From: an uncultured Desulfosoma sp. | GTDB lineage: Bacteria; Desulfobacterota; Syntrophobacteria; Syntrophobacterales; DSM-9756 | Direction of reading: 5' to 3' | NCBI GenBank assembly: GCA_937960435.1 | Contig: CALGPN010000013.1 | Span: 1 to 41,262 of the forward strand | Length of the DNA: 41,262 bases | Shown: piece after piece, positions 1-41,262 of the stretch | Numbering within the stretch: the stretch's first letter is position 1 | Layout of the letters: the number at the start of each line of letters is the position of its first letter | Notes under the pieces: model-generated | What the model was told of the DNA's origin: nothing | The model's input: only the letters and a program-made list of their open reading frames with translations | The model's database searches: none | Program-made: the position numbers and the translations under genes

Positions 1-142
1 GGAGATGGTGATGCCCGGGGACAACGTGAACATGGAAGTGCACTTGATTGCGCCGGTGGCGTTGGAAAAGGAGCTTCGGTTTGCGATCCGCGAAGGCGGC
101 CGCACCGTGGGCGCCGGCGTGGTCACCGATATCATCGAGTAA
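1..142 (+). CDS. tuf: Elongation factor Tu, C-terminal tail (partial)
   Basis: The last 46 codons of EF-Tu run in from the left edge, reading from base 2 to a TAA at 140-142. The tail shows the domain 3 signature [15 protein letters not shown], then [16 protein letters not shown] and the typical ending of the protein. EF-Tu delivers aminoacyl-tRNA to the ribosome. Its place just before rpsJ is the usual join between the str and S10 operons, so the S10 genes are probably read from a promoter upstream of this window. Confidence 0.97.
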
Positions 143-218
143 AGGCCAACGTCACGAAAGCCATGGGGTCCCTGACCGGATGTGTGAGGTGGGGACCCAA
201 ATTATGGGAACAGACGCC

Positions 219-527
219 ATGATGAATCAGAGAATACGCATCCGCTTGAAAGCCTACGACCACAAGCTTCTTGACCAGGCGGCCGCAGAAATCGTCAATA
301 CGGCCAAGAAAACGGGCGCCCACGTGGCCGGCCCTATCCCTTTGCCGACCAAAATTCATCGCTACACGGTTTTGCGATCCGTCCATATTGACAAGAAGTC
401 CAGGGAGCAGTTTGAGATCCGCGTCCACAAGCGTTTGGTGGACATTCTGGAGCCGACCCAGCAGACGGTGGACTCCCTCATGAAGTTGGATCTGTCCGCC
501 GGGGTCGATGTGGAAATCAAACTGTAA
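219..527 (+). CDS. rpsJ: 30S ribosomal protein S10
   Basis: uS10 of the small subunit, also the NusE partner of NusB in antitermination. Visible hallmarks are [17 protein letters not shown] at the start, GPIPLPT, the [12 protein letters not shown] segment and the ending [12 protein letters not shown]. The start at 219 gives 102 residues, the normal family length. An ATG at 204 would add five residues and lies nearer to the GAGGTGG at 185-191, so the exact start is open. The open frame runs much further upstream, but that part overlaps tuf and is not coding. First gene of the S10 cluster. Confidence 0.96.
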
Positions 528-570
528 GGCCGCTTCAGGCGGAAGAGCCTAGCCCAAGAGAGCTGAGAAA

Positions 571-1203
571 ATGGTGAAGGCATTGTTAGGACGTAAGCTC
601 GGGATGACACAGGTCTTTGCCGAAGACGGGAGCGTGGTGCCCGTGACGGTGATCCAGGCCGGTCCGTGTGTCGTCACCCAGGTCAAAGTTCCCGCGCGGG
701 ACGGCTACAGCGCCGTGCAGATCGGCTTTGGGGAAAAGAAGGAAAAGAAGGTCACGCGCCCTCTGAAAGGTCATTTGGACAAAGTGGGCAAGGGGTATTT
801 CCAGATCTTGAGAGAGGTGCGTGTGGAAAATCCCGATGAGTTCCAACCGGGCCAGGTCCTGGAATCCGGTGTGTTTCTTATCGGAGACCGCGTGGATGTG
901 ACGGGGATCAGCAAAGGCAAGGGCTTTGCCGGCACCGTCAAACGCTGGGGTTTCAGCCGCGGTCCGGTGACGCATGGATGCAAGAACATCCGGGAACCGG
1001 GCTCGACGGGATGCGCCACCTTCCCGGGTCGCGTCATCAAAGGCAAAAAGATGGCGGGCCAGAAGGGAAATAAGCGGGCCACCGTGCTGAATCTGAAAAT
1101 CGTCGACGTGCGACCTGAAGAGAACCTCATTCTCATCAAGGGGGCTGTGCCCGGGGGCAAGAACGGCTTCCTGATGATTCGCAAGACGAATCGGGTTCCA
1201 TGA
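571..1203 (+). CDS. rplC: 50S ribosomal protein L3
   Basis: uL3, an early-assembly protein of the large subunit that reaches toward the peptidyl transferase centre. The 210-residue product starts [16 protein letters not shown] and carries the family signature near [21 protein letters not shown], with the GQKGNKR stretch further on. Length and order (rpsJ-rplC-rplD) are standard. The ribosome binding site is weak (GAGAGCTGAGAAA). Transcription is presumably from upstream, since I see no promoter in the 43-base gap. Confidence 0.97.
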
Positions 1204-1244
1204 CGCCCGCGCCCCGGTGAGTGGAGGACGAGAAGGAACACATC

Positions 1245-1865
1245 ATGCCAACTGTGGAAATCTTCGACATGAATCGACAGGTCGTGGGGCAGATGGAGCT
1301 TCGCGACGATATTTTCGACGTCCCGGCCAACCCTCATGTGGTCCATGAAGTGGTTTTGTATCAGTTGGCCAAGCGTCGCCGGGGAACGGCGAAAACCAAG
1401 GGCCGCAGCGAGGTCTCCGGCGGGGGCAAAAAGCCCTGGCGCCAAAAAGGTACAGGCCGGGCGCGAGCCGGCACGTCCCGGTCGCCTCTGTGGCGGGGCG
1501 GGGGGATCGTCCACGGGCCGCAGCCCCGATCTTATGACATGAGGGTCCCCAAAAAAGTGCGGCGCCTGGCGTTGAAAGTGGTGCTGAGCCAAAAGCTTCG
1601 TGAGCAGGCGCTCCTGGTCGTGGACCAGTTGAACTTTCCGGAGATCAAGACCAAGAACTTTTATTCTTGGATGCAGCGCTTCGAGTTGCAGAAGCCTCTT
1701 GTGGTCATCGCCGGAAAAGACGAGGTCGTGGAAAAATCAGCGCGCAACATTCCCAACGTGAAGGTGCTGCGCTGTGAAGGCCTCAACGTTTTCGACATGC
1801 TCAAACATGGAAATGTGGTCCTGACCAAAGACACTGTTTCCAAAATAGAGGAGTCCTTGGGGTGA
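1245..1865 (+). CDS. rplD: 50S ribosomal protein L4
   Basis: uL4, whose extended loop lines the exit tunnel; in enterobacteria it also represses its own operon. The start at 1245 ([12 protein letters not shown]) is chosen because AGAAGGA lies about eight bases upstream and it gives 206 residues, the usual size. An in-frame ATG at 1221 would add eight unrelated residues. The conserved [19 protein letters not shown] loop and GPQPRSY are present. The stop TGA overlaps the ATG of rplW, suggesting translational coupling. No enterobacterial-type S10 leader is visible here. Confidence 0.96.
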
Positions 1866-2158
1866 TGCGGGACAAAACCTATTCCATATTGAAGCGTCCC
1901 TTGATCACGGAAAAGAGCACCCTCGAGAAGGAGCAGCACAACAAGCTCCATTTCGAGGTGGATCGGCGGGCCAACAAGATCGAGATCAAAGAGGCCGTGG
2001 AGAAGATCTTCAAAGTGGACGTGTTGGAAGTGCGCACCCTAACGGTCAAGGGCCATAACAAGCGGGTAGGGCGCCATACGATCCGCACGCCGGATTGGAA
2101 GAAGGCCATTGTGACGATCAAGCCCGGTCAAAGGGTCGAGTTTTTCGAGGGCGTTTAA
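1865..2158 (+). CDS. rplW: 50S ribosomal protein L23
   Basis: uL23 sits at the tunnel exit and docks trigger factor and SRP. The 97-residue product shows the family features [14 protein letters not shown], then [21 protein letters not shown] and the ending [17 protein letters not shown]. The ATG at 1865 overlaps the rplD stop; a GTG one codon earlier (1862) is also possible. A 79-base gap to rplB follows, with nothing recognisable in it. Confidence 0.96.
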
Positions 2159-2237
2159 GCAGGCGACGGGTGCGTGGAGGAACGAGAGCCACCGAAGAAC
2201 TGGCGGCGACGGCTTACGCACCGGATGAGGGTGAGTC

Positions 2238-3059
2238 ATGGGCATTAGAAAAGTCAAACCGCGCAGCGCCGGGACCCGGTTCCTGACCTACTCGACCTTT
2301 GAGGACGTCACGAAGAAGGAACCGGAAAAGAGTCTGGTGGAGCCGCTCAAAAAGAAGGGCGGCCGAAACAATTACGGCCGCGTGACAGCGCGCCATCGCG
2401 GGGGCGGGCACAAGAGGCTCTACCGGATCATCGACTTTAAGCGGGACAAAGAGGGCGTGCCGGCCAAGGTGGCGGCCATCGAATACGATCCCAATCGGAC
2501 GGCACGAATCGCGTTGCTACACTATGCGGACGGGGAAAAGCGTTACATCTTGGCTCCTTTGGGGCTGAAGGTGGGCGATACCGTGCTGACGGGTCGGGAA
2601 GCGGATGTGAAGCCGGGCAATTGCCTGCCTTTGGAAAGCATCCCGTTGGGCACGGTGGTCCACAACGTGGAGATGATTCCCGGCAAAGGCGGCCAATTGG
2701 TCCGATCGGCCGGCAGTGGGGCACAGCTCATGGCCAAGGAAGGTCGGTATGCGACGCTGCGTCTCCCGTCGGGCGAGATGCGCATGGTCCTGGCGCGGTG
2801 CAAGGCGACCATCGGGCAAGTGGGCAATATCGATCATGAAAACATCAGCCTGGGCAAAGCCGGCCGCAGCCGCTGGTTGGGTCGACGCCCCCATGTGCGC
2901 GGTGTGGCCATGAACCCTGTGGATCATCCCATGGGCGGCGGCGAGGGGCGAAGTTCCGGCGGGCGGCACCCCTGCACGCCGTGGGGCAAGCCCACCAAGG
3001 GTTATCGGACGCGCAAGGCCAAGAACAGCGATCGGCTCATCGTGCGACGCCGAAAGTGA
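2238..3059 (+). CDS. rplB: 50S ribosomal protein L2
   Basis: uL2, a universal large-subunit protein close to the peptidyl transferase centre and needed for subunit joining. The 273-residue length is standard. Visible signatures are [24 protein letters not shown] with [11 protein letters not shown], and the C-terminal region [18 protein letters not shown], which contains the conserved histidine, then [17 protein letters not shown]. The start ATG follows a GAGGGTGAGTC sequence. Neighbours are in classical order. Confidence 0.97.
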
Positions 3060-3077
3060 TGATGTAAGGAGGGTAAG

Positions 3078-3365
3078 GTGCCTCGCTCTTTAAGAAAGGG
3101 ACCCTTTGTGGACGACCACCTGGTCAAAAAGGTCCTGGCGGCCAAAGAGACCGGTGACCGGAAGGTGATCAAGACATGGTCCCGGCGCTCCACCATTCTT
3201 CCGGATTTCGTGGGGTTGACCATCGCCGTGCACAACGGCAAAAAATTCATTCCCGTCTTTGTGACGGAGAACATGGTGGGCCACAAGCTGGGTGAATTCG
3301 CGCCCACACGGACCTTCTACGGTCATGCCGGGGATAAGAAGTCCAAGGTCAAGGGGAAAAAGTGA
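3078..3365 (+). CDS. rpsS: 30S ribosomal protein S19
   Basis: uS19 binds the head of 16S rRNA with S13. The product (95 residues) begins [18 protein letters not shown] after a GTG start preceded by GGAGGG, and has the signature [28 protein letters not shown] and [16 protein letters not shown]. The C-terminal tail is lysine-rich. Its stop overlaps the start of rplV. Confidence 0.97.
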
Positions 3366-3697
3366 TGGAAGTGAGAGCCGTATCCAAATACTTGCGCATT
3401 TCTCCGAGGAAAGCGCGGTTGGTGGCCGATTTGGTTCGCAGCAAGGGCGTGGACGAAGCCTTGACCATTCTGAAGTATACCCCGAAGAAGGGCGCGCGGC
3501 TGGTGTCCAAGACGTTGCGGTCGGCCATGGCCAATGCGGAAAACACCAAGAGCATGGATATGGACGGCCTCTACGTCAAGGAAATCTATGTGAACGAAGG
3601 GCCGCGTTTGAAGCGATGGAGACCGCGCGCCATGGGGCGGGCCACCCGTATCTTGAAGCGCACGAGCCATATCACGGTGGTTCTCGGGGAAAAGTAA
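3365..3697 (+). CDS. rplV: 50S ribosomal protein L22
   Basis: uL22, whose beta hairpin lines the exit tunnel near the macrolide site. The product of about 110 residues starts [20 protein letters not shown] and carries the family ending [25 protein letters not shown]. The ATG at 3365 overlaps the rpsS stop (a GTG at 3362 is an alternative), so the two are probably translationally coupled. Confidence 0.96.
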
Positions 3698-3728
3698 TCG
3701 GTTTGTCATAGGACCTCGGAGGTGGAGA

Positions 3729-4355
3729 TTGGGACAGAAGGTCAATCCGAAAGGTTTTCGTCTCGGCGTCATTCGAACCTGGGATTCCAAATGGTTCGCA
3801 TCCAAGGGGTACGCCAAGCTTGCTTATGAAGACCGAAAGATTCGCGATTTCATTAAAAAGCGACTCTATCACGCCGGCATCGCCAAGGTGGAAATCGAAA
3901 GGGCGGCCAACAAGGCCAAAATCCGGATTCACACAGCCCGGCCCGGCATCGTGATCGGCAAGAAGGGGGCGGAAATCGAGGCCTTACGGCGGGAGCTGGA
4001 AAAGAAATTCTCCCGGGAAATCCTCATCGATATCCAAGAGGTGCGACGCCCGGAATTGGATGCCGTTTTGGTGGCGGAAAACATCGCCTTACAGCTGGAA
4101 CGGCGGGTCGCCTTTCGTCGGGCCATGAAACGCGCGGTGACCTCAGCCTTGAAATTCGGCGCCAAGGGAATTCGAGTGGCGTGCGCCGGACGATTGGGCG
4201 GGGCGGAAATGGCGCGACGGGAATGGTATCGCGAAGGTCGTGTCCCTCTCCACACCCTTCGAGCCGACATCGACTATGCTGTGGCCGTAGCCCGGACGAC
4301 CTATGGGGTGATCGGGGTCAAGGTGTGGATTTTCAAAGGGGAAGTGCTCCCGTAA
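3729..4355 (+). CDS. rpsC: 30S ribosomal protein S3
   Basis: uS3, part of the mRNA entry site and ribosomal helicase. The 208-residue product starts at a TTG codon preceded by CGGAGGTGGAGA, giving [21 protein letters not shown], the invariant opening of the family. The KH domain motif [12 protein letters not shown] is at about residues 75-86, and the C-terminal domain has [31 protein letters not shown]. It is slightly shorter than the E. coli protein, which has a longer tail. Confidence 0.96.
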
Positions 4356-4445
4356 GGACGGGTGGCCTTTTTCTGGGGCTCAGGACAAAGGGCGAGATCC
4401 GTATTAGGCGGGGGGCCCTGCGGTCTAGAGTCGAGGAGAAGATTC

Positions 4446-4862
4446 ATGTTAGCGCCGAAGAGAGTCAAATACCGCAAGCAGCAGAAAGGCCGCATGAGAG
4501 GGATGGCCTCTCGGGGGAACCAGTTGAACTTCGGGGACTTCGGGATCAAGGCTCTGGAGCCCGGTCGGATCACGTCTCGTCAGATCGAGGCGGCTCGCGT
4601 GGCCATTACCCGATACGTCAAGCGCGGCGGAAAGATCTGGATCCGCATCTTCCCGGACAAGCCCATCACCAAGAAGCCGGCGGAAACCCGCATGGGCAAG
4701 GGCAAAGGGGCCCCCGAGGGATGGGTGGCGGTGGTCAAGCCAGGGCGGATCCTCTATGAGCTCAAAGGTGTCACAGAGGAAATTGCCAAGGAAGCGTGCC
4801 GACTGGCGGGACACAAGCTTCCGGTGGCGACACGGTTCGTGTCGAGGCAGGATGTGTTATGA
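4446..4862 (+). CDS. rplP: 50S ribosomal protein L16
   Basis: uL16 organises the A-site tRNA elbow region of the large subunit. The start at 4446 gives 138 residues beginning [19 protein letters not shown], the normal family opening; the longer open frame upstream is not coding. The central motif [25 protein letters not shown] and the [16 protein letters not shown] segment are intact. The stop overlaps the ATG of rpmC (ATGA), indicating coupling. Confidence 0.96.
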
Positions 4863-5059
4863 AAGCAGCGACCTTGCGTGACATGAGTGTGGACGAATTG
4901 CAGCGGAAACTGGCGGAACTGCGGGAATCGCTGTTCAATCTTAAGTTTCAGCATGCGACCGGCCAGTTGGAGAACACGGCGCAGCTGAAACGGCATAAGC
5001 GGGACATCGCCAGAGTGTTGACTGTGTTGCGTGAAAAGCAAAACGTCGGTGAGGCGTAA
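4859..5059 (+). CDS. rpmC: 50S ribosomal protein L29
   Basis: uL29 is a small helical-hairpin protein near the tunnel exit. The 66-residue product, [18 protein letters not shown] followed by [20 protein letters not shown], matches the family well. The start is the ATG overlapping the rplP stop; the frame is open further upstream, but only because it overlaps rplP. rpsQ follows five bases after the stop. Confidence 0.96.
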
Positions 5060-5064
5060 GAGGC

Positions 5065-5334
5065 ATGCCCATGGAAGAGCGGACTACGAACAGAAAGACC
5101 CGCGTCGGCACCGTGGTGAGCGACCGCATGAACAAGACGGTGGTCGTCAGCGTGGAGCGGCTCGTGAAGCACCCGAAGTACGGCAAATACATGCGGCGTC
5201 GCAATAAGTTCAAGGCTCATGACGAACAAAATCAATGCCGCATCGGAGATCGAGTGCTCATCGAAGAAAGCCGGCCTCTGAGCAAGACGAAACACTGGGT
5301 GGTCGTGAAGATTTTGGAACGGGCCGCCGTCTAA
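5065..5334 (+). CDS. rpsQ: 30S ribosomal protein S17
   Basis: uS17 is an OB-fold primary binder of 16S rRNA. The 89-residue product has [36 protein letters not shown] and [21 protein letters not shown], all characteristic. Two ATG codons (5065 and 5071) are possible starts; the first is annotated. A 63-base gap to rplN follows, where the S10-type and spc-type gene blocks meet. Confidence 0.96.
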
Positions 5335-5397
5335 CACCTCCCTGTCGGGCGCGAATCGCCTTAGGGAGTCGGGTAAAGGCAGCTAAGGGAGGCCATC

Positions 5398-5766
5398 ATG
5401 ATCCAGGCTGAAACACAACTAAACGCCGCAGACAATTCGGGGGCGAAGCGTCTCTATTGCATCAAAGTCCTCGGCGGGACCCGCAAGCGGTATGCGACGG
5501 TTGGGGACATCATCGTGGTGTCCGTCAAGGAAGCCATCCCCAATTCCAAGGTCAAGAAAGGGGATGTGATGCGGGCCGTGGTGGTGAGGACGAAAAAAGA
5601 GGTGCGGCGCCCGGACGGATCCTACATCAAGTTCGACGACAATTCGGCCGTCTTGATCAATGCCGCCAAGGAACCGATCGGGACGCGCATTTTCGGTCCG
5701 GTGGCCCGTGAGCTTCGCGCCAAGCAGTTCATGAAAATCGTGTCGCTGGCCCCGGAAGTGCTCTAG
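5398..5766 (+). CDS. rplN: 50S ribosomal protein L14
   Basis: uL14 forms an intersubunit bridge and binds the silencing factor RsfS in other bacteria. The 122-residue product is the exact family length, starting [27 protein letters not shown] and ending [19 protein letters not shown]. The ATG is preceded by AAGGGAGGCCATC. First gene of the spc block. Confidence 0.97.
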
Positions 5767-5790
5767 CGAGAACAGTGGGGAAGGTCGCCA

Positions 5791-6123
5791 ATGGCTGTCA
5801 GCAAAAAGTACCACATTAAGAAGAACGACACGGTGATGGTGATCGCCGGCAAGGAAAAGGGCAAGTCGGGCAAGGTGCTGCGGATCCTCACCAAGAAGGA
5901 TCGGGCCGTGGTGGAAAAGCTCAACATGGTCAAAAGGCATATGCGCCCGGGGGCTCACAGCCGGCAAGGCGGAATTGTGGAAAAGGAAGCGCCGATTCAC
6001 ATTTCCAATCTCATGGTCATTTGCAGCAAGTGCACAGATCCGACCCGTGTGGGCTATAAAAACCTCGAAGACGGCCGCAAGGTGAGATTCTGCAAGAAAT
6101 GCGGCGAACTCATTGACGGTTGA
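5791..6123 (+). CDS. rplX: 50S ribosomal protein L24, zinc-ribbon type
   Basis: uL24 is an assembly initiator of the large subunit. The 110-residue product has the KOW motif ([20 protein letters not shown]) near the N-terminus and [10 protein letters not shown] in the middle. Its C-terminal third has a four-cysteine motif at residues 78, 81, 101 and 104 (CSKC and CKKC), a likely zinc site seen in a subset of bacterial L24 proteins. Followed by rplE. Confidence 0.96.
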
Positions 6124-6157
6124 CACGTCCACGGCTCCGGGCGGAGTGGAGGCGTTC

Positions 6158-6697
6158 ATGGCACGTTTGCGCGAATTGTACGTCAAAGAAGTGGCCCCGC
6201 AGCTGGCTGAAAAGTTCCGATACAAAAGCCCGATGCAAATCCCGAAGCTCGAGAAGATCGTGCTGAACATGGGCCTAGGGGAGGCGATTCAAAATGTCAA
6301 GATTCTGGAAACGGCATCGGAAGAACTGGCCCAGCTCAGCGGCCAAAAGCCGGTGATCACACGGGCGCGCCAGAGCATCGCGGCTTTTAAGCTGCGCAAA
6401 GGCATGCCCATCGGATGCATGGTGACTCTCCGAGGCGATCGCATGTACGAGTTTTACGACAAACTGGTCAACATCGCCTTGCCGCGGGTTCGCGACTTTC
6501 GTGGGGTGTCTCCGAAATCCTTTGACGGGCGTGGCAATTACACGCTGGGGGTTCGGGAACATATCATCTTTCCGGAAATCGACTACGACAAAATCGACAA
6601 GATCAAGGGACTGAACATCACCATCGTGACCACGGCCCAAACCGACGACGAAGCGCGCGAGCTTTTGGCCCTGTTGGGAATGCCGTTCAGAAAGTAG
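6158..6697 (+). CDS. rplE: 50S ribosomal protein L5
   Basis: uL5 contacts 5S rRNA and the P-site tRNA. The ATG at 6158 is chosen because GGAGTGGAGG lies just upstream and the resulting 179 residues equal the family length. A TTG at 6113 inside rplX would add 15 residues with no family match. Signatures include [41 protein letters not shown] and the [19 protein letters not shown] segment. Confidence 0.96.
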
Positions 6698-6723
6698 CGA
6701 AGAAGGGTGAGAAGGAGGCAGCC

Positions 6724-6909
6724 TTGGCCAAGAAATCCATGATCGCAAAAGCTCAGAGAAAGCCCAAATTCAAGGTGAGAGCTTACAACAGGTGCCCGCT
6801 GTGCGGACGGCCGCGTGCTTATCTGCGCAAATTCGGCATGTGCCGTATTTGCTTCCGCAATATGGCTCTCAACGGCGAGCTTCCCGGCGTCGTCAAATCC
6901 AGTTGGTAG
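6724..6909 (+). CDS. rpsN: 30S ribosomal protein S14, zinc-binding (type Z)
   Basis: uS14 in its short form. The 61-residue product starts at a TTG after GAAGGAGGCAGCC and has cysteines at residues 24, 27, 40 and 43 (CPLC and CRIC), the zinc-ribbon arrangement of the type Z protein. The ending [18 protein letters not shown] is standard. No second S14 gene is visible in the window. Confidence 0.97.
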
Positions 6910-6937
6910 GAGCCGGAAGGAAAAGGAGAGGACCTTT

Positions 6938-7336
6938 ATGGTGATGACGGACCCCATTGCGGATTTTCTCAACCGCATCAAAAACGCCCACAGGGCGCGC
7001 ATCGATAAGGTGGATGTGCCGGCGTCGCGCATCAAAGTGGAGTTGGCGCGCATTCTCAAGGACGAAGGCTATATCAAGCATTTTAAGCTGATCAAGGACA
7101 ACAAGCAGGGCGTCCTGAGAATCCATCTCAAATACGGCCCTGACCGAGAAGCCGCCATTCGAGACATGCGCCGGATCAGCAAGCCCAGTCGCCGGATCTA
7201 TGTAGGATCCAAAGACATTCCTCGGGTCCTGAATGGACTGGGCATCGCCATCCTGTCCACATCGCGGGGGATCCTCACGGATAAGCAGGCCAGGCAAGCG
7301 GGTGTGGGCGGGGAATTGATCTGCAGCGTGTGGTGA
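6938..7336 (+). CDS. rpsH: 30S ribosomal protein S8
   Basis: uS8 is a primary 16S rRNA binder and, in E. coli, the translational repressor of the spc operon. The start at 6938 follows AAAAGGAGAGG and gives 132 residues beginning MVMTDPIADFLNRIKNAH, as expected; the longer open frame upstream overlaps rpsN. The C-terminal signature STSRGILTDKQARQAGVGGELICSVW is intact. Confidence 0.96.
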   Translation: MVMTDPIADFLNRIKNAHRARIDKVDVPASRIKVELARILKDEGYIKHFKLIKDNKQGVLRIHLKYGPDREAAIRDMRRISKPSRRIYVGSKDIPRVLNGLGIAILSTSRGILTDKQARQAGVGGELICSVW

Positions 7337-7358
7337 AAACAGCCAAAGGAGTTTAGAG

Positions 7359-7904
7359 ATGTCTCGCATCGGCAAAAACCCCGTTCCTATTCCGAAAGGG
7401 GTGGAAGTCACGCTTCACGGTGACGCCGTCACCGTCAAGGGGCCGAAGGGCCTTTTGGAACGGCGCATCCCGCCGGAAGTTACCGTCGCTGTGGAAAACG
7501 GGCAGATCCTTGTGCGCCGCAAGGACGATGAGCGCCGATCCCGATCCCTGCACGGGCTCATGCGGGTTTTGCTGCACAACATGGTGACGGGCGTGAGCCA
7601 AGGGTTCACCAAGGTGCTGGAAATTCAGGGCGTGGGCTATCGCTGTGATGTGGCCAACAACGTGTTGAATTTTACCCTGGGGCATTCCCACCCTGTGAGC
7701 TTCCCGCTGCCCGAGGGCGTCAAGGCGTCCGTAGAGAAGCAAACGGTGATCCGCCTGGAGGCTGTCGATAAGGAGCTTCTCGGGCAGACGGCGGCCAATA
7801 TCAAAGCCCTGCGCCCCGTGGAACCGTACAAGGGCAAGGGGATTCGATACGCGAACCAATGGGTGCGGCGAAAGGCCGGCAAGACCGGCTCCAAGAAGAA
7901 ATAG
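7359..7904 (+). CDS. rplF: 50S ribosomal protein L6
   Basis: uL6 lies near the GTPase-associated centre. The 181-residue product starts [17 protein letters not shown] and has the two repeated L6 folds, with the C-terminal signature [30 protein letters not shown]. The ATG follows AAAGGAGTTTAG. The 11-base spacing to rplR indicates one transcript. Confidence 0.97.
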
Positions 7905-7915
7905 GGGAAGGACAT

Positions 7916-8287
7916 ATGGGCTCCAAAACGAATCCAAGCGTGGCGGCACGCTTGAAACGCAAGCGGCGCATCCGCACGAAGGTCCACGGCACTCCCGAGC
8001 GGCCTCGTCTCACGGTGTACAAAAGCCTCAAGCACATCTATGCCCAGATCATCGACGACACGACGGGGATGACGATGGCGGCGGCCTCGACTCTTTCGCC
8101 CGAGTTCAAAGCTTTGGATGCCGTCAAAGGCAAGGTGGGGGCGGCGGAAAAAGTGGGCGAGCTTGTGGCGAAAAAGGCGTTGGAGAAGGGCATTACCAAA
8201 GTGGTTTTCGATCGCAACGGATTCATCTACCATGGCCGGATTCGTGCCGTAGCGGATGGAGCGCGGGCTGCAGGGCTGGAATTTTGA
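7916..8287 (+). CDS. rplR: 50S ribosomal protein L18
   Basis: uL18 carries 5S rRNA into the large subunit. The ATG at 7916 (GGGGAAGGACAT before it) gives 123 residues, [21 protein letters not shown], with [20 protein letters not shown] and the ending [26 protein letters not shown] typical of the family. The open frame extends upstream into rplF but that part is out of context. Confidence 0.96.
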
Positions 8288-8315
8288 CCTAGACTGTCGG
8301 GCAAGGAGGCATATC

Positions 8316-8831
8316 TTGGCACCTCTCGATTCACACGATGTGCAGTACATCGACAAAATCGTCCACATCAGCCGCGTGGCCAAGGTGGTCAAAGGCGGGC
8401 GGCGGTTTTCTTTCAGCGCTATCGTTGTTGTGGGCGACGGCAACGGGCGGGTAGGCTTCTCCCTGGGCAAGGCCAACGAAGTGCCGGAAGCGATTCGCAA
8501 AGGCCTTGAGGGCGCCAAGCGGGACATGTTCGACGTGCCGCTCGTGCAGGGAACGTTGCCCCATGAAGTTCTTGGCAAGTTCGGCGCCTCCTCGGTGGTC
8601 CTGAAACCGGCCTCTCCCGGCACGGGAGTTATTGCCGGCGGGGCGGTGCGGGCCATTATGGAAGCGGCCGGAGTGAGCGACGTGCTCACCAAATGCTTGG
8701 GGTCACGCAATCCCCATAACGTGGTCAAAGCGACCATTGCGGGGCTAAAGGCCCTGCGAAGCCCTGAACGGATCGCCAAGACCCGAGGGCTGGATGTGAT
8801 GGAGGCAAAGGTTCAAGGAGCCGGGAGGTGA
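8316..8831 (+). CDS. rpsE: 30S ribosomal protein S5
   Basis: uS5 shapes decoding fidelity and the mRNA entry tunnel. I choose the TTG at 8316 because AAGGAGG sits seven bases upstream and this gives a 171-residue protein of normal size; the open frame reaches back to 8256 inside rplR. The motif [21 protein letters not shown], the [20 protein letters not shown] segment and [19 protein letters not shown] are characteristic. Confidence 0.96.
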
Positions 8832-8834
8832 TCC

Positions 8835-9017
8835 ATGGCGCAGATGATCCGCATCAAACTGGTGCGCAGCCCCATCGGGCGGCCTGAAAAGCACCGAAAG
8901 ATTCTTCAGGCCTTGGGGCTGACACGGCTGCAGAAGGAAGTGACGCTGCCCGCGATCCCTCCGGTCGTGGGGGCTGTGAAAAAAGTCAATCACTTGGTTC
9001 AGGTCAGTGAAGCCTGA
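8835..9017 (+). CDS. rpmD: 50S ribosomal protein L30
   Basis: uL30, a small large-subunit protein that many bacteria lack. The 60-residue product [20 protein letters not shown], with [17 protein letters not shown] and the [12 protein letters not shown] ending, fits the family. Only three bases separate it from rpsE, whose 3' end holds the GGGAGGTGATCC binding site. Confidence 0.95.
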
Positions 9018-9043
9018 GCGAGAAACGGATACAGGTGGGTGCC

Positions 9044-9487
9044 ATGCGACTGAACGATTTGAAACCGGCGGCCGGGTCCCGGAAAGACAGGAAGCGTATC
9101 GGCCGAGGGTCCGGGTCGGGCCTGGGGAAAACGGCAGGCAAGGGCCATAAAGGTCAGAAAGCGCGCTCCGGCGGGGGCGTGGTGCCGTGGTTTGAAGGCG
9201 GTCAAATGCCCTTGCAGCGGCGTGTGCCGAAAAGGGGCTTCCACAACATCTTTCGGAAGCTTTACACCGTGGTCAATGTGGGAGATTTGGATCGGTTCGA
9301 GGCCGGAAGCACTGTAGGGCCGGAAGAATTGATGCAGGCGGGGCTGGCGAAGAAAAGGGCCGACGGGATCAAGCTTCTGGGTGATGGAGACCTAAAGGCT
9401 TCTTTGACGGTGCGCGTCCACAAAGCCAGCGCCTCGGCCGTGGCGAAGGTGCAAGCGGCTGGCGGGAAGGTGGAAATCCTTAGCTGA
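9044..9487 (+). CDS. rplO: 50S ribosomal protein L15
   Basis: uL15, a late-assembly large-subunit protein. From the ATG at 9044 it has 147 residues starting [20 protein letters not shown], with the glycine-rich [20 protein letters not shown] segment typical of the family and [19 protein letters not shown] at 9035 would add three residues. secY begins 13 bases downstream, the standard arrangement. Confidence 0.96.
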
Positions 9488-9500
9488 GAGGAACACGCGG

Positions 9501-10808
9501 GTGCTCACTGGCTTCCAAAACATCGGTAAAATTCCCGAGCTGAAACGGCGCATCGGCACGACGCTGTTGCTGCTGGCCGTCTACCGGATCGGCGTTCATG
9601 TGCCCACTCCGGGCATCAACCGGGAAGCCCTAGCGGCGTTTTTCGCCGCGGCCCAAGGGACGCTTCTCGGTCTCTTCAACATGTTCTCCGGCGGCGCCAT
9701 GCAGCAACTGTCCGTTTTTTCCTTGGGCATCATGCCTTACATCAGTTCGTCCATCATCTTACAATTGCTGACGGTAGTCATTCCCCACCTGGAACGGCTG
9801 AGCAAAGAAGGGGAAGCCGGGCGCAAGAAGATCACCCAATACACGCGTTACGGCACGGTGGTTCTCAGTATCATCCAAGGATTCGGCATCGCCTTCGGCT
9901 TGGAAGGCATGACGGGGCCGGGGGGCGAACCGGTGGTTGTGGCGCCGGGGTGGGCTTTCCGCCTCATTACAGTGATCACACTGACGGCCGGAACGGCCTT
10001 CATCATGTGGTTGGGTGAGCAAATCACGGAACGGGGGATCGGCAACGGGATTTCGCTGATCATTTTCGCAGGTATTGTCGCCGGGATGCCCACGGCCGTC
10101 GGCAACACGCTCAGGCTCATGCAGACCGGGGAAATGAGCGCCTTTAAGGCCCTTATTCTTTTGGTCATTATGATCGCGGTGGTGGGGTTCATCGTCCACG
10201 TGGAAAGGGGGCAGAGGCGCATTCCCGTCCAGTATGCCAAAAGAGTCGTCGGGCGGCGAATGTACGGCGGGCAGAGCACTCATCTGCCTTTGAAAATCAA
10301 TACATCCGGCGTGATCCCTCCGATCTTTGCCTCATCGATCATCATGTTTCCGGCGACTGTGGCGAATTTCATTCAGGTGCCGTGGATGCAGAGCATCGCG
10401 CGGATGCTCATGCCGGGCCACTGGCTCTATACCGTGCTTTACGTCGGCTTTATCATTTTCTTTTGTTACTTTTATACCGCCATCGTCTTCAATCCCATGG
10501 ATGTGGCCGACAATATGAAAAAATACGGAGGGTTCATTCCAGGAATTCGGCCTGGTAGGCCGACGGCGGAATATATTGACAAAGTCTTAAGTCGCATTAC
10601 GCTGGGCGGTGCCATCTATGTGTCCATTGTGTGCGTCCTGCCGAGTATTTTCACCCAAAATTTCAATGTGCCATTCTACTTCGGCGGCACGGCTCTGCTC
10701 ATCGTTGTCGGTGTGGCCATGGACACTGTGGGGCAGATCGAAGCCCATATGCTTACGCGCCATTACGAGGGATTCCTGAAATCGGGGCGGATCCGCGGAC
10801 GGCGGTAG
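9501..10808 (+). CDS. secY: Protein translocase subunit SecY
   Basis: The channel-forming subunit of the SecYEG translocon, an inner-membrane protein of ten predicted spans. The 435-residue product starts at a GTG after GAGAGGAAC and shows [41 protein letters not shown], the [13 protein letters not shown] segment, then [20 protein letters not shown] and [13 protein letters not shown] of the C-terminal half. It ends with ...[13 protein letters not shown] 121-base gap to adk has no promoter I can support. Confidence 0.97.
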
Positions 10809-10929
10809 GGCCGACATTGCGGAGCGTATCCGGATAGAGCTGGCTTTCGACGAGGCAAAATAAGGGCATGGGTGTCGTGGAGAGGGCTGTCTGCAACTAT
10901 GGAGAGGCCGACGGACAGGGAGGGAGACG

Positions 10930-11571
10930 ATGAACATCATTTTGTTGGGACCACCGGGCGCAGGAAAAGGGACTCAAGCCAAGCGCATGATCGAGCGGTA
11001 CGGGATTCCACAAATTTCTACCGGGGACATGCTTCGGGCCGCTCTGAAGGCCGGCACGCCTTTGGGGCTCGAGGCCAAGAAGTATATGGACAAAGGGGCT
11101 CTAGTGCCCGATGAAGTGGTCGTGGGGCTGGTGAAGGAGCGGATCCAGCAGGAAGACTGCCGTAAGGGTTACATGTTGGACGGCTTCCCGCGCAATGTGA
11201 GCCAGGCGCAGACCCTGGACGCCATGCTCAAAGAGTTGGGTCAGCATATCGATCACGTCGTGTGCATCGACGTTCCCGACCAAGAACTGATCCAGCGGTT
11301 GACCGGCAGACGCACATGCCGGGAATGCGGTGCCGGCTTCCATGTCATGTTCGATCCTCCTAAAAAGGACGGCGTGTGCGACAAGTGCGGCGGGCAACTG
11401 TATCAGCGCGATGACGACAATGAAGCGACGGTGACGTCCCGTCTGAAGGTTTATGCCGACCAGACGAAACCACTCATCGACTACTATGAAAAGCAGGGCA
11501 AGCTTCGCAAAATCAACGGGCTGGGTTCCATTGACGAGATTTTTGAGCGCATCAAGGCGGTGTTGGGTTAG
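10930..11571 (+). CDS. adk: Adenylate kinase (zinc LID type)
   Basis: Catalyses ATP + AMP to 2 ADP in the cytoplasm. The 213-residue product has the P-loop [14 protein letters not shown] at residues 6-19, the AMP-binding [18 protein letters not shown] region, and [14 protein letters not shown]. The LID domain carries four cysteines (CREC ... CDKC at about residues 130-155), the zinc form of the long-type enzyme. The ATG follows GGGAGGGAGACG. Its place between secY and map is conserved in many bacteria. Confidence 0.97.
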
Positions 11572-11579
11572 AGGGCGTT

Positions 11580-12332
11580 TTGATCATTCTCAAAAACCGT
11601 GACGAAATCGAAAAAATTCGAAAATCTTGCCTGATTGTGGCGGAAGTCTTGGAGCGGCTCCGGGAGGTGGTGGCCCCCGGCGTGAGCACCTGGGACCTCA
11701 ACGCCATCAGTGAAGAAGAGGCGCAAAAGCGGGGAGCCGTGCCGGCCTTCAAGGGCTATCACGGCTTCCCTTATGCCCTGTGCACCTCGGTCAATGAGGA
11801 AGTTGTGCACGGGATGCCGAGTAAGACAAGGATTTTAAAGGAAGGCGATATTATCAGCATTGACTTTGGCGTAGTAGTGGATGGATTTTACGGCGACGCG
11901 GCGGTGACTCTCCCCGTGGGACGGATTTCCGAAGAAGCCGAGCGGCTGTGCCGCGTCACACGGGAAGCTCTGGAGCGGGCCATCGCTCAGGCCGTCGTAG
12001 GCCGGCGCCTTTCGGACATCTCCCACGCCGTGCAAGCTCATGTGGAGTCCTTCGGCTATTCGGTGGTGCGAGAATTTGTCGGGCATGGGATTGGAAGAAA
12101 CCTCCACGAGAGCCCGCAGATCCCCAATTTCGGGCCTCCCGGGCGGGGCGTGAAGCTTAAGGCGGGAATGGTTTTCGCCATTGAACCGATGATCAACCAG
12201 GGAATGCCGGACATCCGCATTTTGGAAGATCGCTGGACAGCCGTCACGGCGGACGGCAAGTTGTCCGCTCACTTCGAACACACGGTGGCGGTGACGGAGA
12301 ACGGTCCGGACGTTTTGTCGCAGAAGGCGTAA
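11580..12332 (+). CDS. map: Methionine aminopeptidase, type I
   Basis: Removes the initiator methionine from new proteins. The 250-residue product starts at a TTG eight bases after the adk stop (GAGGGCGTT before it). Family motifs are visible: PAFKGYHGFPYALCTSVNEEVVHG, the first metal ligands in SIDFGVVVDGFYGDAAVT (the two aspartates), the histidine region EFVGHGIGRNLHESPQIPNF, and the glutamate ligands in FAIEPMINQG and AHFEHTVAVTENG. No N-terminal extension is present. Confidence 0.95.
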   Translation: MIILKNRDEIEKIRKSCLIVAEVLERLREVVAPGVSTWDLNAISEEEAQKRGAVPAFKGYHGFPYALCTSVNEEVVHGMPSKTRILKEGDIISIDFGVVVDGFYGDAAVTLPVGRISEEAERLCRVTREALERAIAQAVVGRRLSDISHAVQAHVESFGYSVVREFVGHGIGRNLHESPQIPNFGPPGRGVKLKAGMVFAIEPMINQGMPDIRILEDRWTAVTADGKLSAHFEHTVAVTENGPDVLSQKA

Positions 12333-12338
12333 AACCCC

Positions 12339-12367
12339 TTTACAGTGCGAATTCGAACGCCTATAAT
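12339..12367 (+). promoter_or_regulatory. Sigma-70 promoter upstream of infA
   Basis: TTTACA (12339-12344), a 17-base spacer and a perfect TATAAT (12362-12367) lie just after the map stop and about 50 bases before infA. This is the best sigma-70 match I found in the ribosomal cluster and would let infA, rpmJ and the alpha-type genes be transcribed separately from the upstream block. Confidence 0.72.
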
Positions 12368-12419
12368 GGCGCGTTTTCGTCGATATGGACGAACGACGAC
12401 TTGAATAGGGGAAGACCTT

Positions 12420-12641
12420 ATGGCGAAGGAAGAAGCCATTGAGGTGGAAGGCACGGTCATCGAGCCTCTGCCCAACGCCATGTTTCGCGTCGAGCTGGAA
12501 AACGGCCACCGCGTGCTCGCACATATTTCGGGAAAGATGCGGATGCACTTCATTCGGATTTTGCCCGGTGATAAGGTGACGGTGGAGCTTTCCCCATACG
12601 ACTTGACCCGGGGGCGCATCATTTACAGGGCCAAAAGCTGA
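12420..12641 (+). CDS. infA: Translation initiation factor IF-1
   Basis: IF-1 occupies the A site of the 30S subunit during initiation. The 73-residue product, [20 protein letters not shown], has the OB-fold (S1-like) pattern [33 protein letters not shown] and ends [12 protein letters not shown], the normal full length. It is the first gene after the TTTACA-TATAAT promoter and is followed by rpmJ. Confidence 0.97.
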
Positions 12642-12677
12642 CAAGTCAGCGTGCTGGTGTGCAGAAGGGAGTGAATC

Positions 12678-12791
12678 ATGAAGGTGCGGGCGTCTGTGAA
12701 GATCATCTGCCGCAAATGCAAGATCATCCGACGACACGGCCAGGTGCGCGTCATCTGCGAGAATCCGAAGCATAAACAGCGTCAAGGTTAA
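12678..12791 (+). CDS. rpmJ: 50S ribosomal protein L36 (zinc type)
   Basis: bL36 is the smallest large-subunit protein. The 37-codon gene, below usual ORF cut-offs, reads [20 protein letters not shown] and then [17 protein letters not shown]. The zinc ligands C11, C14, C27 and H32 are all present, so this is the cysteine-containing form. The ATG follows GAAGGGAGTGAATC. It sits between infA and rpsM as in most bacteria. Confidence 0.97.
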
Positions 12792-12806
12792 CTGGAGGAG
12801 ACGGCA

Positions 12807-13178
12807 TTGGCACGGATTGCAGGCATTGACCTACCGAAAAACAAGCGCATGGAAATCGCTCTGACCTATATCTACGGCATCGGGCGAAGTACGGCTCTCA
12901 AGATCCTTGAGGAAGCCGGCGTGGATCCGGGGACCAAATCCGATGACCTGACGGAAGAACAGATCACGGCCATCCGCCACGTGATCGACACGCATTACAA
13001 GGTGGAAGGGGATCTGCGGGCCGAAGTGTCCATGAACATCAAGCGCCTGATGGATTTGGGCTGTTATCGGGGTCTCAGACACCGCCGCGGCTTGCCCGTC
13101 CGGGGGCAGCGCACCCATACCAATGCCAGGACGCGCAAGGGTCCTCGTCGATCGGTTATCGGAAAACGCAAAAAGTAA
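12807..13178 (+). CDS. rpsM: 30S ribosomal protein S13
   Basis: uS13 contacts the P-site tRNA and forms bridges to the large subunit. The 123-residue product starts at a TTG after TGGAGGAGACGGCA and reads [25 protein letters not shown], with [28 protein letters not shown] near the end, all diagnostic. First of the alpha-operon genes. Confidence 0.97.
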
Positions 13179-13193
13179 GGGATGGGAGGCATA

Positions 13194-13586
13194 ATGGCAC
13201 GGGGCAGAGGTGGTCCGCGAAAGAAAAAAGAGCGGAAAAACATTCAAAACGGGATTGTCCATATCCGTTCGACTTTCAACAACACCATTGTGACGATCAC
13301 GGACATGAGCGGCAATACGCTGTCGTGGGCCAGCGGCGGGAACCAAGGCTTTAAGGGATCGCGAAAGAGCACGCCGTTTGCCGCCCAGACGGCGGCTCAG
13401 GCTGCGGCCAAAGCAGCCATGGAACACGGGCTCCAGAATGTGGAGGTTTACGTGAAGGGTCCGGGATCGGGCCGTGAAGCGGCTTTGAGGGCCCTTCAGG
13501 CTGCGGGGTTGAATGTGACGGTGATCCGTGATGTGACGCCTATCCCTCACAACGGATGTCGGCCGCCGAAACGCCGTCGCGTCTAG
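13194..13586 (+). CDS. rpsK: 30S ribosomal protein S11
   Basis: uS11 lies on the platform near the mRNA exit. The ATG at 13194 follows GGGATGGGAGGC and gives 130 residues (an upstream in-frame start at 13182 would overlap that ribosome binding site). Signatures are [33 protein letters not shown], and the ending [16 protein letters not shown]. Confidence 0.96.
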
Positions 13587-13603
13587 AGGCGCCATTTTCG
13601 GTC

Positions 13604-13620
13604 GGCGCCCTGAGGGCGCC
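13604..13620 (+). promoter_or_regulatory. Perfect hairpin upstream of rpsD
   Basis: GGCGCCC-TGA-GGGCGCC is a 7-bp perfect stem with a three-base loop, placed 24 bases before the rpsD start and just before its GGAGGAA ribosome binding site. It has no U-run, so it is not a classical terminator. It could be a processing or translational control element for S4; that role is inference. Confidence 0.5.
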
Positions 13621-13643
13621 ATGCGCATAAGGAGGAATCGGTC

Positions 13644-14270
13644 TTGGCTCGATACACTGGTCCGCAATGCCGGCTCTGTCGGCGTGAGAGCATGAAATTG
13701 TACCTGAAAGGGGACCGCTGCTACTCTGACAAGTGCGCTTTCGAGCGCCGCAACTACGCGCCCGGGCAGCACGGACAGCGGCGCGGTAAACTGTCCGACT
13801 ACGGGGTGCAGCTTCGCGAAAAGCAAAAAATCAAAAGGATGTACGGCCTTCAGGAAAAACAATTCAAGGCTTACTTCAAAGAAGCGGATCGTCAGAAGGG
13901 CGTAACAGGCGTCAACTTCCTCATTCTCTTGGAGCGCCGCTTGGACAATACGGTCTTCCGACTTGGGTTCGCCAATTCGCGGTCTCAAGCGCGCCAGCTG
14001 GTCCGGCACAACCACTTCCTCGTCAACGGCCGAAAGGTGAACATCCCGTCGTACTTGTTGCGCCCGGGCGATGTCATCACGGTGCGTGAAAAGAGCCGGC
14101 AGCTGGAAGTGATCAACGAGGCTCTTGACGCTCTGCCTCGTCGTGGTCTTGTCCCATGGCTGGAACTGGACAAGGAAGGGTATCGAGGCACCTTCCGGAG
14201 CCTTCCGACGCGAGAAGAAATGCCGCTGCCTGTGCAAGAGCATCTGGTGGTTGAATTCTACTCGAAGTAA
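13644..14270 (+). CDS. rpsD: 30S ribosomal protein S4, zinc type
   Basis: uS4 nucleates 30S assembly and in E. coli represses the alpha operon. The 208-residue product begins at a TTG preceded by AAGGAGGAATCGGTC. The N-terminal four-cysteine zinc motif is at residues 9, 12, 26 and 31. The S4 RNA-binding domain is visible in [40 protein letters not shown] and [11 protein letters not shown]. Hairpins flank the gene on both sides (13604-13620 and 14295-14332). Confidence 0.97.
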
Positions 14271-14294
14271 AATTTTATGGACATTATGGGTCAA

Positions 14295-14332
14295 GGACAG
14301 AGGGTCCACCGGCAGGGCAGGGTCCTCTGTCC
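14295..14332 (+). promoter_or_regulatory. Inverted repeat between rpsD and rpoA
   Basis: GGACAGAGG (14295-14303) and CCTCTGTCC (14324-14332) form a perfect 9-bp stem with a 20-base loop, followed by GTTTTC. It lies in the 128-base rpsD-rpoA gap. The short U-run makes it at most a weak terminator, perhaps an attenuator that tunes rpoA relative to the ribosomal protein genes, or an RNase processing site. Confidence 0.5.
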
Positions 14333-14398
14333 GTTTTCTGAGGCCTGTTATTGGGGCGGTGGCTTCAATAAAGCGGCCGAAGGGTTATGAGGACGGGT

Positions 14399-15409
14399 AT
14401 GGAGAAAAATTGGCGCGAGTTGATTCGACCGAAGCCCCTGGCGGTTGAGCCCGGGGACGACCCTACGCGCTACGCCAAATTTACATGCGAGCCGCTGGAG
14501 CGCGGCTTCGGGACGACTTTGGGAAATGCGCTGCGGCGCGTCCTCTTGTCGTCGCTTCGGGGTGCGGCGATCACCGCCGTGAAAATCGACGGTGTCCTTC
14601 ACGAATTTTCGTCGGCACCGGGCGTGGTGGAGGATGTGACCGATATCGTCCTGAATTTGAAGCAAGTGCGCTTGCGCCTCAACGGAGACGGGCCGAAGCG
14701 GCTCATTCTCGAAAAATCTGGTGAAGGGCCCGTGACGGCAGGGGATATTCGAACGGATTCGTCCGTCACCGTTTTGAACCCGGAATGCCACATCTGCACT
14801 TTGGCCCGGGACGGCAAGGTGCGCTTGGAGCTGGTGGTCGAGGAAGGCAAAGGGTATGAACCGGCCGAGTGGGATCCTGAAAGGATCGAAACCATCGGGA
14901 CCATTCCCATCGACGCCATCTTCACCCCCGTGCGCAAGGTCAGCTACAACGTCACTCAGGCTCGCGTGGGCCAGCGCACCGACTACGACAAGTTGACCAT
15001 GGAGATCTGGACAGACGGCAGCATCACCCCGGAAGACGCCCTGGCCATGGCGGCCAAGATCCTCAAGGATCAGCTGAGCGTCTTCGTGAACTTCGAAGAC
15101 TACGAGGCGCCGGCGTTCACGGAAGAATCCGGTGAAGAGCCGACCTTTAACGAGAATCTGTTCCGCAGTGTGGATGAATTGGAGCTTTCCGTCCGCAGCG
15201 CCAACTGCCTGAAAAATGCCGACATCCGCTACATCGGGGAACTGGTCCAGAAGACGGAATCGGAAATGCTCAGAACCAAGAATTTTGGGCGCAAGTCCCT
15301 GAACGAAATCAAAGAAATTCTGGCGGAAATGGGCCTTTCGCTGGGGATGAAGCTGGACAACTTTCCAAGCCGCGAAGAGATCGAACAGAGAAGAAAGGAA
15401 GAGGAATAG
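14399..15409 (+). CDS. rpoA: RNA polymerase alpha subunit
   Basis: Alpha subunit that dimerises to start RNA polymerase assembly and contacts UP elements and activators through its C-terminal domain. I choose the ATG at 14399, with GAGGACGGGT just before it, giving 336 residues that start [14 protein letters not shown]; an ATG at 14387 is also possible. The N-terminal domain shows [20 protein letters not shown], and the C-terminal domain [44 protein letters not shown]. It is followed three bases later by rplQ. Confidence 0.97.
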
Positions 15410-15411
15410 CC

Positions 15412-15828
15412 ATGCGCCACAGGAAATCGGGTCGGAAGCTCAACAGGACTTCCAGTCACCGGTCGGCCATGTTTCGCAATATGGTGACGTCGCTGCTGGA
15501 GCATGAAAGAATCGTGACCACGGTGCCTAAAGCCAAGGAAATCCGGCGTTGGGCCGATTCCATGATCACCCTGGGAAAACGCGGGGACCTGCACGCACGC
15601 AGACAGGCTTTGGCGGTTGTGCGCCGAAAGGATGTGGTGCGAAAGCTTTTTAGCGAGCTGGGTCCCCGTTATCAGACGCGCCAGGGCGGGTACACTCGAA
15701 TTGTAAAGATGGGCTTCCGCAAAGGGGACGGCGCTCCCATGTGCCTTATCGAACTCACCGGCGCCGAGCTCAAAGCCAAACCCAAGAGCAAACCTCGTGC
15801 GGAGGAAAAGAGCGCCGCTGAGGCCTAA
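15412..15828 (+). CDS. rplQ: 50S ribosomal protein L17
   Basis: bL17, a large-subunit protein near the tunnel exit. The 138-residue product reads [20 protein letters not shown], with [25 protein letters not shown] and [20 protein letters not shown], all family hallmarks. The C-terminal tail is a Lys/Ala-rich extension ([18 protein letters not shown]). Last gene of the alpha block; terminator at 15996-16034. Confidence 0.97.
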
Positions 15829-15995
15829 GAACATCTCCGTCTCAGCGTTTTGCCCCGGGGAACGGCTCGGGGGGCGTCCTCACCCTCGGCGCCGAGGCGG
15901 TGTATCCTTTGGGAAAAACCTCCTTGAGGAACCTTGGCAGAAACTTTTAGGAAACCCGCCAGGCGCACCCCTGAGACGTCACGGCGGCACGACCA
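15829..15995 (+). other. Structured non-coding stretch after rplQ
   Basis: This 167-base gap has no credible gene. Its ends can pair (CGTCTCAG at 15838-15845 with CTGAGACG at 15971-15978), an inner pairing GTTTTGCC with GGCAGAAAC is possible, and a 14-base palindrome CCTCGGCGCCGAGG lies at 15884-15897. A terminator follows directly. It could be a stable 3' UTR or a small RNA; I do not recognise a known RNA family. Confidence 0.3.
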
Positions 15996-16034
15996 AAAAC
16001 AGCCCGATGCGAAAGTCCACCGGGCTGTTTTTTT
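15996..16034. terminator. Bidirectional terminator after rplQ
   Basis: AACAGCCCG and CGGGCTGTT form a perfect stem with a loop of about 14 bases, flanked by A residues on the left and a T-run (TTTTTTT) on the right. It ends the ribosomal transcript on the + strand and, through the A-run, can also stop the small minus-strand gene that converges on it. Confidence 0.85.
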
Positions 16035-16066
16035 ATGCGTGGGTAGCAACGGGGCGGGCTTGCGGC

Positions 16067-16285
16067 TCAGGCCGTCTGACGGTTGAGATAGAAAAAACAG
16101 CGGGCGCAGGTAAATCCTGTCCACAGGCCTTTGGCCGCCTTGTCCAGGCAGGCATCGTAATGGGGACAATCGAAGTGGCGCACACCTCGCCCTTCGCGGC
16201 AAGCCACGGGGTTGGGAACAGCCTGCGGAGGATTGGGCGCGCGTGAAGCTGTGGTGGAAACGGTGGCCCTTCTCGTGCGCGGCAT
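16067..16285 (-). CDS. Small Cys-motif protein of unknown function
   Basis: A 72-residue protein. The reading is supported by an excellent ribosome binding site, AAGGAGG (complement of 16291-16298) six bases before the ATG at 16285, and by a terminator beyond its 3' end. The N-terminal half is Pro/Ala/Thr-rich. The C-terminal half has DCPHYDACLDKAAKGLWTGF followed by TCARC, so cysteines at 40, 46, 60 and 63 (CX5C ... CX2C) form a likely metal or Fe-S site. I recall similar short zinc-finger-like proteins in deltaproteobacteria but cannot name a family. It is divergent from the EF-G gene and shares a palindromic control region with it. Confidence 0.72.
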   Translation of the reverse strand: MPRTRRATVSTTASRAPNPPQAVPNPVACREGRGVRHFDCPHYDACLDKAAKGLWTGFTCARCFFYLNRQTA

Positions 16286-16305
16286 AAAAAACCTCCTTCG
16301 CCGAC

Positions 16306-16329
16306 CATGATTTTCAATTCGAAATCATG
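16306..16329. promoter_or_regulatory. 24-base palindrome between divergent genes
   Basis: CATGATTT (16306-16313) and AAATCATG (16322-16329) are perfect 8-base inverted repeats with an 8-base centre. It lies in the 112-base space between the small Cys protein (minus) and the EF-G gene (plus). Its AT-rich character stands out from the GC-rich surroundings. A shared operator is the simplest reading; the regulator is unknown. Confidence 0.5.
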
Positions 16330-16397
16330 TTTAATCACCAGCGGACAGAAGGCAAGGGGCACCTATCCAGACCGGTCAGGGACAAAGAGGTGATGCG

Positions 16398-18440
16398 ATG
16401 AAAGCGGTTGCGCAACGGCTGAAAAAGATCCGCAACATCGGGATCATCGCCCACATCGATGCGGGAAAAACCACGGTAAGCGAGCGCATCCTCTATTACA
16501 CGGGGCGGTCCCATAAGATCGGTGAAGTGCATGAGGGGACCACCGTGATGGACTGGATGGAACAGGAGCAGGAGCGCGGGATTACCATCACGTCCGCTGT
16601 GACCACCTGCGAGTGGAACGGGTATCAGATTCAACTCATCGACACCCCAGGCCATGTGGATTTCACCATCGAAGTGGAACGGTCTCTGCGCGTCTTGGAC
16701 GGGGCCATCGCCGTCTTTTGCGCCGTCGGCGGGGTAGAGCCTCAGTCGGAAACCGTGTGGCGTCAAGCGGACAAATACCGTGTCCCCAAAATTGCTTTCG
16801 TCAACAAAATGGATCGGATCGGGGCGGATTTCCGTCAAGTCCTGGATCAGATGAGGGAGAAACTCCAGGCGAACCCCGTCGCGGTGCAGATTCCCGTGGG
16901 GAGGGAGTCCGATTTCCGCGGCGTGGTGGATTTGATCCACATGCGCCAGATTGTGTGGAAAGATGAAACCCTGGGGGCCGAGTACACCTACGTGCCCATT
17001 GATCCTCAAATCTTCGATGCCGCGGTGGAGGCTCGGGACGAGCTGCTGGCCAAAGTGGCCGAGTGGGACGACGGGATCATGGAAAAGTACGTGGAGGGCC
17101 GACCTGTCGACCCTGAAGAGATTGAGCGTGTGTTGCGGCGGCTCACGTTGGATCTGGAGGTTGTGCCTGTCCTGTGCGGTGCCGCTTTGCGCAACAAAGG
17201 CATCCAGCCGCTTCTCGACGCCGTCGCCCACTATCTCCCCTGTCCTCTCGATATCCCCCCGGTTCAGGGGATCGATCCCGTAACTCAGGAAACTGTTCAG
17301 CGACTCGCAGACGACAGCGAACCCCTGGCCGCTTTGGCCTTCAAGATTTTCATGGATCAGGGCCGTAAGCTCACTTATGCCCGCATCTACTCCGGAAAGC
17401 TGCGCGCCGGGGACACCGTTTACAATGTCAGGCAGCGCACGAAGGAGAAACTTTCGCGCATTTTTCGCATGCACGCCAACAAGCGGGAGCGGCTCGAGGA
17501 AGCGGGAGCCGGGAGCATTGTCGCGCTCATGGGCCTAAAATCCGCCGCGACGGGCGATACCTTGTGTGACGAACAACACCCCATCCTGTTGGAGCCCATC
17601 GACATTTATGAACCGGTCATCGCTGTGGCCGTCGAGCCCAAGACTCGAGCGGATCAGGAAAAGCTCCCCGATGCGCTGGCCAAACTGGCCGACGAAGACC
17701 CCACATTTCGCTATAAAGAAGACCCCGATACGGGACAGATGGTCATCCGCGGCATGGGAGAACTCCATCTGGAGATCTTGCTGAGCCGCCTCGAACGCGA
17801 CTATGCCGTCGGGGTCAATGCCGGGAAACCCCAGGTGGTTTACCGGGAGACCGTCCAGAAGGCGGCTTTGGGTCGAGGGGTCTTCGAACGGGAAATCGGG
17901 GGAAGCAAGCACTACGCCGCTGTGGAACTCAGCCTCGAGCCCAGGGAGCGGGGCAAGGGCAACCGCGTGGTCCAGCGGGTGCGCGACGCTTCCATCCCCG
18001 AGGCCTGGCTGCCCGTGGTGGAAGCCGGGGTGATGGACGCCTTCACCAGCGGGGATCTCATGGGTTACCCCGTGGTGGATGTGGATGTGGCCATTATCGG
18101 TGGGGAACACCGCGAGGGGCTGTCCACGGAGTTGGCGTATCGAGTGGCGGCCGCCATGGCTTTCCGCGATGCCTTCAACAAGGGGGAACCGATCCTGCTG
18201 GAACCCTATATGCGTGTGGAAGTGCTCACACCGGACGAATTTCTCGGCGATGTCATCGCCGATCTCAATCTGCGCAAAGCCCGCATTGAAGGGATCACGG
18301 CCAAGAAAGGCATCCAGGTTGTGGATGCGACGGTGGCCCTTTCCAAGATGTTCGGCTATTCCACGGCGTTGCGATCCGCCAGCCAGGGGAGGGCGACTTT
18401 CACCATGCAATTTTTCCGCTACGACGCCCTCAGCTCCTAA
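16398..18440 (+). CDS. fusA: Elongation factor G (EF-G family translational GTPase)
   Basis: A 680-residue translational GTPase that should catalyse tRNA/mRNA translocation or ribosome recycling. G motifs are intact: AHIDAGKTT at residues 18-26, the switch I region [35 protein letters not shown], and NKMDR. Domains II-V follow, with [20 protein letters not shown] in domain III and [22 protein letters not shown] and YMRVEV towards the end. The ATG follows AGAGGTGATGCG. Because a str-type fusA would be expected upstream of tuf, outside the window, this is probably a second EF-G. It stands alone, outside the ribosomal operon, behind its own palindromic control region. Confidence 0.93.
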
Positions 18441-18523
18441 AAAGGCGTTGCCTCAGGGCGCGCGGCGTGCTAAAGAAAAACCTTTCAAAGTGAGACGGAC
18501 GGCAGGCTCCTAACCATGTCCAT

Positions 18524-18586
18524 CCCTTGCGGAACGCCGGATGCCGCAAGGGTCCATTCCAACGAAAGCCCCGCGAGGGTTTTTTT
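18524..18586 (+). terminator. Hairpin pair with U-run between fusA and rpsU
   Basis: Two hairpins follow one another: CCCTTGCGG (18524-18532) with CCGCAAGGG (18544-18552), a perfect 9-bp stem, and AAAGCCC-CGCGA-GGGTTTT (18565-18583), running into TTT. The second is a short intrinsic terminator for the EF-G transcript. The first may be part of the same end structure, or a leader element of the S21-like gene 60 bases downstream. Confidence 0.6.
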
Positions 18587-18612
18587 GTTGCTGAAAGGCA
18601 GGTGAAAGCTGA

Positions 18613-18804
18613 ATGACCGAACCGGAGGCCAGGGAGAGTTTTGAAAAAAAGATCCGCAAGCTGCGCAAAGACTTCCAAAAGAACGTCCAGCCTGTTTTGC
18701 GGCGTCACAATTACTACCTCTCCAAAGGCGAACGCCGCCGTATTAAGCGGAAAAAAGCCATTAAGAGGATTCAACGTCGGATGCGTCGCCTGCAGGGCAT
18801 GTAA
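18613..18804 (+). CDS. rpsU: 30S ribosomal protein S21-like
   Basis: A 63-residue, very basic protein. The pattern ESFEKKIRKLRKDFQKNVQP, then LRRHNYYLSKGERRRIKRKK and AIKRIQRRMRRL, fits bS21: FE+A-type start, R+ (Y/F)Y motif, then a Lys/Arg-rich helix. S21 helps 30S initiation by holding the Shine-Dalgarno region. It is somewhat divergent (no KPS motif after YY; it has LSKGE instead), so the assignment is from pattern rather than certain. AGGTGAAAGCTGA precedes the ATG. A terminator follows at 18888-18917. Confidence 0.78.
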   Translation: MTEPEARESFEKKIRKLRKDFQKNVQPVLRRHNYYLSKGERRRIKRKKAIKRIQRRMRRLQGM

Positions 18805-18887
18805 AGACTCCACAGGTGCTGGATCCGGCGCCGCGTCTTCACTGAAGACGCACATTGCGCCCGGTTGGTGAGCCTGCAGTTTGCCAT

Positions 18888-18917
18888 AAAAAACCCCGGA
18901 TACTCCGGGGTTTTTTT
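18888..18917. terminator. Bidirectional terminator
   Basis: AAAAAACCCCGGA-TAC-TCCGGGGTTTTTTT: a 7-bp GC-rich stem flanked by A- and T-runs. It lies between the S21-like gene (+) and the 3' end of the acyl-CoA dehydrogenase operon (-), and can end both transcripts. Confidence 0.9.
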
Positions 18918-18971
18918 ATTTTTCCGACCAAAGAGGGGCGCCCGAGAGGATCCGGGGCTCCCCTCTTTCGT

Positions 18972-20120
18972 TTAAAGTTTTCCCAGGATGTTTCGAGAAA
19001 TGACCAGGCGCATGATCTCGTTGGTTCCCTCGTAAATCTGGGTGATCTTGGCATCGCGCATGTGCCGTTCCATGGGGTATTCCTTGCAGTACCCGTAGCC
19101 GCCCAAGATCTGAACCCCTTCAATGGCGGCCCACATGGCCGTGTCTGATGCGTACATCTTGGCCATGGCGGCTTCTTTTTCGTAGCCCCGCTTGTTTTGT
19201 TCAAGCCAGGCGGCCCTGAGGGTCAGCAGTTCCGCCGCATCCAGTTGTGTGGCGATGTCCGCCAGTTTCCACTGGATGGCCTGAAAAGAGGCGATAGGAC
19301 GCCCAAATTGTTCCCGGGTCTTGCTGTACGCGATGGCTTCTTCCAAGACCGCTCGCCCGATGCCGATGGCCTGGGAGGCGATGCCGATGCGGCCGCCGTC
19401 CAGCGTGGTGAGCATCTGTTTGAACCCTTCGCCTTCCTTGCCCAGAAGGTTTTCCTTGGGAATTCGGGCGTCCTCAAAAATCAGTTCCGCCGTTCCCGAG
19501 GCATTGATCCCGAGCTTTTCTTCCACTCGGCCGACACGGAACCCGGGCGTGTTGTGCAGATCCACCAGAAAGGAACTGATTCCCTTGTAACCCTTTTCTT
19601 TGTCGGTGACGGCCGCCAGCACGCAGTAGCGCGCTACGTTGCCGTTGGTGATGAATTTCTTTTCCCCGTTGATGACCCATTCATTGCCGTCCAGCACGGC
19701 AGTAGTGCGCATTCGAGCCGGGTCGGATCCCGCGCCGGCTTCGGTCAGGCCATAACAGCCCAGATACTCGCCGCTGGCTACCGGGGTTAAAAACTGCTGT
19801 TTCTGTTCTTCGGTCCCGTAGGTGTAAACGGGGAAGTTGTACAAGCTGTTACAGACACTCATGATGACGCCGCACGAAGCACACGCTTTGGAGATTTCGA
19901 TCATGGCCAGCACGTAGCAGATGTAGTCCATGCCGGCTCCCCCGTATTCCGGGGGGATGGTGATGCCCATTAGGCCCAGTTCCCCCATCTTTTTCACGAT
20001 TTCTTCCGGGTGACGATGTGTGCGGTCCAGTTCGGCGGCCACGGGGGCGATTTCCCTCTCGGCGAACTTGCGAGCCATGTCTTGAATCATCTTTTGTTCT
20101 TCGGTGAGCTCGAAATGCAT
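18972..20120 (-). CDS. Acyl-CoA dehydrogenase (short-chain/butyryl-CoA type)
   Basis: A 382-residue FAD enzyme that oxidises acyl-CoA to trans-2-enoyl-CoA (or the reverse in fermenters). Visible features: the N-terminal ELTEEQKMIQDMARKFAERE, the FAD/substrate segment GCYGLTEAGAGSDPARMRTT, KKFITNG, and GRIGIASQAIGIGRAVLEEA. The catalytic glutamate is E364 in YEGTNEIMR, at the position used by short/medium-chain enzymes. GGAGGACAAAGACC precedes the ATG. It is the last gene of a thiolase-crotonase-dehydrogenase operon; no etfAB is in the window. Confidence 0.93.
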   Translation of the reverse strand: MHFELTEEQKMIQDMARKFAEREIAPVAAELDRTHRHPEEIVKKMGELGLMGITIPPEYGGAGMDYICYVLAMIEISKACASCGVIMSVCNSLYNFPVYTYGTEEQKQQFLTPVASGEYLGCYGLTEAGAGSDPARMRTTAVLDGNEWVINGEKKFITNGNVARYCVLAAVTDKEKGYKGISSFLVDLHNTPGFRVGRVEEKLGINASGTAELIFEDARIPKENLLGKEGEGFKQMLTTLDGGRIGIASQAIGIGRAVLEEAIAYSKTREQFGRPIASFQAIQWKLADIATQLDAAELLTLRAAWLEQNKRGYEKEAAMAKMYASDTAMWAAIEGVQILGGYGYCKEYPMERHMRDAKITQIYEGTNEIMRLVISRNILGKL

Positions 20121-20169
20121 GGTCTTTGTCCTCCACAGCGATGAGTTGTCTGCATAACGGACGGCGCTC

Positions 20170-20961
20170 TTAGGCGGTAAAAGATCCTTTGAATTGGGGC
20201 TTGCGCTTTTCCAAGAAAGCTAGGGCCCCTTCCCGGGCGTCTTCGCTGGCGAAACACAAACCGAAGGCCTCCACTTCCAGGGTGCAGCCGGTCTTGAGGT
20301 CCGCATCCACACCGCGGTCCACCACGGCCTTGATGGCCCGCAAGGCCAGAGCGCTCTTGGCGGCCATGGCTTTCGCCACCTTGAGGGTTTCCTCCAGAAG
20401 CGTTTCCGCCGGGAAGACCTTGGCCACAAGGCCCAGTTGCAGGGCGGTTGCCGCATCGATCATTTCCCCGGTCATGCACAATTCCTTGGCCTTGGCCCGA
20501 CCAACGAGGCGCGCCAACCGTTGGGTGCCGCCGAATCCAGGGAGAATGCCCAAGTTGATTTCCGGCTGACCGAACTTGGCCTTTTCGGAAGCGTAGATGA
20601 AATCGCAGCTCATGGCCAGTTCCAGACCGCCGCCTAGGGCAAATCCGTTGACGCAGGCGATCACCGGCTTGGGGAGATCTTCGAGTCCGAAGAACACGTC
20701 TTGGCCTTTCTGAGCGAAGAGCCGGGCTTGGAGAGGGTTCATCTTAGGAAACTCACTGATGTCGGCCCCGGCCACGAAAGCTTTGTCGCCGGCCCCGGTC
20801 AAGACCAGAATCCGAAGGGCATCGTCTTGCCGAACGCGCCGCACGGCTTCGCCGAGTTCCTCCAAGGTTGCAGGATTGAGCGCATTGAGAGATTTCGGGC
20901 GGTTGATCGTCACCAAGGCCACCTGGTCTTGCACGTCGAAGAGAATGTTCTCGAATGCCAT
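20170..20961 (-). CDS. Enoyl-CoA hydratase / crotonase
   Basis: A 263-residue crotonase-fold enzyme that hydrates enoyl-CoA to 3-hydroxyacyl-CoA. The oxyanion hole regions (NALNPATLEEL and AFVAGADISEF) and VNGFALGGGLELAMSCDFIY are visible. Both catalytic glutamates, E114 and E134, are in place, so full hydratase activity is expected. AAGGAGACC lies upstream of the ATG. It sits 24 bases from the thiolase gene and 49 from the dehydrogenase gene in one operon. Confidence 0.94.
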   Translation of the reverse strand: MAFENILFDVQDQVALVTINRPKSLNALNPATLEELGEAVRRVRQDDALRILVLTGAGDKAFVAGADISEFPKMNPLQARLFAQKGQDVFFGLEDLPKPVIACVNGFALGGGLELAMSCDFIYASEKAKFGQPEINLGILPGFGGTQRLARLVGRAKAKELCMTGEMIDAATALQLGLVAKVFPAETLLEETLKVAKAMAAKSALALRAIKAVVDRGVDADLKTGCTLEVEAFGLCFASEDAREGALAFLEKRKPQFKGSFTA

Positions 20962-20985
20962 GGCGATAGGTCTCCTTTGCAGCGG

Positions 20986-22164
20986 TTAGCGTTCGATGGT
21001 TACGGCGCAGCCTTGGCCTCCGCCGATGCACAAAGTGGCCAAGCCTTTGCGGGCGTTACGCTTGTTCATTTCATGAAGCAGCGTGGTGAGAATACGGGCG
21101 CCGGAGGCTCCAATGGGGTGGCCGATGGCGATGGCGCCGCCGTTCACATTGACGATTTCAGGATTCCAGCCCAGTTCCTTGTTGACGGCAAGGGCCTGCG
21201 CAGCGAAGGCTTCGTTGGCTTCCACCAGATCCAGGTCCTGAACGGACCAGCCGGCCTTCTGCAAGGCCTTTCGGCTTGCGGGAATGGGGCCGGTGCCCAT
21301 GAAGGCCGGATCCACCCCGGCCGAAGCGTATGAGCGAATGGCGCCCAGCGGGGTGAGTCCCAAAGAGGCGGCCTTTTTCTCGGACATGACGATGAGGATG
21401 GCAGCCCCGTCGTTGATGCCCGAAGCGTTGCCCGCCGTGACGGTCCCGTCTTTTTTGAAAGCAGGGGATAGCTTGGACAAGGCCTCCAGGGTGGTTCCGA
21501 AGCGGGGGTGTTCGTCCGTATCAAACAAGACCGGGGGGCCTTTGCGCTGCGGGATTTCCACCGGGACGATTTCGTCCTTGAACCGGCCGGACTTGATGGC
21601 GGCTTCGGCCTTGGCCTGGCTGGACAAGGCGAACCGATCCTGTTCTTCGCGGCTGATGGCGTACTTGGCGGCGACGTTTTCCGCCGTAATGCCCATGTGG
21701 CAACCGTTGAAGATGTCCCACAATCCGTCGTGGATCATGAGGTCTAGGATTTCTCCGTGGCCCATGCGCTGTCCCCACCGGGCTTGGGTCAGAGCATAAG
21801 GCGAAGCGCTCATGTTTTCGATGCCGCCCGCCACAACGATCTCCGCATCTCCCAGGGCGATGGCCTGAGCCGCAAGGACCACGGACTTCAGCCCCGAAGC
21901 GCACACCTTGTTGACGGTAAACGCCGGGACCTCATGGGGAATCCCCGCATGGACGGCCACCTGGCGGGCGGGGTTTTGGCCCTGAGCCGCCTGCAGGACG
22001 TTGCCCAGAATGACTTCCTCCACCTGCTCGGGAGAAAGCCCCACGCGGTTGAGCGCTTCCTTCAGGGCGATGACGCCGAGACGCACAGCAGGGATGTTCG
22101 TGAGGGATTTTCCAAAGGATCCAACGGGTGTTCGAACGGCACTGACGATGACGGCTTGTTCCAT
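20986..22164 (-). CDS. Acetyl-CoA acetyltransferase (thiolase)
   Basis: A 392-residue thiolase: cleaves acetoacetyl-CoA with CoA, or condenses two acetyl-CoA. Active-site residues are C88 ([10 protein letters not shown]), H349 ([14 protein letters not shown]) and C379 (CIGGGQGCA). I set the start at [15 protein letters not shown] (22164), with GGGAGGTGCCC before it, because the 53 extra upstream codons of the open frame cross a promoter and match no thiolase. First gene of the operon; with crotonase and acyl-CoA dehydrogenase it covers beta-oxidation of C4 units apart from the 3-hydroxyacyl-CoA dehydrogenase step. Confidence 0.95.
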
Positions 22165-22258
22165 GGGCACCTCCCGAGGATGGAGCCCGCCGCGGTCGCA
22201 CAAAATGCCGGAGCCGCAGCGGATGAGCGTTGGGCAAAAATTCGACTTCTGACATGCC

Positions 22259-22293
22259 GCATCCCATATACGGGATGCCTTTGGGGTTGTCAA
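22259..22293 (-). promoter_or_regulatory. Thiolase-operon promoter with overlapping operator
   Basis: On the minus strand TTGACA (complement of 22288-22293), a 17-base spacer and TATATG (complement of 22265-22270) form a sigma-70 promoter. A 20-base inverted repeat, GCATCCC-ATATAC-GGGATGC (22259-22278), covers the -10 box exactly. Binding of a dimeric repressor there would block polymerase, so the operon is probably substrate- or acyl-CoA-controlled. The regulator is not in the window. Confidence 0.68.
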
Positions 22294-22319
22294 ACGCAAG
22301 AAAGTCCTTCTTGAACAAT

Positions 22320-23417
22320 TCACCCCTTGGTCCGGTTTTCGGGTTCCGTCCGGGTCGAGACGCCGTTTGGGGGACCGCGGTGGACGGCCGGCGGTCTCGA
22401 TCGGGTGCCGTAGAGTTTTTCCGCAAACCGGTCCAGGTTGTCCCGGGGACCGATGGCGATAAGCGTATCACCCACTTGGAGAGTTTCCCGAGGAGAGGGG
22501 TTATAAACCATAAAACCATCGGAGCGTTTGATGGCGACAATAATGAGATTGAAGTCGCTACGGATCCCGGAGTGCATGAGATCCTTTCCGGCCAGATCGG
22601 CCCCATCCGGTATGACAAGCTCTTCCATGGACAGTTCCATGCCTTCTCCGGAAAGGGCGAGTTCGAGAAAATCCGTAACCGTGGGGCGGAGGATATTTTG
22701 CGCGATGCGCATGGCTCCGCTGGCGTAAGGGGACACGACCCGGTCGGCTCCGGCCTTGAGCAACCTCTTTTCCGTTCCGGGCGATCCGGCCCGGGCACAG
22801 ATGAAAAGGTTGCGGTTCAAATCCCGGGCCGTCAGGACGATGAACACGTTGTCCGTGTCGCTGTGAACGACGGCCACCAATCCTTTGGCCTGAAGGATGC
22901 CGGCGGCATAGAGGTTCTCTTCCTCCTTGGCGTCTCCGGCCAGATGGGGGATCCCGAGTTCTTGAAGCCGCGCCAACGCCGTTTCGTCCACTTCGATGAC
23001 CACCATCGGGACGCCGTGGCGCGATAGCTGCTCCACGATGAACTTTCCCATCTGCCCGTACCCGCAGATGATGTAATGATCTTTCAGAGCCGTGAGTTTC
23101 TTTTTCACGCGGTGCCTCCGGTAGACCTCCAAGATCGTGCCTTCCACGAACATTTCTCCGAAAGCGGCGATGTGGTAGGCCACCAGGCCCACCCCTCCCG
23201 TGATGAGCAAAATGGTAAAGACCCTTCCCGTTTCATCCAGGGGCCGCACCTCGGTGAACCCCACGGTGGTGAGGGTAATGACGGTCATATAGAGGGCTTC
23301 CAGGAAGGAAAAGTCGCACAGATGCATGTAGCCGGCCACGCCGAAACCGACCACGGCAACGCTCGATCCGAGGATGATCGCGACGCGTCGTTTGATAGGC
23401 ATGGAGCCAGGGACCAT
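22320..23417 (-). CDS. Two-helix K+ channel with RCK (TrkA-N/TrkA-C) domains
   Basis: A membrane potassium channel of the MthK/GsuK type. From the ATG at 23417 (GGAG six bases upstream) it has 365 residues. The first transmembrane helix ([20 protein letters not shown]), the pore segment with filter T51-V52-G53-F54 (TLTTVGFTE), and a second helix ([20 protein letters not shown]) come first. A TrkA-N nucleotide-binding domain (GYGQMG at 119-124) and a TrkA-C domain ([20 protein letters not shown]) follow. The filter has Phe in place of the usual Tyr. An ATG at 23474 lies inside a terminator and is unlikely. Confidence 0.9.
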
Positions 23418-23460
23418 AGACGTCTCCGAGAAGCCGAGGCAGACGGCGGCGTGCGGAAAT

Positions 23461-23485
23461 GAAAAAAGCCGCAAAGCGGCTTTTC
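23461..23485 (-). terminator. Terminator of tRNA-His
   Basis: Read on the minus strand: AAAAGCCGC-TTT-GCGGCTTTTTT, a 5-bp GC-rich stem extended by A-T pairs and a T-run, eight bases after the CCA end of tRNA-His. It separates the tRNA from the K+ channel gene. Confidence 0.85.
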
Positions 23486-23492
23486 AAAACGA

Positions 23493-23570
23493 TGGGGTGA
23501 GTGATCGGACTCGAACCGACAGCCTCTGGGGCCACAACCCAGTGCTCTAACCTATTGAGCTACACCCACC
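23493..23570 (-). tRNA. tRNA-His (GTG)
   Basis: A complete 78-base tRNA on the minus strand. The anticodon loop TTGTGGC between CTGGG and CCCAG gives anticodon GTG. The G at position -1, opposite discriminator C73 (the identity feature of histidine tRNA), is encoded, as is the CCA end. D arm GCTCAATAGGTTAGAGC and T arm GTCGGTTCGAGTCCGAT are normal. Confidence 0.98.
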
Positions 23571-23687
23571 ACAACTCTTTTTTCTCACGAAAGCAACGAC
23601 TTCCTAACATAAACGGGGCCCGGGCGGCAAGGGAAAATTTGGCCGGCCGCCCTTCGGCCCATTCCATGTGCCTCTGTCGTTTTTCTC

Positions 23688-23715
23688 TCAAGGGAATCTT
23701 TGGCGGTGCCGATAA
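23688..23715 (+). promoter_or_regulatory. Sigma-28 (FliA) type promoter for cheW-mcp
   Basis: TCAAG (23688-23692), 15 bases and a perfect GCCGATAA (23708-23715) fit the FliA flagellar/chemotaxis promoter pattern. It lies 78 bases before cheW. This ties cheW and the MCP gene to the motility regulon. Confidence 0.75.
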
Positions 23716-23793
23716 AGACTCTGAAACTGAAATCCCATGGCGGGCTTGGCAAAAGATTTCTGGCCGCATCGTTGACCCACAAGGAGGTGTCCA

Positions 23794-24306
23794 ATGGCGA
23801 CGGCACTAGGAAGAACAGACCAACAGGAAGAAAAAAGCAACCGGGAGGGCAAGTATCTGACGTTTTCCCTAGGGGGAGAGGAGTACGGCATCGGCATCCT
23901 GAAAGTGAAGGAAATCATTGGCATGATGCCCATCACGCCTGTTCCTCAAACACCGACCTTCGTCAAGGGGGTGATCAATCTGCGCGGAAAGGTGATCCCG
24001 GTCATCGACCTGAGGCTCAAGTTTGGGATGGAATCGATCCCTTACAATGAACGCACGTGCATCATCGTGGTGGAGGCCTCTGGGCTCGCCGCTGGCCGCG
24101 TCATGATGGGCCTCGTGGTGGATGCCGTGTCAGAAGTTGTAAACATTAAAGAGGAGGATATAGAGGACACGCCCACGTTCGGGACCCGTCTTTCCACGGA
24201 ATACATCCTGGGCATGGCCAAAGCGGGCGATGCCGTGAAGATCCTTTTGGATATCGACCGCGTCCTCACCACGCAGGAGATGAGCTTTTTGGAAAAAGCG
24301 GCCTAA
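23794..24306 (+). CDS. cheW: Chemotaxis coupling protein CheW
   Basis: CheW links chemoreceptors to the kinase CheA at the inner face of the membrane. The 170-residue product has KYLTFSLGGEEYGIGILKVKEI, the highly conserved FVKGVINLRGKVIPVIDLRLKFG, and GLVVDAVSEVVNI, all family hallmarks. AAGGAGGTGTCCA precedes the ATG. The gene is directly upstream of an MCP gene (36 bases) and behind a sigma-28-type promoter. Confidence 0.96.
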   Translation: MATALGRTDQQEEKSNREGKYLTFSLGGEEYGIGILKVKEIIGMMPITPVPQTPTFVKGVINLRGKVIPVIDLRLKFGMESIPYNERTCIIVVEASGLAAGRVMMGLVVDAVSEVVNIKEEDIEDTPTFGTRLSTEYILGMAKAGDAVKILLDIDRVLTTQEMSFLEKAA

Positions 24307-24342
24307 ATCGAAAACCCTTCGCGCCAAGGAGATCAAAGGTTC

Positions 24343-26358
24343 ATGCGAACGTGGACACTGCGAACGAAACTTCTGGCTATCGGCGGCACCTTGGTCTTTT
24401 TAAGCCTTACGGCGACCGGGATCTTTTCAGCGTGGAAGGCGGCTTCGGCCTTGCGGCACACCGCCGAGCAGGCGGCCATCGCCCAAGCTCAGGGCCTTGC
24501 CCAAATGGTGGCTACCGTGCTTGATGGGGAAAAGTGGTCGGCCCGGGCGTTGGCTTCCGTGGATACCCTGGCGGCGGCTTCGGAAAAGATCGCCGCTCAG
24601 GGGCCGGAGCACGCCCAGGGCGAAATCGAGGCCCTGAATAAAGAGCTTTTGCTCCTCTTGAGGAATATCGGCGACAATTACGAAGGTGTCTTCGTCTCCG
24701 ACGGGTCCGGAACCCTTTACGCCGGGACCACACCCGACGGCAAAACCGATGTCTACAAAGGGGTCAAAATTGCTGAACGGCCCTATTTCCAGAAGGCCAA
24801 AGCCACCGGGGACGTGGTCATCGGGGAACCGGTGATTTCCAAAGTGTCGAATCAGCCCGTGGTCGTGGTGGCCGTCCCGCTCAAAGGGCCCGACGGGTCT
24901 TTTCGAGGTATGCTAGGTCTTACGGCCCGGATCGATTTCCTCATCGAAACATTGAGCAAAACCAAAGTGGGCAAGACCGGCTACGCCTACATGGTGGACC
25001 GAAACGGTGTGGTCATTTCCCATCCCGTCAAAGAAAACATTCTCAAGTTGGATCTCAACAAGACCCCAGGGTTAGAAAATCTTGCCAAGGCGATGACCAC
25101 GCAGACGGCAGGCGTTGTCGACTATGAGTTCAAGGGGGAAAAGAAAATTTCTGGATACGCCCCTGTGGGGATCAACGGCTGGATGGTAGGAGCCACCCAG
25201 CCCGCATCGGAGTTTCTTGAACCGGTGCGGCGCCAGCTCATGGGCATGGTGTCCCTCGGCTTTGTGGCCCTCGTGATCACGTTGGCAGTCTTCTACGTTT
25301 TCTCCCGAAAAGTGACGGCGCCTATCATGGAAGCGGTCGAAGGCCTACGGACGGGAGCCGAACAAGTAGCCGCCGCCTCTTCGCACGTCGCTGAATCGGG
25401 ACAACAGTTGGCCGAAGGCACCAGCGAACAGGCGGCGTCTTTGGAAGAAACTTCTTCCGCGCTGGAAGAGATGGCTTCCATGACGCGGCAAAACGCGGAC
25501 AACGCCAACCAAGCGGACAGCATCGTGAAAGCCGCTCTAAAAGACATTCAGGATGCGCAACGGTCCATGCAGGCCCTGACCCGGTCCATGGCACAGATCG
25601 CCTCGGCCAGTGAAGAGACCCAAAAGATCATCAAAACCATTGATGAAATTGCGTTCCAGACGAATCTTCTCGCGCTTAACGCGGCTGTGGAAGCCGCCCG
25701 AGCGGGAGAAGCCGGCGCCGGATTTGCCGTGGTGGCCGACGAAGTTCGAAACCTGGCCATGCGAGCGGCCGAGGCGGCCAGAACGACGGCGCAGCTCATT
25801 GAAGATACGGTCAATAAGGTCCACGAAGGGGATCGAGTCCTGGCCCAGGCTAATGACGCCTTCGGCAAGGTGTCCCAGGGTTCGAGCCGCATCGGAGAGC
25901 TGGTAGGAGAAATCGCCGCCGCTTCAGGGGAACAGGCCGAAGGGATCGATCAGGTGAACCGCGCCGTGGCGGAAATGGACAAGGTGATTCAGAGAAACGC
26001 GGCCAACGCCGAAGAGTCGGCGTCGGCAGCCGAGGAGTTGAACGCTCAGGCGGAACAGATGCACGGCTATGTATTCAAACTCGCCGCCATGGTGGGGAGT
26101 GCCCAAACGACGCGGGGCAAGAGAGAAGACCGAAAAGTTCGCTTCCGAAAAACGGAGAAAGGTTCCAACGCAAAATCAAGAGAAAACGGTGGGTTGAGAC
26201 ACATGCAGTCCCGCCACGGCATGATGGGCGAAGGAGAAAGTGACGCGGTGCCGGTCTCGGCTTACGGTCGACAGGGCAGGGGTAGCGGCTCAGGGTCAGG
26301 TCAGCAGCGAAAACCCGAAGAGATCATTCCTTTTGATGAAGATTTCCAGGATTTTTAG
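24343..26358 (+). CDS. Methyl-accepting chemotaxis protein with dCache sensor
   Basis: A 671-residue chemoreceptor. A transmembrane helix lies at about residues 9-29, a periplasmic dCache-type domain at about 35-285 (the [17 protein letters not shown] and [19 protein letters not shown] segments are typical), and a second transmembrane helix at about 292-314. I see no clear HAMP match after it. The cytoplasmic signalling helices follow, with the hairpin tip [20 protein letters not shown] at about 435-454 that binds CheW and CheA. The Gln/Glu-rich stretches before and after the tip are likely methylation sites. The tail is a flexible, charged linker ending [13 protein letters not shown], an ending common to deltaproteobacterial receptors. 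The ligand is unknown. Confidence 0.94.
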
Positions 26359-26951
26359 GTTACGTCCGATCGGAGGCGGCTGCCCTTCAAAGGTCTAGAC
26401 AGTCCCCGGAGGGTCGCCGCCTACCGGTCCCATTGGGTGTACCTCACGCAAAAAAGCGGATTCATGGCCCCCGGGGGGCGACGTATCCCCCCAAAGCTCA
26501 AAAAATCTTTTGATGCATCGAAAAGCCGACCTGCGGGCCCAAAAGAGATGCCCTCAACAACCCCGCGGGGAGCCATTCCGCGGAGTTATCCATGGAGGCT
26601 GAAGAAAATTTTCCGGGTGGGCCTGGTGAAGGCTGCGGCACTTTTATTCCTCTCGACTGTTAAAGACCTGATGCCGTGTGAAGCGGAAGCAGATTTCCAA
26701 GGTTCTTAGATGCGGCCCGATAAAAGGCCAGCCGAGATCTTGTAAACTCCTCCGATAGTGGATAAGTTTTTCGTAAATTGCGGTTAACCGGCCTTTTGCA
26801 AACCGCAGGCATCCCCCAGGACTTTTGGGGGCAATAAAAACCCTGTGAAGATATAAGCATAGGCCGCGGAAGGGGGCATTACAGATAGAAACGTCAGAGA
26901 GCGGCCCTCACGCTATGGAGGTGCAACCATTTATGCCATAAGGAAACAGCG
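26359..26951. other. 593-base non-coding stretch with repeats and palindromes
   Basis: No credible gene here; a 90-codon open frame (26437-26709) has no family features and atypical composition. Notable structure: a hairpin after the MCP gene (AGGCGGC 26374-26380 with GCCGCCT 26416-26422); a near-palindrome CTTTT-GATGCATC-G-AAAAG (26507-26525); a sigma-28-like promoter (26697-26723); and in the leader of the next gene two successive hairpins, TGCGGTT/AACCGCA (26779-26807) and CCCCCA/TGGGGG (26813-26831). I do not recognise a known riboswitch. Confidence 0.5.
26697..26723 (+). promoter_or_regulatory. Sigma-28-like promoter upstream of sensor pair
   Basis: CCAAGGTT, exactly 11 bases, then CCCGATAA: six of eight and seven of eight matches to the TCAAGTTT / GCCGATAA pattern at the standard spacing. 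It is 228 bases before the binding-protein gene, so the transcript would have a long leader with two hairpins. Weaker than the cheW promoter. Confidence 0.42.
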
Positions 26952-28067
26952 ATGCGGAAAAGGCGACGGGTTCTAAGCATCATCCCGGCCTTGTTGCTCA
27001 TGCTTCAAGGGTGCGAAAAGCCGACAGTTCCCATAGGGTTTGCCGCGGTGCTCACGGGTCCTTATGCGGATTTGGGGATCCATGCACGAAACGGGGCGCG
27101 GCTGGCCGTAGAAGAAATCAATGAGCGAGGGGGGATAGCCGGCAGACGTTTGGAACTCATTGTCGAAAACGATGAAGGCACCGTAGAAGGAGCGCAAAAA
27201 GCGCTCAGGTTTTTAGCCGGTCATGGGGTCGTCGCTGCAATCGGCTGCATGCTCAGCACCCAGTGCCTTGGCGTTCTGCCCCTTTTGCAAGAACTGGAAC
27301 TTCCTCTGATTTCCCCTGTAGCCTCCAGCCCTTTGCTCAGCGGAAAGAAAGACTTCTTTTTCCGAATGCGTCCCGATACGGACACACCGGCTCGCGCTTT
27401 GGCGCGCTACCTGTCTGCAAAAGGTTGGCGCCGGGTCGCCGTGATTTATGATGCCAGGAACCCAACATACACGGAACCCTGGGTGAGCGTGTTTTTCGAG
27501 GCTTTGGTGTTTTTTGGCGGAGAAGTCCTGATCCGGGAACCTTTTTCGACCCTGGATGACGTCCCGACGACCCTGAGCATCCTGCGACTCTTGAACGATG
27601 CCCCGGACGTGATTCTCATTGTGGCTTCGGCGACGGACACGGCGCGAATTGTGCGTCGATTGGCGGCTTTCCAAACCACCGTGCGTCTTTTCGGTGTCGG
27701 ATGGGCTCAAACGGATCGATTGCTCACCGACGGGGGTCATCAAGTCGAGCGTTTAGTCCTGGCGACAAACGATCCGCCTATTGAGGAGGCACCTTCCGCT
27801 CGGGAGTTTGTGCGCGCATACCGCAAACGGTTCGGTTTGAGCCCCACCTTTGCCGCTGCCCGGGGTTATGATGCTCTGAGGTTCTTGGCGGCGGCTCTCC
27901 ACGTGACCCAAGGCCGCCGGGAAAATCTTGTGGAAGCTCTCAGTCGGTCATACGCTTTTGACGCTGTTTTGGGACGCCTAGCCATAGACGCCTTCGGGGA
28001 CGCCCACGGAGAAGGCTACCTTGTTGGCGTCCGCGACGGTCGTTTCGTATTGTTGGAAAAACTGTGA
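26952..28067 (+). CDS. Periplasmic ligand-binding lipoprotein (LivJ-like)
   Basis: A 371-residue type I periplasmic binding protein. It has a lipoprotein signal peptide with the lipobox LQGC, cysteine 21, so it should be anchored in the membrane. The mature part starts PIGFAAVLTGPYADLGIHARNGARLAVEEIN, the classic branched-chain amino acid/amide-binding opening, with NDEGTVEGAQKALRFL and GYDALRFLAAALHV near the end. No ABC permease or ATPase genes are adjacent; the gene ends six bases before a hybrid histidine kinase. The likely job is therefore ligand sensing in partnership with that kinase rather than uptake. AAGGAAACAGCG precedes the ATG. Confidence 0.88.
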   Translation: MRKRRRVLSIIPALLLMLQGCEKPTVPIGFAAVLTGPYADLGIHARNGARLAVEEINERGGIAGRRLELIVENDEGTVEGAQKALRFLAGHGVVAAIGCMLSTQCLGVLPLLQELELPLISPVASSPLLSGKKDFFFRMRPDTDTPARALARYLSAKGWRRVAVIYDARNPTYTEPWVSVFFEALVFFGGEVLIREPFSTLDDVPTTLSILRLLNDAPDVILIVASATDTARIVRRLAAFQTTVRLFGVGWAQTDRLLTDGGHQVERLVLATNDPPIEEAPSAREFVRAYRKRFGLSPTFAAARGYDALRFLAAALHVTQGRRENLVEALSRSYAFDAVLGRLAIDAFGDAHGEGYLVGVRDGRFVLLEKL

Positions 28068-28073
28068 GGAACC

Positions 28074-30731
28074 ATGAGCGAACGACCGCTTTTTGAGGTG
28101 ATTCGAGATTTTTTGTCCAGGCGCCTTGTCCTTCCTTTGGCTGTGTTGGCCATGGTGGCCGCCGGGGGGCTTGTGGGCTGGCGGATCAGCGCTTTGGAGC
28201 GCGAACATGAAATCATCGCCTGGGGCGTGGACAATTTTCTCACCAGTTTTCTGACCTCGGCCGATGATATTTTGAGGCTATCGGCTGTCACGACAAAAAG
28301 GATTGATGAAGTTTCCGGTAAATCTTTATGGAGTGAAACCGTCCCATTGTATCATCGGATTTTCATGGTCAGTCCAGACTCTGACACCGTTGTGAGCAAA
28401 GGAAGCGATAAACCTACCTCTCAAGCTGTTTCCCCGCCGCCCGTCTCCTACTTTCCCGAAACCGGTGTATGGCCCATCTATTCCGTACCGTACTACCGAG
28501 CCGATTTGGGGTCCGTCACCATCGCCTCCATGATTCGAGGCCGCTGGGGAAGCGTTATCGGCGAGTTGAACTTGGAGCATCTCCATCGACTCATTGCGGC
28601 CTATTTACACAAGGTGCCTCGAAGAATCCTCTGGATCACGGATCGTTACGGCAATGTCATCGTCCACCCGAATGAGCGCGCCGTGAAAGAACAAGAAAAC
28701 CTAGGCCATGAACCTTTGGTGCGCAAGGCCTTGGAGCACCCCGAAGGGACGAAACTTTTTGGGCGTTTGGCCGGGACGGCCGTCTACGGGGTCAGTTGGC
28801 GGATCGATCCTTGGGGATGGGTGGTCCTTGTGGCTTATCCCTTGGTGCCGGCACTTGTGCCGGTGCTCGGCGCAGCCGCGGTCGGCTTTTCGGTTTTCTT
28901 CGCCTTCCTTTACTTAGTTTTCCTTGGGCTCATGGGCCGACTGAACCGGTCGGTTATCGACCCCATGAAGGCGCTCAGCCGCGAAGCGAACCGATTGGCC
29001 GAGGGGCTGCGGACCAAAACCGACCCATGGCCGAATCTTGAAGGTTCCTTTGCGGAACTCAAGGTTTTTTCTCAACACTTTCAAGAAATGGGCCGTGCCG
29101 TGCAAGAGCGGGAAGACGCTCTCACGCGAAGGCAGGCCGAACTGGTACGAGCCCAAGAAGCCCTCGCCCGCAGCGAAAGTCGGTACCGGGGCATTCTCGA
29201 GAGTCTTCATGAAGCCTACTTTGAAATCAATGCAGAGGGTGTCGTGACGTTTCAAAACCAGGCATTTTGTCGGCTCATGGGATTGGACACCCCTTCGGAG
29301 ACGGCTATCTCGGTTCGGGATATGGCCGATCCCGAGACGGCCCGCGCCATTGAATCGTTTCTTGCGGAGATCGCTGCCGGACGGAAATTGGGAGAATTTA
29401 AGACGTTCCCCCTTCGGGATCGCCATGGGGCCACCAAAATGGTTGAAATCTCGGCTCGCCCCATGGAGACAGGGGGCGGGTTCGTTGGAGGTTTTCGGAT
29501 CCTAGCGCGGGATGTCACGGCGAAGATCGAAGCGGAAAGACGGGCTCAGGAGCTGGAAAAGATCATCTCCCATGCCCAAAAGATGGAGTCCCTCGGCACC
29601 TTGGCCAGCGGCATTGCCCACGAATTCAACAATCTGCTTCAGGCCATGACGGGATATCTGGATCTTCTGGAAATGCACACCGAGGCCTCGGACCGAAAGC
29701 GCCGTTGGATCGCGCGAGTCCGTGAGGCGGCAGATCGGGGTGCGGAACTGGTCCGCAGGATGCTCACTTTCGCCCGCCAGGATGAGATGACGTTGGAGCT
29801 CGTGGACATCAACGGGGTTGTCCGGGAGACCTTGGACTTTCTCAGCCGTAACATTCCCCGCATCATCCGACTGGAGGCGGACCTTGGCCCGGACGTCCCC
29901 GCCGTCTATGGGGACCGGCTGCAACTGGAACAGATCGTCATCAACCTGGTGGTCAACGCGCGGGACGCCATTGCCGAGGGCCGCGAGGGACTGATCACCG
30001 TCAGCACACGTCGGGAAAGGCGTCCGGACGGAACCGACATCGTCGTCCTAAGAGTTTCCGATACAGGACAGGGGATTGCGCCGTCCATCCGCGAGCGGAT
30101 TTTCGATCCCTTCTTCACCACCAAAGAACCCGGCAAGGGAACGGGGCTCGGCCTCTCCACCGTCTACGGGATCATGCAACGCCATGGAGGGGACGTCAGG
30201 GTCGAGAGCGAAGTGGGCCGAGGGACAACGTTTACCCTCATCTTTCCCGTGAAAAGCGTCGGGCGACAGGACGCCGACGGCACGGTGCAGGAAGCCGATG
30301 GCCGAGGCTGTGAGACGTCCCGTGAAAAGGGAAAAGGGTTTACGGTCTTGGTTGTGGACGATGAAACCACGCTTTTGGAATTTGTCGCCGAAAGCCTGGA
30401 GGCGGAAGGTTTTCGTGTTTTCACGGCCGCAAGCGGAGAAGAAGCCCTTGATCTTCTGGAAAAAAAAGGGGCGGCGGTGAATGCGGTCGTCTTGGATTTC
30501 AACATGCCCGGCATGGGAGGCGGCGCCTGCTATAAGGAAATCCGTCGAAGGTATCCCTCCATTTCGGTGGTGGTGACCAGCGGGTACACCGGCGCTTCCA
30601 TCGTGGAACATCTCGGAAAGTCCAGGAACGTTTCGGTCCTGTCAAAGCCGTATCGCATCGCCGATCTCCTTGCGGCCCTCGCCTCGTGCCGAAATGCCTT
30701 GCTCCCGGCGCCCGCCGCCGCCCGTTCATAA
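28074..30731 (+). CDS. Hybrid sensor histidine kinase (periplasmic sensor, PAS, REC)
   Basis: An 885-residue membrane kinase. A transmembrane helix at about 19-36 and a second at about 262-290 enclose a periplasmic Cache-like domain. A HAMP-like linker ([21 protein letters not shown]) and a PAS domain (about 365-490) follow. The HisKA box has phosphoacceptor H516 in [11 protein letters not shown]. The ATPase domain carries the N box ([11 protein letters not shown]), the G1 box (DTGQGIA) and the G2 box ([12 protein letters not shown]). A C-terminal receiver domain has phosphoacceptor D808 ([12 protein letters not shown]) and K in LSKPYR. Six bases separate it from the binding lipoprotein gene, so the two probably form one sensory unit. 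No response regulator with an output domain is adjacent. Confidence 0.93.
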
Positions 30732-30773
30732 GACATCCCAAACCTTTGTCCGGCCGGATCTTGAGATTCTTCG

Positions 30774-30828
30774 TTGACAACCCCTCCGGGTCGCGATACG
30801 AAGCATCGCTGATGCACAAGATGCACAA
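30774..30828 (+). promoter_or_regulatory. Hdr-operon promoter with adjoining repeats
   Basis: TTGACA (30774-30779) and TACGAA (30797-30802) at 17-base spacing make a fair sigma-70 promoter with a poor -10 box. Immediately downstream is GCATC-GCT-GATGC (30803-30815) and a perfect tandem repeat of the nonamer GATGCACAA (30811-30819 and 30820-30828). These repeats sit where transcription should begin, which suits an operator. The gene starts at 30850. Confidence 0.5.
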
Positions 30829-30849
30829 CAACCGGAAGGACTTTGTGCC

Positions 30850-31350
30850 ATGAGTGAACGAGACCGGCTGTTTTCCGCCTCGGTGGTCGTCTTCGGATGC
30901 GGCAACACCCTTTTCGGGGATGACGGGTTTGGCCCGGCGGTGGCCGAAAGGTTGGCAGCCCATCCCCGCCTCCCGGCTCATGTGTGCGTGTTGGATGCCG
31001 GAACGGCCGTCAGCGACCTTTTGTTCGACATGGTGCTTCTGAAGGAAAAGCCCAAGAGGCTTTTCATTGTGGACGCCGTGCAGGTACCGGGGCGCGATCC
31101 TGGGGAACTTTTCTGGCTTTCGCCCCACGCCGTGCCGTCGCCGAAGCGGGCGGATTTTCTCATGCACCAGTTCCCGTCGGCGGACCTTTTGCACGAACTT
31201 GCGGAAGAAGGGGGGGTACAAGTGTCTATTCTCGCGGTTCAGGCGGCGGTTCTCCCCGATCATGTGGCTCCGGGGTTGTCGGCGCTCGTCGCCGGGGCGG
31301 TGCCCCAAGCCGTCGAACTTCTTCTGCGCCGGGTGGGGGTGGAGTCATGA
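30850..31350 (+). CDS. Hydrogenase-type maturation protease (HycI/FrhD-like)
   Basis: A 166-residue endopeptidase of the family that trims the C-terminus of nickel hydrogenase large subunits. The opening motif GCGNTLFGDDGFGPAVAERL is at residues 16-35, VLDAGTAVSDLLF gives a second conserved Asp, and MHQFPSADLL supplies the histidine region. It leads an Hdr operon and its stop overlaps the start of the next gene (ATGA). No hydrogenase large subunit gene is in the window, so its substrate is either encoded elsewhere or it has a different role with the Hdr proteins. GGAAGGA precedes the ATG at some distance. Confidence 0.85.
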   Translation: MSERDRLFSASVVVFGCGNTLFGDDGFGPAVAERLAAHPRLPAHVCVLDAGTAVSDLLFDMVLLKEKPKRLFIVDAVQVPGRDPGELFWLSPHAVPSPKRADFLMHQFPSADLLHELAEEGGVQVSILAVQAAVLPDHVAPGLSALVAGAVPQAVELLLRRVGVES

Positions 31351-32819
31351 TCGTCGTGCAAATCGGCCGTTTGGCGGAACAGCTCGGCGTGCATCGAAAC
31401 ACCATCCGAAACTGGATCCGAAGCGGTCGGCTGCCGGCGCGTCGTGTGCCGGGAAAGCGTTACTTGGTGGACGAAGAGGAGTTCATCAAGCTGTGCCATG
31501 CGTACGGTTTGGACGCTTCGGCCTTGCAAATTCGGCGGGTTTCCGCCGCGTCTTCGCCGTTATCGGAGGCGGAAGAGAATTGGGATGCCGAGACGGTTTT
31601 GATTCCTCGCTCCCAAGGGCCTCGCCTCTTGGTCCAAGGAGTCAGTGTGTGCCTCACCTGCGGCAGTTGTGCCGGGGTGTGTCCCATTGCCGGGGTGGAC
31701 GATTGGGATCCGCGGAAAGTCGTGCGCATGGCCGTCTTGGGTCTGGAAGAGGACCTGGTGGCGGCCTCCTGGCCGTGGAAGTGCACCTTGTGCGCGAAGT
31801 GCGAGCAGGCATGCCCCATGGGGGTGGACATCACAGGGCTCATCATGGCGGTGCGAGCGGCTCGGGAGCGGGACAAGGTGCCCGGTGCGTTACACAAGGG
31901 CGTTGTCACCATGATGGAGACGGGAAACAATCTCGGCATCCCTCGGGAGGATTTCGTGGCCTGCTGTGAGGCCGTGGCTCAGGAACTGGCCGAGGAAGAA
32001 TGCCCCGGATTCCAAGTGCCTTTGGATGTCAAAGGCGCGCGGCTCTTGGTGACGGTCAACTCCAAGGAGCCTTTTGCGGAGCCGAGGGGGATGAAACACT
32101 GGTGGAAGATTTTTTATGCCGCCGGGGAGTCCTGGACGATCCCCACGGAAAACTGGGACGGGGTCCAATGGGGAGCCTACACGGGCGATGACGAGGCGGT
32201 GCGCCTCGGTGTCGGACGCATCGTGGAGGCCATGCATCGGTTACAGGTTGAAGAGCTGCTTTTACCCGAGTGCGGCCATGCCTACTATGCGGTCCGCATG
32301 GCGCTGAACCGCTGGTACGCCGAGGAATCCCGTCGATTCCGTGTGCTCACGCTTTTTGATCTCCTGAAGGACTATATCGACAAGGGGCGCATCCAACTTC
32401 GCGCCCAGCCCTTTCCCGTGACGGCCACGTACCATGATCCCTGTCATGTGACGCGCAAGTCCGCCAAGGCTTTCGGCAAGGCTTATGACAAAGAAGCGCG
32501 GGAGATCGTCCGTCGATGCTGCGCGGAATTTGTGGAAATGGTGCCCAACCGTGAAGACGCTTACTGCTGCGGGGCCGGCGGAGGCCTTGCGGCTTTGCCG
32601 TTTCATGAGGAGCGGGTTTTCCATGGACGCCACAAGGCGCACCAGATCCGACGCACTGGCGCGGCGCTGGTGGTCACATCGTGTCACAACTGCCGCGACC
32701 AGATTCTGAAAAGTCTCCGGAAGGAATACGATCTTTCGGTGGAAGTGAAACTCTTGTGGGAACTGGTGGCGGAAGCCCTGATTGTCCCTCCGAATGCACG
32801 TCAAGGGGAGATTATATGA
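31347..32819 (+). CDS. HTH DNA-binding domain fused to HdrC/HdrB-like iron-sulfur protein
   Basis: A 490-residue fusion. Residues 3-50 ([20 protein letters not shown], then [20 protein letters not shown]) are an excisionase/MerR-type helix-turn-helix. Two HdrC-type 4Fe-4S motifs follow: C102-C105-C108-C112 and C146-C149-C152-C156. An HdrB/DsrK-like half then runs to the end; its C-terminal CCG domain keeps C366 (YHDPCHVTR), C407-C408 (CCGAGGG) and C446-C449 (SCHNC), while the first CCG domain has lost its cysteine pattern. The start at 31347 overlaps the protease stop; the open frame reaches much further upstream but only through the protease gene in another frame. Its stop overlaps hdrA (ATGA). 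Likely roles are thiol/disulfide electron transfer with HdrA plus a possible DNA-binding, redox-sensing function. The fusion is clearly in one continuous frame. Confidence 0.88.
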
Positions 32820-35800
32820 TACGTCAAAAGGTGGGAGCCGTCCTCGTGGTCGGCGGCGGCATTTCCGGCCTGCAGGCGGCTTTGGATTTGGCCGAAGCCG
32901 GCTACTTCGTCTACCTCGTGGAAAAAGGCGGCGCCATCGGCGGAACCATGGCCCGCTTGGACAAGACCTTTCCCACCAACGAATGCGCCATGTGAATCCT
33001 GGCGCCCAAGCTGGTGGAGTGCGGTCGGCACTTCAATATTGAATTGATGACCCTGACGGAGTTGGAGCGCTTGGAAGGGGAGGCGCCCCGATTCCAAGCG
33101 ACGTTGCGGCAGCGGCCCCGATACGTGGATCCGAAACGTTGTGTGGCCTGCGGGGAGTGCGCCCGTGTGTGCCCCGTGACGGTCAAGGATCCTCGATGCG
33201 GCCCCTGGGCGCAGCGCTCCGCCGTTTTCCTCAGCTATCCGCAAGCCGTTCCCTTGACCTACCAGATCGACAGCCGCCGATGCCTTTATTTTCAAAAGGG
33301 GACATGCCGGGCGTGCGAAAAGGTGTGCCCGGCCCATGCGATTCGCCTTGACGATCGGGAGCGATGGGTGACGGTGAGCGTCGGTTCGGTGATCGTTGCG
33401 CCGGGGTTTGAGCCCCATGAACCACGGTCTCGAAACCCCTGGGGTTATGGTTTATTCCCCGACGTGGTGACTTCCTATGCCTGGGAACGAATGCTCGCCG
33501 CGACAGGCTCAGATGGACGGCGGCTTGTGAGACCTTCGGACGGGAAACGCATCCGAAAAGTGGCTTTCGTGCAGTGTGTGGGCAGTCGTGACGAGACAGG
33601 CAAAGGCCGTCCGTATTGTTCCTCGGTGTGCTGCATGACCGCCGTCAAGGAAGCTTCCATGGCCTTGGAATGCGATCCTTCGCTGAACGTGGCCGTTTTT
33701 TATATGGACATGCGCACGACCGGTAAAGATTTTGAGCGTTATTACAACGGGGTGAAGGATCGCGGCGTGCGGTTCCTCCCGTGCCGCATGCCCGGTGTGG
33801 AGCCGGCGGACGATGCGGGCCTTGTGGTGCAATATATCTCCGAAGAGGGACGACGCGCTCGGGAACTTTTTGATCTCGTTGTCCTTTCCGTCGGTTTGGA
33901 GGTGCCTCCGGCGAGTCGGGACCTCTGCGAACGTCTGGGGATAGAAAGCGATGCGCGTGGTTTTGTGCAAACCTCCTCCTTTGAACCTGTGAATACCTCC
34001 CGACCGGGCATTTATGCCTGCGGCACGGCCACGGGCCCCAAGGATATCGCTCAAGCGGTTCTGGAGGGCTCGGCGGCGGCCGCGGCGGCGGCCATCCCTT
34101 TGGCCGACGTGCGCAATAGTCTTTCGCGGCTGAGAGATTTTCCGGAAGAACGTCCCGTGGCCGGCCAGGCGCCTCGAGTGGGGGTTTTCGTGTGCCATTG
34201 CGGGTCCAACATCGCCGGCGTCGTGGACGTGGAAGAAGTGGCTCGGGCGGCCTCACGCTTGCCTTATGTCATCCATGTGGAGCGAAAGCTGTTTGCGTGT
34301 TCCCATGACAGCCAGGAACTGATCCGCAGGCGCATCGAAGAATTTGGACTCAACCGGGTTGTGGTGGCGGCCTGTTCGCCCGTGACCCACGAGAACCTCT
34401 TCCGAGAGACCCTGAAGAACGCCGGGCTGAATGAATATCTATTCGAGATGGCCAACATTCGGAACCAATCGGCATGGGTCCATGGGAAAGATCCCCGGGC
34501 GGCGACGGACACCGCGGTCGATCTGGTGCGCATGGCGGTGGCCAAGGTCAGTGTGCAGGAACCTCTGCCGCCGGTGACCGTCAACGTGAATCCCACGGTT
34601 CTCATTATCGGTGGCGGTGTGGCGGGCTTGACGACGGCGCTGGGATTGGCCGATCAAGGCTTTCCGGTGCATCTTGTGGAAAAGAGTTCTCAGCTAGGGG
34701 GAAACGCCCGACATCTGTTCCGCACATGGAAAGGGGAAAATATCGCCGATTTCGTGCATCGGTTGACGGCTCGGGTCCGCTTGCACCCCTACATCAGCGT
34801 CTATCTCAAGAGCGAAGTGACGGCGGCGGAGGGGTCGGTGGGACATTTCCGATCCCTCATCAAGAAAGGCTCGGCGACCATCAGTGTGGAACACGGGGTG
34901 ACGGTGTTGGCTGTGGGGGGGACGGCCTATAAGCCTGAGGGCTACGGATACGCCGAGTCTCAAAGGGTTCTCACGGCTGTCGAATTTGACAAGCTCAGGG
35001 CCGTGGGCGATGAGCGCATCACAGGCGCCAAAAGTTTTGTATTTATCCAATGCGTTGGGTCCCGCGAGCCCGAAAGGCCTTATTGTTCTCGAGTTTGCTG
35101 CACCCACTCCATTCAGGCGGCGGTGGAACTCAAAGAAGAAGATCCTGCTCGGGAAATCTCCATCTTGTATCGGGATGTGCGCACCTACGGGCTGAGGGAA
35201 TCGCTTTACAAAGAAGCTCGAGAAAAAGGCGTGCTTTTCATTAAATATGAAGGTCACCACAAACCGACGGTGCGTCTCGGTCCGAACGAGTTGTACGTGA
35301 GGGTGACGGATCACGTGCTCCATACACCCATGACCTTGCGAGCCGATGTGGTCATTCTGGCCACGGCTATTGTGCCGCAGCCGGACGTAGCGGCATTGGC
35401 CAAGATATACAAGCTTCCTGTGAATGCCGATGGATTTTTCCAGGAGGCTCATGCCAAGCTGAGGCCTGTGGAGTTTCTGACGGAAGGGATCTTCCTGGTG
35501 GGGTTGGCTCATTACCCCAAGCCGTTGGACGAGGTCATCGCCCAGGCTCAGGCGGTGACGGCCCGAGCTGCGGCGGTGCTGGCCACGCGTCGAAAGACTC
35601 TCGATGCCATCAAGGCCCATATTGTCGCGGAAAACTGTGACAGCTGCGCCCTGTGTCTGGATGTGTGCCCTTTTCAAGCCATTCGGTGGAAGGAAAATCA
35701 AAAGAAGTCCAGAGATTCCGATGAGGAGCAGCGCGTGCCCGAAGTGAACACGGCGTTGTGCAAAGGATGCGGTATTTGTGAAGCCACGTGCCCTAAAGAC

Positions 35801-35908
35801 GGCATTCGGGTGGCGGGATTCAACGGGCACCAATTGTCCCGTCAAGTGCGAGCGCTTTTGCGGCCGGAAGAGATCGAGGCGCCGACATGGGTTTCGCAAA
35901 CGGTGTGA
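32816..35908 (+). CDS. hdrA: Tandem HdrA flavoprotein, selenocysteine-containing
   Basis: HdrA carries the FAD of heterodisulfide-reductase-type electron-bifurcating complexes. The frame is continuous from the ATG at 32816 to 35908 if the in-frame TGA at 32993-32995 is read as selenocysteine: 1030 residues with Sec60 in [19 protein letters not shown], where other HdrA proteins have Cys. A SECIS hairpin follows (33016-33034). The first unit has GGGISG (13-18), ferredoxin cysteines C109-C112-C115-C119 and a CRACEKVCP motif, and the CVGSRDE/YCSSVCC cluster region. A second HdrA unit begins near residue 455-600 ([20 protein letters not shown]; second [17 protein letters not shown]) but lacks the NECAM-Cys motif. 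Two 4Fe-4S ferredoxin motifs ([24 protein letters not shown]) end the protein. It overlaps both neighbours. Without Sec insertion it would stop after 59 residues. Confidence 0.92.
33016..33034 (+). promoter_or_regulatory. Bacterial SECIS element in hdrA
   Basis: GGAGTGC (33016-33022) and GCACTTC (33028-33034) form a 7-bp stem (one G-U pair) closing the pentaloop GGTCG, 20 bases after the UGA. The GGUC in the loop above a UGC/GCA-type stem resembles the E. coli fdhF SECIS (loop AGGUCU), which SelB recognises. Distance from the UGA to the loop, about 27 bases, is within the usual range for bacteria. Confidence 0.75.
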
Positions 35909-36291
35909 GGATTGTCGTCTTTGCATGCCATTGGTGTGCCTACAGCGCTGCGGACTTAGCCGGAACCCGGCGTTTGGAGTATCCGGAAAGTGTGCGGATT
36001 GTGCGGGTCATGTGTTCCGGCATGGTCCATCCAAAACTCGTGATGGAGACCTTCGCCCTCGGGGCGGATGGGGTCCTTGTTATGGGATGCCGCTTAGGTG
36101 AATGCCATTACAAAGAGGGCAATATCCGGGCGGAGGCTCGGCGGACGGTGATTCAAGAGATGATGGAAGCGATGGGTGTGGAACCGGAACGGTTCGACAT
36201 GGTGTGGTGCGCCTCGTCGGAGGCGGAGACTTTTGTCGAGGCGTGTCGAGCCATGGCCAAGACTGTGGAAACCTTGGGGGTTCGGCGTTGA
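35887..36291 (+). CDS. mvhD: MvhD-type iron-sulfur electron-transfer protein
   Basis: A 134-residue [2Fe-2S] protein that passes electrons between a hydrogenase (or formate dehydrogenase) and HdrA in methanogens. Cysteines are in VVFACHWCAYSAADLAG, VMCSGMVHPK, GCRLGECHY and MVWCASSEAE, the family pattern; none is replaced by a UGA. The start at 35887 overlaps the hdrA stop by 22 bases, so the two are translationally coupled. The electron donor or acceptor is not encoded here. Confidence 0.93.
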   Translation: MGFANGVRIVVFACHWCAYSAADLAGTRRLEYPESVRIVRVMCSGMVHPKLVMETFALGADGVLVMGCRLGECHYKEGNIRAEARRTVIQEMMEAMGVEPERFDMVWCASSEAETFVEACRAMAKTVETLGVRR

Positions 36292-36398
36292 AAGGCATGA
36301 ACATCCGCGGTGATGCCGGAAGTTTTGCCGACCCAGAGCGGTGATTTCGACGTGATGCTGAAAAGTTTTGAGAACGAAGGCCAAGGCCGGGAGGGCCT

Positions 36399-36656
36399 AT
36401 GACAATGGGAGAGAAACCCTTTCCTTTCTGCGTCCGGGCCCGACGCGTGGATACCAAGTGCGGCTTCCTCGGGCACATGACGGTGGATGAGATTCGGGAG
36501 CGTATCCTAGGGGATCAAGTCAACGTGACATGCCCCGAGTGCGGAGAAATTCACCTGACCGTGGAAGATGCCGAAGCGGCCGCGGCACGCAGGGTCCGGG
36601 ACTCGGCGCGGTTCAAGAAACTCCTGGAAGAAACCGGCGAAACGGAGATCCCTTAA
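36399..36656 (+). CDS. Small CxxC protein of unknown function
   Basis: An 85-residue protein starting at an ATG with GGGAGGG just upstream. It has C11 and C20, then TCPECGEIHLTVEDAEAAAA with a CxxC knuckle, and ends in a charged helix (RVRDSARFKKLLEETGETE). This could be a small zinc ribbon or a redox protein. It lies 107 bases after mvhD on the same strand and may belong to the Hdr operon. I do not recognise the family. Confidence 0.6.
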   Translation: MTMGEKPFPFCVRARRVDTKCGFLGHMTVDEIRERILGDQVNVTCPECGEIHLTVEDAEAAAARRVRDSARFKKLLEETGETEIP

Positions 36657-36751
36657 AGGGCGGCACCTCACAGATACAGCGTGCCCGAGAAGTTCTCGGA
36701 GGCCATGTGCCCTGGGGGGCGCAGCGGCACAGGGCTCCCAATGGGGGGGAC

Positions 36752-36779
36752 TTGACAGAAAAACGACCAACATTATTTT
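36752..36779 (+). promoter_or_regulatory. Promoter of hsp20
   Basis: TTGACA (36752-36757), 16 bases, and TATTTT (36774-36779) form a plausible sigma-70 promoter, 58 bases before the Hsp20 start. The sequence also begins CTTGAC, reminiscent of a heat-shock sigma -35 element, but I see no matching CCCCAT -10 box. No CIRCE element is present. Confidence 0.5.
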
Positions 36780-36837
36780 ACTGGTGCGATCGGGAACGAT
36801 AAGTTCCTAAAAATCATCACAAAAGGAGGTATTGGAC

Positions 36838-37281
36838 ATGCTCGGATTGGTTCCTCGCACCCGTAGGGAGTCGCTCCTGGCATGGCCCAGGGCCTTCGAT
36901 TGGATGGATCGGTTCTTTGAAGAAGCCCTTCCCGCCGTGTGGGGCGACGAAAAGGTTCTGATGCCGGCCTTCGACATCTCCGAAACGGAAGACAAGATCG
37001 TCGTGAAGGCGGATCTTCCCGGCGTGGATGTGAAGGATCTGGACATCAGCATTACGGAAAATGTGTTGACGGTCAAAGGAGAGAAGCGGCAGGAAAAGGA
37101 AGAAAAGGGCGAGTCCTTCCATCGTGTGGAGCGCCGGTACGGGGCTTTCTCCCGAAGCTTCAGTCTGCCGGCTGAGGTGAAAGCGGAGGGCGTCGAGGCG
37201 GTTTACAAGGACGGTGTCCTGCGCATTGAGATTCCGAAGGCCGAGGCCTCTCGACCGAAGAGAATCGAAGTGAAACACTAA
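36838..37281 (+). CDS. Small heat-shock protein (Hsp20/alpha-crystallin)
   Basis: A 147-residue ATP-independent holdase chaperone that binds unfolding proteins. The alpha-crystallin domain is at about residues 40-140, with FDISETEDKIVVKADLPGVD, VLTVKGEKRQEKEEKGE, and the signature GVLRIEIPK; the C-terminal IxV-like motif RIEVKH is at the end. The ATG at 36838 is chosen because AAGGAGG lies eight bases upstream; a TTG at 36832 is too close to it. It has its own promoter and terminator, and the leader could fold over the ribosome binding site. Confidence 0.95.
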   Translation: MLGLVPRTRRESLLAWPRAFDWMDRFFEEALPAVWGDEKVLMPAFDISETEDKIVVKADLPGVDVKDLDISITENVLTVKGEKRQEKEEKGESFHRVERRYGAFSRSFSLPAEVKAEGVEAVYKDGVLRIEIPKAEASRPKRIEVKH

Positions 37282-37319
37282 TCGAAAACCGAACGATGAG
37301 CCTGAGGGCTCACGGAAAG

Positions 37320-37346
37320 AGCGGGGGTTTTTCCCCCGCTTTTTTT
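37320..37346 (+). terminator. Terminator of hsp20
   Basis: AGCGGGGG-TTTTT-CCCCCGCT followed by TTTTTT: a perfect 8-bp GC-rich stem, a five-base loop and a T-run, 38 bases after the hsp20 stop. Confidence 0.95.
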
Positions 37347-37442
37347 ATACTGAGCCCGGAAAGTGCCCGCGATTCGGGCATGGTTCTTTATTCGTCGCCT
37401 TCGTGCGACGCTGTGTCCTAAGCCCTCATGAAGAGAGGCACT

Positions 37443-38279
37443 ATGAAAAGAAAGCTGGTTGCCCTGGCGTGGGTTTTATGGATGGTGTGGGACGGCTCTG
37501 TGGCCTTCGCGGCTCGGCAGGATGCGCAGGCACAGGACTGTGCTCTTGTGTCCCATGTGATTCGAGTGATGGCGCAGGGAGATCGGGTTGAAGGCGCTCT
37601 TTATGTGCCCCAAGGTTTCCAAGGGGAGGAAAGGTCCTCGCATCCCATGTTGATTCTTTCCCACGGCTTTTCCAGGGACTACGGGCGCCACGTGGCCAAC
37701 GCCATCGCTTATGCCTGCGCCGGCATCGTCACCTACACCCCCAATCTTGTCCCCATTGATGCGTGGGCATTGGATGACGAGCGACAAGTGGCGAACGTCG
37801 TCGATCATGTCAAATGGTTGCGCCAGAAGGCATCAGATCCGACGGATGCCTTGTACGGTGTGGGGGATCCATGGCGAATCGCACTGGGGGGCCATAGCGC
37901 GGGAGGCGCGGTCAGCGTTGAGGCCGCAGAAAAATTGCAAAAAGAGGGCATTCCCATATCGGCTCTCGTTCTCTTGGATGCCGTTCCGGGGCAAGGGACT
38001 CTGGAGGCAGCGGCGCGGGTTGAGCCTCTTCCTGTGATCAGTCTGCGTTCGCGTCCCGGACCGTGCAACGCCTTTGGCTCTGCCCGAGATTTGGAGGAAG
38101 CTTTCCCCTTCCCTGTGCAGTCCGACTTCTTTTCATCGGCGACGCATTGCGATCCCGAATCCCCGACGGATGTCCTCTGTCGTCTGCTTTGTGGGGGCAG
38201 TTCGGAAGAGGCGCGGCTGACATATCGTGAGAAGGTATTGGAATTTCTCAAAGGCACTCTCTTTCTTGCGGATCGTTGA
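37443..38279 (+). CDS. Secreted alpha/beta hydrolase
   Basis: A 278-residue exported hydrolase. A signal peptide (MKRKLVALAWVLWMVWDGSV, then AFAA) is followed by a serine-hydrolase fold: LILSHGFSRDYGRHVANAIA (oxyanion region) and the nucleophile elbow GGHSAGG, plus VLLDAVPGQG and SATHCDPESP, which could supply Asp and His. Several cysteines in the mature part suggest disulfides. It resembles the chlorophyllase/dienelactone-hydrolase-like group, but the substrate cannot be told. The ATG at 37443 follows GAGAGG; an ATG at 37428 is possible. It is alone, between a terminator and the riboswitch region. Confidence 0.82.
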   Translation: MKRKLVALAWVLWMVWDGSVAFAARQDAQAQDCALVSHVIRVMAQGDRVEGALYVPQGFQGEERSSHPMLILSHGFSRDYGRHVANAIAYACAGIVTYTPNLVPIDAWALDDERQVANVVDHVKWLRQKASDPTDALYGVGDPWRIALGGHSAGGAVSVEAAEKLQKEGIPISALVLLDAVPGQGTLEAAARVEPLPVISLRSRPGPCNAFGSARDLEEAFPFPVQSDFFSSATHCDPESPTDVLCRLLCGGSSEEARLTYREKVLEFLKGTLFLADR

Positions 38280-38379
38280 CTCATGCTTCTCATCAGCCAT
38301 TTAGGAGAGGTTGGCCGGCTGCGACTTAGGCTTGACATTCTGGGATCTTCATGGCAATGACCGGATACGGTTGGGATAA

Positions 38380-38553
38380 GGTTTTCCAGCATCCCGGAAC
38401 ACGGTGCAAATCCGTGGCGGTCCCGCCGCTGTGATCGGGGATGAGAGAGCGCAGAGGTCCGAAATGGCGGACCGGTCACTTTCGGGGTCCACCTCGAGGG
38501 GAAGGCCGCGCTACCTCAGAGGATCCGAGAGCCAGAAGACCTGCTGGAAAACC
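38380..38553 (+). promoter_or_regulatory. Cobalamin (B12) riboswitch aptamer
   Basis: The closing helix GGTTTTCCAGC (38380-38390) with GCTGGAAAACC (38543-38553) is a perfect 11-bp match. Within it are the core GGAACACGGTGCAAATCCGT followed by GGCGGTCCCGCCGCTGTGAT, and the B12 box AGCCAGAAGACCTGC (38530-38544), all hallmarks of adenosylcobalamin/cobalamin aptamers. A TTGACA (38332-38337) upstream may be the -35 box, but I see no good -10. A terminator hairpin follows at 38581. It should lower expression of the peptide and radical SAM genes when B12 is plentiful. Confidence 0.93.
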
Positions 38554-38580
38554 CAATGCCGGGTAACCGATGGCAAAGGA

Positions 38581-38628
38581 AGCCCGGGGCGAATCGGCGT
38601 GATGCGGATTGGCTCCGGGCTTTTTCTT
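38581..38628 (+). terminator. Riboswitch-controlled terminator
   Basis: AGCCCGGGGC-G-AATC (38581-38595) pairs with GATT-G-GCTCCGGGCT (38607-38621) across one mismatch, followed by TTTTTCTTT. It lies between the cobalamin aptamer and the peptide gene, so it is the expression platform of the riboswitch. Confidence 0.88.
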
Positions 38629-38680
38629 TGGCGGCCCGCGGTCCTTGAATGAATGCGAACAACGAGAAGGAGGAAGCACA

Positions 38681-38800
38681 ATGAAGAAAGAGGCTCGCAT
38701 CATTTCTTATCGGCGACGTTGTCGGAAACTTGGCGACTCGACGGGGCTTTCCCATTACATCCTGCTCACCCCCACTAAGAAAGACAAACAGGACAAATAG
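38681..38800 (+). CDS. cbpA: RiPP-type precursor peptide (CbpA-like)
   Basis: A 39-residue peptide with an excellent ribosome binding site (AGAAGGAGGAAGCACA). The N-terminal part MKKEARIISYRRRCRKLGDS is basic; the C-terminal part TGLSHYILLTPTKKDKQDK ends in a Lys/Asp-rich tail. Its stop codon directly abuts the ATG of a radical SAM/SPASM enzyme. A short, basic peptide before such an enzyme is the standard layout of a ribosomally made, post-translationally modified peptide. The cobalamin riboswitch upstream fits, as I recall it, the family called CbpA. The modified residue is unknown; Cys14, Tyr26 and the Thr/Ser residues are candidates. Confidence 0.8.
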   Translation: MKKEARIISYRRRCRKLGDSTGLSHYILLTPTKKDKQDK

Positions 38801-40192
38801 ATGAACGATGCGGTAGTCAAAACGGGCCCTCCCCGCTATGCCAATAGCGGATGGGGGCCTTCGTTTTCCGTTCTGGACATTGGGTTAGCCGATCGTGTGG
38901 CGGTGCTGGAACCGGAAAGCGCCTTCTGGGCCATCGTCGATGGGAGCGCTCTGCCGGAGGCTCTGTCCGGGCGCGTGCTTGAAGCGTTCGTGGATCGTCA
39001 GGAAAGCTTTCGCCAAGAAATGGACCGCCTGCGCTTCGGTTTGAAGCCTTCGGCCGTCTATTTCAACCCCACGGAGCGGTGCAACTTCAACTGCACGTAC
39101 TGCTATTTGCCCGAAGAGATGCGCCGCAGCGGCAAGACCATGAGTGCCCAAGAAGTCGCTGCGGCCTTGGAACGGCTCGCGGCCTATTTCGACAGGACGC
39201 TGGAGCCGGGGGTCAAACCCCAACTCATCTTCCACGGCTCAGAACCCATGCTGGCCCGAGAGGCTGTTTTCGCCGCCATCGATCGCTTCCGCGACCGGTT
39301 TCTTTTCGGGATTCAGACCAACGCCACTCTTTTGGACGAAGAGGCCGTCGATTTTCTCACCTCGCACGGGGTGGGTATCGGCATTTCGCTGGACGCTCAT
39401 GAGGCGCCCGTGGCCGATGCCGTCCGGAAGAACTGGCAAGGACATGGGGCCTTTACCCAGGTGGTCCGGGTCATGGAGCGTCTTGCCTCCTATCCGGCCT
39501 TCAATGTCATTACGACGGTGACTCGGGAAAATGTGCCGTTGCTTCCCGAACTCGTGGATTTTTATCACGATGCCGGTGTTCGCGTCGTGATGTTCAATCC
39601 GGTGCGGTGCACTCGAAGCGGCGGCATGGCCCTCAAACCTGAGGACAGTGTCTTGGCGGAGGCTTTTTGTGCGGCATTGGATCGAACGTACGCCCTTTTT
39701 GAAGCGACGGGGCGCCCGCTCGTGGTAGCCAACTTCGCCAACGTCTTGGCGGGAATCCTCGGACCGACGGGTCGCCGGCTCATGTGCGACATTTCCCCGT
39801 GCGGCGGCGGAAGATGTTTCATGGCCGTCTCCGCCCAAGGGGATCTTTTCCCCTGCAGTGAGTTTATCGGCTTTCCGGAGTATCGCGGTGGGAATCTTTT
39901 TCGGGACGATTTGGACGGAGTCTTGAAAAGCGCCCCGTTCCGGGCGGTGACGACTCGGGTGGTGGAAAACATCGACCCGTGTCGGCGATGTGCCGTTCGG
40001 CATTTTTGCGGGGCGCCCTGTCCTGCGGAAGTCCAAGCAGTGAATGGCGGACTGGAGTCCCCTAGTCCTTACTGCCGCTTTTATGAGGAGCAGATCCGAT
40101 ACGCCTTTCGTGTGATCGCCCAGGGCCGGGAGATGGCGTATCTTTGGGACGGCTGGGACGAAGAGACGGAAGAAACCTATCGGTGTGCATGA
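38801..40192 (+). CDS. cbpB: Peptide-modifying radical SAM/SPASM enzyme (CbpB-like)
   Basis: A 463-residue radical SAM maturase that should modify the peptide encoded just before it. The radical SAM cluster motif C94-X3-C98-X2-C101 lies in NPTERCNFNCTYCYLP. The SAM-binding region includes LIFHGSEPML, FGIQTNATLLDEEAVDFL and GISLDAH. The C-terminal SPASM domain has C329, C334, C339, C352, C394, C397, C403, C407 and C425, matching the CX2CX5CX3CXnC hallmark for two auxiliary 4Fe-4S clusters. The N-terminal 80 residues are probably a peptide-binding domain. It is translated right after the precursor (zero-base spacing). Control by the cobalamin riboswitch links it to B12 status. Confidence 0.88.
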   Translation: MNDAVVKTGPPRYANSGWGPSFSVLDIGLADRVAVLEPESAFWAIVDGSALPEALSGRVLEAFVDRQESFRQEMDRLRFGLKPSAVYFNPTERCNFNCTYCYLPEEMRRSGKTMSAQEVAAALERLAAYFDRTLEPGVKPQLIFHGSEPMLAREAVFAAIDRFRDRFLFGIQTNATLLDEEAVDFLTSHGVGIGISLDAHEAPVADAVRKNWQGHGAFTQVVRVMERLASYPAFNVITTVTRENVPLLPELVDFYHDAGVRVVMFNPVRCTRSGGMALKPEDSVLAEAFCAALDRTYALFEATGRPLVVANFANVLAGILGPTGRRLMCDISPCGGGRCFMAVSAQGDLFPCSEFIGFPEYRGGNLFRDDLDGVLKSAPFRAVTTRVVENIDPCRRCAVRHFCGAPCPAEVQAVNGGLESPSPYCRFYEEQIRYAFRVIAQGREMAYLWDGWDEETEETYRCA

Positions 40193-40226
40193 GGATGCGC
40201 AGGACCGCGGGATCGATAGCCACGCC

Positions 40227-40262
40227 GGGTGGAGGCCTGCTAAAGGGCCTCCACCCTCATTT
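40227..40262. terminator. Terminator after the radical SAM gene
   Basis: GGGTGGAGGCC and GGCCTCCACCC form a perfect 11-bp stem with an 8-base loop, followed by TCATTTATT. The T-run is weak, but the strong stem lies between two convergent genes and can serve both strands. Confidence 0.75.
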
Positions 40263-40288
40263 ATTCCCTTCAACCTATCACATCTCGA

Positions 40289-40765
40289 TTATTGCCAACT
40301 GGTGATATCCGCGTTTTCGCCCTCTCCGCCTTCGTGACCGTCGGCACCTAGAGAATACAAATCATAATCCCCATGCTGCCCCGGAGAGCGGTAAATGTAG
40401 TCCCGACCCCACGGGTCTTTGGGAACGTCTTTGGGGAGATAGGGCCCATCCCATGTGTCGTATCCCGGATTGACCCGAAGGGCCGACAGACCCTGTTCCG
40501 TGGTGGGGTAACGACCAACGTCCAAACGGTAGGCATCCAAGGCCGTTCCCAGCAAGGCGATCTGCGCCTTCGCGGCCTTGATCTTCGAGGTTCCGACCTT
40601 TTGAAACATCTTGGGAGCCACCAAAGCCGCCAATAAACCTAAGATCACCATGACGATCAAAAGTTCGATCAAGGTGAATCCTCGACCGACTCGCGCGGGG
40701 TGATTCTTCCTGAGTGGCCGGAAGGCTTCTTGAGTTGAATGGATCACGTCCGCTTCACCTTTCAT
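40289..40765 (-). CDS. gspG: Type II secretion major pseudopilin GspG
   Basis: Major pseudopilin that forms the pseudopilus of the type II secretion system. The 158-residue product has the prepilin peptidase site GRGFTLIELLIVMVILGLLA (cleavage between G29 and F30, Glu at +5), then the globular domain with GRYPTTEQGLSALRV, WDGPYLPKDVPKDPWGRDYIY and the calcium-binding DLYSLGADGHEGGEGENADI at the C-terminus. The 29-residue leader is long. No other gsp gene is next to it in the window. AGGATCTCAGC precedes the ATG on the minus strand. Confidence 0.94.
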   Translation of the reverse strand: MKGEADVIHSTQEAFRPLRKNHPARVGRGFTLIELLIVMVILGLLAALVAPKMFQKVGTSKIKAAKAQIALLGTALDAYRLDVGRYPTTEQGLSALRVNPGYDTWDGPYLPKDVPKDPWGRDYIYRSPGQHGDYDLYSLGADGHEGGEGENADITSWQ

Positions 40766-40937
40766 GCTGAGATCCTGTGCGTTCCAAATTGAACTGACCT
40801 ACTTTTCACCGAATTTCTTTTTACTCGCTCGGTGCAGCGTAAAGACTTTGGGGTCTTGTGTCAACTCTCGGCTTTAATTGTTTCAAAAAGCGGGTTAAAA
40901 GAAACCGAAATCATGCAGGCACGGTGAATGGCAAGCC

Positions 40938-41262
40938 ATGACTTTGATCGACATTATTCAAAAATTGCAACAAGAATCCCTCGGCCCCGAAGCGCTTCAG
41001 GCGTTGCTGGCGCAAGCTTTGCGAGAAATTGAGCCCCTGCGAAATGTCGCGACACGCGTTGAATTTTATCAACTTTCGAAGGCGATCGAAGCCCTCACTG
41101 TAGCTCAAGAGAAGACGGAGAAACACCTTGGGGAGCTGGTGGAGGCTGAAAAGCGCACCGAAGAACGTCTGGAAAAGCTCGCCGCTCGAGTGGAAGAACT
41201 CTCGGAAGCTCAAAGACGCACTGAAGAACGCCTCGAGAAGCTCGCCGCTCGTGTAGGAGAAC
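40938..41262 (+). CDS. Heptad-repeat coiled-coil protein (partial)
   Basis: Starts at the ATG at 40938 and runs off the right edge after 108 codons. The first 45 residues (TLIDIIQKLQQESLGPEALQ, then ALLAQALREIEPLRN) are helical. After them comes a charged coiled coil with a repeat of the form A-(E/Q)-K/R-R-TEERLEKLAARVEEL. I cannot name a function; proteins with such TEERLEKLA repeats are often linked to a nuclease-like or unknown C-terminal domain, which lies outside the window. The frame on the other strand here is only a shadow. Confidence 0.72.
   Translation, partial: MTLIDIIQKLQQESLGPEALQALLAQALREIEPLRNVATRVEFYQLSKAIEALTVAQEKTEKHLGELVEAEKRTEERLEKLAARVEELSEAQRRTEERLEKLAARVGE
41145..41262 (+). 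repeat. 63-base tandem repeat coding for 21-residue units
   Basis: Two copies, starting at 41145 and 41208, of a 63-base unit encoding RTEERLEKLAARV within a 21-residue module; a degenerate unit precedes it at 41103 at a 42-base spacing. Both spacings are multiples of the seven-residue heptad. The second copy is cut by the window edge. Confidence 0.8.

What the first reader, a model, noticed from the sequence alone, without database searches (positions are those of the whole stretch)
38380..40192. Cobalamin riboswitch controlling a 39-residue peptide and its radical SAM maturase
Aptamer, terminator, short peptide and SPASM radical SAM enzyme follow one another with no gap between the last two. 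A RiPP made when B12 is low suggests a cobalamin-related role, for example metal or cobalamin scavenging, or signalling. The maturase family has been named (CbpA/CbpB as I recall), but to my knowledge the product and its function are not established.
Basis: partly seen in the sequence, partly recalled or inferred. Interest (0 to 1): 0.8.

Follow-up and report, generated by a model that had tools for sequence, protein, structure and literature searches.

The report
B12-riboswitch peptide and its radical-SAM maturase
When vitamin B12 is scarce this bacterium is predicted to switch on a tiny peptide and the enzyme that chemically modifies it; relatives in many phyla keep the same pair inside their B12-making, cobalt-import or B12-import operons, so the unknown product most likely helps the cell obtain or handle cobalt or B12.

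Summary
A cobalamin riboswitch (RF00174, 67 bits) at 38351-38562 is followed by an intrinsic terminator (38581-38629), a 39-codon gene (38681-38800) and, with no gap, a 463-aa radical SAM/SPASM enzyme (38801-40192; NCBIfam CbpB, 684 bits against a cut-off of 375). The pair belongs to a family NCBI has named (CbpA/CbpB); no paper on it was found in the held library. The peptide is conserved: C-x(n)-G-L-[ST]-H-[YF] lies upstream of cbpB in 102 of 104 loci from more than ten phyla, against 1 match elsewhere in 1.56 Mb. In 395 genomes of the phylum all 35 with CbpB have CbpA. New here is the context. Of 104 loci, 74 have their own cobalamin riboswitch. Of the 30 without, 23 lie among at least 3 corrinoid genes (cbi/cob, CbiMNQO cobalt importer, BtuFC), an arrangement that arose at least three times. 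Some such genomes lack the corrin-ring genes tested and look like salvagers. Best reading: CbpB makes a Cys/His-containing RiPP serving cobalt/corrinoid supply, probably as a metal or corrinoid ligand. Modification, product and function are untested.

The parts
38351..38562 (+). cobalamin riboswitch aptamer
   Evidence: RF00174, 67.0 bits vs gathering 31.5, model 1-189 complete
38581..38629 (+). intrinsic transcription terminator (expression platform)
   Evidence: G+C hairpin followed by TTTTTCTTT; in MFE fold; similar hairpin between aptamer and cbpA in 60 of 72 riboswitch-led loci vs 2.4% of shuffles
38668..38673 (+). Shine-Dalgarno AGGAGG of cbpA
   Evidence: sequence read directly
38681..38800 (+). 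cbpA: 39-aa precursor peptide, core C14...G22-L-S-H25-Y26
   Evidence: conserved core in 102/104 loci; leave-own-phylum-out HMM E 3.4e-11; TIGR04164 19.6 bits, below its curated cut-off of 35
38801..40192 (+). cbpB: 463-aa radical SAM/SPASM peptide maturase
   Evidence: TIGR04163 683.6 bits vs cut-off 375; Pfam Radical_SAM and SPASM; AF2 model pLDDT 85, best PDB matches are RiPP maturase CteB (Z 34.4) and anSME (Z 32.6)
38864..39037 (+). CbpB residues ~22-79: N-terminal beta-beta-beta-alpha-alpha domain, RRE-like (leader-peptide binding)
   Evidence: AF2 secondary structure; alignment to CteB starts at residue 20
39080..39103 (+). CbpB radical SAM motif C94-x3-C98-x2-C101
   Evidence: invariant in 30 aligned homologues

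Best explanation
This is a B12-repressed two-gene RiPP unit. With enough corrinoid the riboswitch folds so that the terminator ends transcription; when corrinoid is low the polymerase reads through into cbpA-cbpB (aptamer and terminator shown; direction inferred from riboswitches of this class). CbpB probably holds the N-terminal part of CbpA with its RRE-like domain and uses its [4Fe-4S]/SAM and SPASM clusters to modify the invariant Cys...Gly-Leu-Ser-His-Tyr segment (inferred). The product serves cobalt/corrinoid supply and is probably kept inside the cell. The likeliest molecular role is a small Cys/His ligand that carries or presents cobalt or a corrinoid between uptake and use (inference, the weakest step).
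For: Riboswitch 250-700 nt upstream of cbpB, plus terminator, in most loci. 23 of the 30 loci without their own riboswitch have at least 3 corrinoid genes within 8 kb, all or nearly all on the same strand; gene orders, family names; at least 3-4 independent origins on the CbpB tree. Importers share the gene run: CbiMNQO or NicO, BtuFC/TonB receptor, BtuF-BtuC-ABC directly before cbpA in G004. CbpA is in 35/35 CbpB genomes, one copy each, and kept even where unlinked (G431). In the phylum 34/35 CbpB genomes have CbiD vs 162/360 without CbpB (Fisher p 2e-10, not corrected for kinship). Own genome's other cobalamin riboswitches precede CbiK, a TonB receptor + BtuF-like protein, and CobT. Core Cys and His are invariant (both letters were part of the search pattern, so for pattern-free support).
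Against: No modification, product or metal binding has been measured. About half of the corrin-making genomes of the phylum or more lack the pair, so it is accessory. No fixed neighbour gene points to one step. The Methylovirgula plasmid copy has neither riboswitch nor B12 genes nearby. L050 and the Archaeoglobaceae loci show neither context. Conserved Cys and His may be cross-link sites rather than metal ligands.
Confidence: 0.55

Rival explanations
1. CbpA matures into a peptide-derived redox or radical cofactor (as PqqA and mycofactocin precursors do) used by an enzyme of corrinoid metabolism, for example to reduce cob(II)- to cob(I)alamin for adenosylation or to reduce a corrin intermediate.
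For: Strongly conserved, non-diversifying core and single copy per genome resemble cofactor precursors; corrinoid reductases are unidentified in many organisms (established knowledge); cobA adenosyltransferase shares some operons.
Against: PQQ and mycofactocin systems carry proteases and further tailoring enzymes next to the maturase; none recurs here. No reductase recurs beside cbpAB.
Confidence: 0.2
2. The product is a secreted metallophore or corrinoid-binding peptide taken back up through the TonB receptor and BtuFCD.
For: TonB receptor and BtuFC/ABC genes share the operon in L039, L040, L046, L080, L099; B12-repressed expression fits a scavenger.
Against: No signal peptide, exporter or protease gene recurs; most loci are just riboswitch-cbpA-cbpB; it also occurs in archaea.
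Confidence: 0.12
3. A B12-sparing device: the pair replaces or supports a B12-independent enzyme when corrinoid is low, as metE does.
For: A stand-alone gene pair behind a cobalamin riboswitch fits an alternative isozyme.
Against: It sits inside cbi/cob and btu operons in several independent lineages, and in its phylum it is concentrated in genomes with CbiD.
Confidence: 0.08
4. CbpA is only a regulatory leader ORF for cbpB, not a substrate.
For: Short, directly upstream, overlapping or touching cbpB in many loci.
Against: The core is conserved while the gap to cbpB varies from -4 to over 400 nt; substitutions in the core are mostly synonymous; in G431 cbpA is kept on a different contig from cbpB.
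Confidence: 0.03

Closest known systems
NCBIfam TIGR04163/TIGR04164 (rSAM_cobopep CbpB / cobo_pep CbpA)
   Same: Enzyme well above the curated cut-off; adjacent short peptide matching the CbpA model; cobalamin riboswitch upstream. NCBI annotates the same pair elsewhere (Methylovirgula plasmid).
   Different: This peptide scores 19.6 bits, under the peptide model's cut-off of 35; its Cys-to-Tyr spacing is 12, whereas 10 is commonest. No experimental member was found in the held library.
SCIFF maturase CteB / PapB ranthipeptide maturases
   Same: Same architecture (RRE-like domain, radical SAM, SPASM); best structural match CteB 5WGG, Z 34.4, 389 residues aligned; PapB family is the next sequence family (138 bits).
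   Different: Far below PapB's cut-off (340). SCIFF has six Cys (established knowledge); CbpA has one conserved Cys, so a single thioether at most.
Anaerobic sulfatase maturases (anSME)
   Same: SPASM fold, Z 32.6, 120.6 bits in sequence; act on a Cys or Ser of a peptide stretch.
   Different: anSME lacks the RRE-like domain and acts on sulfatases; CbpA has no (C/S)-x-(P/A)-x-R sulfatase motif.
PqqA/PqqE and mycofactocin
   Same: Conserved, non-diversifying precursor next to a radical SAM/SPASM enzyme.
   Different: No protease or further tailoring genes; linked to corrinoid genes instead.
DUF71-B12 (PMC3541065)
   Same: Another uncharacterised gene tied to B12 salvage by BtuCDF and cbiB neighbourhood; neighbours cbpB in L040, L055, L080, L099.
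   Different: An ATP-pyrophosphatase-type protein; that paper does not mention a radical SAM enzyme.

Membership tests
RF00174 cobalamin riboswitch | covariance-model score above gathering cut-off, full length | tested here: met
   67.0 vs 31.5 bits, positions 1-189
RF00174 cobalamin riboswitch | binds a corrinoid and represses expression | not testable with these tools
   terminator present; no binding or expression data
TIGR04163 CbpB | score above curated cut-off | tested here: met
   683.6 vs 375 bits over 428 positions
TIGR04163 CbpB | radical SAM CX3CX2C motif and SPASM domain | tested here: met
   C94/C98/C101 and C329, C334, C352, C394, C397, C403, C407, C425 invariant in 30 homologues; PF04055, PF13186
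TIGR04163 CbpB | N-terminal RRE (leader recognition) domain | tested here: inconclusive
   AF2 bbb-aa domain at residues 22-79; alignment to CteB starts at residue 20; not folded or searched on its own
TIGR04164 CbpA | score above curated cut-off of the peptide model | tested here: not met
   19.6 vs 35 bits, E 4.5e-4, so it is not filed under this model by score; homology rests on the row below
TIGR04164 CbpA | homologous core, encoded with a CbpB | tested here: met
   leave-own-phylum-out HMM 38.6 bits, E 3.4e-11, only significant hit in window; directly upstream of CbpB
PapB-type ranthipeptide maturase | NF047865 curated cut-off | tested here: not met
   138 vs 340 bits
Anaerobic sulfatase maturase | TIGR03942 curated cut-off | tested here: not met
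   120.6 vs 349 bits
RiPP system | precursor is post-translationally modified by the enzyme | not testable with these tools
   needs co-expression and mass spectrometry

The most novel reading that the evidence does not exclude
Mature CbpA is a dedicated intracellular cobalt or corrinoid ligand (carrier or chaperone) made by radical SAM chemistry: a RiPP built into vitamin B12 supply in many bacteria and some archaea, in both corrin makers and apparent salvagers.
Probability: 0.33. Interest if true: 0.88.

Novelty: new member of a known kind. Interest (0 to 1): 0.6.

Why it matters
B12 metabolism is well mapped, yet this conserved peptide-enzyme pair sits in its regulons and operons across more than ten phyla without an assigned function. 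The gene-context evidence turns a named but uncharacterised family into a testable proposal (cobalt/corrinoid supply) and supplies the conserved core, the range of contexts and candidate cultivated hosts (Dechloromonas hortensis, D. hankyongensis, Rhodoblastus acidophilus, Desulfoferrobacter suflitae). If right, it adds a RiPP to cofactor acquisition.

Tried and rejected
Literature: five searches found no paper in the held open-access library on CbpA/CbpB; subscription papers are not held, so absence is not proof. A cobaltochelatase-chaperone-only role was set aside: CbpAB genomes G404, G406, G420, G421, G422 and G430 lack hits for both CbiD and CbiC, and 8 of the 58 CbpAB genomes tested lack CbiM; several are MAGs of unstated completeness. 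G406 also lacks CobS but has B12-binding-domain proteins. A cbpA core fused to a larger protein was sought in 395 genomes; each match is a single short stretch and I saw no fusion, though a few lie in long open frames that I did not examine one by one. Viral relatives: only generic radical SAM matches, at most 35% identity. Plasmids: one record. The promoter/terminator scanner found nothing because of its loop limit. A fixed neighbour revealing one pathway step was not found: the upstream neighbour varies (CbiO, CbiX, CobQ, CobT, CobC, CobU, AsnB-like).

Full report
CHECK OF THE OBSERVATION. The window carries a full-length cobalamin riboswitch at 38351-38562 (+), 67.0 bits against a gathering score of 31.5. 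A G+C-rich hairpin with a T run (38581-38629) follows; it appears in the minimum-energy fold and in my hairpin scan. Then come a Shine-Dalgarno AGGAGG (38668-38673), a 39-codon ORF (38681-38800) and, starting at the next base, a 463-codon ORF (38801-40192). The large protein hits NCBIfam TIGR04163, peptide-modifying radical SAM enzyme CbpB, at 683.6 bits (cut-off 375); the peptide hits TIGR04164, CbpA, at 19.6 bits, below its cut-off of 35.

THE PEPTIDE IS REAL AND CONSERVED. I collected CbpB loci from the window's phylum (35 of 395 genomes) and from a collection of bacterial and archaeal genomes. In 102 of 104 loci a short ORF upstream of cbpB carries C-x(2-8)-G-[LG]-[STA]-H-[YF]; the same pattern occurs once elsewhere in the 1.56 Mb of loci, six frames. 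Because C, G, H and Y/F are part of that pattern, their invariance is partly by construction. Independent support: an HMM profile search finds the peptides (its training set was itself picked by a GLSHY-type pattern in the phylum's loci), and an HMM trained on 57 peptides with the window's phylum and the deltaproteobacterial records left out finds the window peptide as its only significant hit (E 3.4e-11). Substitutions in the core are mostly synonymous. The gap between cbpA and cbpB ranges from -4 to over 400 nt, which argues against a mere leader ORF. In the phylum sample all 35 CbpB genomes have exactly one CbpA; the single extra CbpA genome (G004) has its peptide at a contig end. In G431 (L037) cbpA lies on another contig than cbpB, yet both are kept.

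CONTEXT: TWO ARRANGEMENTS, ONE THEME. With Rfam and a riboswitch profile, 74 of 104 loci have a cobalamin riboswitch directly upstream of cbpA. Of the 30 that do not, 23 have at least three corrinoid genes within 8 kb, all or nearly all on the same strand. The families were named: CbiX/CbiC, CbiM, CbiQ, CbiO-type ATPase, CbiD, CbiG, CbiF-type methyltransferase, CobB, CobQ, CbiB, CobS, CobT, CobU, threonine-phosphate decarboxylase CobD, corrinoid adenosyltransferase, BtuF-like and BtuC proteins and a TonB receptor; CbiN is named by position and sequence only. Typical orders: CobB-CbiX-CbiM-CbiN-CbiQ-CbiO-cbpAB-CbiD (L082-L085, Nitrospirota), CobQ-CobA-CobB-CbiX-cbpAB-CbiM (L118, same phylum as the window), CobT-CobS-CbiB-CobD-AsnB-cbpAB-DUF71-BtuF-BtuC-ABC (L099). 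In L042 a NicO nickel/cobalt transporter follows cbpB. On a CbpB tree of 99 sequences the embedded state needs four changes, at least three forced by well supported branches. The seven loci with neither context are L037 (peptide unlinked), L069 and L091 (short contig ends), L050, and three Archaeoglobaceae. A plasmid copy in Methylovirgula also shows neither.

WHAT THE DISTRIBUTION SAYS. In the phylum sample 34 of 35 CbpB genomes have CbiD, against 162 of 360 without CbpB (Fisher p 2e-10, not corrected for shared ancestry). So the pair goes with corrin-making genomes but is not needed by all. In other phyla six CbpAB genomes lack both CbiD and CbiC; five of these six have CobS and several carry BtuFC loci, as salvagers would. 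Several are MAGs of unstated completeness, so single absences are weak. The common denominator is cobalt/corrinoid supply rather than one step of ring synthesis.

OWN GENOME. Four cobalamin riboswitches were found: besides cbpAB they precede CbiK cobaltochelatase, a TonB receptor with a BtuF-like protein, and CobT. cbpAB is therefore one of four units of this genome's predicted B12 regulon.

MECHANISM. The AlphaFold model (pLDDT 85) has an N-terminal bbb-aa domain and a radical SAM/SPASM body; the best PDB match is the thioether-forming SCIFF maturase CteB (Z 34.4, 389 residues), then anSME (Z 32.6), ChlB and TigE. Radical SAM and SPASM cysteines are invariant. Of the 72 riboswitch-led loci examined, 60 have a terminator hairpin between aptamer and cbpA, against 2.4% of shuffles, so control is mostly by transcription attenuation; repression by B12 is inferred. 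Shown: the RNA elements, the conserved peptide, the enzyme family, the gene context. Inferred: that CbpA is CbpB's substrate, that Cys and/or His-Tyr are modified or bind metal, that the product stays in the cell and serves cobalt/corrinoid supply. Which modification is made is not predicted with any confidence.

KNOWN VERSUS NEW. The family is named in NCBIfam; no paper on it was found in the library, and the riboswitch link may already be implied by the NCBI name (my reading, unverified). This locus is thus a new member of a known, uncharacterised kind. To my knowledge the operon-context evidence has not been reported.

Noticed in passing
L039, L040, L055, L099 (flanking cbpAB): An AsnB-like protein without a glutaminase domain and (in L040, L055, L099) a DUF71 ATP-pyrophosphatase recur around cbpAB in salvage-type operons; weak similarity to lasso-peptide cyclases (2.5e-12). 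Possibly corrinoid or peptide amidation.
   Followed up: partly
own genome G000, contigs C6, C30, C2 (L162-L164): The other three cobalamin riboswitches precede CbiK, a TonB receptor plus BtuF-like protein, and CobT.
   Followed up: yes
G000:C25:125811-127040 (L165): CbiD of the window's family and some relatives of its order matches in two pieces within one long frame (515 aa here), i.e. carries an insertion of about 40 residues.
   Followed up: no
own genome G000: No CbiC (PF02570) hit at E 1e-10 although CbiD is present; assembly gap or divergent/replaced enzyme.
   Followed up: no
L078-L093, L096, L104 (except L090): A sister clade (about 40% identity; Nitrospirota, Omnitrophota, archaea) has peptides such as ...KCAKTANGLTHFVMYGDVPKKKMPL, without an own riboswitch directly upstream.
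   Followed up: partly
L246 (Methylovirgula plasmid pHY1, 7864-9443): cbpA-cbpB on a plasmid beside a pqqADE cluster, no riboswitch found.
   Followed up: partly
L055, L040 downstream of cbpB: Additional small radical SAM proteins (PF04055 with Fer4_12) and CbiZ (in L055) in the same salvage operons.
   Followed up: no
window 37428-38279 and 40289-40765: Flanking genes are unrelated to B12: an alpha/beta hydrolase upstream (+) and a GspG-like pseudopilin downstream (-; read from sequence only).
   Followed up: partly
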